Below, in pieces: positions 1-35,892 of a DNA stretch of 35,892 nt (the stretch's first letter is position 1; each line of letters begins with the position of its first letter). Position numbers and translations under genes: made by a program. The notes below the pieces were generated by a model, which made no database searches, was not told the DNA's origin, and saw only the letters and a list, made by a program, of their open reading frames with translations. The stretch lies in assembly GCA_018650465.1 (NCBI GenBank), contig JABIFY010000111.1:1-35892 (forward strand), in the 5' to 3' direction. The DNA comes from Alphaproteobacteria bacterium. Lineage in GTDB: Bacteria; Pseudomonadota; Alphaproteobacteria; UBA2966.

Positions 1-314
1 CAAAGGGGGATGTGCTCTCCTAACGGTGTGGATAAGGCCTTGCCAAGTAATTGCTGCATATTTTGAGACTTTCTTTGGTCGGAGAATCTCAAAGTATGAA
101 TCACTTCAGGGCTTTATCCTATTAAGTCGGGTACTGTGACCAGCCCGCAAAGGTTGATATCAAGACCAAGTAGTCTCAAGACTCATCAAACTGCCGTCAA
201 CTCAGCCAGGCAATATATTTGTTCTTGATCCCGAAAACATATCAGGCCGGATACCACCACAGGTGTTGCGTCACAACCTGTGGTCGTTAATCCGACCTGA
301 TGTTAAGCGTGTAA
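1..314. other. non-coding stretch downstream of cytochrome c gene
   Basis: No convincing gene was found here on either strand. The stretch holds short dyads, such as TTTGAGA near 62-68 matched by TCTCAAA near 86-92, and the strong inverted repeat at 242-300 listed separately. Nothing resembling a tRNA was recognised. Any gene to the left lies outside the window. Confidence 0.5.
242..300 (-). terminator. large two-part inverted repeat, likely terminator of the cytochrome c gene
   Basis: The outer arms are TCAGGCCGGAT (242-252) and ATCCGACCTGA (290-300), pairing at 10 of 11 positions. The inner arms are ACCACAGGT (256-264) and ACCTGTGGT (276-284), a perfect 9-bp match with an 11-nt loop. The structure begins 14 nt after the stop codon of the minus-strand cytochrome gene. 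On that strand it is followed by a modest T run (TTTT), so termination is the simplest reading. The length and symmetry would also fit a protein-binding dyad. Confidence 0.55.
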
Positions 315-701
315 CTATTTGGAGTTAGCTATGATGTAAGCAATAACGTTTGCACGCTGCTTCTCTTTCCGGAGGCCGGCAAAACCCATTTTGGTTTTCT
401 TGACCATCTTTTTTGGCTTGATCAGGAACTCATCCATGGTTTTCTCGTCCCAGACAATTCCGGAGCCTTTCATGGCTTTTGAGTATTTTTTGTAGCCATC
501 TGCGGTTCCAGCCTTGCGGCCCATGATACCAGCCAGGTTCGGGCCAACCTTGTGTTTGCCACCTGGCTTGAGGGTATGGCAGGCTTTGCATTTGTTAAAA
601 ACTTTTTTTCCTTTACCGGCATCACCGGCGGCCAATGCAGAGGCGCTGGAAAGGGCGATAAGGCAGGCAGTTGTTACGCCCAAAACTTTTTTAAACGACA
701 T
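315..701 (-). CDS. class I c-type cytochrome, periplasmic
   Basis: A 128-residue monohaem cytochrome c of the c2/c550 type, which carries electrons in the periplasm. Residues 1-24 form a signal peptide with a hydrophobic core ending in Ala-Leu-Ala-Ala. The haem-binding motif CKACH is at 38-42. The likely axial Met is M105 in a Thr-Lys-Met-Gly-Phe-Ala segment, as in the family. The mature protein is very rich in Lys, which suits docking to acidic partners. The ATG at 701 has AGGAGA about 8 nt upstream. The gene reads toward the left edge, with a palindrome-rich 300-bp region upstream, and lies next to a cytochrome P460 gene, for which it could serve as electron acceptor (inference). Confidence 0.93.
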
Positions 702-1001
702 TCGGTATTCTCCTGTGGGTGGTTCTTGGTAAATTTCTCAGTTTCTGATGTGGATTTGAAGCCAACATCGGACACGTCGCAATATGTGCCTCCCCGAACA
801 TATTGCGGGCGCGTAAATAGCATAATCCAGAGTGAAATGTAAGTCGCGTGACTTTGATCAAGTCATTTTCGCAATTTTGGTACAATTTATGAGTTTCGTC
901 GACGGTAAACGTGTCTCAGGGCATGGCATAACAAGCTGCGGCCCTGTCATTGCTGACAAGGCCGCGGGCGCAGAACAATTTGATTTATTAAACGCCTCTC
1001 T
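702..1001. promoter_or_regulatory. 300-bp intergenic region with two dyads upstream of the cytochrome c gene
   Basis: No gene is supported here. A perfect 10-bp inverted repeat (CGCAATATGT at 778-787, ACATATTGCG at 798-807, 10-nt loop) lies about 80-105 nt upstream of the cytochrome c start. A second compact dyad at 849-865 reads TGACTT-TGATC-AAGTCA. Both may be operators for the cytochrome gene; the first could also be an RNA hairpin. The second superficially resembles FNR/CRP-family sites but does not fit the TTGAT-N4-ATCAA spacing. Confidence 0.4.
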
Positions 1002-2123
1002 TCAATGCCTTACTTCTTCCGGCAGGAAGAACATGTGGTCCTGATCCTCCATCGAGGCGTGGCACTCGATACAAAAAGCAACATTCGCGCTGCCTTTACC
1101 ATTCGTGACGCCTAATGTTGAACCGTTGGGCATAATCATCGAATAGCGCCAGTCACCACTCGGTTTATTAAATCCAGCGGCCATCTTTTGCATGATGAAC
1201 AAGGGACCCGGTGAAACCTTGCCATTGGGATGTGCCATAAAGCTGTCTTTGGCCAAGACAGCCCCCACCGGCATTTTCCCGGATTCTTCATATTTGCCAT
1301 AAGATTTGGCAACCGCATTGGCATAGTTATTGGCATAGCGATCACCATGCGTTGCCGACTGGTAAGGCGCGGTCGCGTAGTTTACCCAGGTTGGATAAGC
1401 CTTGGCGACCTGATCACCGGATTTGGCATAGGCGGCTTGCAGGGGTGCTTTCAGGCAATTATATGCCACGACAGGTTCCTCGCCTTGCAACTCAGCTGCG
1501 GCGGCGGGTGCACATGGATTCGCTGCACATGGATTCGCGGCGCATGGGTTCTTCGCTGCGCAAGGGTTCTTCGCTGCGCAGGGGTTTTTGGCTGCACAAG
1601 GGTTGCAGCCCTTGGGGGCGCAGGGGTTTTTGGCTGCACAAGGGTTGCAGCCCTTGGGGGCGCAGGGGTTTTTGGCTGCACAAGGATTACAGCCCTTGGG
1701 GGCGCAGGGGTTTTTGGCTGCACATGGATTACAGCCCTTGGGTGCACATGGATTTTTGGCTGCGCAAGGATTTGCCATTGCCATTTTCAGTCGCGGCACA
1801 GCACATTTTTCCAGCGATGCAGACTTGGCACCGCAGGGACTGCATAGTGAGCACGCATTTCTGGCAGCACAAGGGTTACACGATTTCGCAGCACAGGGAT
1901 TTTTCGCAGCGCATGGGTTCTTCGCGGCGCAAGGATTTTTCGCTGCACAGGGACTGCAGGCTGATTTCTTGACAGCGCACGGATTTGCCGAACACGCACT
2001 TTTGGGGGCACAGGCCGCCAAAAGCACGGTCGGCAGTGCAACCGTTGCCATGGACGCGACGCCAACCTTGATCATGAACGGCATGACTGACGAGGCGAGC
2101 AATTTACTTTTAAGTGGTTGCAT
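1002..2123 (-). CDS. Cys-rich Asn-Pro-Cys repeat protein fused to a C-terminal cytochrome P460 domain
   Basis: A 373-residue exported protein. The N-terminal hydrophobic segment ends in Leu-Leu-Ala-Ala-Cys (C38), which fits a lipobox, so the protein may be membrane-anchored. Residues 38-205 are low complexity, with about 32 Cys, mostly as NPCAAK units. Four near-identical 14-residue units (NPCAAKNPCAPKGC) occupy 118-173. Residues about 214-373 match cytochrome P460, with haem motif CIECH at 351-355 near the C terminus. P460 cytochromes oxidise hydroxylamine or bind NO through a Lys-cross-linked haem; activity here is unproven. The ATG at 2123 has GAGGAA 7 nt upstream. The N terminus resembles that of the next gene upstream (2236-2523), so the two are paralogous over that part and probably co-transcribed. 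The repeat leaves other frames open, giving false genes on both strands. Confidence 0.88.
   Translation of the reverse strand: MQPLKSKLLASSVMPFMIKVGVASMATVALPTVLLAACAPKSACSANPCAVKKSACSPCAAKNPCAAKNPCAAKNPCAAKSCNPCAARNACSLCSPCGAKSASLEKCAVPRLKMAMANPCAAKNPCAPKGCNPCAAKNPCAPKGCNPCAAKNPCAPKGCNPCAAKNPCAPKGCNPCAAKNPCAAKNPCAAKNPCAANPCAANPCAPAAAAELQGEEPVVAYNCLKAPLQAAYAKSGDQVAKAYPTWVNYATAPYQSATHGDRYANNYANAVAKSYGKYEESGKMPVGAVLAKDSFMAHPNGKVSPGPLFIMQKMAAGFNKPSGDWRYSMIMPNGSTLGVTNGKGSANVAFCIECHASMEDQDHMFFLPEEVRH
1605..1772 (-). repeat. four tandem 42-bp coding repeats in the Cys-rich P460 gene
   Basis: Four 42-bp units encode NPCAAKNPCAPKGC (protein residues 118-173). They differ by only a few substitutions, the last unit on the plus strand (nearest 1772) being the most diverged. 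Copy number probably varies among strains through slippage or recombination (inference). Degenerate 18-bp NPCAAK units flank the array on both sides. Confidence 0.9.
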
Positions 2124-2235
2124 CTATGTATTCCTCAGAGTGTTTCAGTTTCTTGCTGAAACACAGGTTTGCTGGGAGGCATTGGCAAGCAATGCAGATA
2201 TGAAACGAGGCGATTCGGATTAAACCGAATACGCT

Positions 2236-2523
2236 TTAGCTCTTTTTTGCGGCGCAAGGATTTTTCGCTGCGCAAGGGTTTTTGGCGGCACATGGATTGC
2301 AGGCACCACATTGCTTTTTAACAGCGCAGGGGTTTTTTGCCGCGCAAGGGTTTTTGGCTGCACAAGGATTGGCTTTGCAAGGGCTTTTGGCGGAGCATGA
2401 AGCATAGGTTGGTGTTGGGTTCAGAACCGTGCCAACTGTTGCGATGCCCAGGCCCAATACCAACGGACCAAGCATAAGTGGAAGCATTGTAGAGGAGAGG
2501 AGCCTGTTTTTTAACGGTTTCAT
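2236..2523 (-). CDS. small secreted Cys-rich Asn-Pro-Cys repeat protein
   Basis: A 95-residue protein of unknown function. Residues 1-41 form an N-terminal export signal whose first 20 residues resemble those of the P460 fusion protein encoded downstream (M-x-P-L-K-x-x-L-L-x-S-S). The mature part, about 54 residues, is almost entirely NPCAAK-type repeat and has 10 Cys, spaced mainly every six residues. No haem motif CxxCH is present, so the Cys are free for metal binding, disulfides or modification. The ATG at 2523 has AAGGA 9 nt upstream; an in-frame TTG further upstream is less likely. The gene sits about 110 nt before the P460 gene and diverges from the FGE-like gene. It looks like a stand-alone version of the repeat domain of its neighbour. 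Confidence 0.82.
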   Translation of the reverse strand: MKPLKNRLLSSTMLPLMLGPLVLGLGIATVGTVLNPTPTYASCSAKSPCKANPCAAKNPCAAKNPCAVKKQCGACNPCAAKNPCAAKNPCAAKKS

Positions 2524-2759
2524 TGTATTTTGTCCTTCATGGTGCAATTGAGTTCTGAGACCTGGTGTTTTTCTGTCATCGAATTTGGATTGCGACCAGG
2601 TTTCACTAACGGGTGACAGGATTAACCTATGGTCTTTTGCAGGTTGTGCCGAATAACATCACCTCAAGTGTTTGTGAGCGTTCGTCATCTCAGGTGATGT
2701 GACAGGTGAAATATTCGTCACCAATTTGAGAGTAGTTATTGTTCAGACAGGAACCGGGT
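2524..2759. promoter_or_regulatory. divergent promoter region with a long-spaced dyad
   Basis: This region separates the small Cys-rich gene (minus) from the FGE-like gene (plus). It contains a perfect 9-bp inverted repeat, ACATCACCT (2656-2664) and AGGTGATGT (2692-2700), with a 27-bp spacer, and a direct repeat CAGGTGA at 2691-2697 and 2703-2709. A shared regulator controlling both directions is plausible. On the minus strand, TGAAAC followed about 17 nt later by CGATG weakly resembles an ECF-sigma promoter; this is only a suggestion. Confidence 0.4.
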
Positions 2760-3671
2760 ATGCAAAAATTGAAAACAGGATCGTTGTCTGGACCGAGGCT
2801 GTTCACGACCATGATCGTGATGGTTTTGATCCAGGCTTCTCTGACGTTCCAGGCTTCTCTGACAATGGCAAATGCCCTGGAAGTTGCTGATGTCCCCGGC
2901 ATCGTCACAGTCAGGGCCGGATCTTTCATTGTCGGCTCAGATAAGGCGGAACGTGAGGCGGGCTATCGGCTTGATGAACAGGCCTATGGCCACAGTGTGA
3001 CCCGCAAGCAGGGGTGGTATGACCGTGAACGAAACCGGCAACGTGTTCAGCTCGGGGCCTTTTCTATTACAAAAACCCCTGTCACAAATGCGCAATATGC
3101 TTCTTTTATTCGGGACTCAGGCCATCCGGCACCAGATGTCGATCGCTTGACGTGGGACGCCTGGGGATTGATTCACAAATATTCCGAAACCCGACGATTT
3201 GCCTGGGTTGGCGGTAAGCCACCGGTTGGACGTGAAGATCACCCGGTTGTGTTGATCTCATATGCCGATGCAAAGGCTTACGCCTTGTGGCTGGGGCGGC
3301 AAACCAAAAGCAGCTGGCGATTACCAACCGAATCTGAGTGGGAAAAGGCAGCCAGGGGTCCGGATGGAGCCCGTTTTCCCTGGGGCGACGTCTATGATGC
3401 CACATTGTTGAACTCGGCGGATCAAGGACCATTTGATACCATGTCCGTCGGTAGTTTCCCGGCCGGTGCCAGTGTGGAAGGATTGTTGGATGTGGCCGGT
3501 CAGGTGTTTGAATGGACGGCGACGCGCTCAGGCAAAGGGCATTATATCGTCAAGGGTGGTTCGTGGGATGACAAGGGCTGTGGTGTCTGCCGGCCTGCGG
3601 CCCGACACGCACGACCTGTCGGTCTGAAGCATATTCTGATTGGATTTCGCCTTGTAAATGATGCCCACTGA
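2760..3671 (+). CDS. exported formylglycine-generating-enzyme-like (SUMF1/FGE-sulfatase family) protein
   Basis: A 303-residue protein with an N-terminal hydrophobic export signal (about residues 14-40) followed by an FGE-sulfatase (SUMF1) domain. Family hallmarks are visible: an early Val-Arg-Ala-Gly-Ser-Phe strand, a central Trp-Arg-Leu-Pro-Thr-Glu-Ser-Glu-Trp-Glu-Lys-Ala-Ala-Arg motif, Phe-Pro-Trp-Gly, a Val-Phe-Glu-Trp-Thr segment, and GGSWDDKGCGVCRPAAR near the end. True FGEs use a Cu-binding Cys pair four residues apart. Here the pair is CxxC, so formylglycine synthesis is doubtful. Related families include NirV, PvdO and EgtB. The ATG at 2760 has AGGAA 6 nt upstream; an alternative start 21 nt earlier lacks a site. 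No sulfatase is nearby; the neighbours are Cys-rich exported proteins that could be substrates (inference). Confidence 0.85.
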   Translation: MQKLKTGSLSGPRLFTTMIVMVLIQASLTFQASLTMANALEVADVPGIVTVRAGSFIVGSDKAEREAGYRLDEQAYGHSVTRKQGWYDRERNRQRVQLGAFSITKTPVTNAQYASFIRDSGHPAPDVDRLTWDAWGLIHKYSETRRFAWVGGKPPVGREDHPVVLISYADAKAYALWLGRQTKSSWRLPTESEWEKAARGPDGARFPWGDVYDATLLNSADQGPFDTMSVGSFPAGASVEGLLDVAGQVFEWTATRSGKGHYIVKGGSWDDKGCGVCRPAARHARPVGLKHILIGFRLVNDAH

Positions 3672-3725
3672 AATCACTTTAGTCATACACTCCGCAACTT
3701 TATTAACTTGCCCAGATTTGAAAAC

Positions 3726-4427
3726 ATGACATTGGACCTATCAGAACTCTCTGTTGAACGCCGTCAGAAAATGCTTGCCGCAGGCGAGGATGTTCTTGAA
3801 TGTTATCGCGTGATGAAAAAGGGCGGTTTGAACATTGTTGGGGAAATCCTGAAAGACCAGGGCACATTTTACGAATGGAACCATTATCCGGATGCGGATG
3901 TCTATGACCCGGATACCCATGGCCAATATTATTATCACAACCATCGGGAAGGGGAGCACGGTCACTTCCATTTGTTCCTTAGAAAAAAAGGTATGATCAA
4001 GGGTACTAAACCTGTGCCCTACAAGGGTAAGGAAAAATGGCCACGCGGCAATGACGCCTTGAGCCACCTGGTGGCGATTTCCATGGATGACTTTGGCTTT
4101 CCCATAGGATTGTTTACCACCAACCGTTGGGTAACAGCCGAATGCTGGTACAAGGCCGATGATGTAATTTCCATGCTGGATCACTTTGAAATCGACCATG
4201 CTTTTCCGTCCTGGCCGGTAAATCGATGGCTGACCGGCATGGTTGCCTTGTTCCAGCCGCAAATAACCGACCTGATTCGCAAGCGAGATCAGGTTGTTGC
4301 CCAGTGGCAGTTAACCCATGCAGGCCAGGATGTATTTGAGGATCGCGATCTGGAACTGACATCCGAAATGAATGTTTCGGTTGATGATCAGATGTCGCTC
4401 TTGCGGTCTTCGCTCGCGAGTTCCTGA
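3726..4427 (+). CDS. conserved His-rich protein of unknown function (possibly DUF6969)
   Basis: A 233-residue soluble protein with no signal peptide or membrane segment. The centre carries a striking His/aromatic stretch, from Tyr-Tyr-Tyr-His-Asn-His to Gly-Glu-His-Gly-His-Phe-His-Leu-Phe-Leu, suggesting a metal site. It resembles a family that I believe is catalogued as DUF6969; this is from memory and not certain. It lies 54 nt after the FGE-like gene on the same strand, so it is probably in the same transcript. The ATG at 3726 is preferred over an in-frame TTG at 3708; neither has a strong ribosome binding site. The 3' end overlaps the convergent antiporter gene by 40 bp. Confidence 0.7.
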   Translation: MTLDLSELSVERRQKMLAAGEDVLECYRVMKKGGLNIVGEILKDQGTFYEWNHYPDADVYDPDTHGQYYYHNHREGEHGHFHLFLRKKGMIKGTKPVPYKGKEKWPRGNDALSHLVAISMDDFGFPIGLFTTNRWVTAECWYKADDVISMLDHFEIDHAFPSWPVNRWLTGMVALFQPQITDLIRKRDQVVAQWQLTHAGQDVFEDRDLELTSEMNVSVDDQMSLLRSSLASS

Positions 4428-5794
4428 TCATCTGTCTGGTCCTCAGGATCGGCAGTTGTGATGGTTCGGGCGCGCCAGCCACCTTTTTGTGGCTGGATGG
4501 TCAATCTGGGTTTGCCAAACAATCGATAAGTTAATTCCGGCGGAAGTTGTCGTCCGTAAACTGCCCGCCACAAGGCCTGCCAGCCTCCACTTTTGAGCAT
4601 CTGGTAAACGCTTTTGACGTCCCCGGTGCGGGTTAGCGCAATGCGCAACAATCGACGTGCGACCACCAGCCATAGCGGGCTTATGATCAGGCTGAAGGCT
4701 GTCACTGTGATAACCAACTGAAAGTCTTCCGGTCCGATCATCCCCATTTGCAAACCCAGTGCACCAAGGACAAAAGAAAACTCCCCCACTTGCGCCAGCA
4801 TCAAACCGGAAATCAAGGCATGGGGCCAGGGCTCGCGCAAGATCAGCAGAATGCCAATGTTTATCGCTGACTTTCCAACCGTGACAATCAACAGGATCAA
4901 CACGACTTCCAGCAAATGTTCACGCACATAGGACAGGTCGATCAGCAGACCGATGGAAACAAAAAAGACCATAACCAGAATATTCTGCAAGGGCTGGACG
5001 CCTCGTCGGATGACGCCCCGCATGCGACTGTTGCCCACCAGTAAACCGGCCAGAAAAGCGCCATAGACAGTCGAAAGCCCCAGCAATCCTGTTATGGTCG
5101 CTGCGCCAAAACAAACGGCGGTACCATATAGCGGCCTGAGTTCCGGTGAGCGGGCAACTGAGCGTGCGAACGGCAGGTTGATCTTTGACCGGCGGCTGAG
5201 GATTGCAACCAGGCCCGCCAGGACCAGGGCCGAGATGACCACCTTGCCGATGCCCGCCCAGGTGCTGACATCGCCATCGCCCGCGATGTGACCAAGGATC
5301 AGCATCATGGGAATGATGGCCAGGTCCTGGGCGATCAGTACGGCAACTGTCAACTGACCCAACTGCGTGCGCAGCAGGTTCATATCTTCCAGCATCTTGA
5401 TGGCCACAGCCGTACTACTGAGGGCGATAACAAAGCCCAGCAATACTGCGGCCCCCGTCGACCAGCCAAACAAATATGAAAGAACCCACATCACAAAAAC
5501 CGCAATGGCGGCCTGCAGGATCGCTGTCGTGACAGCTATTTTCCAGATGGCTCGAAAACTACGCAGGCTGAGTTCCATGCCCACAAAAAACAGCAGGAGC
5601 AAAACGCCAAGGTCGGCCAGGAAAGAAACATATTCCCGGGTTTCAACCAGGGCAAACCCACTGGGTCCGAGGATGAGGCCGGTCAGCAAATAGCCGACAA
5701 GGGCAGGCTGTCGCAGGCGCGCAAGTATGGCACCCGTTATAAGAGCGACCAGGATGACAACAGCTAATGGCAGCATCTGGTCGTTAACGTGCAT
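4388..5794 (-). CDS. CPA2-family monovalent cation:proton antiporter (KefB/Na+-H+ exchanger domain)
   Basis: A 468-residue inner-membrane protein with about 12 hydrophobic segments over residues 1-385, matching the Na+/H+ exchanger fold (PF00999). The N-terminal part has the KefB-like run Gln-Pro-Ala-Leu-Val-Gly-Tyr-Leu and Gly-Pro-Ser-Gly. The ion-site region contains Ala-Leu-Ser-Ser-Thr-Ala-Val-Ala and Leu-Ile-Ala-Gln-Asp-Leu-Ala. The C-terminal tail of about 80 residues is short and basic and lacks the TrkA-N (RCK) domain of KefB/KefC, so it would not respond to NAD(H) or glutathione in the KefC manner. The ATG at 5794 follows a G-rich Shine-Dalgarno. Its last 40 bp overlap the convergent His-rich gene. 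The ion (K+ or Na+) cannot be told. Confidence 0.9.
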   Translation of the reverse strand: MHVNDQMLPLAVVILVALITGAILARLRQPALVGYLLTGLILGPSGFALVETREYVSFLADLGVLLLLFFVGMELSLRSFRAIWKIAVTTAILQAAIAVFVMWVLSYLFGWSTGAAVLLGFVIALSSTAVAIKMLEDMNLLRTQLGQLTVAVLIAQDLAIIPMMLILGHIAGDGDVSTWAGIGKVVISALVLAGLVAILSRRSKINLPFARSVARSPELRPLYGTAVCFGAATITGLLGLSTVYGAFLAGLLVGNSRMRGVIRRGVQPLQNILVMVFFVSIGLLIDLSYVREHLLEVVLILLIVTVGKSAINIGILLILREPWPHALISGLMLAQVGEFSFVLGALGLQMGMIGPEDFQLVITVTAFSLIISPLWLVVARRLLRIALTRTGDVKSVYQMLKSGGWQALWRAVYGRQLPPELTYRLFGKPRLTIQPQKGGWRARTITTADPEDQTDDQELASEDRKSDI

Positions 5795-5911
5795 TCAATC
5801 CCCCCGAACCTGATGTTCCAAATCCAATAATAAACAGGTAAGCCATCGCTTTGCCAGGTTCTTTACCAAGTTCCAGTCTTTATCCAGACCACGACCCTGT
5901 TAAGATGTTGT

Positions 5912-5930
5912 CCGTTGCATGTTGCAACGG
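5912..5930. promoter_or_regulatory. perfect 19-bp palindrome, candidate operator
   Basis: CCGTTGCA-TGT-TGCAACGG is an 8-bp perfect dyad with a 3-bp centre. It sits 36 nt before the start of the beta-hydroxyacid dehydrogenase gene, in the region divergent from the antiporter. Its size and position fit a dimeric repressor site (LacI or GntR type). No T-run follows, so a terminator is unlikely. Confidence 0.5.
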
Positions 5931-5966
5931 GGCAGCAATAAAAATTGGTTCAGGGGAATATTATCT

Positions 5967-6848
5967 ATGACAAGCAAACCAACACTCGGCTATCTGGGTC
6001 TCGGCCTGATGGGCTCGCAAATGTGCAAAAGACTGGTAGAAAATGGGTACCAGGTCACTGGTTTTGATCCTCAATCTGAAAAAGTTGATGCTGCTGTTGC
6101 TCATGGTGCTCTCGCAGCTGACAGTCCGCGCGCTGTTGCCCAGGCAAGTGATATCGTATTGGCCTGTGTCATCACAACGCCGGCGCTGACCGAGGCCATG
6201 TTTGGCCCAGACGGTATTGTCGAAGGCGCAGCTGAGGGGAAAATTTTTCTTGATCATTCCACCACCATTGCAGATAAAACCCGTGACATGGCGGCGAGAC
6301 TGAAATCCGAAACCGGCATGGGCTGGGTGGATGCACCCGTTTCGGGGGGGCCACCTGCTGCAGGAACCGGCGGCCTCGCGATCATGGTTGGTGGCGATAA
6401 ATCGGATGTTACCGCCGTCAAACCAGTGTTGGATATTCTGGGTCAAAATACGCACATGGGACCATTGGGGGCCGGGCAGGTCACCAAGATGGTCAACCAG
6501 GTGTTGGTTCTGAATAACTTTGCCTTGATGGCGGAAGCCGTGACCTTGGCGATAAATGCAGGTATTGATCCTGCCATGGTGCCGGAAGCCCTGTCCGGTG
6601 GTTATGCGGACAGTCCCATGTTCCGCAAATTTTTTCCCAAGATGATCGAGCGCGACTTCGAACCTGCTGGATATGCCCGCCAGATCATGAAGGATTTGGA
6701 TATGATTTTGGATCTGGCCCAACAAACAAAAACACCTGTGCCCATGTCCAACACGGCGGCCAGCCTTTACCGCGTATTGATTGCCAAAGGTCACAGTGAA
6801 CTGGATGCGATTTCAGTTCTGAAAGTCTATGACAACGAACCGATGTGA
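5967..6848 (+). CDS. NAD(P)-dependent beta-hydroxyacid dehydrogenase (3-hydroxyisobutyrate dehydrogenase family)
   Basis: A 293-residue oxidoreductase. The N-terminal Rossmann motif GLGLMG is at 11-16, the substrate-binding Asp-Ala-Pro-Val-Ser-Gly-Gly at 122-128 and the catalytic Lys at K174 in Gly-Gln-Val-Thr-Lys-Met-Val-Asn. Family members oxidise 3-hydroxyisobutyrate or L-threonate, or reduce tartronate semialdehyde; the substrate here is not decided. The start at 5967 has AGGGGA 9 nt upstream; an upstream in-frame TTG is not credible. The gene stands alone, facing the amidohydrolase gene with only 5 bp between their stops. A palindrome at 5912-5930 may control it. A second, diverged family member lies at 17107. 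Confidence 0.9.
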   Translation: MTSKPTLGYLGLGLMGSQMCKRLVENGYQVTGFDPQSEKVDAAVAHGALAADSPRAVAQASDIVLACVITTPALTEAMFGPDGIVEGAAEGKIFLDHSTTIADKTRDMAARLKSETGMGWVDAPVSGGPPAAGTGGLAIMVGGDKSDVTAVKPVLDILGQNTHMGPLGAGQVTKMVNQVLVLNNFALMAEAVTLAINAGIDPAMVPEALSGGYADSPMFRKFFPKMIERDFEPAGYARQIMKDLDMILDLAQQTKTPVPMSNTAASLYRVLIAKGHSELDAISVLKVYDNEPM

Positions 6849-6853
6849 GGTCT

Positions 6854-7753
6854 CTAAAGTCGGTAAATCCGCACGGCGTTGTCGTGGAACATCATGTTAC
6901 GATCTTCGTCGCTGAAATCTTTGGTGATGGTTTTGAAGCCGTTGAAGATGGTGTCGAAGTCGGCAACGACACTGTCGACGGGGAAGTTGCTGGCAAACAT
7001 ACATCGGTCGGGACCAAAGACCTCGATAGTATCCAGCACGATTTGACGGTTGCTCTCGACAGTCCAGGGTTGCTCCTTGACGCCAATGCCGGAAATCTTG
7101 ATGGCAATGTTCGGCAGCATCGCGGCAACCTTGATGGCGTTTCTCCAACCGTTTAGCCCGGCCTCACTTCGATCTGAGGGCAGGCCTGTATGGTTGACAA
7201 TGATCTGGGTCGCGGGAAAATCTGTTGCAAGTTCGGCGGCCTCATGTAAATGCCACCAGGGAATTTGCAAGTCGTAGGACAGGCCGTGTTCCTGCAATAA
7301 GGCGTATCCTTCACGGAATTTTGGATCCATCATTGACCCCGGCATGTTGGGCACATAGTCATCGGGGGTAGGGGCAGCTTTTGGCTTTTGACGGATACCT
7401 CGCACCAGGGGAAAGGCGGCATGACCCGCAAGCACATCTTCCACATCGTCGCGATCAAGCCAGGCCTGGGCCACGAAGGCACCGGGCAAACCTTGCGCCT
7501 GCGATAATTTAGTTAGCCAGCGACTTTCGGCAACCGGGTCAACCGGGTTCCACTCCGCTTCCATATGCACTGTGTTGACGATGTTGTGGTTCGCAGTGCA
7601 AGCGCGGTAATCTGCAACCAGAAAATCCTTCTTGATGGCACTGTAATCGCCATAGCGAAAGGGGATGTTTTCATTTGATGTCAGCCACGGCAAGTCGCAG
7701 GTTTGTAAATCCCAAAAATGCTGATGGGCGTCAATTATCTTCATTGGGTCCAT
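6854..7753 (-). CDS. amidohydrolase family 2 (metal-dependent TIM-barrel hydrolase, lactonase-like)
   Basis: A 299-residue cytosolic hydrolase. The N-terminal Asp-Ala-His-Gln-His-Phe-Trp-Asp (8-15) is the metal-binding signature shared with L-fuconolactonase and 2-pyrone-4,6-dicarboxylate lactonase-type enzymes. Further likely ligands are His in Ile-Val-Asn-His-Thr-Gly and Asp in Ala-Ser-Asn-Phe-Pro-Val-Asp near the C terminus. It is the last gene of a tight minus-strand operon with a CoA-transferase, crotonase and alpha/beta hydrolase. Its start codon directly abuts the stop of the hydrolase, which suggests translational coupling; a second ATG three codons in is an alternative start. The role is probably opening a lactone or splitting a C-C or C-N bond late in the pathway. 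Confidence 0.87.
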   Translation of the reverse strand: MDPMKIIDAHQHFWDLQTCDLPWLTSNENIPFRYGDYSAIKKDFLVADYRACTANHNIVNTVHMEAEWNPVDPVAESRWLTKLSQAQGLPGAFVAQAWLDRDDVEDVLAGHAAFPLVRGIRQKPKAAPTPDDYVPNMPGSMMDPKFREGYALLQEHGLSYDLQIPWWHLHEAAELATDFPATQIIVNHTGLPSDRSEAGLNGWRNAIKVAAMLPNIAIKISGIGVKEQPWTVESNRQIVLDTIEVFGPDRCMFASNFPVDSVVADFDTIFNGFKTITKDFSDEDRNMMFHDNAVRIYRL

Positions 7754-8626
7754 CTAGAACATGCCCGCGTTTTGATCGGGGGCCAGCTTGTTCCAGGTGC
7801 CGTCCGAAGCAAATTTCAGGAACCGCCCCAGGGTCAGGTTGAAGGCTTCGCTTTCTTCCAGGTTCAGCATGTGACCGGACCGGGGCAGCATGAACAATCC
7901 CGCCGTTGGAATGGCGCGTTTCAGATATAGCGTGCCTTCAATGGCCGGAGCATCATCGTCTCCGGCAATCAGCAATACGGGCACCGTCATGGCTTGCAGG
8001 TCTTCAAGGATATCGGGAAAGGCGGGACGGACCATTTGCACCTTACGCATGGTGCGGGCAGAACCCACACCCGAATGTCCGGCCAGGCGTTCCAGGAATG
8101 CAGCATGGGCTTGTGGTTCCTTGATGGCAAAGGAGCGTCGATAGGGACCGTTGCCATAATCAGGGGCCACAACACCCCAGCCGTCTGTCTCCAGCTTATC
8201 GGCAGCAGTGGCTATCTCTGCATGGAATGTTGCCCGGTCGCCACCTACGGCACCATAACCTGTGCTGGCGATGGTGAGTGATAAGGCACGATCAGCATGA
8301 GCGATACCAAAAAGCAGCGTCGTCGTTGATCCCATGGAGAGACCAACGATATGCGCTTTGGCCAGCCCCAAATGGTCCATCAGGTCGACAATATCAGCGA
8401 CCTGGCGATCTTGAGAATAAGCAGTGGGATCTTCAGGCACATCCGACGGTGGCCAACCGCGTGCATTGAAGGCAACACAGCGATAGTCATTTTTGAAGGC
8501 ATCGAATTGTGCGTACCAGGTTTCGACTTCCGCAGCGAATTCATGGGCAAAAATTATGGCCTCAATGCTCTCTCCACCTGTATCTTCAAAGAAAATATTT
8601 ACGCCATCTTTTGCCGCGAATTTCAT
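7754..8626 (-). CDS. alpha/beta hydrolase
   Basis: A 290-residue alpha/beta-hydrolase-fold enzyme. The nucleophile elbow is Gly-Leu-Ser-Met-Gly-Ser, the acid is probably in Ala-Gly-Asp-Asp-Asp-Ala-Pro, and the catalytic His is in Ser-Gly-His-Met-Leu-Asn-Leu-Glu-Glu. These are typical of 3-oxoadipate enol-lactonase or esterase-like members. The start at 8626 is supported by AAGGGA 8-9 nt upstream; it lies 4 nt after the crotonase stop, and longer versions would overlap that gene. Its position between crotonase and amidohydrolase suggests hydrolysis of an ester, lactone or thioester intermediate. The substrate is unknown. Confidence 0.9.
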   Translation of the reverse strand: MKFAAKDGVNIFFEDTGGESIEAIIFAHEFAAEVETWYAQFDAFKNDYRCVAFNARGWPPSDVPEDPTAYSQDRQVADIVDLMDHLGLAKAHIVGLSMGSTTTLLFGIAHADRALSLTIASTGYGAVGGDRATFHAEIATAADKLETDGWGVVAPDYGNGPYRRSFAIKEPQAHAAFLERLAGHSGVGSARTMRKVQMVRPAFPDILEDLQAMTVPVLLIAGDDDAPAIEGTLYLKRAIPTAGLFMLPRSGHMLNLEESEAFNLTLGRFLKFASDGTWNKLAPDQNAGMF

Positions 8627-8630
8627 TTTA

Positions 8631-9440
8631 TCAACGTCCCTTGAATACAGGTTTGCGTTTTTCCATGAAGGCCGTGCGGCCTTCGACATAATCTTCACTG
8701 GCGAAACAATCGTCGACCAGTTGTTCGCAATAATCAAAGTCGATGGGGCCATCCTTGCGCGTAATTTGGGCCACCATTTGTTTGACGGAATTTATGGTCA
8801 TAGGCGCATTTTCAGCGATGCGGCTGCAATAATCATCCACACCTGCCTGCAGATCTTCAGGGGTAAAGACCCGGTTGATCAGGCCCATGGTGATGGCTTC
8901 CTGGGCGTCGAAAGTACGCGCTGTATAAAAAATCTCTTTGGCAAAGGAAGGGCCGACCAGGTCGACCAGTTTGGCAATACCTGCCACGCGATATCCAAGC
9001 CCCAGTTTCACCGCCGGAATACCAAATTTGCTTTTGTCCGACGCCATGCGAATGTCACAGGCAACAGCAATTCCGGCACCACCACCGATGCAGTAACCAT
9101 TGATCATGGCGATAGTGGGCTTGCTGCATTTCGAGATTCTAAGCATGCCGCCATCGGCTGCATTTTCGTAATTTTTGGTGCTTTCAGGGGTTGAGCGCAC
9201 CTCTTCGAATTCCGAAATATCAGCACCGGACACAAAGGATTTTTCACCCGCACCTTTCAGGACGATAACTTTGATATCGTCGTCAGCCTCGAAAGCCTCG
9301 ATGACTGTTGGTATGGCATCCCACATGGCCAGTTTGACAGCGTTGTGTCGTTCCGGATTGTTGAAGATCACGTAACCGACGGCCCCAACTTTTTCGCCAA
9401 TCAAAAATTCCGTCTCAAGTTGTACACGCTCGTTGCTCAT
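8631..9440 (-). CDS. enoyl-CoA hydratase/isomerase (crotonase) superfamily protein lacking both hydratase Glu residues
   Basis: A 269-residue crotonase-fold protein. The oxyanion-hole segments are present: Ser-Gly-Ala-Asp-Ile-Ser and Gly-Tyr-Cys-Ile-Gly-Gly-Gly. In classical enoyl-CoA hydratase two Glu act in catalysis, one after GGG-C and one in FGxPE. Here these positions read GGG-Ala-Gly and Phe-Gly-Ile-Pro-Ala, so both are lost. The enzyme is therefore more likely a decarboxylase, isomerase, hydrolase or C-C lyase acting on a CoA ester than a simple hydratase (inference). The ATG at 9440 has AGGAAC 6 nt upstream. It lies 27 nt after the CoA-transferase stop in the same operon. Confidence 0.92.
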   Translation of the reverse strand: MSNERVQLETEFLIGEKVGAVGYVIFNNPERHNAVKLAMWDAIPTVIEAFEADDDIKVIVLKGAGEKSFVSGADISEFEEVRSTPESTKNYENAADGGMLRISKCSKPTIAMINGYCIGGGAGIAVACDIRMASDKSKFGIPAVKLGLGYRVAGIAKLVDLVGPSFAKEIFYTARTFDAQEAITMGLINRVFTPEDLQAGVDDYCSRIAENAPMTINSVKQMVAQITRKDGPIDFDYCEQLVDDCFASEDYVEGRTAFMEKRKPVFKGR

Positions 9441-9467
9441 GTTGTGTTCCTGGTAAATCAAAAAAGG

Positions 9468-10667
9468 TTAAATCGTGTTGTTTTTGCGTAAAACAGCAAT
9501 AGCGTCTTCACCATAGCCACAGTCGCGAAGAATTTGATCGTTGTGCTCACCCTGTTCGGGCGTGGCGCTGCGCACCTTGAACGGGGACCGGCTGAGTTTG
9601 ACGCCCTGGCCGACAATTTGAATGTCGCCAAGCTTGTCATGGTGGACCGCTGCCGCCATGCCCAGATGCTGAACCTGAGGATCTTCAAAAACTTCTTGAA
9701 TGTTATTGATAGGGCCGCAGGGTACACCGGCTTCATTCAGGATTTCGACCCATTGGGCCGAGGTTTTTGTTGCAGTGACGTCCCCTATGCGCTCATTCAA
9801 GGCATCACGGTTTTCAAGTCGCGCCTTGTCGCCAATGTAATCTGGATGTTGTGACAGATCTGGCGCGCCCATGGCATCGCATAAGCGATCAAACATCTTG
9901 TCACCCGCAGCAGCAATATTGATGTGCCCATCCGATGTCGGAAACACACCGGTTGGAATGCTGGTGGGGTGATTGTTTCCAGCCTGGCCTGGCACCTCTT
10001 TGTTCATCAACCACTTGGCAGCCTGGAAATCCAACATGGAAATCTGTGCCTGTAACAGGGATGCCTGAACCCATTGCCCTTCACCGGAAACTTCACGTTC
10101 CAGCAAAGCCGTCAAAATACCGATGGCGCAATATAGTCCTGAGGTTAAATCAGCGATGGGAATGCCAACCCGCACCGGACCCTGGCCCGGTAATCCTGTA
10201 ATAGACATCAAACCGCCCATGCCTTGTGCGATCTGGTCGACGCCTGGACGCTTCACATAGGGGCCGTCCTGGCCGAAGCCTGAGATACTGGCATAAACCA
10301 GACGAGGGTTGATAATCTTCAGGCTTTCATAATCGATACCCAGCCGGTTTTTCACATCAGGGCGATAGTTTTCCACGACGACATCTGCGTCGGCAGCCAG
10401 CTTATTAAAAACTTCGATGCCGTCTGCATGTTTCAGGTTCAGGGTCAGGCTTCGCTTGTTGCGATGCAGGTTTTGAAAATCGAAGCCATGCCGTGGTCCC
10501 CCCATGCTTTGCTGACCCTCTGCACTGGTGGCCGGGGCTTCAATTTTAATCACATCGGCCCCCCAGTCAGCCAACTGCCGAACCGCCGTCGGGCCAGCCC
10601 GAACGCGGGTCAAGTCCAGAACCTTGAAACGGGCCAGAGGAAGACCGGAATTGGTTTGCGTCGTCAT
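9468..10667 (-). CDS. CaiB/BaiF family (class III) CoA-transferase
   Basis: A 399-residue enzyme that moves CoA between carboxylic acids. It has the family N terminus (Val-Leu-Asp-Leu-Thr-Arg, Gly-Ala-Asp-Val-Ile-Lys-Ile-Glu), the Asn-Lys-Arg-Ser-Leu segment, and the likely catalytic Asp, D173, in Ile-Pro-Ile-Ala-Asp-Leu-Thr-Ser-Gly. D173 corresponds to D169 of formyl-CoA transferase. The length matches the family. It is the first gene of the minus operon, with GGAAG 8 nt before the ATG and a divergent promoter shared with the YciI-like gene. It probably activates the pathway acid as its CoA ester, which the downstream crotonase and hydrolases then process. Confidence 0.93.
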   Translation of the reverse strand: MTTQTNSGLPLARFKVLDLTRVRAGPTAVRQLADWGADVIKIEAPATSAEGQQSMGGPRHGFDFQNLHRNKRSLTLNLKHADGIEVFNKLAADADVVVENYRPDVKNRLGIDYESLKIINPRLVYASISGFGQDGPYVKRPGVDQIAQGMGGLMSITGLPGQGPVRVGIPIADLTSGLYCAIGILTALLEREVSGEGQWVQASLLQAQISMLDFQAAKWLMNKEVPGQAGNNHPTSIPTGVFPTSDGHINIAAAGDKMFDRLCDAMGAPDLSQHPDYIGDKARLENRDALNERIGDVTATKTSAQWVEILNEAGVPCGPINNIQEVFEDPQVQHLGMAAAVHHDKLGDIQIVGQGVKLSRSPFKVRSATPEQGEHNDQILRDCGYGEDAIAVLRKNNTI

Positions 10668-10826
10668 GAGAATACTTCCACGATTGGGAATTCAGGCCTG
10701 CAAGCAAAGATGATAATTTGGCCAAAGTCTAGCCCACGTAGCCAGAACAGTGTAAGTCTGGTAGTGAAAAAAATAGCATTTATCAGACCAAATACCACAC
10801 ATATGCGACCAAGAGGGAGACCAGTT

Positions 10827-11123
10827 ATGCCATATGTTATTCAAACCGTGGACAACCCGGAACGCAGCCATCTACGCGTCGACGTGCGCGATGAACATGT
10901 TGCCTGGCTGAAAGACAACGTAGCGAAGCTTCTGGCTGGTGGAGCACTGCTGGCCGACGATGGCGGGCAGGGCAGCGGTGGTTTGATCATTCTCGATACC
11001 GAAGACCGGGCAGAAGCCGAAGCCTTCATTGCAGAAGACCCCTTTTCCAAAGCCGGGTTGTTTCAGGATGTGATGATAACGCGTTGGCGCAAAGGGTTTT
11101 TCAATGGTGAAGCCCTGATTTAA
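10827..11123 (+). CDS. YciI-family protein
   Basis: A 98-residue protein of the YCII/dimeric alpha-beta barrel type. It opens with a beta strand (Pro-Tyr-Val-Ile-Gln-Thr), has a His in the Asp-Glu-His-Val-Ala-Trp-Leu helix, a Gly-Gly-Leu-Ile-Ile-Leu-Asp strand, and the typical Ala-Glu-Ala-Phe-Ile-Ala-Glu-Asp-Pro-Phe run. The family includes small enzymes and binding proteins of poorly known function; a His-Asp pair is proposed as the active site. The ATG at 10827 has GAGGGAGA upstream. It diverges from the CoA-transferase operon and may act on the same metabolites. Its TAA stop overlaps the stop of the convergent cupin gene within a TTAA palindrome (11120-11123). Confidence 0.85.
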   Translation: MPYVIQTVDNPERSHLRVDVRDEHVAWLKDNVAKLLAGGALLADDGGQGSGGLIILDTEDRAEAEAFIAEDPFSKAGLFQDVMITRWRKGFFNGEALI

Positions 11124-11506
11124 GGGACACTTTGATCAATGAAGATGTTGGGTTTGATAAAGAAAGCCAACAGCAAACAGCCATCCGGGGCGTGGGCCTC
11201 ATGGCGGCTGCCGGAGGGACGCCAGACAAAATTTCCGGCGGTTGCTTCGCCTTCTTCATCCACCAGTCGACCTTCCAGAATGTAGGATTGTTCAATCTCA
11301 ACATGCTCGTGCAAGGGCAATATTGATCCCGGTGCCCAGCGGAACAAGGCGGTTAACAAACCAGAGGTCTTGTCTTCCATCAGTACCTTTATTTCGACGC
11401 CTTCATAAGGGCTTGGTTGCCAGGGCAGGTTTTCGACGTCAACATAGCGGGAGGCCAACGGGGCAAGCAGGTCCTGCAACGGCAGGTCTGGTGTTTCAGC
11501 GGTCAT
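11120..11506 (-). CDS. cupin domain protein (ChrR-like)
   Basis: A 128-residue single-domain cupin. The metal-binding motif 1 is His-Glu-His-Val-Glu-Ile-Glu-Gln (His-x-His with a downstream Glu), and motif 2 includes Arg-His-Glu-Ala-His. Proteins of this size resemble the C-terminal cupin of the anti-sigma factor ChrR or small dioxygenase/isomerase-type cupins; no zinc-finger anti-sigma domain is present here. The ATG at 11506 has GGAG 8-9 nt upstream; longer starts would run into the divergent IlvD gene. It is probably expressed from a promoter shared with the dehydratase gene, only 34 bp away. Confidence 0.85.
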   Translation of the reverse strand: MTAETPDLPLQDLLAPLASRYVDVENLPWQPSPYEGVEIKVLMEDKTSGLLTALFRWAPGSILPLHEHVEIEQSYILEGRLVDEEGEATAGNFVWRPSGSRHEAHAPDGCLLLAFFIKPNIFIDQSVP

Positions 11507-11540
11507 GACAGGGTCTCCGGCAAATTTGGGTAAATGAACG

Positions 11541-13271
11541 ATGAGTGACGATAACAAAAAAAGCGGTATGGAAAAAGCATTGACCAATTATGGTGATGCC
11601 GGATTCTCCCTGTTTTTGCGCAAGGCCTTCATCAAGGCTATGGGCTATTCCGAAGACGCCCTGAACCGCACGATTGTGGGCATAGCCGATACGGGCAGTG
11701 GCTATAACGCCTGCCACCGGAATGCACCGGAACTGATCGAGGCGGTCAAGCGCGGTGTCATGCTGCAAGGCGGTTTGCCAATCGATTTCCCGACGATCTC
11801 ATTGCATGAATCCTTTTCCCATCCCACCTCCATGTTCCTGCGAAACCTGATGGCCATGGATACGGAAGAAATGATCAAGGCTCAGCCCATGGATGCTGTC
11901 GTTCTGATTGGCGGCTGTGACAAAACTGTGCCGGCCCAGCTGATGGCGGCGGCCAGCGCCAATGTGCCGGCTATTCAGGTTGTCACCGGTCCCATGATGA
12001 CGGGTAGCCACAAGGGCGAACGCCTGGGGGCTTGCACCGATTGCCGACGTTTCTGGGGCATGTACCGGGCCGGCGAAATAGATGAAGCGGAAATTGAAGA
12101 AGTTGGCGATAAACTGGCACCCACGGCAGGCACCTGCATGGTCATGGGCACGGCCAGTACAATGGCCTGCATGACCGAAGCACTGGGCATGATGTTGCCT
12201 GGCGGGGCGGCGATACCGGCGGTTGCGGCGGACCGTTTGCGGCATGGTGAAGCGGCCGGAGCGCGGGCTGTTTATCTAGCAAAAGAGGGGCTGACACCGG
12301 ACAAAATCATGACACCCGAAGCCATTGCGAACGCTTTTCGGATCCTGTTGGCTATTGGTGGCTCGACAAACGGCCTGGTTCACATGACGGCGATTGCCAG
12401 ACGTTTGGGCATCGATGTCGATCTGGAGGCACTGGATGCCATGGGTCGGGAAACGCCGGTTCTGGTCGATCTGAAGCCCTCCGGCCAGCATTATATGGAA
12501 GACCTGCAACGGGCTGGTGGTCTGGTCACCGTGCTGCGCGAATTGAGGCCGTTACTCAATCTGGATTGCCTGACCGTCACCGGCAAAACTCTGGGTGAAA
12601 ATATTGACGCCGCCCCGCCTGCCTGGCCGCAGGACGTGGTTCGCACTTTTGATAAACCGTTGAATGCGGAAGGCGGGATCGCTGTCTTGCGGGGCAACCT
12701 GGCGCCGGACGGTGCCATCATCAAGGTTTCGGCTGCGTCACCCGAATTGATGCAGGTTGAGGGCCGCGCCGTTGTTTTTGATTCGCTGCCTGATTTGGCT
12801 GACCGCATCGATGATGATGATCTGGACGTGAAGGCAGACGATATTCTGGTCTTGCGCAACGCTGGCCCCAAGGGCGCTCCTGGCATGCCGGAATCAGGTT
12901 ACATCCCCATCCCGAAAAAACTGGCGATGGCCGGGGTCAAGGATATGGTGCGCATGTCTGATGCCCGCATGAGCGGCACAGCTTTTGGTTCTATTGTTTT
13001 GCACATCACGCCGGAAGCCGCCATCGGTGGACCGCTGGCCCTGGTGCAAAATGGCGACCGGATCAAACTGGACGTCGAAGGCCGAAAACTTGAATTGCTG
13101 GTGGATGAGGACGAGCTGGAAAGGCGCCGTGCTGCCTGGACACCACCGCCCGCTCATGAGGGATCGGACCGCGGCTACCTGAAGCTATATCTTGAAAATG
13201 TGAACCAGGCACCGGACGGTGTCGATTTTGATTTCCTGTGCCCGCCGCTGGATGGCCGGACCACCCCCTAA
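11541..13271 (+). CDS. IlvD/Edd family dehydratase (probable sugar-acid dehydratase)
   Basis: A 576-residue Fe-S dehydratase that removes water from dihydroxy acids to give 2-keto acids. The three cluster Cys fit C58 (Tyr-Asn-Ala-Cys-His), C126 (Gly-Gly-Cys-Asp-Lys-Thr) and C199 (Ala-Gly-Thr-Cys-Met). The Lys after the second Cys (K128) is the Mg-binding carbamylated Lys of the family. The overall form is closer to pentonate/aldonate dehydratases (L-arabonate, D-xylonate) than to biosynthetic IlvD, and the catabolic setting supports this (inference). The start codon at 11541 has only a weak G-rich upstream site. An Ldh-family dehydrogenase follows within 20 nt in the same operon. Confidence 0.92.
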   Translation: MSDDNKKSGMEKALTNYGDAGFSLFLRKAFIKAMGYSEDALNRTIVGIADTGSGYNACHRNAPELIEAVKRGVMLQGGLPIDFPTISLHESFSHPTSMFLRNLMAMDTEEMIKAQPMDAVVLIGGCDKTVPAQLMAAASANVPAIQVVTGPMMTGSHKGERLGACTDCRRFWGMYRAGEIDEAEIEEVGDKLAPTAGTCMVMGTASTMACMTEALGMMLPGGAAIPAVAADRLRHGEAAGARAVYLAKEGLTPDKIMTPEAIANAFRILLAIGGSTNGLVHMTAIARRLGIDVDLEALDAMGRETPVLVDLKPSGQHYMEDLQRAGGLVTVLRELRPLLNLDCLTVTGKTLGENIDAAPPAWPQDVVRTFDKPLNAEGGIAVLRGNLAPDGAIIKVSAASPELMQVEGRAVVFDSLPDLADRIDDDDLDVKADDILVLRNAGPKGAPGMPESGYIPIPKKLAMAGVKDMVRMSDARMSGTAFGSIVLHITPEAAIGGPLALVQNGDRIKLDVEGRKLELLVDEDELERRRAAWTPPPAHEGSDRGYLKLYLENVNQAPDGVDFDFLCPPLDGRTTP

Positions 13272-13290
13272 ATCTATAAGTGAGCTTATG

Positions 13291-14352
13291 ATGAGTGAAA
13301 TCCGATATCGCGTTGAAGACATGAAGACCTTCGCGGCCCAACTTCTGATCAAGACCGGCATGGACGACGACAAGGCTTTGGTCGTCGCCGAAGTTCTGCT
13401 GGAGGGTGACCTGATGGGTCACACCACACATGGCTACCAATTGCTGGCCCCTTATCTTGGCGCGCTGGAAGCAGGCACCTTGACCGGTACTGGCCAACCT
13501 GAAACCCTGAATGATACAGGACCGGCTATTGCCTGGGATGGTCGGTCTTTGCCCGGCACATGGCTGGTGGATCAAGGGCTGGAACTGGCCGTCGAACGCG
13601 CCCGCAAATATGGCCTGGCGGCGATTTCCATTCGCAAAAGTCATCACATTGCAACACTTGCAGCTTATCTCAAAAAAGTCACCGATCAGGGCATGATGGT
13701 GTTGGTTTACACATCCGATCCGGCCTTCGCCACGGTTGCTCCCTTCGGCGGATTGCGCGGTGCCTATACGCCCGACCCCATTGGTATTGGCATCCCGACG
13801 GCAGGCGATCCCATCCTGATCGACATCAGCATGTCGATCACCACCAACGGCATGACGGATCGTTTGCACCGCGAAGGCGGCAAGTTTCCGCATCCGTGGA
13901 TTCAGGACAACAAGGGTAACGCAAGTAACGATCCGGCTGACTTCCATTCGGACCCGCAAGGCACAATCCTGCCCATCGGCGGCAAAGACCACGGCCACAA
14001 GGGCTTTGCCCTGGGGTTATATGTGGAAGCGATGACCTGTGGCCTGAACGGCTATGGCCGCAAGGACAAACCGACGACCTGGGGCGGCTCCGTCTTCATG
14101 CAGGTCTATGATCCGGAAGCTTTTGGTGGCCGTGAAAATTTCGAAGCCGAAACCGCCTGGCTGGTCGACGACTGCATCAACAACCCGGTACCACAAGGCG
14201 CACCAGCCGTCCGCATCCCCGGTGCCAGTGGCCTTAAAAAACGCGCTGATAATATGGCCAACGGCATTGCCTTCCATGCAGGCATTGTTGAGGCCCTGGA
14301 GCCCTGGTCGACAAAAACCGGAGTCGCCATGCCTGTGGCGATGAAGAATTAA
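13291..14352 (+). CDS. Ldh-family (malate/L-lactate/ureidoglycolate dehydrogenase type) oxidoreductase
   Basis: A 353-residue NAD(P)-dependent 2-hydroxyacid dehydrogenase of the Ldh_2 family. Typical features are Gly-His-Thr-Thr-His-Gly near residue 45 (family Gly-His-x-Ser/Thr-His-Gly), Lys-Ser-His-His-Ile-Ala for the catalytic His, Asp-Pro-Ile-Gly-Ile-Gly-Ile-Pro, and Lys-Asp-His-Gly-His-Lys-Gly-Phe-Ala-Leu. ATG codons occur at 13288 and 13291; the second has better spacing from GTGAG. It is co-transcribed with the IlvD-type dehydratase and probably handles the hydroxy or keto acid before or after dehydration. The 3' end, including the stop, lies in a perfect 15-bp tandem duplication. A second family member is at 15880. 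Confidence 0.9.
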   Translation: MSEIRYRVEDMKTFAAQLLIKTGMDDDKALVVAEVLLEGDLMGHTTHGYQLLAPYLGALEAGTLTGTGQPETLNDTGPAIAWDGRSLPGTWLVDQGLELAVERARKYGLAAISIRKSHHIATLAAYLKKVTDQGMMVLVYTSDPAFATVAPFGGLRGAYTPDPIGIGIPTAGDPILIDISMSITTNGMTDRLHREGGKFPHPWIQDNKGNASNDPADFHSDPQGTILPIGGKDHGHKGFALGLYVEAMTCGLNGYGRKDKPTTWGGSVFMQVYDPEAFGGRENFEAETAWLVDDCINNPVPQGAPAVRIPGASGLKKRADNMANGIAFHAGIVEALEPWSTKTGVAMPVAMKN

Positions 14353-14408
14353 ATGGTGAAGAATTAAATGGTGCCTGGCACTATTTAATCGCTGGCACTA
14401 ATTAATCG
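14343..14408. repeat. two successive tandem duplications at the end of the Ldh gene
   Basis: GAAGAATTAAATGGT occurs twice in tandem (14343-14357 and 14358-14372), identical; the first copy contains the last two codons and stop of the Ldh gene. Directly after, CTGGCACTATTTAATCG (14375-14391) is repeated as CTGGCACTAATTAATCG (14392-14408), 16 of 17 identical. This looks like slippage or insertion scars next to the palindrome at 14411. Confidence 0.9.
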
Positions 14409-14410
14409 TC

Positions 14411-14430
14411 ATACTGGCGAAAGCCAGTAT
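14411..14430. repeat. short palindromic repeat element, possible bidirectional terminator
   Basis: ATACTGGC-GAAA-GCCAGTAT is a perfect 8-bp stem with a GAAA tetraloop, flanked by GTC and CCATG. The arrangement is the same as the widespread dispersed bacterial palindromes of the type GTCATTCCCGCGAAAGCGGGAATCCA. It lies between convergent genes, a usual place for such elements, and could stop transcription from both sides. Confidence 0.65.
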
Positions 14431-14470
14431 CCATGAAGCTTGCGAAATCAAGGGAAGCGTTTGGCGATTG

Positions 14471-14863
14471 CTAACCCAACGGCTCCACCTCGTCACGAGC
14501 AACCCAGGTGAAGGTCTTGGTGATAATTTGCCAACGGCCATCCAGATGGATCAGGGTCAAATAATCGGTAAACATCTTTTCGCCCAGGGCAATGTAGACC
14601 TTGGCGAAGGCGCATTCCGGGCCGGATTGGTCGATGGTCAGAATTCCGTCTTCGCGTTTGTCACCACGGTCTGACGGTTTGATGCGAGCAACGACACGGC
14701 CATAAACAGCCTCCATATCGCTGTCCATGAAGTCGCCGCCAGTGGCGGCGTAGAGATGACAGGCGGGGTGAAAAATTTGTTTCAGCTTGTCGGTGTCACC
14801 CTCGTAAAAGCCGTCAAAATAAACACCCAGGGCGGCGCTGATATCGGCGTGGTTTCCGGTCAT
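14471..14863 (-). CDS. NTF2-like (SnoaL/lumazine-binding type) protein
   Basis: A 130-residue protein with the NTF2-like cone fold: an N-terminal helix pair (Ala-Leu-Gly-Val-Tyr-Phe-Asp-Gly-Phe-Tyr-Glu-Gly-Asp), then Phe-His-Pro-Ala-Cys-His-Leu, and a closing strand with Asp-Gly-Arg-Trp-Gln-Ile-Ile-Thr-Lys. This resembles the putative lumazine-binding family (PF12893). Such proteins may be small isomerases, dehydratases or ligand binders, and the function cannot be fixed. The ATG at 14863 has AAAGGAA 8 nt upstream. It is the last gene of a three-gene minus operon, 18 nt after the MDR reductase. Confidence 0.85.
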   Translation of the reverse strand: MTGNHADISAALGVYFDGFYEGDTDKLKQIFHPACHLYAATGGDFMDSDMEAVYGRVVARIKPSDRGDKREDGILTIDQSGPECAFAKVYIALGEKMFTDYLTLIHLDGRWQIITKTFTWVARDEVEPLG

Positions 14864-14881
14864 GGTTTCATTCCTTTAGAA

Positions 14882-15862
14882 TTAATTTGGGCGTACGAGT
14901 ATTTTGCCGTTGCGGCCTTCACGGGCTGCATGTGCAAGAGCGTCCTTGATGTCGGCAATATCGTAGCTGGCTTCGACACTGACGGACAGGCTGCCGTCGG
15001 ATACCTGGCTAGACAATTCGCCATAGAGCTTTTCCGCGTCGCTTCTGGACATGCTGCCCAGGTCTTTGGCCAGCCAGAAACCGGTCAGGTCGATGCCTTT
15101 GAACACGACCTGGTCGGGCATGATTTTGCAAGGCTCGCCACTGAGCATACCGTAATTCACCAGCTTTGCATTTTCACCCAGGCATTCAGCGACACGTAGC
15201 GATGTATCACCGGCAACCGCATCAATGCCGAGGCGGATATTGCCATTGTCGGTGGCCGCAGCCACACGTTCAGTCAGGCCATCGCCATCCAGCACAAGGA
15301 CATCTGCCCCCATGGCCGTCAGGGGGGCAATCAGCTCTTCCCGCCGCACGACGTTTACAGTTTTAACGCCCATGGATTTGGCGAGGCGGATGACGGAGTT
15401 TCCGACGCCGGAATTCGCTGCATCCTGGATCACCCAGTCACCGGGCTTCAAATCAATATAATTGCGCAGCATCAACAAAGCCGTGGCCGGGTTCACTTTC
15501 AGCATGGCTTGTTGCAGCACGTCACCATCCGGCGCGACCTTGATAACTTCGCTTGCCTTGGCAACACGCTTTTGCACCCAGTTTTCGCGGGTCAGCATGA
15601 TCACGCGATCACCCACCACGATATCGGAAACAGCACTGCCAACAGCGCGGACCGTGCCCACACCTTCGGCCCCTGGAGTAGCGGGCAGGGGTGGCTTGAT
15701 GGCGTACTTGCCTTCAATGGTCAAAAGATCAGCCGGATTAATGGGAAAGGCGGCAATATCAACGATTACTTCGTCGGAGGCAGGTCCTTGTGGGTCGGCG
15801 ACTTCGACGCAGGCAGACACGTCGTGGGCCGGGCCGAAGCGATCAAACTGGACAATTTTCAT
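14882..15862 (-). CDS. zinc-independent MDR oxidoreductase, trans-2-enoyl-CoA reductase (MECR/ETR)-like
   Basis: A 326-residue medium-chain dehydrogenase/reductase without the zinc ligands of alcohol dehydrogenases. The N-terminal domain has Ile-Asn-Pro-Ala-Asp-Leu-Leu-Thr-Ile-Glu-Gly-Lys-Tyr; this Tyr region matches the catalytic Tyr of mitochondrial enoyl reductases. The cofactor-binding part has Asp-Ala-Ala-Asn-Ser-Gly-Val-Gly-Asn-Ser-Val-Ile, and Asn-Val-Val-Arg-Arg fits NADPH preference. The likely reaction is reduction of an alpha,beta-unsaturated acid or acyl thioester. The ATG at 15862 has AGGAATG upstream. It lies 17 nt after an Ldh-family gene in the same operon. Confidence 0.88.
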   Translation of the reverse strand: MKIVQFDRFGPAHDVSACVEVADPQGPASDEVIVDIAAFPINPADLLTIEGKYAIKPPLPATPGAEGVGTVRAVGSAVSDIVVGDRVIMLTRENWVQKRVAKASEVIKVAPDGDVLQQAMLKVNPATALLMLRNYIDLKPGDWVIQDAANSGVGNSVIRLAKSMGVKTVNVVRREELIAPLTAMGADVLVLDGDGLTERVAAATDNGNIRLGIDAVAGDTSLRVAECLGENAKLVNYGMLSGEPCKIMPDQVVFKGIDLTGFWLAKDLGSMSRSDAEKLYGELSSQVSDGSLSVSVEASYDIADIKDALAHAAREGRNGKILVRPN

Positions 15863-15879
15863 TTGGTATTCATTCCTGA

Positions 15880-16971
15880 TCAGGCAGCCGCCAGGGCTGC
15901 GTTAAGGTCGTCGTCACCAAGACCGACATTCCGGGCGGCTTCCATGATCGAGGCCCAGGTTTCATCGGGCAATTCGATCCCGTTTGCGCCGCGATCCTTG
16001 CGTTTGGCTTGCTCGGGTTCACCCGGCATTAACACCGGCTGGTCCGGGTCTGCCGGTTTGGTGTCGGAAAAGAATTCCAGATACTGACGAACTTCAGCCG
16101 AGAAAGCGTCTGCGGAGCCAAATTGTTCGATGGACAAATAAATCGACAACATACCGTTCTGAATTTTCGGCTTGTCAGGCCCGGCACAGCCACCACCCGT
16201 CAGGGCACCGGCGAGGATTTCACACATCAGCGCCAGACCTGATCCCTTGTGATCGCCCATGGCCCGAATGGCCCCTTCGCCCGCACGATTGTCATAGGCT
16301 CTGATGGCATCACCTTCACCATAGAGAGCTTTGGGGTCACCAGTGACCACGCCATCTGGCCCGACAAGAGCGTTATCGGGCAGGGCCTTGCCGCCTTTCG
16401 AGGCCACCAGCACCTTGCCTTCAGCCACGATGGAGGTGGCGAAATCCAGAATCAACGGCGGCTCGTCGCCGCGCGGGACACCAATGGTCACCGGGTTGGT
16501 CGACATACGCCGTTCAATGCCGCCAAATGGGGCCACCAGCAAACTGCCCGCCACATTGACAAAATGAAGGGAGATCAATCCGGCATCAACCGCCATTTCA
16601 GCCCAATCGCCGATGCGGCCCAGGTGACCGGCATTGCGCAAGCCAATGATGCCAACGCCATGTTCCTTTGCTTTGTCGATGCCGTATTGCACAGCCTGTT
16701 CGCCAACGGACTGGCCGAATCCATTATGACCATCCAGCACAGCAATGGTGCCATTGTCCGAGACAACAGAAACGTTCTGGCCTCTGACCAGCGTCCCGTC
16801 CAGCAGCCAGTTTACATATCTGGGCACGCGGATGACGCCGTGGCTGTCATGCCCTGTCAGATTGGCGCTAACGAGGCGACGACCAATCCGTTCGCTTTCT
16901 TCCGCGCTGACGCCGTTCTTTTCAAAGATTTTGGCAACAAACAAACTGAGTGATTTTGCTGGAATTATCAC
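15880..16971 (-). CDS. Ldh-family malate/(sulfo)lactate-type dehydrogenase
   Basis: A 363-residue Ldh_2-family NAD(P)-dependent dehydrogenase. It has Leu-Thr-Gly-His-Asp-Ser-His-Gly with Arg-Val-Pro-Arg-Tyr just after, Asn-Ala-Gly-His-Leu-Gly-Arg-Ile-Gly (catalytic His), Thr-Asn-Pro-Val-Thr-Ile-Gly-Val-Pro and Gly-Asp-His-Lys-Gly-Ser-Gly-Leu-Ala-Leu. The family oxidises or reduces 2-hydroxy acids such as malate, L-lactate, ureidoglycolate and sulfolactate; the substrate is not decided. The start is GTG at 16971 with AGGGGA 6-7 nt upstream. It heads an operon with the MDR and NTF2-like genes, and diverges from the 17107 dehydrogenase across a region with a GntR-type site. Confidence 0.9.
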   Translation of the reverse strand: MIIPAKSLSLFVAKIFEKNGVSAEESERIGRRLVSANLTGHDSHGVIRVPRYVNWLLDGTLVRGQNVSVVSDNGTIAVLDGHNGFGQSVGEQAVQYGIDKAKEHGVGIIGLRNAGHLGRIGDWAEMAVDAGLISLHFVNVAGSLLVAPFGGIERRMSTNPVTIGVPRGDEPPLILDFATSIVAEGKVLVASKGGKALPDNALVGPDGVVTGDPKALYGEGDAIRAYDNRAGEGAIRAMGDHKGSGLALMCEILAGALTGGGCAGPDKPKIQNGMLSIYLSIEQFGSADAFSAEVRQYLEFFSDTKPADPDQPVLMPGEPEQAKRKDRGANGIELPDETWASIMEAARNVGLGDDDLNAALAAA

Positions 16972-17027
16972 GGTTTTCCCCTGTTTTATCTGGTGCGACT
17001 GTGACGACAGCCGACTTTTATTTTATA

Positions 17028-17038
17028 TTGTATGACAA
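17028..17038. promoter_or_regulatory. FadR-subfamily GntR-type operator in a divergent promoter
   Basis: TTGTATGACAA is a TTGT-ATG-ACAA dyad that fits the FadR/FCD-type GntR consensus TNGTNNNACNA exactly. It lies between the Ldh gene (start 16971, minus) and the beta-hydroxyacid dehydrogenase gene (start 17107, plus). The 13-mer TATATTGTATGAC containing it (17024-17036) recurs upstream of dctP (32645-32657, opposite strand). Confidence 0.55.
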
Positions 17039-17106
17039 ATTAGCCCGGCATCTGGCATTAGCCAAGCAGCCAGAGCCAATCAAAGAACATTCTGGGGAGA
17101 CAATCT

Positions 17107-18006
17107 GTGAAAATCGGTTTTATTGGACTTGGCTTGATGGGGCAGCCCATGGCCGGACATTTGTTGAAAGCCGGGTACGAGTTACATGTTCACGACGTCG
17201 TGGCAGCCTCAAAGCAGGCCCTTGTTGATCTGGGCGCTGTCGAATGTATCGATAACAAGGCTGTGGCCGAAGCGTCGGATATTATTATCACCATGGTGCC
17301 GGACACACCGGATGTCCAAGCGGCATTGTTCTCAGACGATGGCGTCGCTGCAGGTTTGTCGCCGGGCAAGATCGTGGTGGACATGAGTTCGATTTCTCCA
17401 ACCGCGACGACCGGATTTGCGGAACGTATCGAAGCCTTGGGTTGTTTCTATCTTGATGCCCCGGTTTCAGGCGGGCCCTTCGGGGCCATCAATGCGGCGC
17501 TGACGATCATGGTTGGCGGGCCGCAGGAGACCTTTGACAAGGTGCTGCCGGTATTTGAGGCCATGGGTAAAACCGTGACCCTGATCGGGAACCGCAACGG
17601 CGATGGCCAGGTGGCGAAGGTGGCCAATCAGATCATTGTTGGCATTACCGTGGAAGCTGTGGCCGAGGCCTTGCTGTTTGCCTCCAAAGCCGGGGCCGAT
17701 CCGCAAATTGTGCGCCAGGCCTTGATGGGTGGTGCCGCCAATTCGATCATCCTGGAAAACCATGGCGGGCGCATGCTGGATCGAAATTTCGAGCCTGGCT
17801 TCCGGGCGGAACTGCAACAGAAAGACCTGAACCTGGCCATGCAGTCGGCCCGCGAGTTGGGTCTGTTCCTGCCTGCGGCCTCAGCGGCACACGATATGTA
17901 CAACGCCACCCGTGCCAACGGCATGGACAAGGACGATCATACATCGGTGCTGCGGGTTCTCGAATCCATGGCCAATCATCAGACAAGTGACGGAAAAAAA
18001 TCATGA
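17107..18006 (+). CDS. 2-hydroxy-3-oxopropionate reductase / L-threonate dehydrogenase-like beta-hydroxyacid dehydrogenase
   Basis: A 299-residue enzyme of the same superfamily as tartronate semialdehyde reductase (GarR/GlxR) and L-threonate 2-dehydrogenase (LtnD). GLGLMG is at 7-12, Asp-Ala-Pro-Val-Ser-Gly-Gly at 117-123, and the catalytic Lys is K171 in Gly-Gln-Val-Ala-Lys-Val-Ala-Asn. The start is GTG at 17107, preceded by GGGGAGA 7-8 nt away. Its stop overlaps the pdxA2 start as ATGA, so the two are translationally coupled. Coupling to PdxA2 points to four-carbon sugar acids as substrates (inference). A paralogue lies at 5967. Confidence 0.92.
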   Translation: MKIGFIGLGLMGQPMAGHLLKAGYELHVHDVVAASKQALVDLGAVECIDNKAVAEASDIIITMVPDTPDVQAALFSDDGVAAGLSPGKIVVDMSSISPTATTGFAERIEALGCFYLDAPVSGGPFGAINAALTIMVGGPQETFDKVLPVFEAMGKTVTLIGNRNGDGQVAKVANQIIVGITVEAVAEALLFASKAGADPQIVRQALMGGAANSIILENHGGRMLDRNFEPGFRAELQQKDLNLAMQSARELGLFLPAASAAHDMYNATRANGMDKDDHTSVLRVLESMANHQTSDGKKS

Positions 18007-19007
18007 CTTCGAATAACCAGCCGACGCTGGGATTGGTGCTGGGGGATCGAAACGGCATCGGGCCCGAAATTGCCGCGAAACTGTTGGCCGAGGGTGCGGG
18101 AGATACAGCCCGCGCGGTTGTTATCGGTGATCCACATGTGCTGGCACGTGGCTGTGAAATTGCGGGTGTGACCTTGCAGACCACAACAATCGCAGGTCCT
18201 GGCGAGATTAGAAGCGAGATTTCCAGCGCTGACGGCATCACCATCCTGCCCCACGGCACCAGCAGCGATCAGTTCACGCCTGGCGAAGTCAGTGGTGCCG
18301 CTGGGACTGAATGCCTTGATAACCTCGCCTTTGCCGCCAAGCTGGCGGCCACTGGTGTGCTTGATGGCATGGTCTTCGCGCCTTTGAACAAGGCATCCCT
18401 GCATGCCGGTGGTATGCAGCATGAAGACGAAACCCGGTATTTACAGGATGTCCTGGGCTATGGCGGGGCCGTTGGTGAGCTCAATGTTTCCAACGGTCTG
18501 TGGACCAGCCGGGTGACCAGTCATGTGCCCCTGAAAGATGTCTCGGGATATATCAACGAAGCAACAATCGTCGAAGCTGTTGAATTGTTGCACAAGGCTG
18601 TTCAGGCCTCAGGTGTGACAAGCCCCAGGTTGGGTTTGTGCGCCCTTAATCCGCATGCCGGTGATGGCGGTAATTTTGGCCGTGAGGAAATCGAGGTGCT
18701 TGAACCGGCCATCAAGGTTATTCAGTCACGTGGTATGGACGTGACCGGACCGTGGCCCAGTGACACGGTTTTTGTGCGGGCCCAAAAGGGTGAATTTGAC
18801 GGTGTGGTCACGATGTATCATGACCAGGGGCAAATCGCCATGAAGCTGATGGGCTTCTCCACGGGTGTCACAGTCGCGGGTGGCTTGCCCATTCCTGTGA
18901 CCACCTGCGCCCACGGCACTGCCTTTGATATTGCCGGGCAAGGTATTGCCGGAACAGGTTCAATTGCGGCTGCCTGGGACCTCTGTGCCCGCATGGCGAT
19001 AGCGTAA
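18003..19007 (+). CDS. pdxA2: PdxA2-type 4-hydroxythreonine/tetronate 4-phosphate dehydrogenase
   Basis: A 334-residue PdxA-family NAD- and metal-dependent decarboxylating dehydrogenase. The metal-binding and active-site segments are visible: Pro-Leu-Asn-Lys-Ala-Ser-Leu-His-Ala-Gly-Gly, Asn-Pro-His-Ala-Gly-Asp-Gly-Gly, and Tyr-His-Asp-Gln-Gly-Gln-Ile-Ala. In catabolic clusters PdxA2 oxidises D-threonate or D-erythronate 4-phosphate to a 3-keto acid that loses CO2 to give dihydroxyacetone phosphate. The DUF1537 kinase that makes such phosphates is encoded close by at 20156. No other vitamin B6 genes are present, so catabolism is preferred over pyridoxal synthesis. It faces the old yellow enzyme gene with a 10-bp gap between the stops. 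Confidence 0.9.
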   Translation: MTSNNQPTLGLVLGDRNGIGPEIAAKLLAEGAGDTARAVVIGDPHVLARGCEIAGVTLQTTTIAGPGEIRSEISSADGITILPHGTSSDQFTPGEVSGAAGTECLDNLAFAAKLAATGVLDGMVFAPLNKASLHAGGMQHEDETRYLQDVLGYGGAVGELNVSNGLWTSRVTSHVPLKDVSGYINEATIVEAVELLHKAVQASGVTSPRLGLCALNPHAGDGGNFGREEIEVLEPAIKVIQSRGMDVTGPWPSDTVFVRAQKGEFDGVVTMYHDQGQIAMKLMGFSTGVTVAGGLPIPVTTCAHGTAFDIAGQGIAGTGSIAAAWDLCARMAIA

Positions 19008-19017
19008 TACTGGACGT

Positions 19018-20142
19018 TTATTCGGCGGCCTTGCGCCTGCTTTCAAAAGCGTTGGGCCAGGTCTTGGGCAGGCTGCGCTGATATTGCGGTGGGTAGTCGA
19101 TCTCAACGCCCAGGGCTTCGGCGGCATGCCAGGGAAAGCGCGGGTCGTACAACATGCCGCGCGCCATGGCGACCATATCGGCCCGTCCATCGGCAATCAC
19201 AGATTCAGCGAAATGCGGATCATTGATGTAGCCGACGCCAATGGTTGGCATGCCGACTTCTGCCTTGATGCGTTCGGCGGCAGGCAGTTGGTATCCAGGT
19301 GTGCCGGGTCCCACAGGCGGGCGTTCTGGTGAATTTCCGCCACTTGAAAGATGCACCATGTCACAGCCAGCGTCTTTCAGGGCGCGGGCAAATTCGACGG
19401 AATCATCGACCGACCAGCCTTCTTCTACCCAGTCCGTGCCATTGAAGCGGACACATAAAACCCGGTCTTCAGGCCAGATTTTGCGCACCGCTGCAACGAC
19501 CTCAAGGGCAAAACGCATACGATTTTCCAGCGATCCGCCATAGTTGTCGTCGCGCTTGTTGGCCAAGGGGGACAAAAAGGAACTGAGCAAATAGCCATGT
19601 GCCGCGTGCAGTTCAAGAACATCAAAGCCCAAGCGTTTGGCACGAATGGCGGAAGCAACAAAAGCGTCCCGCACGTCATTGATATCCGCCAGCGACATTT
19701 GTGTTGGTGTTGTCCAATCCGGCGTGAATGGAATGGCCGACGGGCCAATGGTTTGCCAGCCACTGTCTTCGTCGGGTGAAATAGAGGTGCTGCCATCCCA
19801 GGGCGCACGGGCCGATGCCTTGCGACCGGCGTGGCCCAGCTGGATACCCAGTTTGCCGTGACCGTGTTGGCGGCAGAAATTTATAATGCGACGGAAGGCT
19901 TCTTCCTGTTCGTCATTCCATAACCCGGGACAGCCCGGCGTAATTGGCGCCCGGGGCTCAACGCCCGTTGCTTCCACAAAAATCAGACCGGCGCCGGAAA
20001 CAGCGAAATTTCCCAAATGCATCAAATGCCAGTCACCCGGCACACCATCGACGCAGCTATATTGGCACATGGGGGCCACGACAAGGCGATTGTCAAAAGT
20101 GACCTCCCCAACCGTCAGAGGAGAGAATAGAGCACTGGTCAT
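19018..20142 (-). CDS. NADH:flavin oxidoreductase, YqjM-like old yellow enzyme
   Basis: A 374-residue FMN-binding TIM-barrel ene-reductase. YqjM-class hallmarks occur at the expected places: C26 and Y28 in Ala-Pro-Met-Cys-Gln-Tyr-Ser, Gln-Leu-Gly-His-Ala-Gly-Arg-Lys, and His-Ala-Ala-His-Gly-Tyr-Leu-Leu-Ser-Ser-Phe-Leu-Ser-Pro. Members reduce activated C=C bonds of enones or nitro compounds; the physiological substrate is unknown. The start at 20142 (ATG) has AGGAA 8 nt upstream; a longer version would overlap the kinase gene. It lies 13 nt after the DUF1537 kinase and is probably in its operon. Confidence 0.93.
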   Translation of the reverse strand: MTSALFSPLTVGEVTFDNRLVVAPMCQYSCVDGVPGDWHLMHLGNFAVSGAGLIFVEATGVEPRAPITPGCPGLWNDEQEEAFRRIINFCRQHGHGKLGIQLGHAGRKASARAPWDGSTSISPDEDSGWQTIGPSAIPFTPDWTTPTQMSLADINDVRDAFVASAIRAKRLGFDVLELHAAHGYLLSSFLSPLANKRDDNYGGSLENRMRFALEVVAAVRKIWPEDRVLCVRFNGTDWVEEGWSVDDSVEFARALKDAGCDMVHLSSGGNSPERPPVGPGTPGYQLPAAERIKAEVGMPTIGVGYINDPHFAESVIADGRADMVAMARGMLYDPRFPWHAAEALGVEIDYPPQYQRSLPKTWPNAFESRRKAAE

Positions 20143-20155
20143 GAATAAGTTCCTG

Positions 20156-21352
20156 TTAACGGGGCAGTAATTCGTCTGCCATTGAAGCGAAGATGGAAGA
20201 TTTGCTGAAGGCAGCGGGCTTGGCAATGTAGGTCAGGGGATGACCGTTGTACATTGTCTCGCCTCGTGGAAAACCGACCAGGTCCTGGGCGGCAATATCA
20301 AAGCCGGCTATGCCAAGGCGATCCAAAATCGACCAGGATGTGTCTCCACCTACCGTCACCAGATGGGCGATTGGTAATCTGTCCATCAAATGGTGCGTTG
20401 TTTCTGCGAGGTTTGAAGCGGCTTCACGGCGCGTTACCACGGTTGTTCCGCGAACGATCCGCATCACAATAATGGACTGGTCGAGTGAAGCGATATCCTC
20501 TTCCGAGAGGTTACCATTGGCTGCCTCAACAACCACAACACCCTGACGCGTGGACTTCAGCATTTGTATTTGACCACTGATTTCGGGTTGGGTTGAACCA
20601 ATGACAATCAGCAATGTTTTTCTGCCGGAAGAAGCAGTCTTTTGAGGCTTTTTTCGGGCGCGTATCGGGGGCACCAGAAATCGGGCGAAGGCATGTGCCA
20701 GACCAGCAGACCCAACTGGTAAAATCCGGTTTCCCTGGGCAATTATCCATCTGGCGATGCGGGTCAGATCTTCTTCCTGTGAAACATCTGGCAGATAGAC
20801 ACCGGCGGGCGGGTTTTCAGGCAACTTGTCAGTCGACAGACCATTAAAAATCAGGACATCATCGAAAGCATCCCGAACGGCTGATGGAATATCTCGCGGT
20901 GGCGGAGAGGGTTGCCTCGCAAAGCTGGTATCGCGCAACGGGATACCATCGACAAAAATACCGCCTTTGGAAACCGTCCTTTTCTGGGATGGGTGGGCCG
21001 ATATTATGACTGTCCGTTCGAGACCGAGCTCATTCAATATGGCCAATGTTTCCGGCAAAACCTGGCCTCGAAACGTTGAGTCTATTTTTTTCAGGATTAG
21101 TCTTGGATTTAACGCGGCCAGCTGGCGGGCGAGTGAGACAACAATTCCCGTACTTTCGCTTTGCGGCAAGTTGCGTGTCCCGGTATTAAAGGCAACAACA
21201 TCATAATTAGCGATATCCGCGTGTGACCAATTTGACACATCAGCAATTACCCGGGTTCTGAAACCCTGACGCGCGAAGGCGGTTGTACTGTCAGCAGCCC
21301 CTGTCAGGTCGTCCGCAATGATCAGAACTGTATGGTTGGACAATACGACCAC
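20156..21352 (-). CDS. DUF1537 four-carbon acid-sugar kinase family protein
   Basis: A 398-residue kinase of the OtnK/DtnK/DenK family. The N-terminal substrate domain opens with Ala-Asp-Asp-Leu-Thr-Gly-Ala-Ala-Asp (13-21) and has Lys-Lys-Ile-Asp-Ser-Thr-Phe-Arg-Gly. The C-terminal nucleotide domain has Gly-Gly-Asp-Thr-Ser. Members phosphorylate D-threonate, D-erythronate or 3-oxo-tetronates; PdxA2 encoded nearby would use the product. An oddity is that the usual Lys-x-Gly-Gly-Phe-Gly segment near the C terminus reads Lys-Pro-Ala-Ala-Phe-Ser, which may alter ATP binding. The start is uncertain: GTG at 21352 without a strong ribosome site. It lies 36 nt after the SDR gene, forming an SDR-kinase-OYE unit. 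Confidence 0.9.
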   Translation of the reverse strand: MVVLSNHTVLIIADDLTGAADSTTAFARQGFRTRVIADVSNWSHADIANYDVVAFNTGTRNLPQSESTGIVVSLARQLAALNPRLILKKIDSTFRGQVLPETLAILNELGLERTVIISAHPSQKRTVSKGGIFVDGIPLRDTSFARQPSPPPRDIPSAVRDAFDDVLIFNGLSTDKLPENPPAGVYLPDVSQEEDLTRIARWIIAQGNRILPVGSAGLAHAFARFLVPPIRARKKPQKTASSGRKTLLIVIGSTQPEISGQIQMLKSTRQGVVVVEAANGNLSEEDIASLDQSIIVMRIVRGTTVVTRREAASNLAETTHHLMDRLPIAHLVTVGGDTSWSILDRLGIAGFDIAAQDLVGFPRGETMYNGHPLTYIAKPAAFSKSSIFASMADELLPR

Positions 21353-21388
21353 GTGGAGACTACCAGTTCTGACAAGTGTTCATTTTAT

Positions 21389-22132
21389 TTAGCGACCGGG
21401 AACAGGCGTTATGTTGCCGCCGCCCAGATATTGTTCCGTCGGGGTCATCTCAATCAGGCCGACGTTAACTCGCCAGGGTGCGTCGGCGGCATACATGATG
21501 GCGTCGGATATGTCTTCCGGTTGCATGATGTTAAAACCCTTGGTGAATTTTGCCTTTGCTTCGTCGTCGTCAAAGGCGGTTTCGAAAAATTCAGTCTCAA
21601 TTCGGCCTGGGCAAATTTCGGTGACCCTGATCCCGGTGCCCGCCAGTTCAACCCGCAAATTCTGGCTCATCAAATGAACGGCACCCTTGCTGGCACCGTA
21701 AACCGCCGAGTTAACGGGATAAAGTCCGGCAACCGAGCCGATGTTAAAGATATGGCCGCGTTGGCGTTCCTTCATGCCACCCACGCAGGCCCGGACCACA
21801 TGCAAGGCCGCCAGGACATTCACCTGGATGGTGACGTCAATGTCAGCGGCGGGCGTTGTGGTAAAGTCTTCAAATCCGCGCCCAAGACCAGCATTATTGA
21901 TTAATATGTCGACATCCAGCGCGCCCAGGGTGTCATAAAGCGCCGCCTGATCCCGCAGATCAAGTACATGGGGAATACATCCAGTTTCAGCAGCCAAAGC
22001 ATCCAGCCGGTCCTGACGTCGAGCAACGGCATGAACTTTCTTGCCAGCGGCGCATAATGCCCGGACAACTGCCGCCCCGATTCCGCTGGAAGCCCCCGTT
22101 ACCAACGCTGTTTCATAGTCCTGTAACGCCAT
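21389..22132 (-). CDS. short-chain dehydrogenase/reductase (SDR), YdfG-like
   Basis: A 247-residue classical SDR. The NAD(P) motif Thr-Gly-Ala-Ser-Ser-Gly-Ile-Gly is at 12-19, Arg residues at 38-39 favour NADP(H), Asn-Asn-Ala-Gly is at 79-82, and the catalytic set is S133, Y145 and K149. It resembles the YdfG/serine 3-dehydrogenase group, which acts on 3-hydroxy acids, but the substrate is not proven. The ATG at 22132 has AAGGTG 8 nt upstream. It heads the minus unit with the DUF1537 kinase and old yellow enzyme, and diverges from the MarR-efflux operon. Confidence 0.92.
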   Translation of the reverse strand: MALQDYETALVTGASSGIGAAVVRALCAAGKKVHAVARRQDRLDALAAETGCIPHVLDLRDQAALYDTLGALDVDILINNAGLGRGFEDFTTTPAADIDVTIQVNVLAALHVVRACVGGMKERQRGHIFNIGSVAGLYPVNSAVYGASKGAVHLMSQNLRVELAGTGIRVTEICPGRIETEFFETAFDDDEAKAKFTKGFNIMQPEDISDAIMYAADAPWRVNVGLIEMTPTEQYLGGGNITPVPGR

Positions 22133-22261
22133 CTATCTGCACCTTGTTTCGGTATTTCGTTCGAACTTGATCATAATGCCGTGCCAGCCCTTTTCAGGGA
22201 AGCCAGGGAAGGCCAGTTTTCTGCTGTCAAAGCCCCCTGGAACCCTGAACAGCCGAATTAG

Positions 22262-22284
22262 ATAATAGTTGTCTTGCTTATTAT
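22262..22284. promoter_or_regulatory. candidate MarR operator
   Basis: ATAATA (22262-22267) and TATTAT (22279-22284) form a dyad with an 11-bp spacer in an AT-rich patch about 50 nt before the MarR start, between the SDR and MarR genes. MarR-family proteins usually bind such dyads of about 20 bp in their own promoters. The assignment is by position and symmetry only. Confidence 0.4.
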
Positions 22285-22333
22285 ATTCATGGTGACTAAA
22301 TTATTTGTTCCTGAAACGGGTAATTTGGTCAGC

Positions 22334-22804
22334 ATGGAAGACGACAAGCAGAATTTTGGCATTTTGCTGCACGATGTTGCGCGTATGATGCGTGTTGGCT
22401 ATGACCGGCGCATGAAACCGCTTGGTTTGACGCGGTCGCAGTGGTGGGTTTTGAACCGTCTCTATTTTCTTGAAGGCGCCTGGCAGTCCGAACTGGCGTC
22501 CGAACTGGATATTGAAAAGGCGACGCTTGGCCGATTGTTGGATCGCCTGGAAGACAAGGGCTGGGTAGTTCGAAAACCCGATCCAAAAGACCGCAGAGCC
22601 AAACGGGTTTACCTGACAGAAAATGTTGAGCCCACTATGCGGATCATGCGTGATCAAGCGGCTGATACAAATGCCGAGGCGCTGGCAAGCTTAAGCCTGG
22701 ATGAAAAAGAAAAAATGATTGAGTTATTGCTCAAGGTGCGGGGCGATCTGGCGCATTTATATGCCCCTGTGTACGCACCTGGTGGAAAATCTGACCATGA
22801 CTGA
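22334..22804 (+). CDS. MarR-family transcriptional regulator
   Basis: A 156-residue winged-helix repressor. The recognition part is Trp-Gln-Ser-Glu-Leu-Ala-Ser-Glu-Leu-Asp-Ile-Glu-Lys-Ala-Thr-Leu-Gly-Arg, followed by Leu-Leu-Asp-Arg-Leu-Glu and the wing with Asp-Pro-Lys-Asp-Arg-Arg-Ala-Lys, the classic MarR signature. The ATG at 22334 is chosen because homologues begin near here; an ATG at 22289 is possible but lies next to the putative operator. The end overlaps the EmrA-like gene by 8 bp. It probably represses the EmrAB-type pump in response to a toxic small molecule, as in EmrR systems. Confidence 0.9.
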   Translation: MEDDKQNFGILLHDVARMMRVGYDRRMKPLGLTRSQWWVLNRLYFLEGAWQSELASELDIEKATLGRLLDRLEDKGWVVRKPDPKDRRAKRVYLTENVEPTMRIMRDQAADTNAEALASLSLDEKEKMIELLLKVRGDLAHLYAPVYAPGGKSDHD

Positions 22805-23894
22805 AGACGCCACCATTTATCCCTCTGCTTCCCGGCGTTTGACGGGTTTCATTCTGCGCCTGTTTTTTCTATTGGGCGTGCCCGCAATCGCAGCGGTTGC
22901 CGGCCTGCATTATTATGCGGGCACAGGACGCCATATCACGACTGAAAATGCCTATGTAAAAGCGCGGAAAACAGCTATCAGCGCCAATATCTCTGCCCGT
23001 GTCCTGGCCGTTCACGTCACCGAGAATCGTATGGTGAAAAAGGGTGATTTGTTATTGGAGCTGGATCGTTCCGCGCTGGAAGCAGAAATGAAAGAAGCTG
23101 AGGCCGATCTTGAGGTTGTTCGTCTGGATATTGCCAAACAGCGGGCAGCCCTGAAACGGGCGCGTGTCGATATTGGCGTTGTCAAAGAAGACCTGCGCTA
23201 TGCCGAAGTTGAATATTTCCGCCAGGCAAAGCTGGCCGAAACCGGATCGGGTAGGGCGATTAATCTCGATAGCGCTATTCATGAGGTGGAAACTGCCCGA
23301 CAGGAATTTCGCCTGGTCGAGGCAGATATTCGTGAATTGATTACCGGCCTGGGTGGCAAGGAAAACACACCGGATCAAGACATGCCAGCCTGGAAACAGG
23401 CCATGGCCGTCGTTAACCGGGTCAAGTTGTCCCTTAGCTGGACCAGCGTTTTGGCACCTTCGGATGGTATTGTCGTCAAGGCAACGGTGCGGCCCGGCGA
23501 ATTTGTCACCCGCGGCAAAGCGATTTTTGTCCTGGTTGATCAGCAACACCCATGGCTGGAAGCCAATTTGAAAGAAACTCAGTTGGAACGCCTGACGATC
23601 GGCATGCCAGGGACCATCGTTCTGGATGCCTGGCCTGACCACATCTTGCAAGCCCGCGTGGTGTCAGTTGCCCCGGCGACAGGCGCGGAATTTGCTTTGT
23701 TACCCCCCCAAAATGCCTCGGGAAACTGGGTCAAGGTTGTGCAACGCTTGCCGGTTCGTCTGGAAATCCTGCCGTCGACAAACGGACCCGAGTTGCGGGC
23801 TGGCATGACAGCCGAGGTTCGTCTTGATACCGGGCAGGAACGTGTCTTGCACCCCCGGCTTGAGCAATTGATAGCGCTGACCGGCGGGCGGTAG
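22797..23894 (+). CDS. HlyD/EmrA-family membrane fusion protein
   Basis: A 365-residue periplasmic adaptor with one N-terminal membrane helix (about residues 15-37). It has the EmrA-like Thr-Glu-Asn-Ala-Tyr-Val-Lys-Ala segment, a lipoyl half-motif, an alpha-helical hairpin with coiled-coil character (about 85-205), and a second lipoyl half containing Ala-Pro-Ser-Asp-Gly-Ile-Val-Val. It would link the inner-membrane pump to an outer-membrane channel encoded elsewhere. The ATG at 22797 lies within the end of the marR gene and has GGTGGA upstream. Its stop overlaps the pump start by one base (TAGTG). Confidence 0.92.
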   Translation: MTEDATIYPSASRRLTGFILRLFFLLGVPAIAAVAGLHYYAGTGRHITTENAYVKARKTAISANISARVLAVHVTENRMVKKGDLLLELDRSALEAEMKEAEADLEVVRLDIAKQRAALKRARVDIGVVKEDLRYAEVEYFRQAKLAETGSGRAINLDSAIHEVETARQEFRLVEADIRELITGLGGKENTPDQDMPAWKQAMAVVNRVKLSLSWTSVLAPSDGIVVKATVRPGEFVTRGKAIFVLVDQQHPWLEANLKETQLERLTIGMPGTIVLDAWPDHILQARVVSVAPATGAEFALLPPQNASGNWVKVVQRLPVRLEILPSTNGPELRAGMTAEVRLDTGQERVLHPRLEQLIALTGGR

Positions 23895-25426
23895 TGAGTA
23901 CGGCCGCGGATACTGTGGAGCCAGCGAGCGAAGAGGGCGGCCTGACGCTCTGGCATATTACCGTTCTGCTGATACTTACATTTGTGACTATTCTCTATTC
24001 CATGACGGTCACCATAGCCAATGTGGCCTTGCCTGAGATCCGTGGTGCCTTGTCGGCTACCCAGGATCAGATTACCTGGATCGTTACGGCAAACATTGTG
24101 GCAACAGCGGTAGCCACTCCAATGGCGGGGTGGTGTGCGACCCGCTTTGGTGTACGACCGGTTCTGCTGGTCGCCGTTGCCGGTTTTACGTTGTCGTCCG
24201 TCCTGTGTGGGGCCGCGACTTCCCTGATGGCGCTGGTTGCCTTTCGTGTAGGCCAGGGTTTGTTCGGGGCAGCCATGGTACCTGTTTCCCAAGCCTTTTT
24301 GCTGCGAAGTTTCCCCAGGCATCTTCACAATGCAGCCATGTCCATTTGGGCAATGGGTGCCGTTCTTGGACCAATAATCGCACCGACCGTCGGCGGCTAT
24401 TTAAGCGAAGCCTATGGCTGGCGCTGGGTCTTTTTTATGATCGTGCCTTTTGGTTTAATCGCCTTGCTGGGCGTTGCACTGGTGATCAGGGAGAACGTTG
24501 AACAAAGCAAAACCCGGCTGGACTGGACCGGCTTCCTGCTTCTGTCGCTGGCGATTACGGCTTTGCAATTTCTGGTCGACAGGGGAGAGCGGAACGGTTG
24601 GTTCGACGCAACAGAAACATGGATCGAAGCCATTATTGTTGGCGGGGCACTCTATATTTTTGTTGTGCATACCTTCACCGCGAAAAACTCGTTTGTGAAC
24701 CCAAGACTGTTCCTGGATCGCAACTATAATCTCGGCCTCTTGCTGGTGCTGTCCTTTGGCATGCTGAACTTCACGCCAATGGTTCTGTTCCCACCCTTGC
24801 TTCAGGAACTGCGTGGTTATCCCCAATCAATCATTGGCCTGCTGCTGGCAGCGCGTGGTGTGGGCACCCTGATCGCCTTTACGTCGATGTTTTTCCTCGG
24901 ACGAGTGGACCCCCGCATTCCTATGGCCTTCGGATTCATATTGCAGGGTTTATCCGGGTATTATATGGCGCAATTCGACGTCAACCTGACGACCTGGGGC
25001 GTTGGCTGGACAGGGTTTGTCCAGGGTATCGGCGTCGGTTTCTCGTGGATTCCGCTTAGTGTGATCGCCTTTGCGACTTTGAGCCCGCAAATGATGAACC
25101 AGGGCGCGGCGTTTTTTCATCTTTTGCGCAATATCGGCAGCAGCATCTATATTTCAGTGTCTGTTGTTGTATTGCTGCATACGGCAAAGGTTCATTATGC
25201 TATTTCGACAGAATGGGTCTCGATCTACAACAAGATTTTCGACATGTCATTTGTCACCGGCTTGTGGAACCACTCGACAGAGACTGGTTTGGCGGCCCTG
25301 TCGGGTGAGATTCAGCGCCAGGGGTTGATGATTGGATACATCAACGCTTTTAACCTGTTTGCCGTGACGTCATTTTTGACTGTGCCCTTTATCTTTTTTC
25401 TGCGCGTACCAAAGAAGAAAAAATAA
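23894..25426 (+). CDS. DHA2 (EmrB/QacA) family MFS multidrug transporter
   Basis: A 510-residue inner-membrane drug:proton antiporter with about 14 hydrophobic segments. Recognisable motifs are Asn-Val-Ala-Leu-Pro-Glu-Ile in helix 1, Gln-Ile-Thr-Trp-Ile-Val-Thr, the loop 2-3 Gly-Trp-Cys-Ala-Thr-Arg-Phe-Gly-Val-Arg, and Gly-Ala-Val-Leu-Gly-Pro-Ile-Ile-Ala-Pro-Thr-Val-Gly-Gly (motif C of exporters). The start is GTG at 23894, coupled to the EmrA-like stop. With the MarR repressor and adaptor it forms a tripartite efflux operon. The exported compound is unknown; toxic catabolic intermediates are possible. Confidence 0.94.
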   Translation: MSTAADTVEPASEEGGLTLWHITVLLILTFVTILYSMTVTIANVALPEIRGALSATQDQITWIVTANIVATAVATPMAGWCATRFGVRPVLLVAVAGFTLSSVLCGAATSLMALVAFRVGQGLFGAAMVPVSQAFLLRSFPRHLHNAAMSIWAMGAVLGPIIAPTVGGYLSEAYGWRWVFFMIVPFGLIALLGVALVIRENVEQSKTRLDWTGFLLLSLAITALQFLVDRGERNGWFDATETWIEAIIVGGALYIFVVHTFTAKNSFVNPRLFLDRNYNLGLLLVLSFGMLNFTPMVLFPPLLQELRGYPQSIIGLLLAARGVGTLIAFTSMFFLGRVDPRIPMAFGFILQGLSGYYMAQFDVNLTTWGVGWTGFVQGIGVGFSWIPLSVIAFATLSPQMMNQGAAFFHLLRNIGSSIYISVSVVVLLHTAKVHYAISTEWVSIYNKIFDMSFVTGLWNHSTETGLAALSGEIQRQGLMIGYINAFNLFAVTSFLTVPFIFFLRVPKKKK

Positions 25427-25456
25427 CGATAATTCTTTCTGACGGCGATGGTTTTT

Positions 25457-25467
25457 TTGTTTTACAA
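25457..25467. promoter_or_regulatory. GntR-type operator candidate upstream of the RraA-UxaA operon
   Basis: TTGTTTTACAA (TTGT-N3-ACAA) fits the TNGTNNNACNA consensus of FadR-subfamily GntR regulators. It lies 53 nt before the RraA-family start, and a second dyad, CAATT-GAACG-AATTG, overlaps its right side. It resembles the sites at 17028 and 32645. Confidence 0.45.
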
Positions 25468-25519
25468 TTGAACGAATTGACCTCTGACGTAATCAAATCC
25501 ATCGAGGAGACTTGTTTGA

Positions 25520-26167
25520 ATGATAGACTTGGAAAAACGACTGGAGGCCTGTTATGCCAGTGCCGTGCATGATGTTCTGCGCGGCATGGGCCGCGACAAT
25601 TGTGTGTTGCCGCCTGAAATTATTTCCCTGAAGCCTGGTCAAAAACTGGCTGGGGAAATTTATACGATCTCGGGTCATGTCGACCGCACCTTGACCCGAC
25701 ATGAAAGTCTACTGGCCTGGACCCAGGTTCTGTCGCGGGTGCCAGGTGGCAAGGTTCTGGTTTGTCAGCCCAATACCAAAGAGATCGCATTGATGGGTGA
25801 ATTGTCAGCCCGCGCCTTGATGGTAAAGGATACATTGGGTTACGTCGTAGATGGTCGTTGCCGGGACGCCGACTTCATTCTGGATATCGATTTTCCGGTA
25901 TTTTGTGACCTTAATACACCGGCCGATATTGTTGAGCGCTGGACCTATGACCGCCTCGGTGAAGCCATCACTATTGGCACGGTTACAATTTGCAGCGGCG
26001 ACTGGCTGATTGCAGACCGGGATGGCGTGGTCATTATTCCCGCCGATATCGCCGAAGAAGTCGTTACGGAAACCGAAGTTGTGATGTCGACCGAAAGTGA
26101 AATGCGCGATGCCATTCTGGGCGGCATGGATCCTGAAAAAGCCTATCTGAAATACGGGAAGTTCTGA
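25520..26167 (+). CDS. RraA family protein (HMG/CHA aldolase-like)
   Basis: A 215-residue protein of the RraA/4-hydroxy-4-methyl-2-oxoglutarate aldolase family. Typical segments are Ala-Val-His-Asp-Val-Leu-Arg near the N terminus, Gly-Glu-Leu-Ser-Ala-Arg, Val-Val-Asp-Gly-Arg-Cys-Arg-Asp (the substrate Arg and metal Asp of the aldolases), and Asp-Arg-Asp-Gly-Val-Val-Ile-Ile-Pro near the end. Family members cleave or decarboxylate branched 2-oxo acids, or regulate RNase E. Its place in front of a UxaA-type dehydratase supports an enzymatic role on an oxo acid (inference). The ATG at 25520 has GAGGAGA upstream. The stop overlaps the next start by one base (TGATG). Confidence 0.9.
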   Translation: MIDLEKRLEACYASAVHDVLRGMGRDNCVLPPEIISLKPGQKLAGEIYTISGHVDRTLTRHESLLAWTQVLSRVPGGKVLVCQPNTKEIALMGELSARALMVKDTLGYVVDGRCRDADFILDIDFPVFCDLNTPADIVERWTYDRLGEAITIGTVTICSGDWLIADRDGVVIIPADIAEEVVTETEVVMSTESEMRDAILGGMDPEKAYLKYGKF

Positions 26168-26481
26168 TGAGCAAAAGTGGAATGGCAAATGTCATTTTGT
26201 TGTCAGCCGCAGACAATGTTGTCGTGGCCTGTGAACAAATTAACGCAGGCGCATCCTTCGAAGTTGGTGATGCTGTCATCCCGGTTCAAAGTGATGTTGC
26301 CCTTGGTCACAAAATCGCCCGCCAGGATATTGGTGTTGACGACAAAATACTGAAATACGGTGCCCCTATCGGGCGCGCCACTGCGGCCATCCCCATGGGC
26401 GGGCATGTGCACATCCACAACATTGAAAGTGATTACCTGCACAGTCACACTGAACGGCAAGGTTTGGAGGACGAGGCATGA
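26167..26481 (+). CDS. UxaA-family hydrolase/dehydratase small subunit (SAF domain)
   Basis: A 104-residue SAF-domain protein corresponding to the N-terminal domain of altronate/galactarate dehydratase or to the SuyA subunit of sulfolactate sulfo-lyase. It has Asp-Val-Ala-Leu-Gly-His-Lys-Ile-Ala, Lys-Tyr-Gly-Ala-Pro-Ile-Gly, and the C-terminal Pro-Met-Gly-Gly-His-Val-His-Ile-His-Asn, whose His probably bind metal. It is coupled at both ends: one-base overlap with the RraA gene and ATGA overlap with the large subunit. A separate small subunit is common to several 2-hydroxyacid dehydratases, so the substrate stays open. Confidence 0.9.
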   Translation: MSKSGMANVILLSAADNVVVACEQINAGASFEVGDAVIPVQSDVALGHKIARQDIGVDDKILKYGAPIGRATAAIPMGGHVHIHNIESDYLHSHTERQGLEDEA

Positions 26482-27671
26482 AGGGTTATTTGCGCCAGGA
26501 TGGTCGAAAGGGCATTCGCAATACTGTGGTCGTCGCCTATTTGATTGAATGTGCGCGTCATGTCAGCAATGAGATTGCGCTCGAATTCAGGGGCCAGGAC
26601 GTTCACGTCATTGGTTTTCCCGGATGCTTTCCCAACAGTTATGCCTTCGACATGATGTCGAAGCTGTGTACTCACCCAAATGTCGGGTCGGTTTTGCTGG
26701 TATCTCTGGGCTGTGAAGGTTTTAACCGGGAAGGGCTGGCGGAAGTGATTTCTGCCTCGGGGCGGCCTGTGGAAACCCTGGTCATCCAGCAGAATGGCGG
26801 TACGGCCCGAACGATTGAAAAAGGCTGTGCCTGGGTCGGACAAGAACTATCCGCCCTGCAAGGTCAGCAGCCTGTCGATATGGCGATCAGCGAACTTGTG
26901 ATCGGGACCATATGCGGGGGCTCTGATGGTACCAGTGGTATGACAGCAAATCCGGCCATGGGACGGGCTTTTGATTTACTGATCGCAGAAGGCGCCGCCG
27001 GTATATTCGAAGAAACCGGCGAGTTAATTGGCTGTGAACATTATATGGCAGACCGGGCCGCAACACCGGCCCTGGGTACTGAAATTATTCGCTGTGTCGA
27101 CAAAGCCCGAAGCTATTACGAAACCATGGGCTATGGCAGCTTCTCACCGGGCAATGCGGATGGCGGTCTCAGCACCATTGAGGAAAAGTCCATGGGAGCT
27201 TATGCCAAGTCAGGCGCATCAGAAATTGTTGGCCTGATCAAACCCGGGGATGAGCCACCGACCGGGGGGTTGTATTTACTGGATGTCATTCCGGACGGTG
27301 AAGTCCGACATGGCTTTCCAAACATTAACGATAACGCAGAAATAGCCGAATTGATGGCTTGTGGCGCTCACCTTAACCTGTTTTCAACGGGACGGGGGTC
27401 TGTGGTGGGATCGGCCATATCACCCGTTATCAAGGTTTGCGGAAATCCCGAGACCTTTCGCAACATGGGCGATGATATGGATGTCGATGCCGGGCGAATT
27501 CTGGAAGGCCGGGCCGATCTCGATGAGGTTGGACGCGAGGTCCGCGACCTGGTTCTTGCCGTTGCCGCTGGCGAGAAGAGTAAATCGGAGATGCTGGGGC
27601 ATCGGGAATTTATTTTGGGTTATAAAAGCTTTGATCCTATCGGACCCGCCTGCCTGCCAAATGTCGCTTAA
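26478..27671 (+). CDS. UxaA-family hydrolase/dehydratase large subunit (altronate dehydratase or SuyB-like)
   Basis: A 397-residue catalytic subunit of the UxaA/GarD/SuyB superfamily. It opens with Gly-Tyr-Leu-Arg-Gln-Asp-Gly-Arg-Lys-Gly-Ile-Arg-Asn and has Gly-Cys-Glu-Gly-Phe, the signature Cys-Gly-Gly-Ser-Asp-Gly-Thr-Ser-Gly-Met-Thr-Ala-Asn-Pro-Ala-Met-Gly, Glu-Glu-Thr-Gly-Glu-Leu-Ile-Gly-Cys-Glu, and Ser-Thr-Gly-Arg-Gly-Ser-Val-Val-Gly. These enzymes use Fe(II) to dehydrate sugar acids or release sulfite from sulfolactate. Length and split organisation fit both types. The start has GGAGG 7 nt upstream. A strong terminator follows 12 nt after the stop, ending the RraA-UxaA operon. Confidence 0.92.
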   Translation: MKGYLRQDGRKGIRNTVVVAYLIECARHVSNEIALEFRGQDVHVIGFPGCFPNSYAFDMMSKLCTHPNVGSVLLVSLGCEGFNREGLAEVISASGRPVETLVIQQNGGTARTIEKGCAWVGQELSALQGQQPVDMAISELVIGTICGGSDGTSGMTANPAMGRAFDLLIAEGAAGIFEETGELIGCEHYMADRAATPALGTEIIRCVDKARSYYETMGYGSFSPGNADGGLSTIEEKSMGAYAKSGASEIVGLIKPGDEPPTGGLYLLDVIPDGEVRHGFPNINDNAEIAELMACGAHLNLFSTGRGSVVGSAISPVIKVCGNPETFRNMGDDMDVDAGRILEGRADLDEVGREVRDLVLAVAAGEKSKSEMLGHREFILGYKSFDPIGPACLPNVA

Positions 27672-27682
27672 TCAAACAAAAA

Positions 27683-27711
27683 ACGGGGTGGTCAATATCT
27701 GACCACCCCGT
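27683..27711. terminator. strong bidirectional intrinsic terminator
   Basis: ACGGGGTGGTCA (27683-27694), a 5-nt loop, and TGACCACCCCGT (27700-27711) form a perfect 12-bp stem. On the plus strand it is followed by CATTTTTAA, and on the minus strand by a T run opposite the A-rich AAACAAAAA. It ends both the UxaA operon (plus) and the CBS-BON gene (minus), which stops at 27736. Confidence 0.95.
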
Positions 27712-27735
27712 CATTTTTAATATCTTGCCTTTTGA

Positions 27736-28431
27736 TCAAGCACCCTGGACCCAGGGCGCGACCATGCCAAGGTGGTCTTCGACAGAAGCGACACCATCAA
27801 CAGTTTCAACAGCGATGAGCAAGGCTTTGCGTTCGTCCTCTGAATTTACCCAGCCCCATAATTCCACGTTACCGGACGTGACAATGACGTTCAGCGCGCC
27901 ATGGCTGATCCAGTTTTCGTGTTCCAGTTTGGCAAGAATATTTTTTCTGAGCTGACGATCATCAACAGAAGGTGCAGCAGGTCCGCTGGATTTTGAGGCG
28001 GCAAGCCCGTGCAATAGATTGGCGCGGCTAACGATGCCAACAAGTTTGCCGTCACGCAGAACGGGCACACGCTTGATACGTCGTTTTTCAAGTAACTGGG
28101 CGATATCGCCGACGGTTGTATCTTCACTGACAGAGACGATGTTGTCGGTCATGACCTGAGCTGCGGTCCTGCCGTGCGTTTTGGAATATTCCCGTGCTTC
28201 GTCTTCGCTGCTGGTGAACAGGCTGAGCCAGGAGGAGTGCCGTTTTTCAGTCTGATTTTCATGCCGTCGCAATAGATCGCCTTCACTGACGATGCCAAGG
28301 ACAGTGCCGTTATCATCGATTACCGGAACGGCGCTTATGCCTTTTTCGAGCAAGACACGGGCGATCTCATCGACTTTTAGATCCGCTGATACCGTTACCA
28401 CTTTGGTGGTCATGATGTCGCTGGCTTGCAT
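27736..28431 (-). CDS. CBS-pair protein with a C-terminal BON domain
   Basis: A 231-residue cytosolic protein. The first CBS motif covers about residues 1-60 (Asp-Ile-Met-Thr-Thr-Lys-Val-Val-Thr-Val, then Val-Leu-Gly-Ile-Val-Ser-Glu-Gly-Asp-Leu). The second covers about 90-145 (Val-Met-Thr-Asp-Asn-Ile-Val-Ser-Val, then Leu-Val-Gly-Ile-Val-Ser-Arg-Ala-Asn-Leu-Leu). A BON domain occupies about 155-225. CBS pairs bind adenosyl nucleotides; BON domains bind membranes or other ligands. It is often stress- or energy-linked, but the role is unknown. The ATG at 28431 has AGGAG 8 nt upstream. It follows the TRAP-associated membrane protein by 57 nt and may be in the same transcript. Confidence 0.93.
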   Translation of the reverse strand: MQASDIMTTKVVTVSADLKVDEIARVLLEKGISAVPVIDDNGTVLGIVSEGDLLRRHENQTEKRHSSWLSLFTSSEDEAREYSKTHGRTAAQVMTDNIVSVSEDTTVGDIAQLLEKRRIKRVPVLRDGKLVGIVSRANLLHGLAASKSSGPAAPSVDDRQLRKNILAKLEHENWISHGALNVIVTSGNVELWGWVNSEDERKALLIAVETVDGVASVEDHLGMVAPWVQGA

Positions 28432-28488
28432 GGTTCACTCCTGCTTTCTAATGCTGTTTACACTATAGAGTTTGAATTAGTTTTGTTG

Positions 28489-28950
28489 TTATTCAAGCGG
28501 CTTTCCCTGCGGCATATTGACGTAGTGCCGGACGATAGAAAGGGTGCGCACTGAATAACGTAGCCAGAGCAGGCTGAGAATTATTAAAAAATATTTGTCG
28601 ATACTCTCAAGACCAGCCTGTAAGCCATCAAAATAGAAATTCATAAAGGCGGCAATAGGTGCTGTCAGGCAGACCCATGCGGCCCATCTCGCCTTGCCCC
28701 GCCACATAGACAGGGCACCGGCAATAACGGCGGAAGAATATATTGCAATGAATATGGCGGATGTCTCGCCGCCCTTGGCCCAGCGACTGAGGGCGACAAG
28801 TTCACCAGCGAGGAAGATGATTATCAGGAAGCAGGCATAAACAAAAAGTTCATTGTTTGCCTGCTTCCTGGTTAATCTTTTGACGCTGCGGAAGTAGGGC
28901 GTCTTTTCATCGTCCCAGACATATTTCTTGACGAAATCCTGAAGGTCCAT
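28489..28950 (-). CDS. small membrane protein of unknown function linked to the TRAP operon
   Basis: A 153-residue protein with four predicted membrane segments (about 36-56, 65-84, 88-107 and 117-136) and a charged N-terminal tail with Val-Trp-Asp-Asp-Glu-Lys-Thr-Pro-Tyr. I do not recognise the family. It lies 40 nt after dctQ on the same strand, so co-transcription with the TRAP genes is likely, perhaps as an accessory membrane subunit. The ATG at 28950 has AGGCGA about 9 nt upstream. Confidence 0.75.
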   Translation of the reverse strand: MDLQDFVKKYVWDDEKTPYFRSVKRLTRKQANNELFVYACFLIIIFLAGELVALSRWAKGGETSAIFIAIYSSAVIAGALSMWRGKARWAAWVCLTAPIAAFMNFYFDGLQAGLESIDKYFLIILSLLWLRYSVRTLSIVRHYVNMPQGKPLE

Positions 28951-28990
28951 CGTATTAGTCGCCTGGGGTTAGTGAGATGAGTTAATTGGA

Positions 28991-29665
28991 TCAGGTATAG
29001 CCTTTTTTCTCTTCTTCCAGATCCATTTTCAATTTACCGGAATGAACATCTTCCGGCCATTGGAGTGTCATCAGCTTGAAACGAAAATCCTTCGGTCCAA
29101 ACAACACAACATATGTTTGCAGCCAGATGGCAACGCCAGAGAAAAATGCAGAAATCAATCCAAAGACAAACACGGATTTAATAATCCAGCGATTGGGTAG
29201 TCCAACCAGAGATGCTGAAACTTCCTGCATGACATAGCTATCATGGGCATATTTGGAAGCAAAGTAGACCATCACGGCGCAATAGGGGATCATCAAGGTA
29301 TTTACGCCGATAAACTCAATCCAGGCCTGTGCGCGAAGACCCAGGTGTTCGCGTACAAGATCAACGCGAACATGACGGTTGTGGATGTAGCCATAACCCA
29401 ATACGAGCGCGAAAAGGGCCGTGTGAAAATGCCATTCCATTTCCTGCATCAGGGTAGAAGAAAAGAAATCACTGACATGTTCAACGAGGAAAACTTGCAT
29501 CCAGATGGCTTTTCTGGATATTACGTCCCACATGGTGACCAGGACCAGGGGGATCACAAAGAATGATCCCCATTTGCCGATATTATCCACGTATTTCTGG
29601 ATGATCAGCATCACAGTGATCATGCCAGGTACCTGTTCGGACTCACTTACTGTATTCGTTGTCAT
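28991..29665 (-). CDS. dctQ: TRAP transporter small permease subunit (DctQ)
   Basis: A 224-residue inner-membrane protein with four main hydrophobic segments (about 35-55, 80-100, 120-145 and 165-190). It has the DctQ-like Trp-Asp-Val-Ile-Ser-Arg-Lys and Gly-Tyr-Gly-Tyr-Ile-His-Asn-Arg-His-Val-Arg-Val-Asp-Leu-Val segments. It is longer than usual (about 160-190), with an extended C-terminal charged tail, as in the large TRAP subfamily annotated for mannitol/chloroaromatic compounds. The ATG at 29665 has AGAGGA upstream. It follows dctM by 12 nt; the order M then Q is the reverse of the commonest arrangement. Confidence 0.9.
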   Translation of the reverse strand: MTTNTVSESEQVPGMITVMLIIQKYVDNIGKWGSFFVIPLVLVTMWDVISRKAIWMQVFLVEHVSDFFSSTLMQEMEWHFHTALFALVLGYGYIHNRHVRVDLVREHLGLRAQAWIEFIGVNTLMIPYCAVMVYFASKYAHDSYVMQEVSASLVGLPNRWIIKSVFVFGLISAFFSGVAIWLQTYVVLFGPKDFRFKLMTLQWPEDVHSGKLKMDLEEEKKGYT

Positions 29666-29677
29666 TTGCTAATCCTC

Positions 29678-31054
29678 TTAGTCGTAAACCTGGCGTGGTA
29701 ACCACAGGGCAATTTCCGGTTGGTAGACCACCAGACTTAATACCGAAGCCTGAATGAACACAAAGGGAATGATACCCCTGTAAATGCTGAGTGTTTTCAC
29801 CTCCGCTGGCGCGATACTCTTGAGATAGAAAAGAGCGTAGCCAAATGGCGGGGTCAGGAACGACGTTTGTAAATTAATGGCAACCAGGATTGTAAACCAG
29901 AAGATCATCTCTTCATGGGCGACATGGTCACCAAAATCCAGCTCAACAACCATCGGCGCAAACACCGGCAAAATGATCAGCGTAATTTCGATCCAGTCGA
30001 GGAAAAAGCCGAGGACAAAGACGATACCCATGATCAGGAACAACAGGCCCCAGGAATCCAGTTCGGCTTCCAGGATCAAGCCCTCAACCACATCATCACC
30101 ACCCAGCGAGCGGAAAACGTAAGCGAAGGCCGTGGCGCACATAATGATGAAGAAAATCATGGCGATGGTCATCCCGGCGGAATGACAGACACCTTTCATG
30201 ATCTCCCACTTAACCCGTCCTTTGACCCAGCCAAGGAACAAAGCACCGAAAGCACCCACAGCACCGGCTTCACTTGGCGTTGCAAAGCCCAGCAAAATGG
30301 AACTTTTGATGAAAGCAATCAGAAAAACCGGTGGCACAAAACTGCGCAGCAACAAAGCGGGCATTTCCCCTGGAGGTACATAAAGGAGTTCTGGTGGCAG
30401 CGATGGAGCCACTTCCGGTTTGATCGTGGAAATCGTTGCGATATAGACCAGGTAGACTGATGCCAGGAACAAGCCCGGTGCCAGTGCTGCCATGAACAAA
30501 GTGCCGACCGAAACCGATAGCAGGTCGGCCATGATGATCAGCATGATGCTTGGCGGGATCAAAATTCCCAATGTTCCCGAGGCCGCGATACAACCCGTGG
30601 CCAGGGCATGACTGTAGTTCTGACGCAACATTGTCGGCAGGGCCAGGGCCGTCATCATTGTCACCGAGGCACCAATGATACCGGTCATGGCTGCAAGGAT
30701 CGTTCCCATAACGGTCACAGCCAAAGCCAGACTGCCGGGAACCCTGCGCAGCAAAACCTGACAGCAATAAAGCATGTCATTGGCAATACCGCTTCGTTCC
30801 ATCATCACGCCCATAAAGACGAATGTTGGCAAGGCAACCAGTACAAGGTTTTCCGCCGCACCGCCCCAGACACGTGGGACGAAGTTGAAAAACTCAATCA
30901 GCGAGAACATGCCGAAACTATAACCAATCAAGCCATAGGCGATTGAAAGGCCGCCCAGCAGAAACGCAACCGGATAGCCACTAAAAAGCAGCAGGGCCAG
31001 GGTTGCGAACATAAACACCGGCATATAGTCGGTGAAAATTTCAATTAACTCCAT
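29678..31054 (-). CDS. dctM: TRAP transporter large permease subunit (DctM)
   Basis: A 458-residue inner-membrane protein of the DctM family with about 12 hydrophobic segments, which carries the Na+-coupled transport path. The family core is clear: Gly-Ile-Ile-Gly-Ala-Ser-Val, then Ala-Ser-Gly-Thr-Leu-Gly-Ile-Leu-Ile-Pro-Pro-Ser-Ile, then Ala-Thr-Pro-Ser-Glu-Ala-Gly-Ala-Val-Gly-Ala, and near the end Gln-Thr-Ser-Phe-Leu-Thr-Pro-Pro-Phe-Gly-Tyr. The ATG at 31054 has AAGGCGA upstream. It is separated from dctP by 381 nt holding two hairpins and a triplicated 15-mer, so it is probably expressed at a lower level than dctP. Confidence 0.95.
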   Translation of the reverse strand: MELIEIFTDYMPVFMFATLALLLFSGYPVAFLLGGLSIAYGLIGYSFGMFSLIEFFNFVPRVWGGAAENLVLVALPTFVFMGVMMERSGIANDMLYCCQVLLRRVPGSLALAVTVMGTILAAMTGIIGASVTMMTALALPTMLRQNYSHALATGCIAASGTLGILIPPSIMLIIMADLLSVSVGTLFMAALAPGLFLASVYLVYIATISTIKPEVAPSLPPELLYVPPGEMPALLLRSFVPPVFLIAFIKSSILLGFATPSEAGAVGAFGALFLGWVKGRVKWEIMKGVCHSAGMTIAMIFFIIMCATAFAYVFRSLGGDDVVEGLILEAELDSWGLLFLIMGIVFVLGFFLDWIEITLIILPVFAPMVVELDFGDHVAHEEMIFWFTILVAINLQTSFLTPPFGYALFYLKSIAPAEVKTLSIYRGIIPFVFIQASVLSLVVYQPEIALWLPRQVYD

Positions 31055-31253
31055 TTGATCGCCTTCACTCGTTCAGAATAATTTTTCTGACCCATCAGAA
31101 CTCCTGAGCGACACATATGCCGCCTGGTAAATCCAGGGCCTCCCCTTGTCGTACGGGACGTTGTCCCTTTGCCTCTGGCGTTTCTTGCGAACGCTTCTAA
31201 ATTTTCTAACAAATACAGGTGCAAGGCTTTGCCGGCCCGGCATTTCGCATATT

Positions 31254-31298
31254 TTGAATATAATTGGGTTGAAAATAATTGGGTTGAATATAATTGGG
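31254..31298. repeat. three tandem 15-bp repeats
   Basis: TTGAATATAATTGGG (31254-31268), TTGAAAATAATTGGG (31269-31283) and TTGAATATAATTGGG (31284-31298) are in perfect register and differ by one base in the middle copy. The AT-rich setting between dctP and dctM suggests slippage expansion or a cooperative regulator site. Confidence 0.9.
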
Positions 31299-31367
31299 AA
31301 TTATTGGTTCTATTTTATTTCCAGGAACAAATCACAAAACGTATTCCTGACTTCTGTCGGAAAGAAA

Positions 31368-31393
31368 GCCGGAACCCGAATTAGGGTTCCGGC
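31368..31393 (-). terminator. intrinsic terminator or attenuator downstream of dctP
   Basis: GCCGGAACCC (31368-31377) and GGGTTCCGGC (31384-31393) form a perfect 10-bp stem with a 6-nt loop. On the minus strand it is followed by the T-rich TTTCTTTCC. It lies about 45 nt after the dctP stop and before dctM, so partial termination would give excess binding protein over permease. Confidence 0.85.
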
Positions 31394-31401
31394 AATCCTG
31401 T

Positions 31402-31423
31402 TTTCAGATGATAACATCTGAAA
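31402..31423 (-). terminator. second hairpin immediately after dctP
   Basis: TTTCAGATG (31402-31410) and CATCTGAAA (31415-31423) form a perfect 9-bp stem with a tetraloop, 12 nt after the dctP stop codon and 8 nt before the GC-rich terminator. It could protect the dctP mRNA 3' end from exonucleases or assist termination. Confidence 0.75.
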
Positions 31424-31435
31424 TCCTTGTATACC

Positions 31436-32488
31436 CTACTTCAGGTATGCCCGGTCACCCCAGACTTTGTATTTCGTCCGGAATGCGGAGTAGCTTGCGT
31501 AAGCCGTTGCAAACAATGGGTCTTTTGCAACTTCTTCTTTAACCACAGCGTCCCAGCCAGCTTTAAATTTGGCAATGAACTCAGGTGACCAATCGTGCAA
31601 AGTAACACCTTTGCCCTGCATCCAGGCCATGGCGTCAGCCTGAATGGCATCAGAGCGGATCAGAGACCATGCAATAGAAGCATCACAAGCTGTTTTGATG
31701 ATTGTCTGCTGTTGCTTGTTCAAAGCTTCCCATTTTCCCTTGTTCATCAACAGCTCAAGAATTGAGGATTGCTGATGCCAACCGGGGAAATAGTTGTGCT
31801 TGGCGATTTGATAGAAACCAAGGTTTTTATCAATCGACGGCATGGAGAATTCAGTCGCCTGAATAACGCCACGCTCAAGGGCCGGGTAGATGTCAGCCGC
31901 TGACAGCAACTGGGTTGAAGCACCCAGCTTGGTCATGACCTTGGCACCCATGCCGAAGAAACGCATCTTCAGACCTTTGAGCTGATCCGTAGATGTGATC
32001 GGCTCCTTGAACCAGCCTGATGTCTCAGGCGCGATAATGCCACAGTTAAAGGCTTTCAGACCGTTGTCGTCCATAACCTTGTCTTTAATCGCGGCACCAC
32101 CACCATACTCCATCCAGCCCAGTAGCTCGCTTGCTCGGGGGCCGAAAGGCACAGCTGTAAACAATGACATCGCAGGTATTTTGCCAGCGTGGTAACCCGC
32201 TGTGCCCCAAACGGCGTCAACGGAACCAGCTTTGGCAGCATCGAAGCCTTCGAGAGACGGTACAAGGGCACCAGGCTCGAAAAATTTGATGTTCATATCG
32301 CCGCCGGATAATTCCTTGACGAGATTTTCGAAGTGTTTTCCGGTTTCACCGAGGATCGACAGCTTGCTGCCGAACGTGCTCTGCATTTTCCAGCGAACCT
32401 TGGCATCTGCATCGCTGCCGATGGCCATTGAAGTCAGACCGACAAGTCCGGCGAGTGCAGTAGTTTGAAGAAGTTTAGTCAAACGCAT
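31436..32488 (-). CDS. dctP: TRAP transporter substrate-binding protein (DctP, mannitol/chloroaromatic or TakP-like type)
   Basis: A 350-residue periplasmic binding protein with a signal peptide (residues 1-29, ending Ala-Asp-Ala). The TRAP-type core includes Gly-Leu-Lys-Met-Arg-Phe-Phe-Gly, whose Arg binds the ligand carboxylate in the family. It also has Glu-Phe-Ser-Met-Pro-Ser-Ile-Asp and Phe-Pro-Gly-Trp-His-Gln, like the alpha-keto-acid binder TakP. A carboxylic acid ligand is therefore likely. The ATG at 32488 has GGAGGAA 7 nt upstream, the strongest ribosome site of the operon; a start 13 codons earlier is less likely. A GntR-type site lies about 160 nt upstream. Confidence 0.95.
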   Translation of the reverse strand: MRLTKLLQTTALAGLVGLTSMAIGSDADAKVRWKMQSTFGSKLSILGETGKHFENLVKELSGGDMNIKFFEPGALVPSLEGFDAAKAGSVDAVWGTAGYHAGKIPAMSLFTAVPFGPRASELLGWMEYGGGAAIKDKVMDDNGLKAFNCGIIAPETSGWFKEPITSTDQLKGLKMRFFGMGAKVMTKLGASTQLLSAADIYPALERGVIQATEFSMPSIDKNLGFYQIAKHNYFPGWHQQSSILELLMNKGKWEALNKQQQTIIKTACDASIAWSLIRSDAIQADAMAWMQGKGVTLHDWSPEFIAKFKAGWDAVVKEEVAKDPLFATAYASYSAFRTKYKVWGDRAYLK

Positions 32489-32646
32489 ATTAATTCCTCC
32501 CAATGCGTTAAAGCCTACCTGACGCATTTATTGCGCCTTTTATCTGGTCTGGTGAAACGGCGAGATCGTGGTGTCGTCATATCCCAGACTTTCCTTTTGT
32601 GTGGTTCATCTTACACACCTGATCCCAAGACGCAAAAGATAATAGT

Positions 32647-32657
32647 CATACAATATA
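32647..32657. promoter_or_regulatory. GntR-type operator candidate upstream of dctP
   Basis: On the minus strand this region reads TATATTGTATGAC (32645-32657), identical to the 13-mer at 17024-17036. Within it, TTGTATGACTA fits the TNGTNNNACNA consensus. It lies about 160 nt before dctP and just after the HMG-CoA reductase gene, so it probably belongs to the TRAP promoter. Confidence 0.5.
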
Positions 32658-32680
32658 GTTCTTTTTGATTATTTATGGAT

Positions 32681-34033
32681 TTAGTTGGCCCTCAGTTGTT
32701 TCAGTTCGGCCTCGGCGATGTCCAGTCTTACGGTCTCTTTTTGTGTCATTATCTGAGCAATACGGTCGATTTCGGTGCCCTTTGCGCCTGCCATCAGCGC
32801 AATATTTTGCGCATGCAACGCCATATGGCCTTTTTGCACCCCAACTGTCGCCAAGGCCTTCAAAGCGGCAAAATTCTGACAAAGCCCAACCGCCGCCGTT
32901 ATTCGTTGAAGTTTTTCTGCCGATTTCACGTCCATGATATCCAGGCAGGCGCGGGCCGTGGGGTGGGCCTTGGTGGCACCACCGATGATCCCCATGGCCA
33001 AGGGCATTTCCAGGCTGCCCACCAGATTGCCGTCGCCGTCAATTTCCCACCGGGTGAGGGGCGTATACTGCCCGCTTTGCGCAGCAAATGCATGGGCCCC
33101 GGCTTCGATGGCGCGCGTGTCGTTGCCGGTGGCCAGGGTCACCGCCGAGATTCCGTTCATGATACCTTTATTGTGTGTCGTCGCACGGTAGGGATCAGCA
33201 GCAGCAAAATGATAGGCCGCCAGCATGCCGTCACGGACCTTCTTGCCCGGCATATTCTGTTTTCCCAGGCCTTTGACCGCAATGGCCGAAGGCTTCCATA
33301 CGGCCCGGGCCCTCGCCAGTCGCCGGTCCGCCAAATTCGAGAGAATACGCAAATATGTTTTACCGCCGGTCCATCGGGCAATATAAGGTGCCAGCCGTTC
33401 CGCCATAGTGTTGACCGCATTGGCCCCCATGGCATCGCGTGTATCGACAATCAAATGACTGATCACCATGGGCCCGCCCTGCGTTTGCAAAACCCGCACC
33501 TCAAGATCACGAAAGCCGCCGCCCAGCTCGATCAGGATCGGGTCTGCCCCATCACAGATTTCTGCAATCTCGGATTTGTGCTCAAGGATTTTCAGGCGCG
33601 CAGCTTCCGGGTCTGAAACCTCCACCAACTGGATCTGGGCAATCATCAGGGCACCCGAGGTCGAAGCTGTAATGCCGCCGGTGTTCCGACATTGCCGGGC
33701 CGCATTGCACACTGCCGCCACGACCGAGCTTTCTTCCGTCGCCATGGGCACCAACAATTCCTCCCCATCGACGATCAGGTTGGTGGCCACGCCGATGGGC
33801 ACGTTCATGGTGCCGATGACATTTTCAATAAGCCGTTCCGCCAGCTCTCCCGGCAGATTGCCGGTGCTCTGGAACTGTTTCTGCGTTTTACTATCCAGTC
33901 CGGCAAATTCAGCCACCGCCGCCAGGCGCTCAACCCGGCCCAGCGCATGGAACCCGGATATGCGTGACGACTTTTTGCCTGTTGGCTTTTTCACCCGCCT
34001 CTTTGTATTGCTCTTTTTTATACCCGCACTCAT
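32681..34033 (-). CDS. mvaA: hydroxymethylglutaryl-CoA reductase, degradative (class II)
   Basis: A 450-residue class II HMG-CoA reductase, which interconverts HMG-CoA and mevalonate with NAD(H) or NADP(H). The catalytic residues are all visible: Glu in Ala-Thr-Glu-Glu-Ser-Ser (100-101), K289 in Thr-Thr-His-Asn-Lys-Gly, D305 in Thr-Gly-Asn-Asp-Thr-Arg, and H403 in Gln-Lys-Gly-His-Met-Ala-Leu-His. The cofactor segment is Asp-Ala-Met-Gly-Ala-Asn-Ala-Val-Asn-Thr (200-209). An extra N-terminal tail of about 25 residues is very Lys/Arg-rich and not part of the family. The ATG at 34033 has GGAG about 8 nt upstream. No other mevalonate genes are present, so mevalonate breakdown or an isolated role is possible; most alphaproteobacteria make isoprenoids by the MEP route. 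Confidence 0.93.
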   Translation of the reverse strand: MSAGIKKSNTKRRVKKPTGKKSSRISGFHALGRVERLAAVAEFAGLDSKTQKQFQSTGNLPGELAERLIENVIGTMNVPIGVATNLIVDGEELLVPMATEESSVVAAVCNAARQCRNTGGITASTSGALMIAQIQLVEVSDPEAARLKILEHKSEIAEICDGADPILIELGGGFRDLEVRVLQTQGGPMVISHLIVDTRDAMGANAVNTMAERLAPYIARWTGGKTYLRILSNLADRRLARARAVWKPSAIAVKGLGKQNMPGKKVRDGMLAAYHFAAADPYRATTHNKGIMNGISAVTLATGNDTRAIEAGAHAFAAQSGQYTPLTRWEIDGDGNLVGSLEMPLAMGIIGGATKAHPTARACLDIMDVKSAEKLQRITAAVGLCQNFAALKALATVGVQKGHMALHAQNIALMAGAKGTEIDRIAQIMTQKETVRLDIAEAELKQLRAN

Positions 34034-34352
34034 GTCACTGCTCCGCCATCAACGTTGTTCCAGATTAAATGATCATTATCAAACCAGACGCTTTCAACCA
34101 CTCAGGTGTCAATGAAAGCGCTCTGGTTATTTTGTCTGATCAGTATAGAACCTAAAAACGGACCTGCCTCATTTTGTGGATTAAAATTCCTGCCATGGGA
34201 GGCGATGCACATTTGGGGCGCGCGAGGTTAAAGAGGAACGGGATCTGGATATAATCGTCGGGCCATTGATCCAGCGCATCCTTCGTCGCGTGGCGGGCTC
34301 AAGGCGCGTTGGGTTTCGTCCTGGAGAAGGTCAACTTGACCCCCTGTCCGGT
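34034..34352. other. 319-bp gap between HMG-CoA reductase and PPK2 genes
   Basis: No gene is supported in this gap. Near the HMG-CoA reductase start it holds the palindrome AATGATCATT (about 34068-34077) and the long inverted repeat at 34082-34128. The rest (34130-34352) has no repeat or ORF that I recognise. A minus-strand reading near 34195-34270 looks weakly coding (Pro-Asp-Asp-Tyr-Ile-Gln-Ile-Pro) but has no start or family match, so a gene remnant is only a guess. Confidence 0.5.
34082..34128. promoter_or_regulatory. long imperfect inverted repeat upstream of HMG-CoA reductase
   Basis: AACCAGACGCTTTCA (34082-34096) pairs with TGAAAGCGCTCTGGTT (34113-34128) over 15 positions with a single bulged base; the loop is 16 nt. 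It lies 49-95 nt before the reductase start and about 225 nt after the PPK2 stop. The lack of a clear T run disfavours a simple terminator; a regulatory leader hairpin or operator is possible. Confidence 0.6.
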
Positions 34353-35396
34353 TTAGTCGCGAATTTGCATGCTGGGATCAAAGTCGTTCAGGGTTTCATA
34401 GAAGGTGTCGGCAAAACCGACTATTCCCGAATCCGGCTGAAGGTTAACTTCCAGGTCAGATTCCGGATAGTCCAGGCCGGAAAGAAAATGCCGCATACAG
34501 TTCAACCGGGCACGCTTTTTGTCGTCTGAGCGTACAACTGTCCACGGGCAATCGGCGGTGTGTGTATTGAAGAACATGGCCTCTTTGGCTTCAGAATAAT
34601 CATCCCACAGATCCAGTGATTCAAGATCAATGGGGCTTAGTTTCCAGTGTTTCAAAGGATCATTCTGGCGCGATAGAAATCGCCTTCGCTGTTCATCACG
34701 GCTTACCGAGAACCAGAACTTGTAAATATGAATGCCACTTCTGACCAGCATGCGTTCAAACTCGGGGACCTGGCGCATGAATTCCATGTATTCCGCAGGT
34801 GAGCAAAAGCCCATAACCCGTTCGACACCAGCTCGATTGTACCAGGACCGATCAAAGAAAACCATTTCTCCTCGCGTAGGGAGTTGTTCCGTATAGCGCT
34901 GGAAATACCACTGACCGCGTTCTTCTTCCGTCGGTTTTTCCAAGGCGACGACGCGCGAACCACGTGGGTTCAAATGCTCGGTAAATCGTTTGATGGTGCC
35001 ACCTTTACCCGCTGCATCACGACCCTCGAAGATACACAGAATGCGCTGACCGGTATCCTTTACCCAGTTCTGAACCTTAAGCAGTTCAATCTGTAACTCC
35101 TGTTTGCGAATCTCGTACGTCGCCCGTGACATCCGTTTTTTGTAGGGATAATTATTTGGCAGTGGCGCAGAGCGCCCCTTCTTTTCCTGAACTTCGTGCC
35201 TGATTAAGGCATGACTCTTTAGTTCTTCTGCTGACAGATTTTCAGTTTTGCCGCGTTTCTTCGTAACAACCTTTACCGCCTTTACCGCCTTTGTGTTTTT
35301 GGCCGTTTTCACCGGCTTTTTTCTGGCCGGGATTTTTTTCTTGGGGGACGGTTTTCTGGCTACGTCAGCGGTAGCGGATTTACTTTTTTTTGTCAT
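34353..35396 (-). CDS. ppk2: polyphosphate kinase 2 (PPK2) with Lys-rich N-terminal tail
   Basis: A 347-residue PPK2-family kinase that transfers phosphate between polyphosphate and nucleotides. Walker A (Gly-Arg-Asp-Ala-Ala-Gly-Lys-Gly-Gly) is at 125-133 and the Walker B/lid start (Phe-Phe-Asp-Arg-Ser-Trp-Tyr-Asn-Arg-Ala-Gly) at 180-190, followed by the Arg-rich lid. The domain spans about 80-335 and is a single-domain (class I-like) form. Residues 1-50 are a disordered Lys/Ala/Pro tail of histone H1/AlgP type, which may bind polyphosphate or DNA (inference). The ATG at 35396 has CGGAA about 9 nt upstream. It follows a gene for a similar Lys-rich protein. Confidence 0.95.
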   Translation of the reverse strand: MTKKSKSATADVARKPSPKKKIPARKKPVKTAKNTKAVKAVKVVTKKRGKTENLSAEELKSHALIRHEVQEKKGRSAPLPNNYPYKKRMSRATYEIRKQELQIELLKVQNWVKDTGQRILCIFEGRDAAGKGGTIKRFTEHLNPRGSRVVALEKPTEEERGQWYFQRYTEQLPTRGEMVFFDRSWYNRAGVERVMGFCSPAEYMEFMRQVPEFERMLVRSGIHIYKFWFSVSRDEQRRRFLSRQNDPLKHWKLSPIDLESLDLWDDYSEAKEAMFFNTHTADCPWTVVRSDDKKRARLNCMRHFLSGLDYPESDLEVNLQPDSGIVGFADTFYETLNDFDPSMQIRD

Positions 35397-35558
35397 GACA
35401 AATTTCCGTTCACAATTCCGGTAACGACCATCAAGTCACTTGACCCCCGGATACTATTCAACATATTTCGGATAAGTGGAAAGCGGCCGAGCGGTCTCTT
35501 GAACCGCCTCTGCCAAAACTCTCCAGAAGACTTGATTGTAATCGGCGAGGGAGCACGA

Positions 35559-35593
35559 ACAAGGGCGTCTTGTTTGCCCACAAAAGCCCTTGT
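35559..35593 (-). terminator. weak hairpin downstream of the Lys-rich gene
   Basis: ACAAGGGC (35559-35566) and GCCCTTGT (35586-35593) form a perfect 8-bp stem with a 19-nt loop, 15 nt after the stop of the Lys-rich gene on the minus strand. No T run follows on that strand, so it may be a weak or factor-dependent terminator rather than an intrinsic one. Confidence 0.4.
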
Positions 35594-35608
35594 CAGGTTA
35601 GGTGTGAG

Positions 35609-35892
35609 TTATTTTTTTTTGCTCGATTTCTTGGCCTTTTCTTTCTTTATTTTTTTGCTCTCTTTCTTGAGAATTTTTCTCTTTTCTTCCTTTAGTTTCT
35701 TGATTTTCTTTTTCAGCTTTTTGATCTTGTCTTTTCCGTCTGATGCTGACATTTTTTTTCCCGTTTCTGATGAGTTAGTGGAAGGTTTTTTTGAAGTCTT
35801 GCGAATTGGTTTCGCTTTTGCTTTGTCCGTCGACGCTGCCTTTGTCTTGGCCTTTGCAGTGGTCGCTTTTGTCGCGACTTTCACGGCTGGCA
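35609..35892 (-). CDS. Lys-rich histone H1/AlgP-like protein, 5' end at the window edge
   Basis: At least 91 residues, of which well over a third are Lys. The first half is Lys/Ala/Thr/Ser-rich and disordered; the second half is a Lys/Glu/Ile/Leu heptad-like stretch (about 52-80) likely to form a charged helix or coiled coil, ending in Ser-Ser-Lys-Lys-Lys. No signal peptide or known domain is visible. A GTG at 35884 could be the start, but the frame stays open to the window edge, so the gene may begin outside. Such proteins often bind nucleic acid or polyphosphate. The setting beside PPK2, which carries a similar tail, supports a polyphosphate or nucleoid link (inference). The composition is strongly biased, so similarity searches would mislead. 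Confidence 0.65.
   Translation of the reverse strand, partial: PAVKVATKATTAKAKTKAASTDKAKAKPIRKTSKKPSTNSSETGKKMSASDGKDKIKKLKKKIKKLKEEKRKILKKESKKIKKEKAKKSSKKK

Follow-up and report, generated by a model that had tools for sequence, protein, structure and literature searches.

A DUF6969 protein and exported cysteine-repeat proteins share a conserved neighbourhood that may work like bufferin systems

The closest described counterparts of the locus analysed here are the MNIO (DUF692)/bufferin systems and the HvfA-oxazolin RiPPs. According to the available part of PMC12452194, MNIO precursors carry Sec signal peptides, Buf1 clusters contain sigma/NrsF genes, and a Buf1-cytochrome c-FGE fusion exists, which would be an independent parallel to the present gene set. 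With these systems, as far as that part describes them, our locus has in common exported proteins with cysteine motifs, from short to long, a putative metalloenzyme (here DUF6969, whose cytosolic location we infer), sigma-70/NrsF neighbours in a few DUF6969 loci, and a link between haem c and FGE domains. It differs from them in that no relation of DUF6969 to a solved fold could be detected, and in that the precursor families named there do not include NPC repeats. Membership of the MNIO/bufferin systems was rejected because no MNIO gene was found in the genome carrying the locus (0 matches to PF05114, as compared with 2 positives among 14 control genomes). The DUF6969 system may work like these systems without being one of them.

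The window, i.e. the whole stretch of 35,892 nucleotides analysed, is a contig of an alphaproteobacterium of the UBA2966 lineage (JABIFY010000111.1, assembly GCA_018650465.1). All the genes claimed by the original prediction are present (Table 1). The two adjacent NPC-repeat proteins do have similar N termini (M.PLK..LL.S...P.M in both), and the Pfam match confirms the P460 haem domain claimed for the longer one. Cysteine counts of about 32 and 10 had been given; the second is right, while the first should be 35. The gene described as encoding a His-rich protein is real; its product, with 11 histidines in 233 residues, is a DUF6969 protein, whose start is probably the ATG at 3726 instead of 3708. 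Signal peptides were assigned on inspection or with a crude rule, without SignalP; both Cys-repeat proteins of the window pass the rule-based signal and cysteine filter.

Table 1. Positions of genes, domains, motifs and the promoter block in the window
Feature	Position	Strand	Remarks
Small exported c-type cytochrome (c550-like)	315..701	-	PF00034 1.1e-11
Exported-looking NPC-repeat protein with C-terminal cytochrome P460-type domain, 373 aa	1002..2123	-	35 Cys, 19 NPC
Cytochrome_P460 domain of 373-aa protein	1029..1397	-	PF16694 4.5e-9, above cut-off
CIECH haem motif of P460 domain	1059-1073	-	sequence
Lys at cross-link column of P460 domain	1248-1250	-	alignments
NPC repeat region of 373-aa protein, first to last NPC	1512..1985	-	broken by CAVPRL (1788-1805)
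Short exported-looking NPC-repeat protein, 95 aa	2236..2523	-	10 Cys, 6 NPC
58-bp block in divergent promoter region, with 9-bp dyad	2647..2704		identical in one same-genus genome
FGE-like protein, CGxC subfamily, probably exported	2760..3671	+	PF03781 1.9e-43; FGE fold
CGVC motif of FGE-like protein	3579..3590	+	sequence
DUF6969 protein, 233 aa	3726..4427	+	PF22308 6.3e-87; no signal peptide apparent by eye
DUF6969 His motif HNH....EHGHFH	3936..3971	+	predicted metal site; H114 at 4065-4067

DUF6969 is the centre of the locus. Its match to the PF22308 profile scores 290.8 bits against a gathering cut-off of 27, and a single scan of species genomes confirmed at least 562 relatives, the best 80 of which include Nitrosomonas, Gallionella, Accumulibacter, Methylomicrobium and Thalassospira. 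In an alignment of 66 sequences (the window protein and 65 of the 81 available named sequences), H71, H73, H80, H82 and H114 are invariant, as they are in 35 more diverse sequences, and E77 and H78 are invariant or nearly so. The sequence motif formed by these residues is probably a metal site. The AlphaFold model has a pLDDT of 96.7. No solved structure in the PDB was matched at E<=0.001 (best Foldseek E value 0.45), the best Z score of a VIA-align comparison with 590 chains was 4.0, and the best hit of a profile search against solved structures had an E value of 0.35. A known fold was thus rejected by all three comparisons, although a missing match does not prove that the fold is new. Neither DUF6969 nor PF22308 was found named in the literature, in a search that included few subscription papers; with the same coverage, searches for the repeat letters, for P460 together with DUF2336 and for Cys repeats together with FGE returned nothing relevant.

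The original prediction proposed an undescribed conserved gene set and a search for the neighbourhood in other genomes. That search bears the proposal out, as Cys-repeat genes and DUF6969 co-occur in relatives. Within the class, 35 of 289 genomes showed Cys-repeat arrays, and 29 of these 35 also contain DUF6969 (Fisher p 2.7e-17), a gene present in 61 of the 289 overall; these array counts are lower bounds because protein repeat queries miss other registers (genome G210 was missed by one search and recovered by another). Among the 6 array genomes lacking DUF6969, four correspond to weak hits (35-57% identity), the fifth carries CGAC repeats, and in the sixth the contig stops at the FGE gene. 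Co-occurrence with DUF6969 was also found for the FGE subfamily (17/19 genomes, p 5.5e-11) and for P460 (25/37, p 4e-11) in the same 289 genomes. The density of exported Cys-rich ORFs, counted with a filter that lets some antisense ORFs through, is 0.136, 0.106 and 0.108 per kb at 0-1, 1-2 and 2-3 kb from DUF6969 and falls to 0.005-0.025 per kb at 3-8 kb, i.e. it is about eightfold higher within 3 kb. Together, the co-occurrence and distance statistics led us to reject a chance neighbourhood.

Over the whole family tree, deep rows included, 81 of 131 DUF6969 genes have a Cys-rich neighbour, and such pairs occur in alpha-, beta- and gammaproteobacteria. The tree was built by a quick method, with three short rows dropped. 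For its labels, the hit was discounted at four loci with chance-looking Cys-filter ORFs, L174 keeping its label on account of an NPC gene. A further 18 loci were assigned manually, 7 of them beyond any rule; of these 7, L052 and L138 have their arrays at a distance of 5-6 kb. No Cys-rich neighbour was found at the other 50 loci, some of which end at contig ends. At the genome level, counting the loci read, 39 of the 61 DUF6969 genomes have a Cys-repeat or Cys-rich exported protein, and no array was found anywhere in the remaining 22, the loci of 4 of which were not included. The DUF6969 counts leave out as loci the matches of G034, G071, G121 and G131 and two fragments. In Azospirillum, the DUF6969 gene is found between a preceding Mla transporter operon and a following DUF2336 gene, and no Cys-rich partner was seen at the one Sinorhizobium meliloti locus read. 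Since many DUF6969 loci and genomes, these included, showed no such partner, DUF6969 may have a wider role.

The 95-aa protein is 60% identical to the 373-aa protein (9.6e-16) in a match starting at residue 1, and the C.VPRL form of the CAVPRL interruption was seen again in several relatives. Beside DUF6969 the repeats are of NPCAAK, CGAK, KCAPKC, KCGAKC, CGGSHAGD and CCAAEG types: the Burkholderia glumae locus has KCGAKC/KCAPKC repeats and the Skermanella locus NPC repeats, the latter beside DUF302 and sigma-70/NrsF. A motif chosen after the fact in the signal peptides was present in 25 of 78 cases (0/31 for FGE, 0/2 for cytochromes c); the signal peptide was rejected as a conserved leader, its conservation being weak and the motif post hoc.

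The haem domain linked to the repeats differs by lineage, being P460 or SoxA/TsdA-like, and several loci carry a short NPC protein without haem. DUF6969 is accompanied by a P460 domain at 28 of 131 loci, 27 of which have a Cys-rich neighbour; relatives of the small c-type cytochrome lie within 4.5 kb of DUF6969 in 28/131 loci. Like cytochrome P460 and cytochrome c'-beta, these domains have PF16694 and CxxCH. A lysine stands at the cross-link column in 30 of 33 unique domains (Arg, Leu and Ile in the other three). C134, C137 and H138 of the CxxCH motif are invariant in the 25 domains that were aligned; three of the eight omitted lack the lysine. Among solved structures of the family, a sequence search with the window domain detects only 7s5o (4.3e-5) and, weakly, 7ead (0.42). 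The lysine at its cross-link column aligns with a Met of 7s5o that would be Met79 if the numbering is offset by 20 residues. It differs from these cytochromes by its N-terminal Cys-repeat array and by the lack of a clear distal carboxylate: active P460s, as described in the available part of PMC11928373, use a catalytic distal carboxylate for NH2OH oxidation, whereas the aligned region here, KMAAGFNK, places a Gly at this position and contains no acid, in an alignment with an insertion there. The one betaproteobacterial NPC protein scanned, at locus L113, instead encloses a SoxA/TsdA-type domain (PF21342 4.9e-9; SoxA 9.9e-8, below cut-off). Unlike SoxA/TsdA-type cytochromes c, it has NPC repeats on both flanks of this domain and an adjoining DUF6969 gene.

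The FGE-like protein shares its fold and PF03781 with FGE/PvdO/EgtB-type proteins (matches to 7spq, 6vqp, PvdO 5hha and FGE 2q17, and by Foldseek also to 6s07 and 5nyy), and Pfam detects no second domain in it. GCGxC is kept in all 38 unique close relatives (E <= 1e-60; weaker hits more than 2 kb away, at L130, L148 and L149, left out). The CGxC cysteines, three apart in 38/38 sequences, do not have the spacing of the copper-binding active-site pair of FGE, which we take to be Cys336/Cys341 of the human enzyme, as numbered in PDB titles. Of 134 unique loci, 37 carry the gene no more than 2 kb from DUF6969, and 34 of these have it directly upstream on the same strand. Only 1 of the 35 loci with beta- or gammaproteobacterial names has it at this distance, although an NPC gene lies 4 kb or less away in 28 of them. 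DUF6969 is the commoner partner. The FGE-like protein, proposed originally as a possible modifier of the repeat cysteines, is not supported as the essential modifier; it is an accessory since it accompanies DUF6969 in so few loci.

The perfect 9-bp dyad of the divergent promoter region was found as claimed (2656-2664/2692-2700); a perfect 9-bp dyad with a gap of up to 60 arises in 4.5% of 2000 Markov-resampled sequences. The surrounding 58-bp block is unchanged in one same-genus genome, where the rest of the intergenic region has diverged. Only a 15-base piece recurs in its own genome, and there was no convincing match outside the genus among the loci compared (best 29/50 bases, range 22 to 29). 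One 28-base match, at locus L141 (same genome as L059), sits just upstream of an FGE gene.

We favour, at a probability of roughly 0.48, a dedicated, bufferin-like maturation system for exported Cys-repeat proteins in which DUF6969 acts before export. It is unlikely that the repeat proteins are instead left unmodified and buffer a soft metal such as Cu or As in the periplasm, much as metallothioneins would, with DUF6969 as a sensor, chaperone or production regulator. The repeat sequence varies freely while its cysteine periodicity is kept, as in a ligand array, and the neighbours include sigma-70 with NrsF or zf-HC2 in two plasmid loci, arsenosugar-type TIGR04283 relatives in 6/134 loci (one scanned, above cut-off) and ArsS at the B. 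glumae locus and at L162; but the invariant residue set of DUF6969 looks catalytic, and a plain buffer would need no dedicated partner kept across classes. A sulphur-handling module, in which the thiols carry sulfane sulphur that the haem domain oxidises or reduces, is quite unlikely. The SoxA/TsdA-type domain of the betaproteobacterial NPC protein, whose family is present in 11 loci, points to it, as do YeeE/YedE-type sulphur transporter relatives in 16/134 loci (counted without background control) and the presence of Sulfuritalea, Sideroxydans and Gallionella among the best 80 of at least 562 DUF6969 relatives; against it, alphaproteobacterial loci have a P460 haem instead and several loci only the short haem-less protein.

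The original prediction had also offered a metal- or NO-handling module, of which the metal part is still plausible. Defence against NO or hydroxylamine, with the P460 haem as the active part and the Cys repeats as S-nitrosylation sinks, is consistent with the P460 domains beside DUF6969 and their cross-link-column lysine, but has become very unlikely: the haem is of a different type or missing in other lineages, and the distal carboxylate falls at Gly in the alignment to 7s5o (position as given in the available part of PMC11928373). Most improbable is the original version in which the FGE-like enzyme converts the repeat cysteines, e.g. to formylglycine. The FGE fold, the invariant CGxC and the position directly upstream of DUF6969 would suit such an enzyme. 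However, no FGE-like gene was found in the 2 kb around DUF6969 at 97 of 134 loci, some of them truncated where the contig stops, and at 34/35 beta/gamma loci, and the cysteine spacing of the protein is not that of FGE. In addition, C-x-P-x-R, which we assume to be the sulfatase motif for FGE, is absent from both Cys-repeat proteins of the window.

In the favoured maturation system, the most certain step would be the modification or metal loading of the Cys-repeat proteins by a cytosolic, metal-dependent DUF6969 enzyme before Sec export. The exported thiols could then hold a thiophilic partner or buffer its level, Cu(I) or a different soft metal being the likeliest; alternatively, they could carry sulphur or redox equivalents. 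The fused haem would exchange electrons with what they hold; metal, NO and sulphur are each candidate targets. A second step, in the periplasm and perhaps dependent on copper, may be provided in many alphaproteobacteria by the FGE-like protein of the CGxC subfamily. At several beta/gamma loci the thiols may be kept reduced by CcdA and thioredoxin, which occur in 13/134 and 11/134 loci, up to about 8 kb off and counted without background control.

Many environmental bacteria carry this gene set, undescribed in the literature searched, in which a protein with a histidine motif probably prepares Cys-repeat proteins, many of them joined to a haem domain, for metals or stress chemicals. More tentatively, DUF6969 could be a new class and fold of metalloenzyme installing a novel cysteine modification or metal cluster on exported repeat proteins, the haem-fused arrays being new metal- or sulphur-loaded periplasmic redox proteins that parallel the MNIO/bufferins independently. 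If DUF6969 does mature Cys-repeat proteins, a two-gene expression test is at hand, many hypothetical Cys-rich genes would be explained, and bufferin-like proteins would have a second enzyme route, with no structural relation to the first.

The two NPC-repeat proteins of the locus, named after the cysteine triplet of their NPCAAK-type repeats, are alike from their N termini onwards, as originally predicted, and the genes of the FGE-like (formylglycine-generating enzyme) and DUF6969 (PF22308) proteins do face away from them. The gene proposed for a His-rich protein is present, its product being identified by its domain as DUF6969. A paralogous P460 protein with two NPC triplets is encoded on another contig of the genome (L004:10022-10714). 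The predicted 9-bp dyad between the divergent genes exists but is only mildly unlikely by chance (4.5%). A 58-bp stretch (2647-2704) is identical in the same-genus genome G194, the remaining intergenic sequence having diverged, and this identity is stronger evidence for a regulatory site than the dyad itself. A C.VPRL segment between two Cys-repeat blocks (window 1788-1805; loci L188, L132, L043, L179, L193), found in several P460-type repeat proteins and one haem-free repeat protein, is a possible processing or binding site.

Genes at the left end of the window
Product	Position	Orientation	Basis
c-type cytochrome	315-701	minus	sequence reading and domain classification
NPC-repeat protein, 373 aa, 35 Cys, 19 NPC triplets, C-terminal P460 domain	1002-2123	minus	
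NPC protein, 95 aa, 10 Cys	2236-2523	minus	
FGE-sulfatase-domain protein	2760-3671	divergent from the two NPC genes	
DUF6969 protein, 233 aa	3726-4427	divergent from the two NPC genes	
KefB/MagA-like cation:proton antiporter	4388-5794	convergent with DUF6969, overlapping its 3' end	

The linkage, anatomy and conservation of this gene set were observed directly. DUF6969 is present in 61 of the 289 genomes of the class, and 60 neighbourhoods were taken from 56 of the 60 further DUF6969 genomes. A scan of named species genomes confirmed at least 562 relatives, the best 80 of which were used as loci, giving with the window 141 loci and 134 distinct DUF6969 sequences. Of these best 80 named loci, 51 have an array of at least three NPC triplets no more than 4 kb from DUF6969, as do 26 of the 61 remaining loci, window counted; by distinct sequence, the count is 71/134. 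Among the best 80 of at least 562, 28 of the 35 loci assigned to beta- or gammaproteobacteria by class or genus in their titles have an NPC array. The conserved neighbourhood asked for with the original prediction was borne out, both in these 71 distinct loci and by co-occurrence at the genome level. Arrays, counted by match to either of two protein queries, occur in 35 of the 289 genomes, 29 of them with DUF6969 (one-sided Fisher 2.7e-17); the corresponding figures are 17/19 for FGE relatives (E <= 1e-60; Fisher 5.5e-11) and 25/37 for the P460 domain (Fisher 4e-11).

Six array genomes lack DUF6969. G124 has NPC proteins, a cytochrome and FGE on a contig that stops at FGE, G007 has CGACGAK repeats, and G074, G084, G144 and G222 give weak array matches (35-57% identity); no ORF with three NPC was found in the G074 and G084 stretches examined. 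Twelve P460 genomes lack DUF6969; among the six read (G007, G124 and four others), these four have P460 proteins without NPC (L178, L180-L182). G040 has a CGxC-bearing FGE relative and no DUF6969. The two array searches found no match in 32 of the 61 DUF6969 genomes; adding locus-by-locus reading, a Cys-repeat or Cys-rich predicted exported protein was found in 39 and none in 22.

Judged from these sequences, the partner of DUF6969 appears to be a class of Cys-rich, predicted exported proteins rather than a single sequence. Close to DUF6969, a crude filter picks ORFs of this kind at densities of 0.136 (0-1 kb away), 0.106 (1-2 kb) and 0.108 (2-3 kb) per kb; between 3 and 8 kb the density is about eightfold lower, at 0.005-0.025 per kb. 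Among the repeats are NPCAAK, CGACGAK, CGGSHAGD (L087), CCAAEG (L090), KCGAKC/KCAPKC next to DUF6969 on a Burkholderia glumae plasmid and, in Skermanella, NPC accompanied by DUF302 and a sigma-70/NrsF pair. Six haem-free repeat proteins scored above no model cut-off in Pfam and NCBIfam. The 81 of 131 DUF6969 sequences with a Cys-rich neighbour are scattered over the whole of a quick tree (26 changes, 40 in shuffles). The other 50 have none, Azospirillum being the clearest case; none was seen in the one Sinorhizobium meliloti locus read.

Several other genes recur around DUF6969. On Azospirillum plasmids (L197, L198) an Mla lipid-transport operon lies on one side of it and DUF2336 on the other, and no Cys-rich gene was seen; a DUF2336 relative occurs in 24/134 loci and a YeeE/YedE-type sulphur transporter gene in 16/134 (e.g. 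L107, L134, L156). The B. glumae BGR1 plasmid bglu_2p (L201:1-12645) unites DUF6969 and an 89-aa KCxxKC-repeat predicted exported protein with genes annotated as ArsS, TIGR04282/TIGR04283 glycosyltransferases, thioredoxin, CcdA and sigma-70/zf-HC2. TIGR04283 also lies near a Nitrosomonas locus (L113) and ArsS near a Nitrincola locus (L162).

DUF6969 was modelled with high confidence (pLDDT 96.7, pTM 0.93). Foldseek returned nothing at E <= 0.001, the best VIA-align Z was 4.0, and among PDB sequences a profile search found no convincing match. Residues H53, D58, D61, H71, H73, E77, H80, H82, H114, W135 and R187 are invariant in 66 sequences, and five of them, H71, H73, H80, H82 and H114, also in 35 more diverse sequences. 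Predicted strands 66-71, 79-86 and 112-120 bear or adjoin H71/H73, H80/H82 and H114, an arrangement suggestive of a metal site. No signal peptide is apparent, so the protein should be cytosolic.

The haem partner changes with lineage. P460 domains are frequent in alphaproteobacterial arrays, while in a betaproteobacterial NPC-protein family (11 loci) repeats flank a CxxCH cytochrome domain, which is SoxA/TsdA-like in L113, the one member scanned; several betaproteobacterial loci also have a short NPC-only protein. In L052:2569-3156 and L056:791-1363, the NPC array lies inside the P460 domain, at the position of a short loop in other members. The haem motif is conserved in the P460 domains, which, aligned to the P460-family structures 7s5o and 7ead and interpreted against a review (PMC11928373), have Lys at the cross-linking column in 30/33. 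They show no evident catalytic carboxylate, which argues against simple hydroxylamine oxidation.

A modification centred on the FGE-like protein would agree with its modelled FGE fold (pLDDT 83.5; structural matches 7spq, 6vqp, PvdO, FGE) and with GCGxC kept in 38/38 unique sequences. Its gene lies within 2 kb of DUF6969 in 37/134 loci, directly upstream on the same strand in 34 of the 37, and in 23 the NPC, P460 or cytochrome c genes diverge from it as in the window. However, it is that close in only 1 of the 35 beta/gamma loci (among the best 80 of at least 562), and is hence an accessory. The betaproteobacterial locus L109 has two tandem FGE-like ORFs on the downstream side of DUF6969, at distances of about 1.6 and 2.8 kb. 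CcdA relatives were counted in 13/134 loci and thioredoxin relatives in 11/134 (raw counts), mostly beta/gamma and some of them 5-8 kb from DUF6969; their presence would be consistent with periplasmic thiols having to be kept reduced.

The activity, modification and ligand of the set we infer; alternatives to the bufferin-like reading set out here are NO defence, sulphur chemistry, plain metal buffering and the modification centred on the FGE-like protein. Bufferins, as described in PMC12452194, combine Cys-motif proteins bearing Sec signals, a cytosolic metalloenzyme and sigma/NrsF genes, and include a fusion of the precursor Buf1 with cytochrome c and FGE; the window locus is alike in gene logic. 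Membership in the MNIO (PF05114)/bufferin systems was rejected, as MNIO was not found in the window's genome and DUF6969 could not be related to any solved structure. Because the gene logic is shared, yet MNIO is missing and DUF6969 is without a solved relative, we consider it close to an even chance (about 0.48) that DUF6969 and its Cys-repeat proteins would work like a bufferin-type system without being one.
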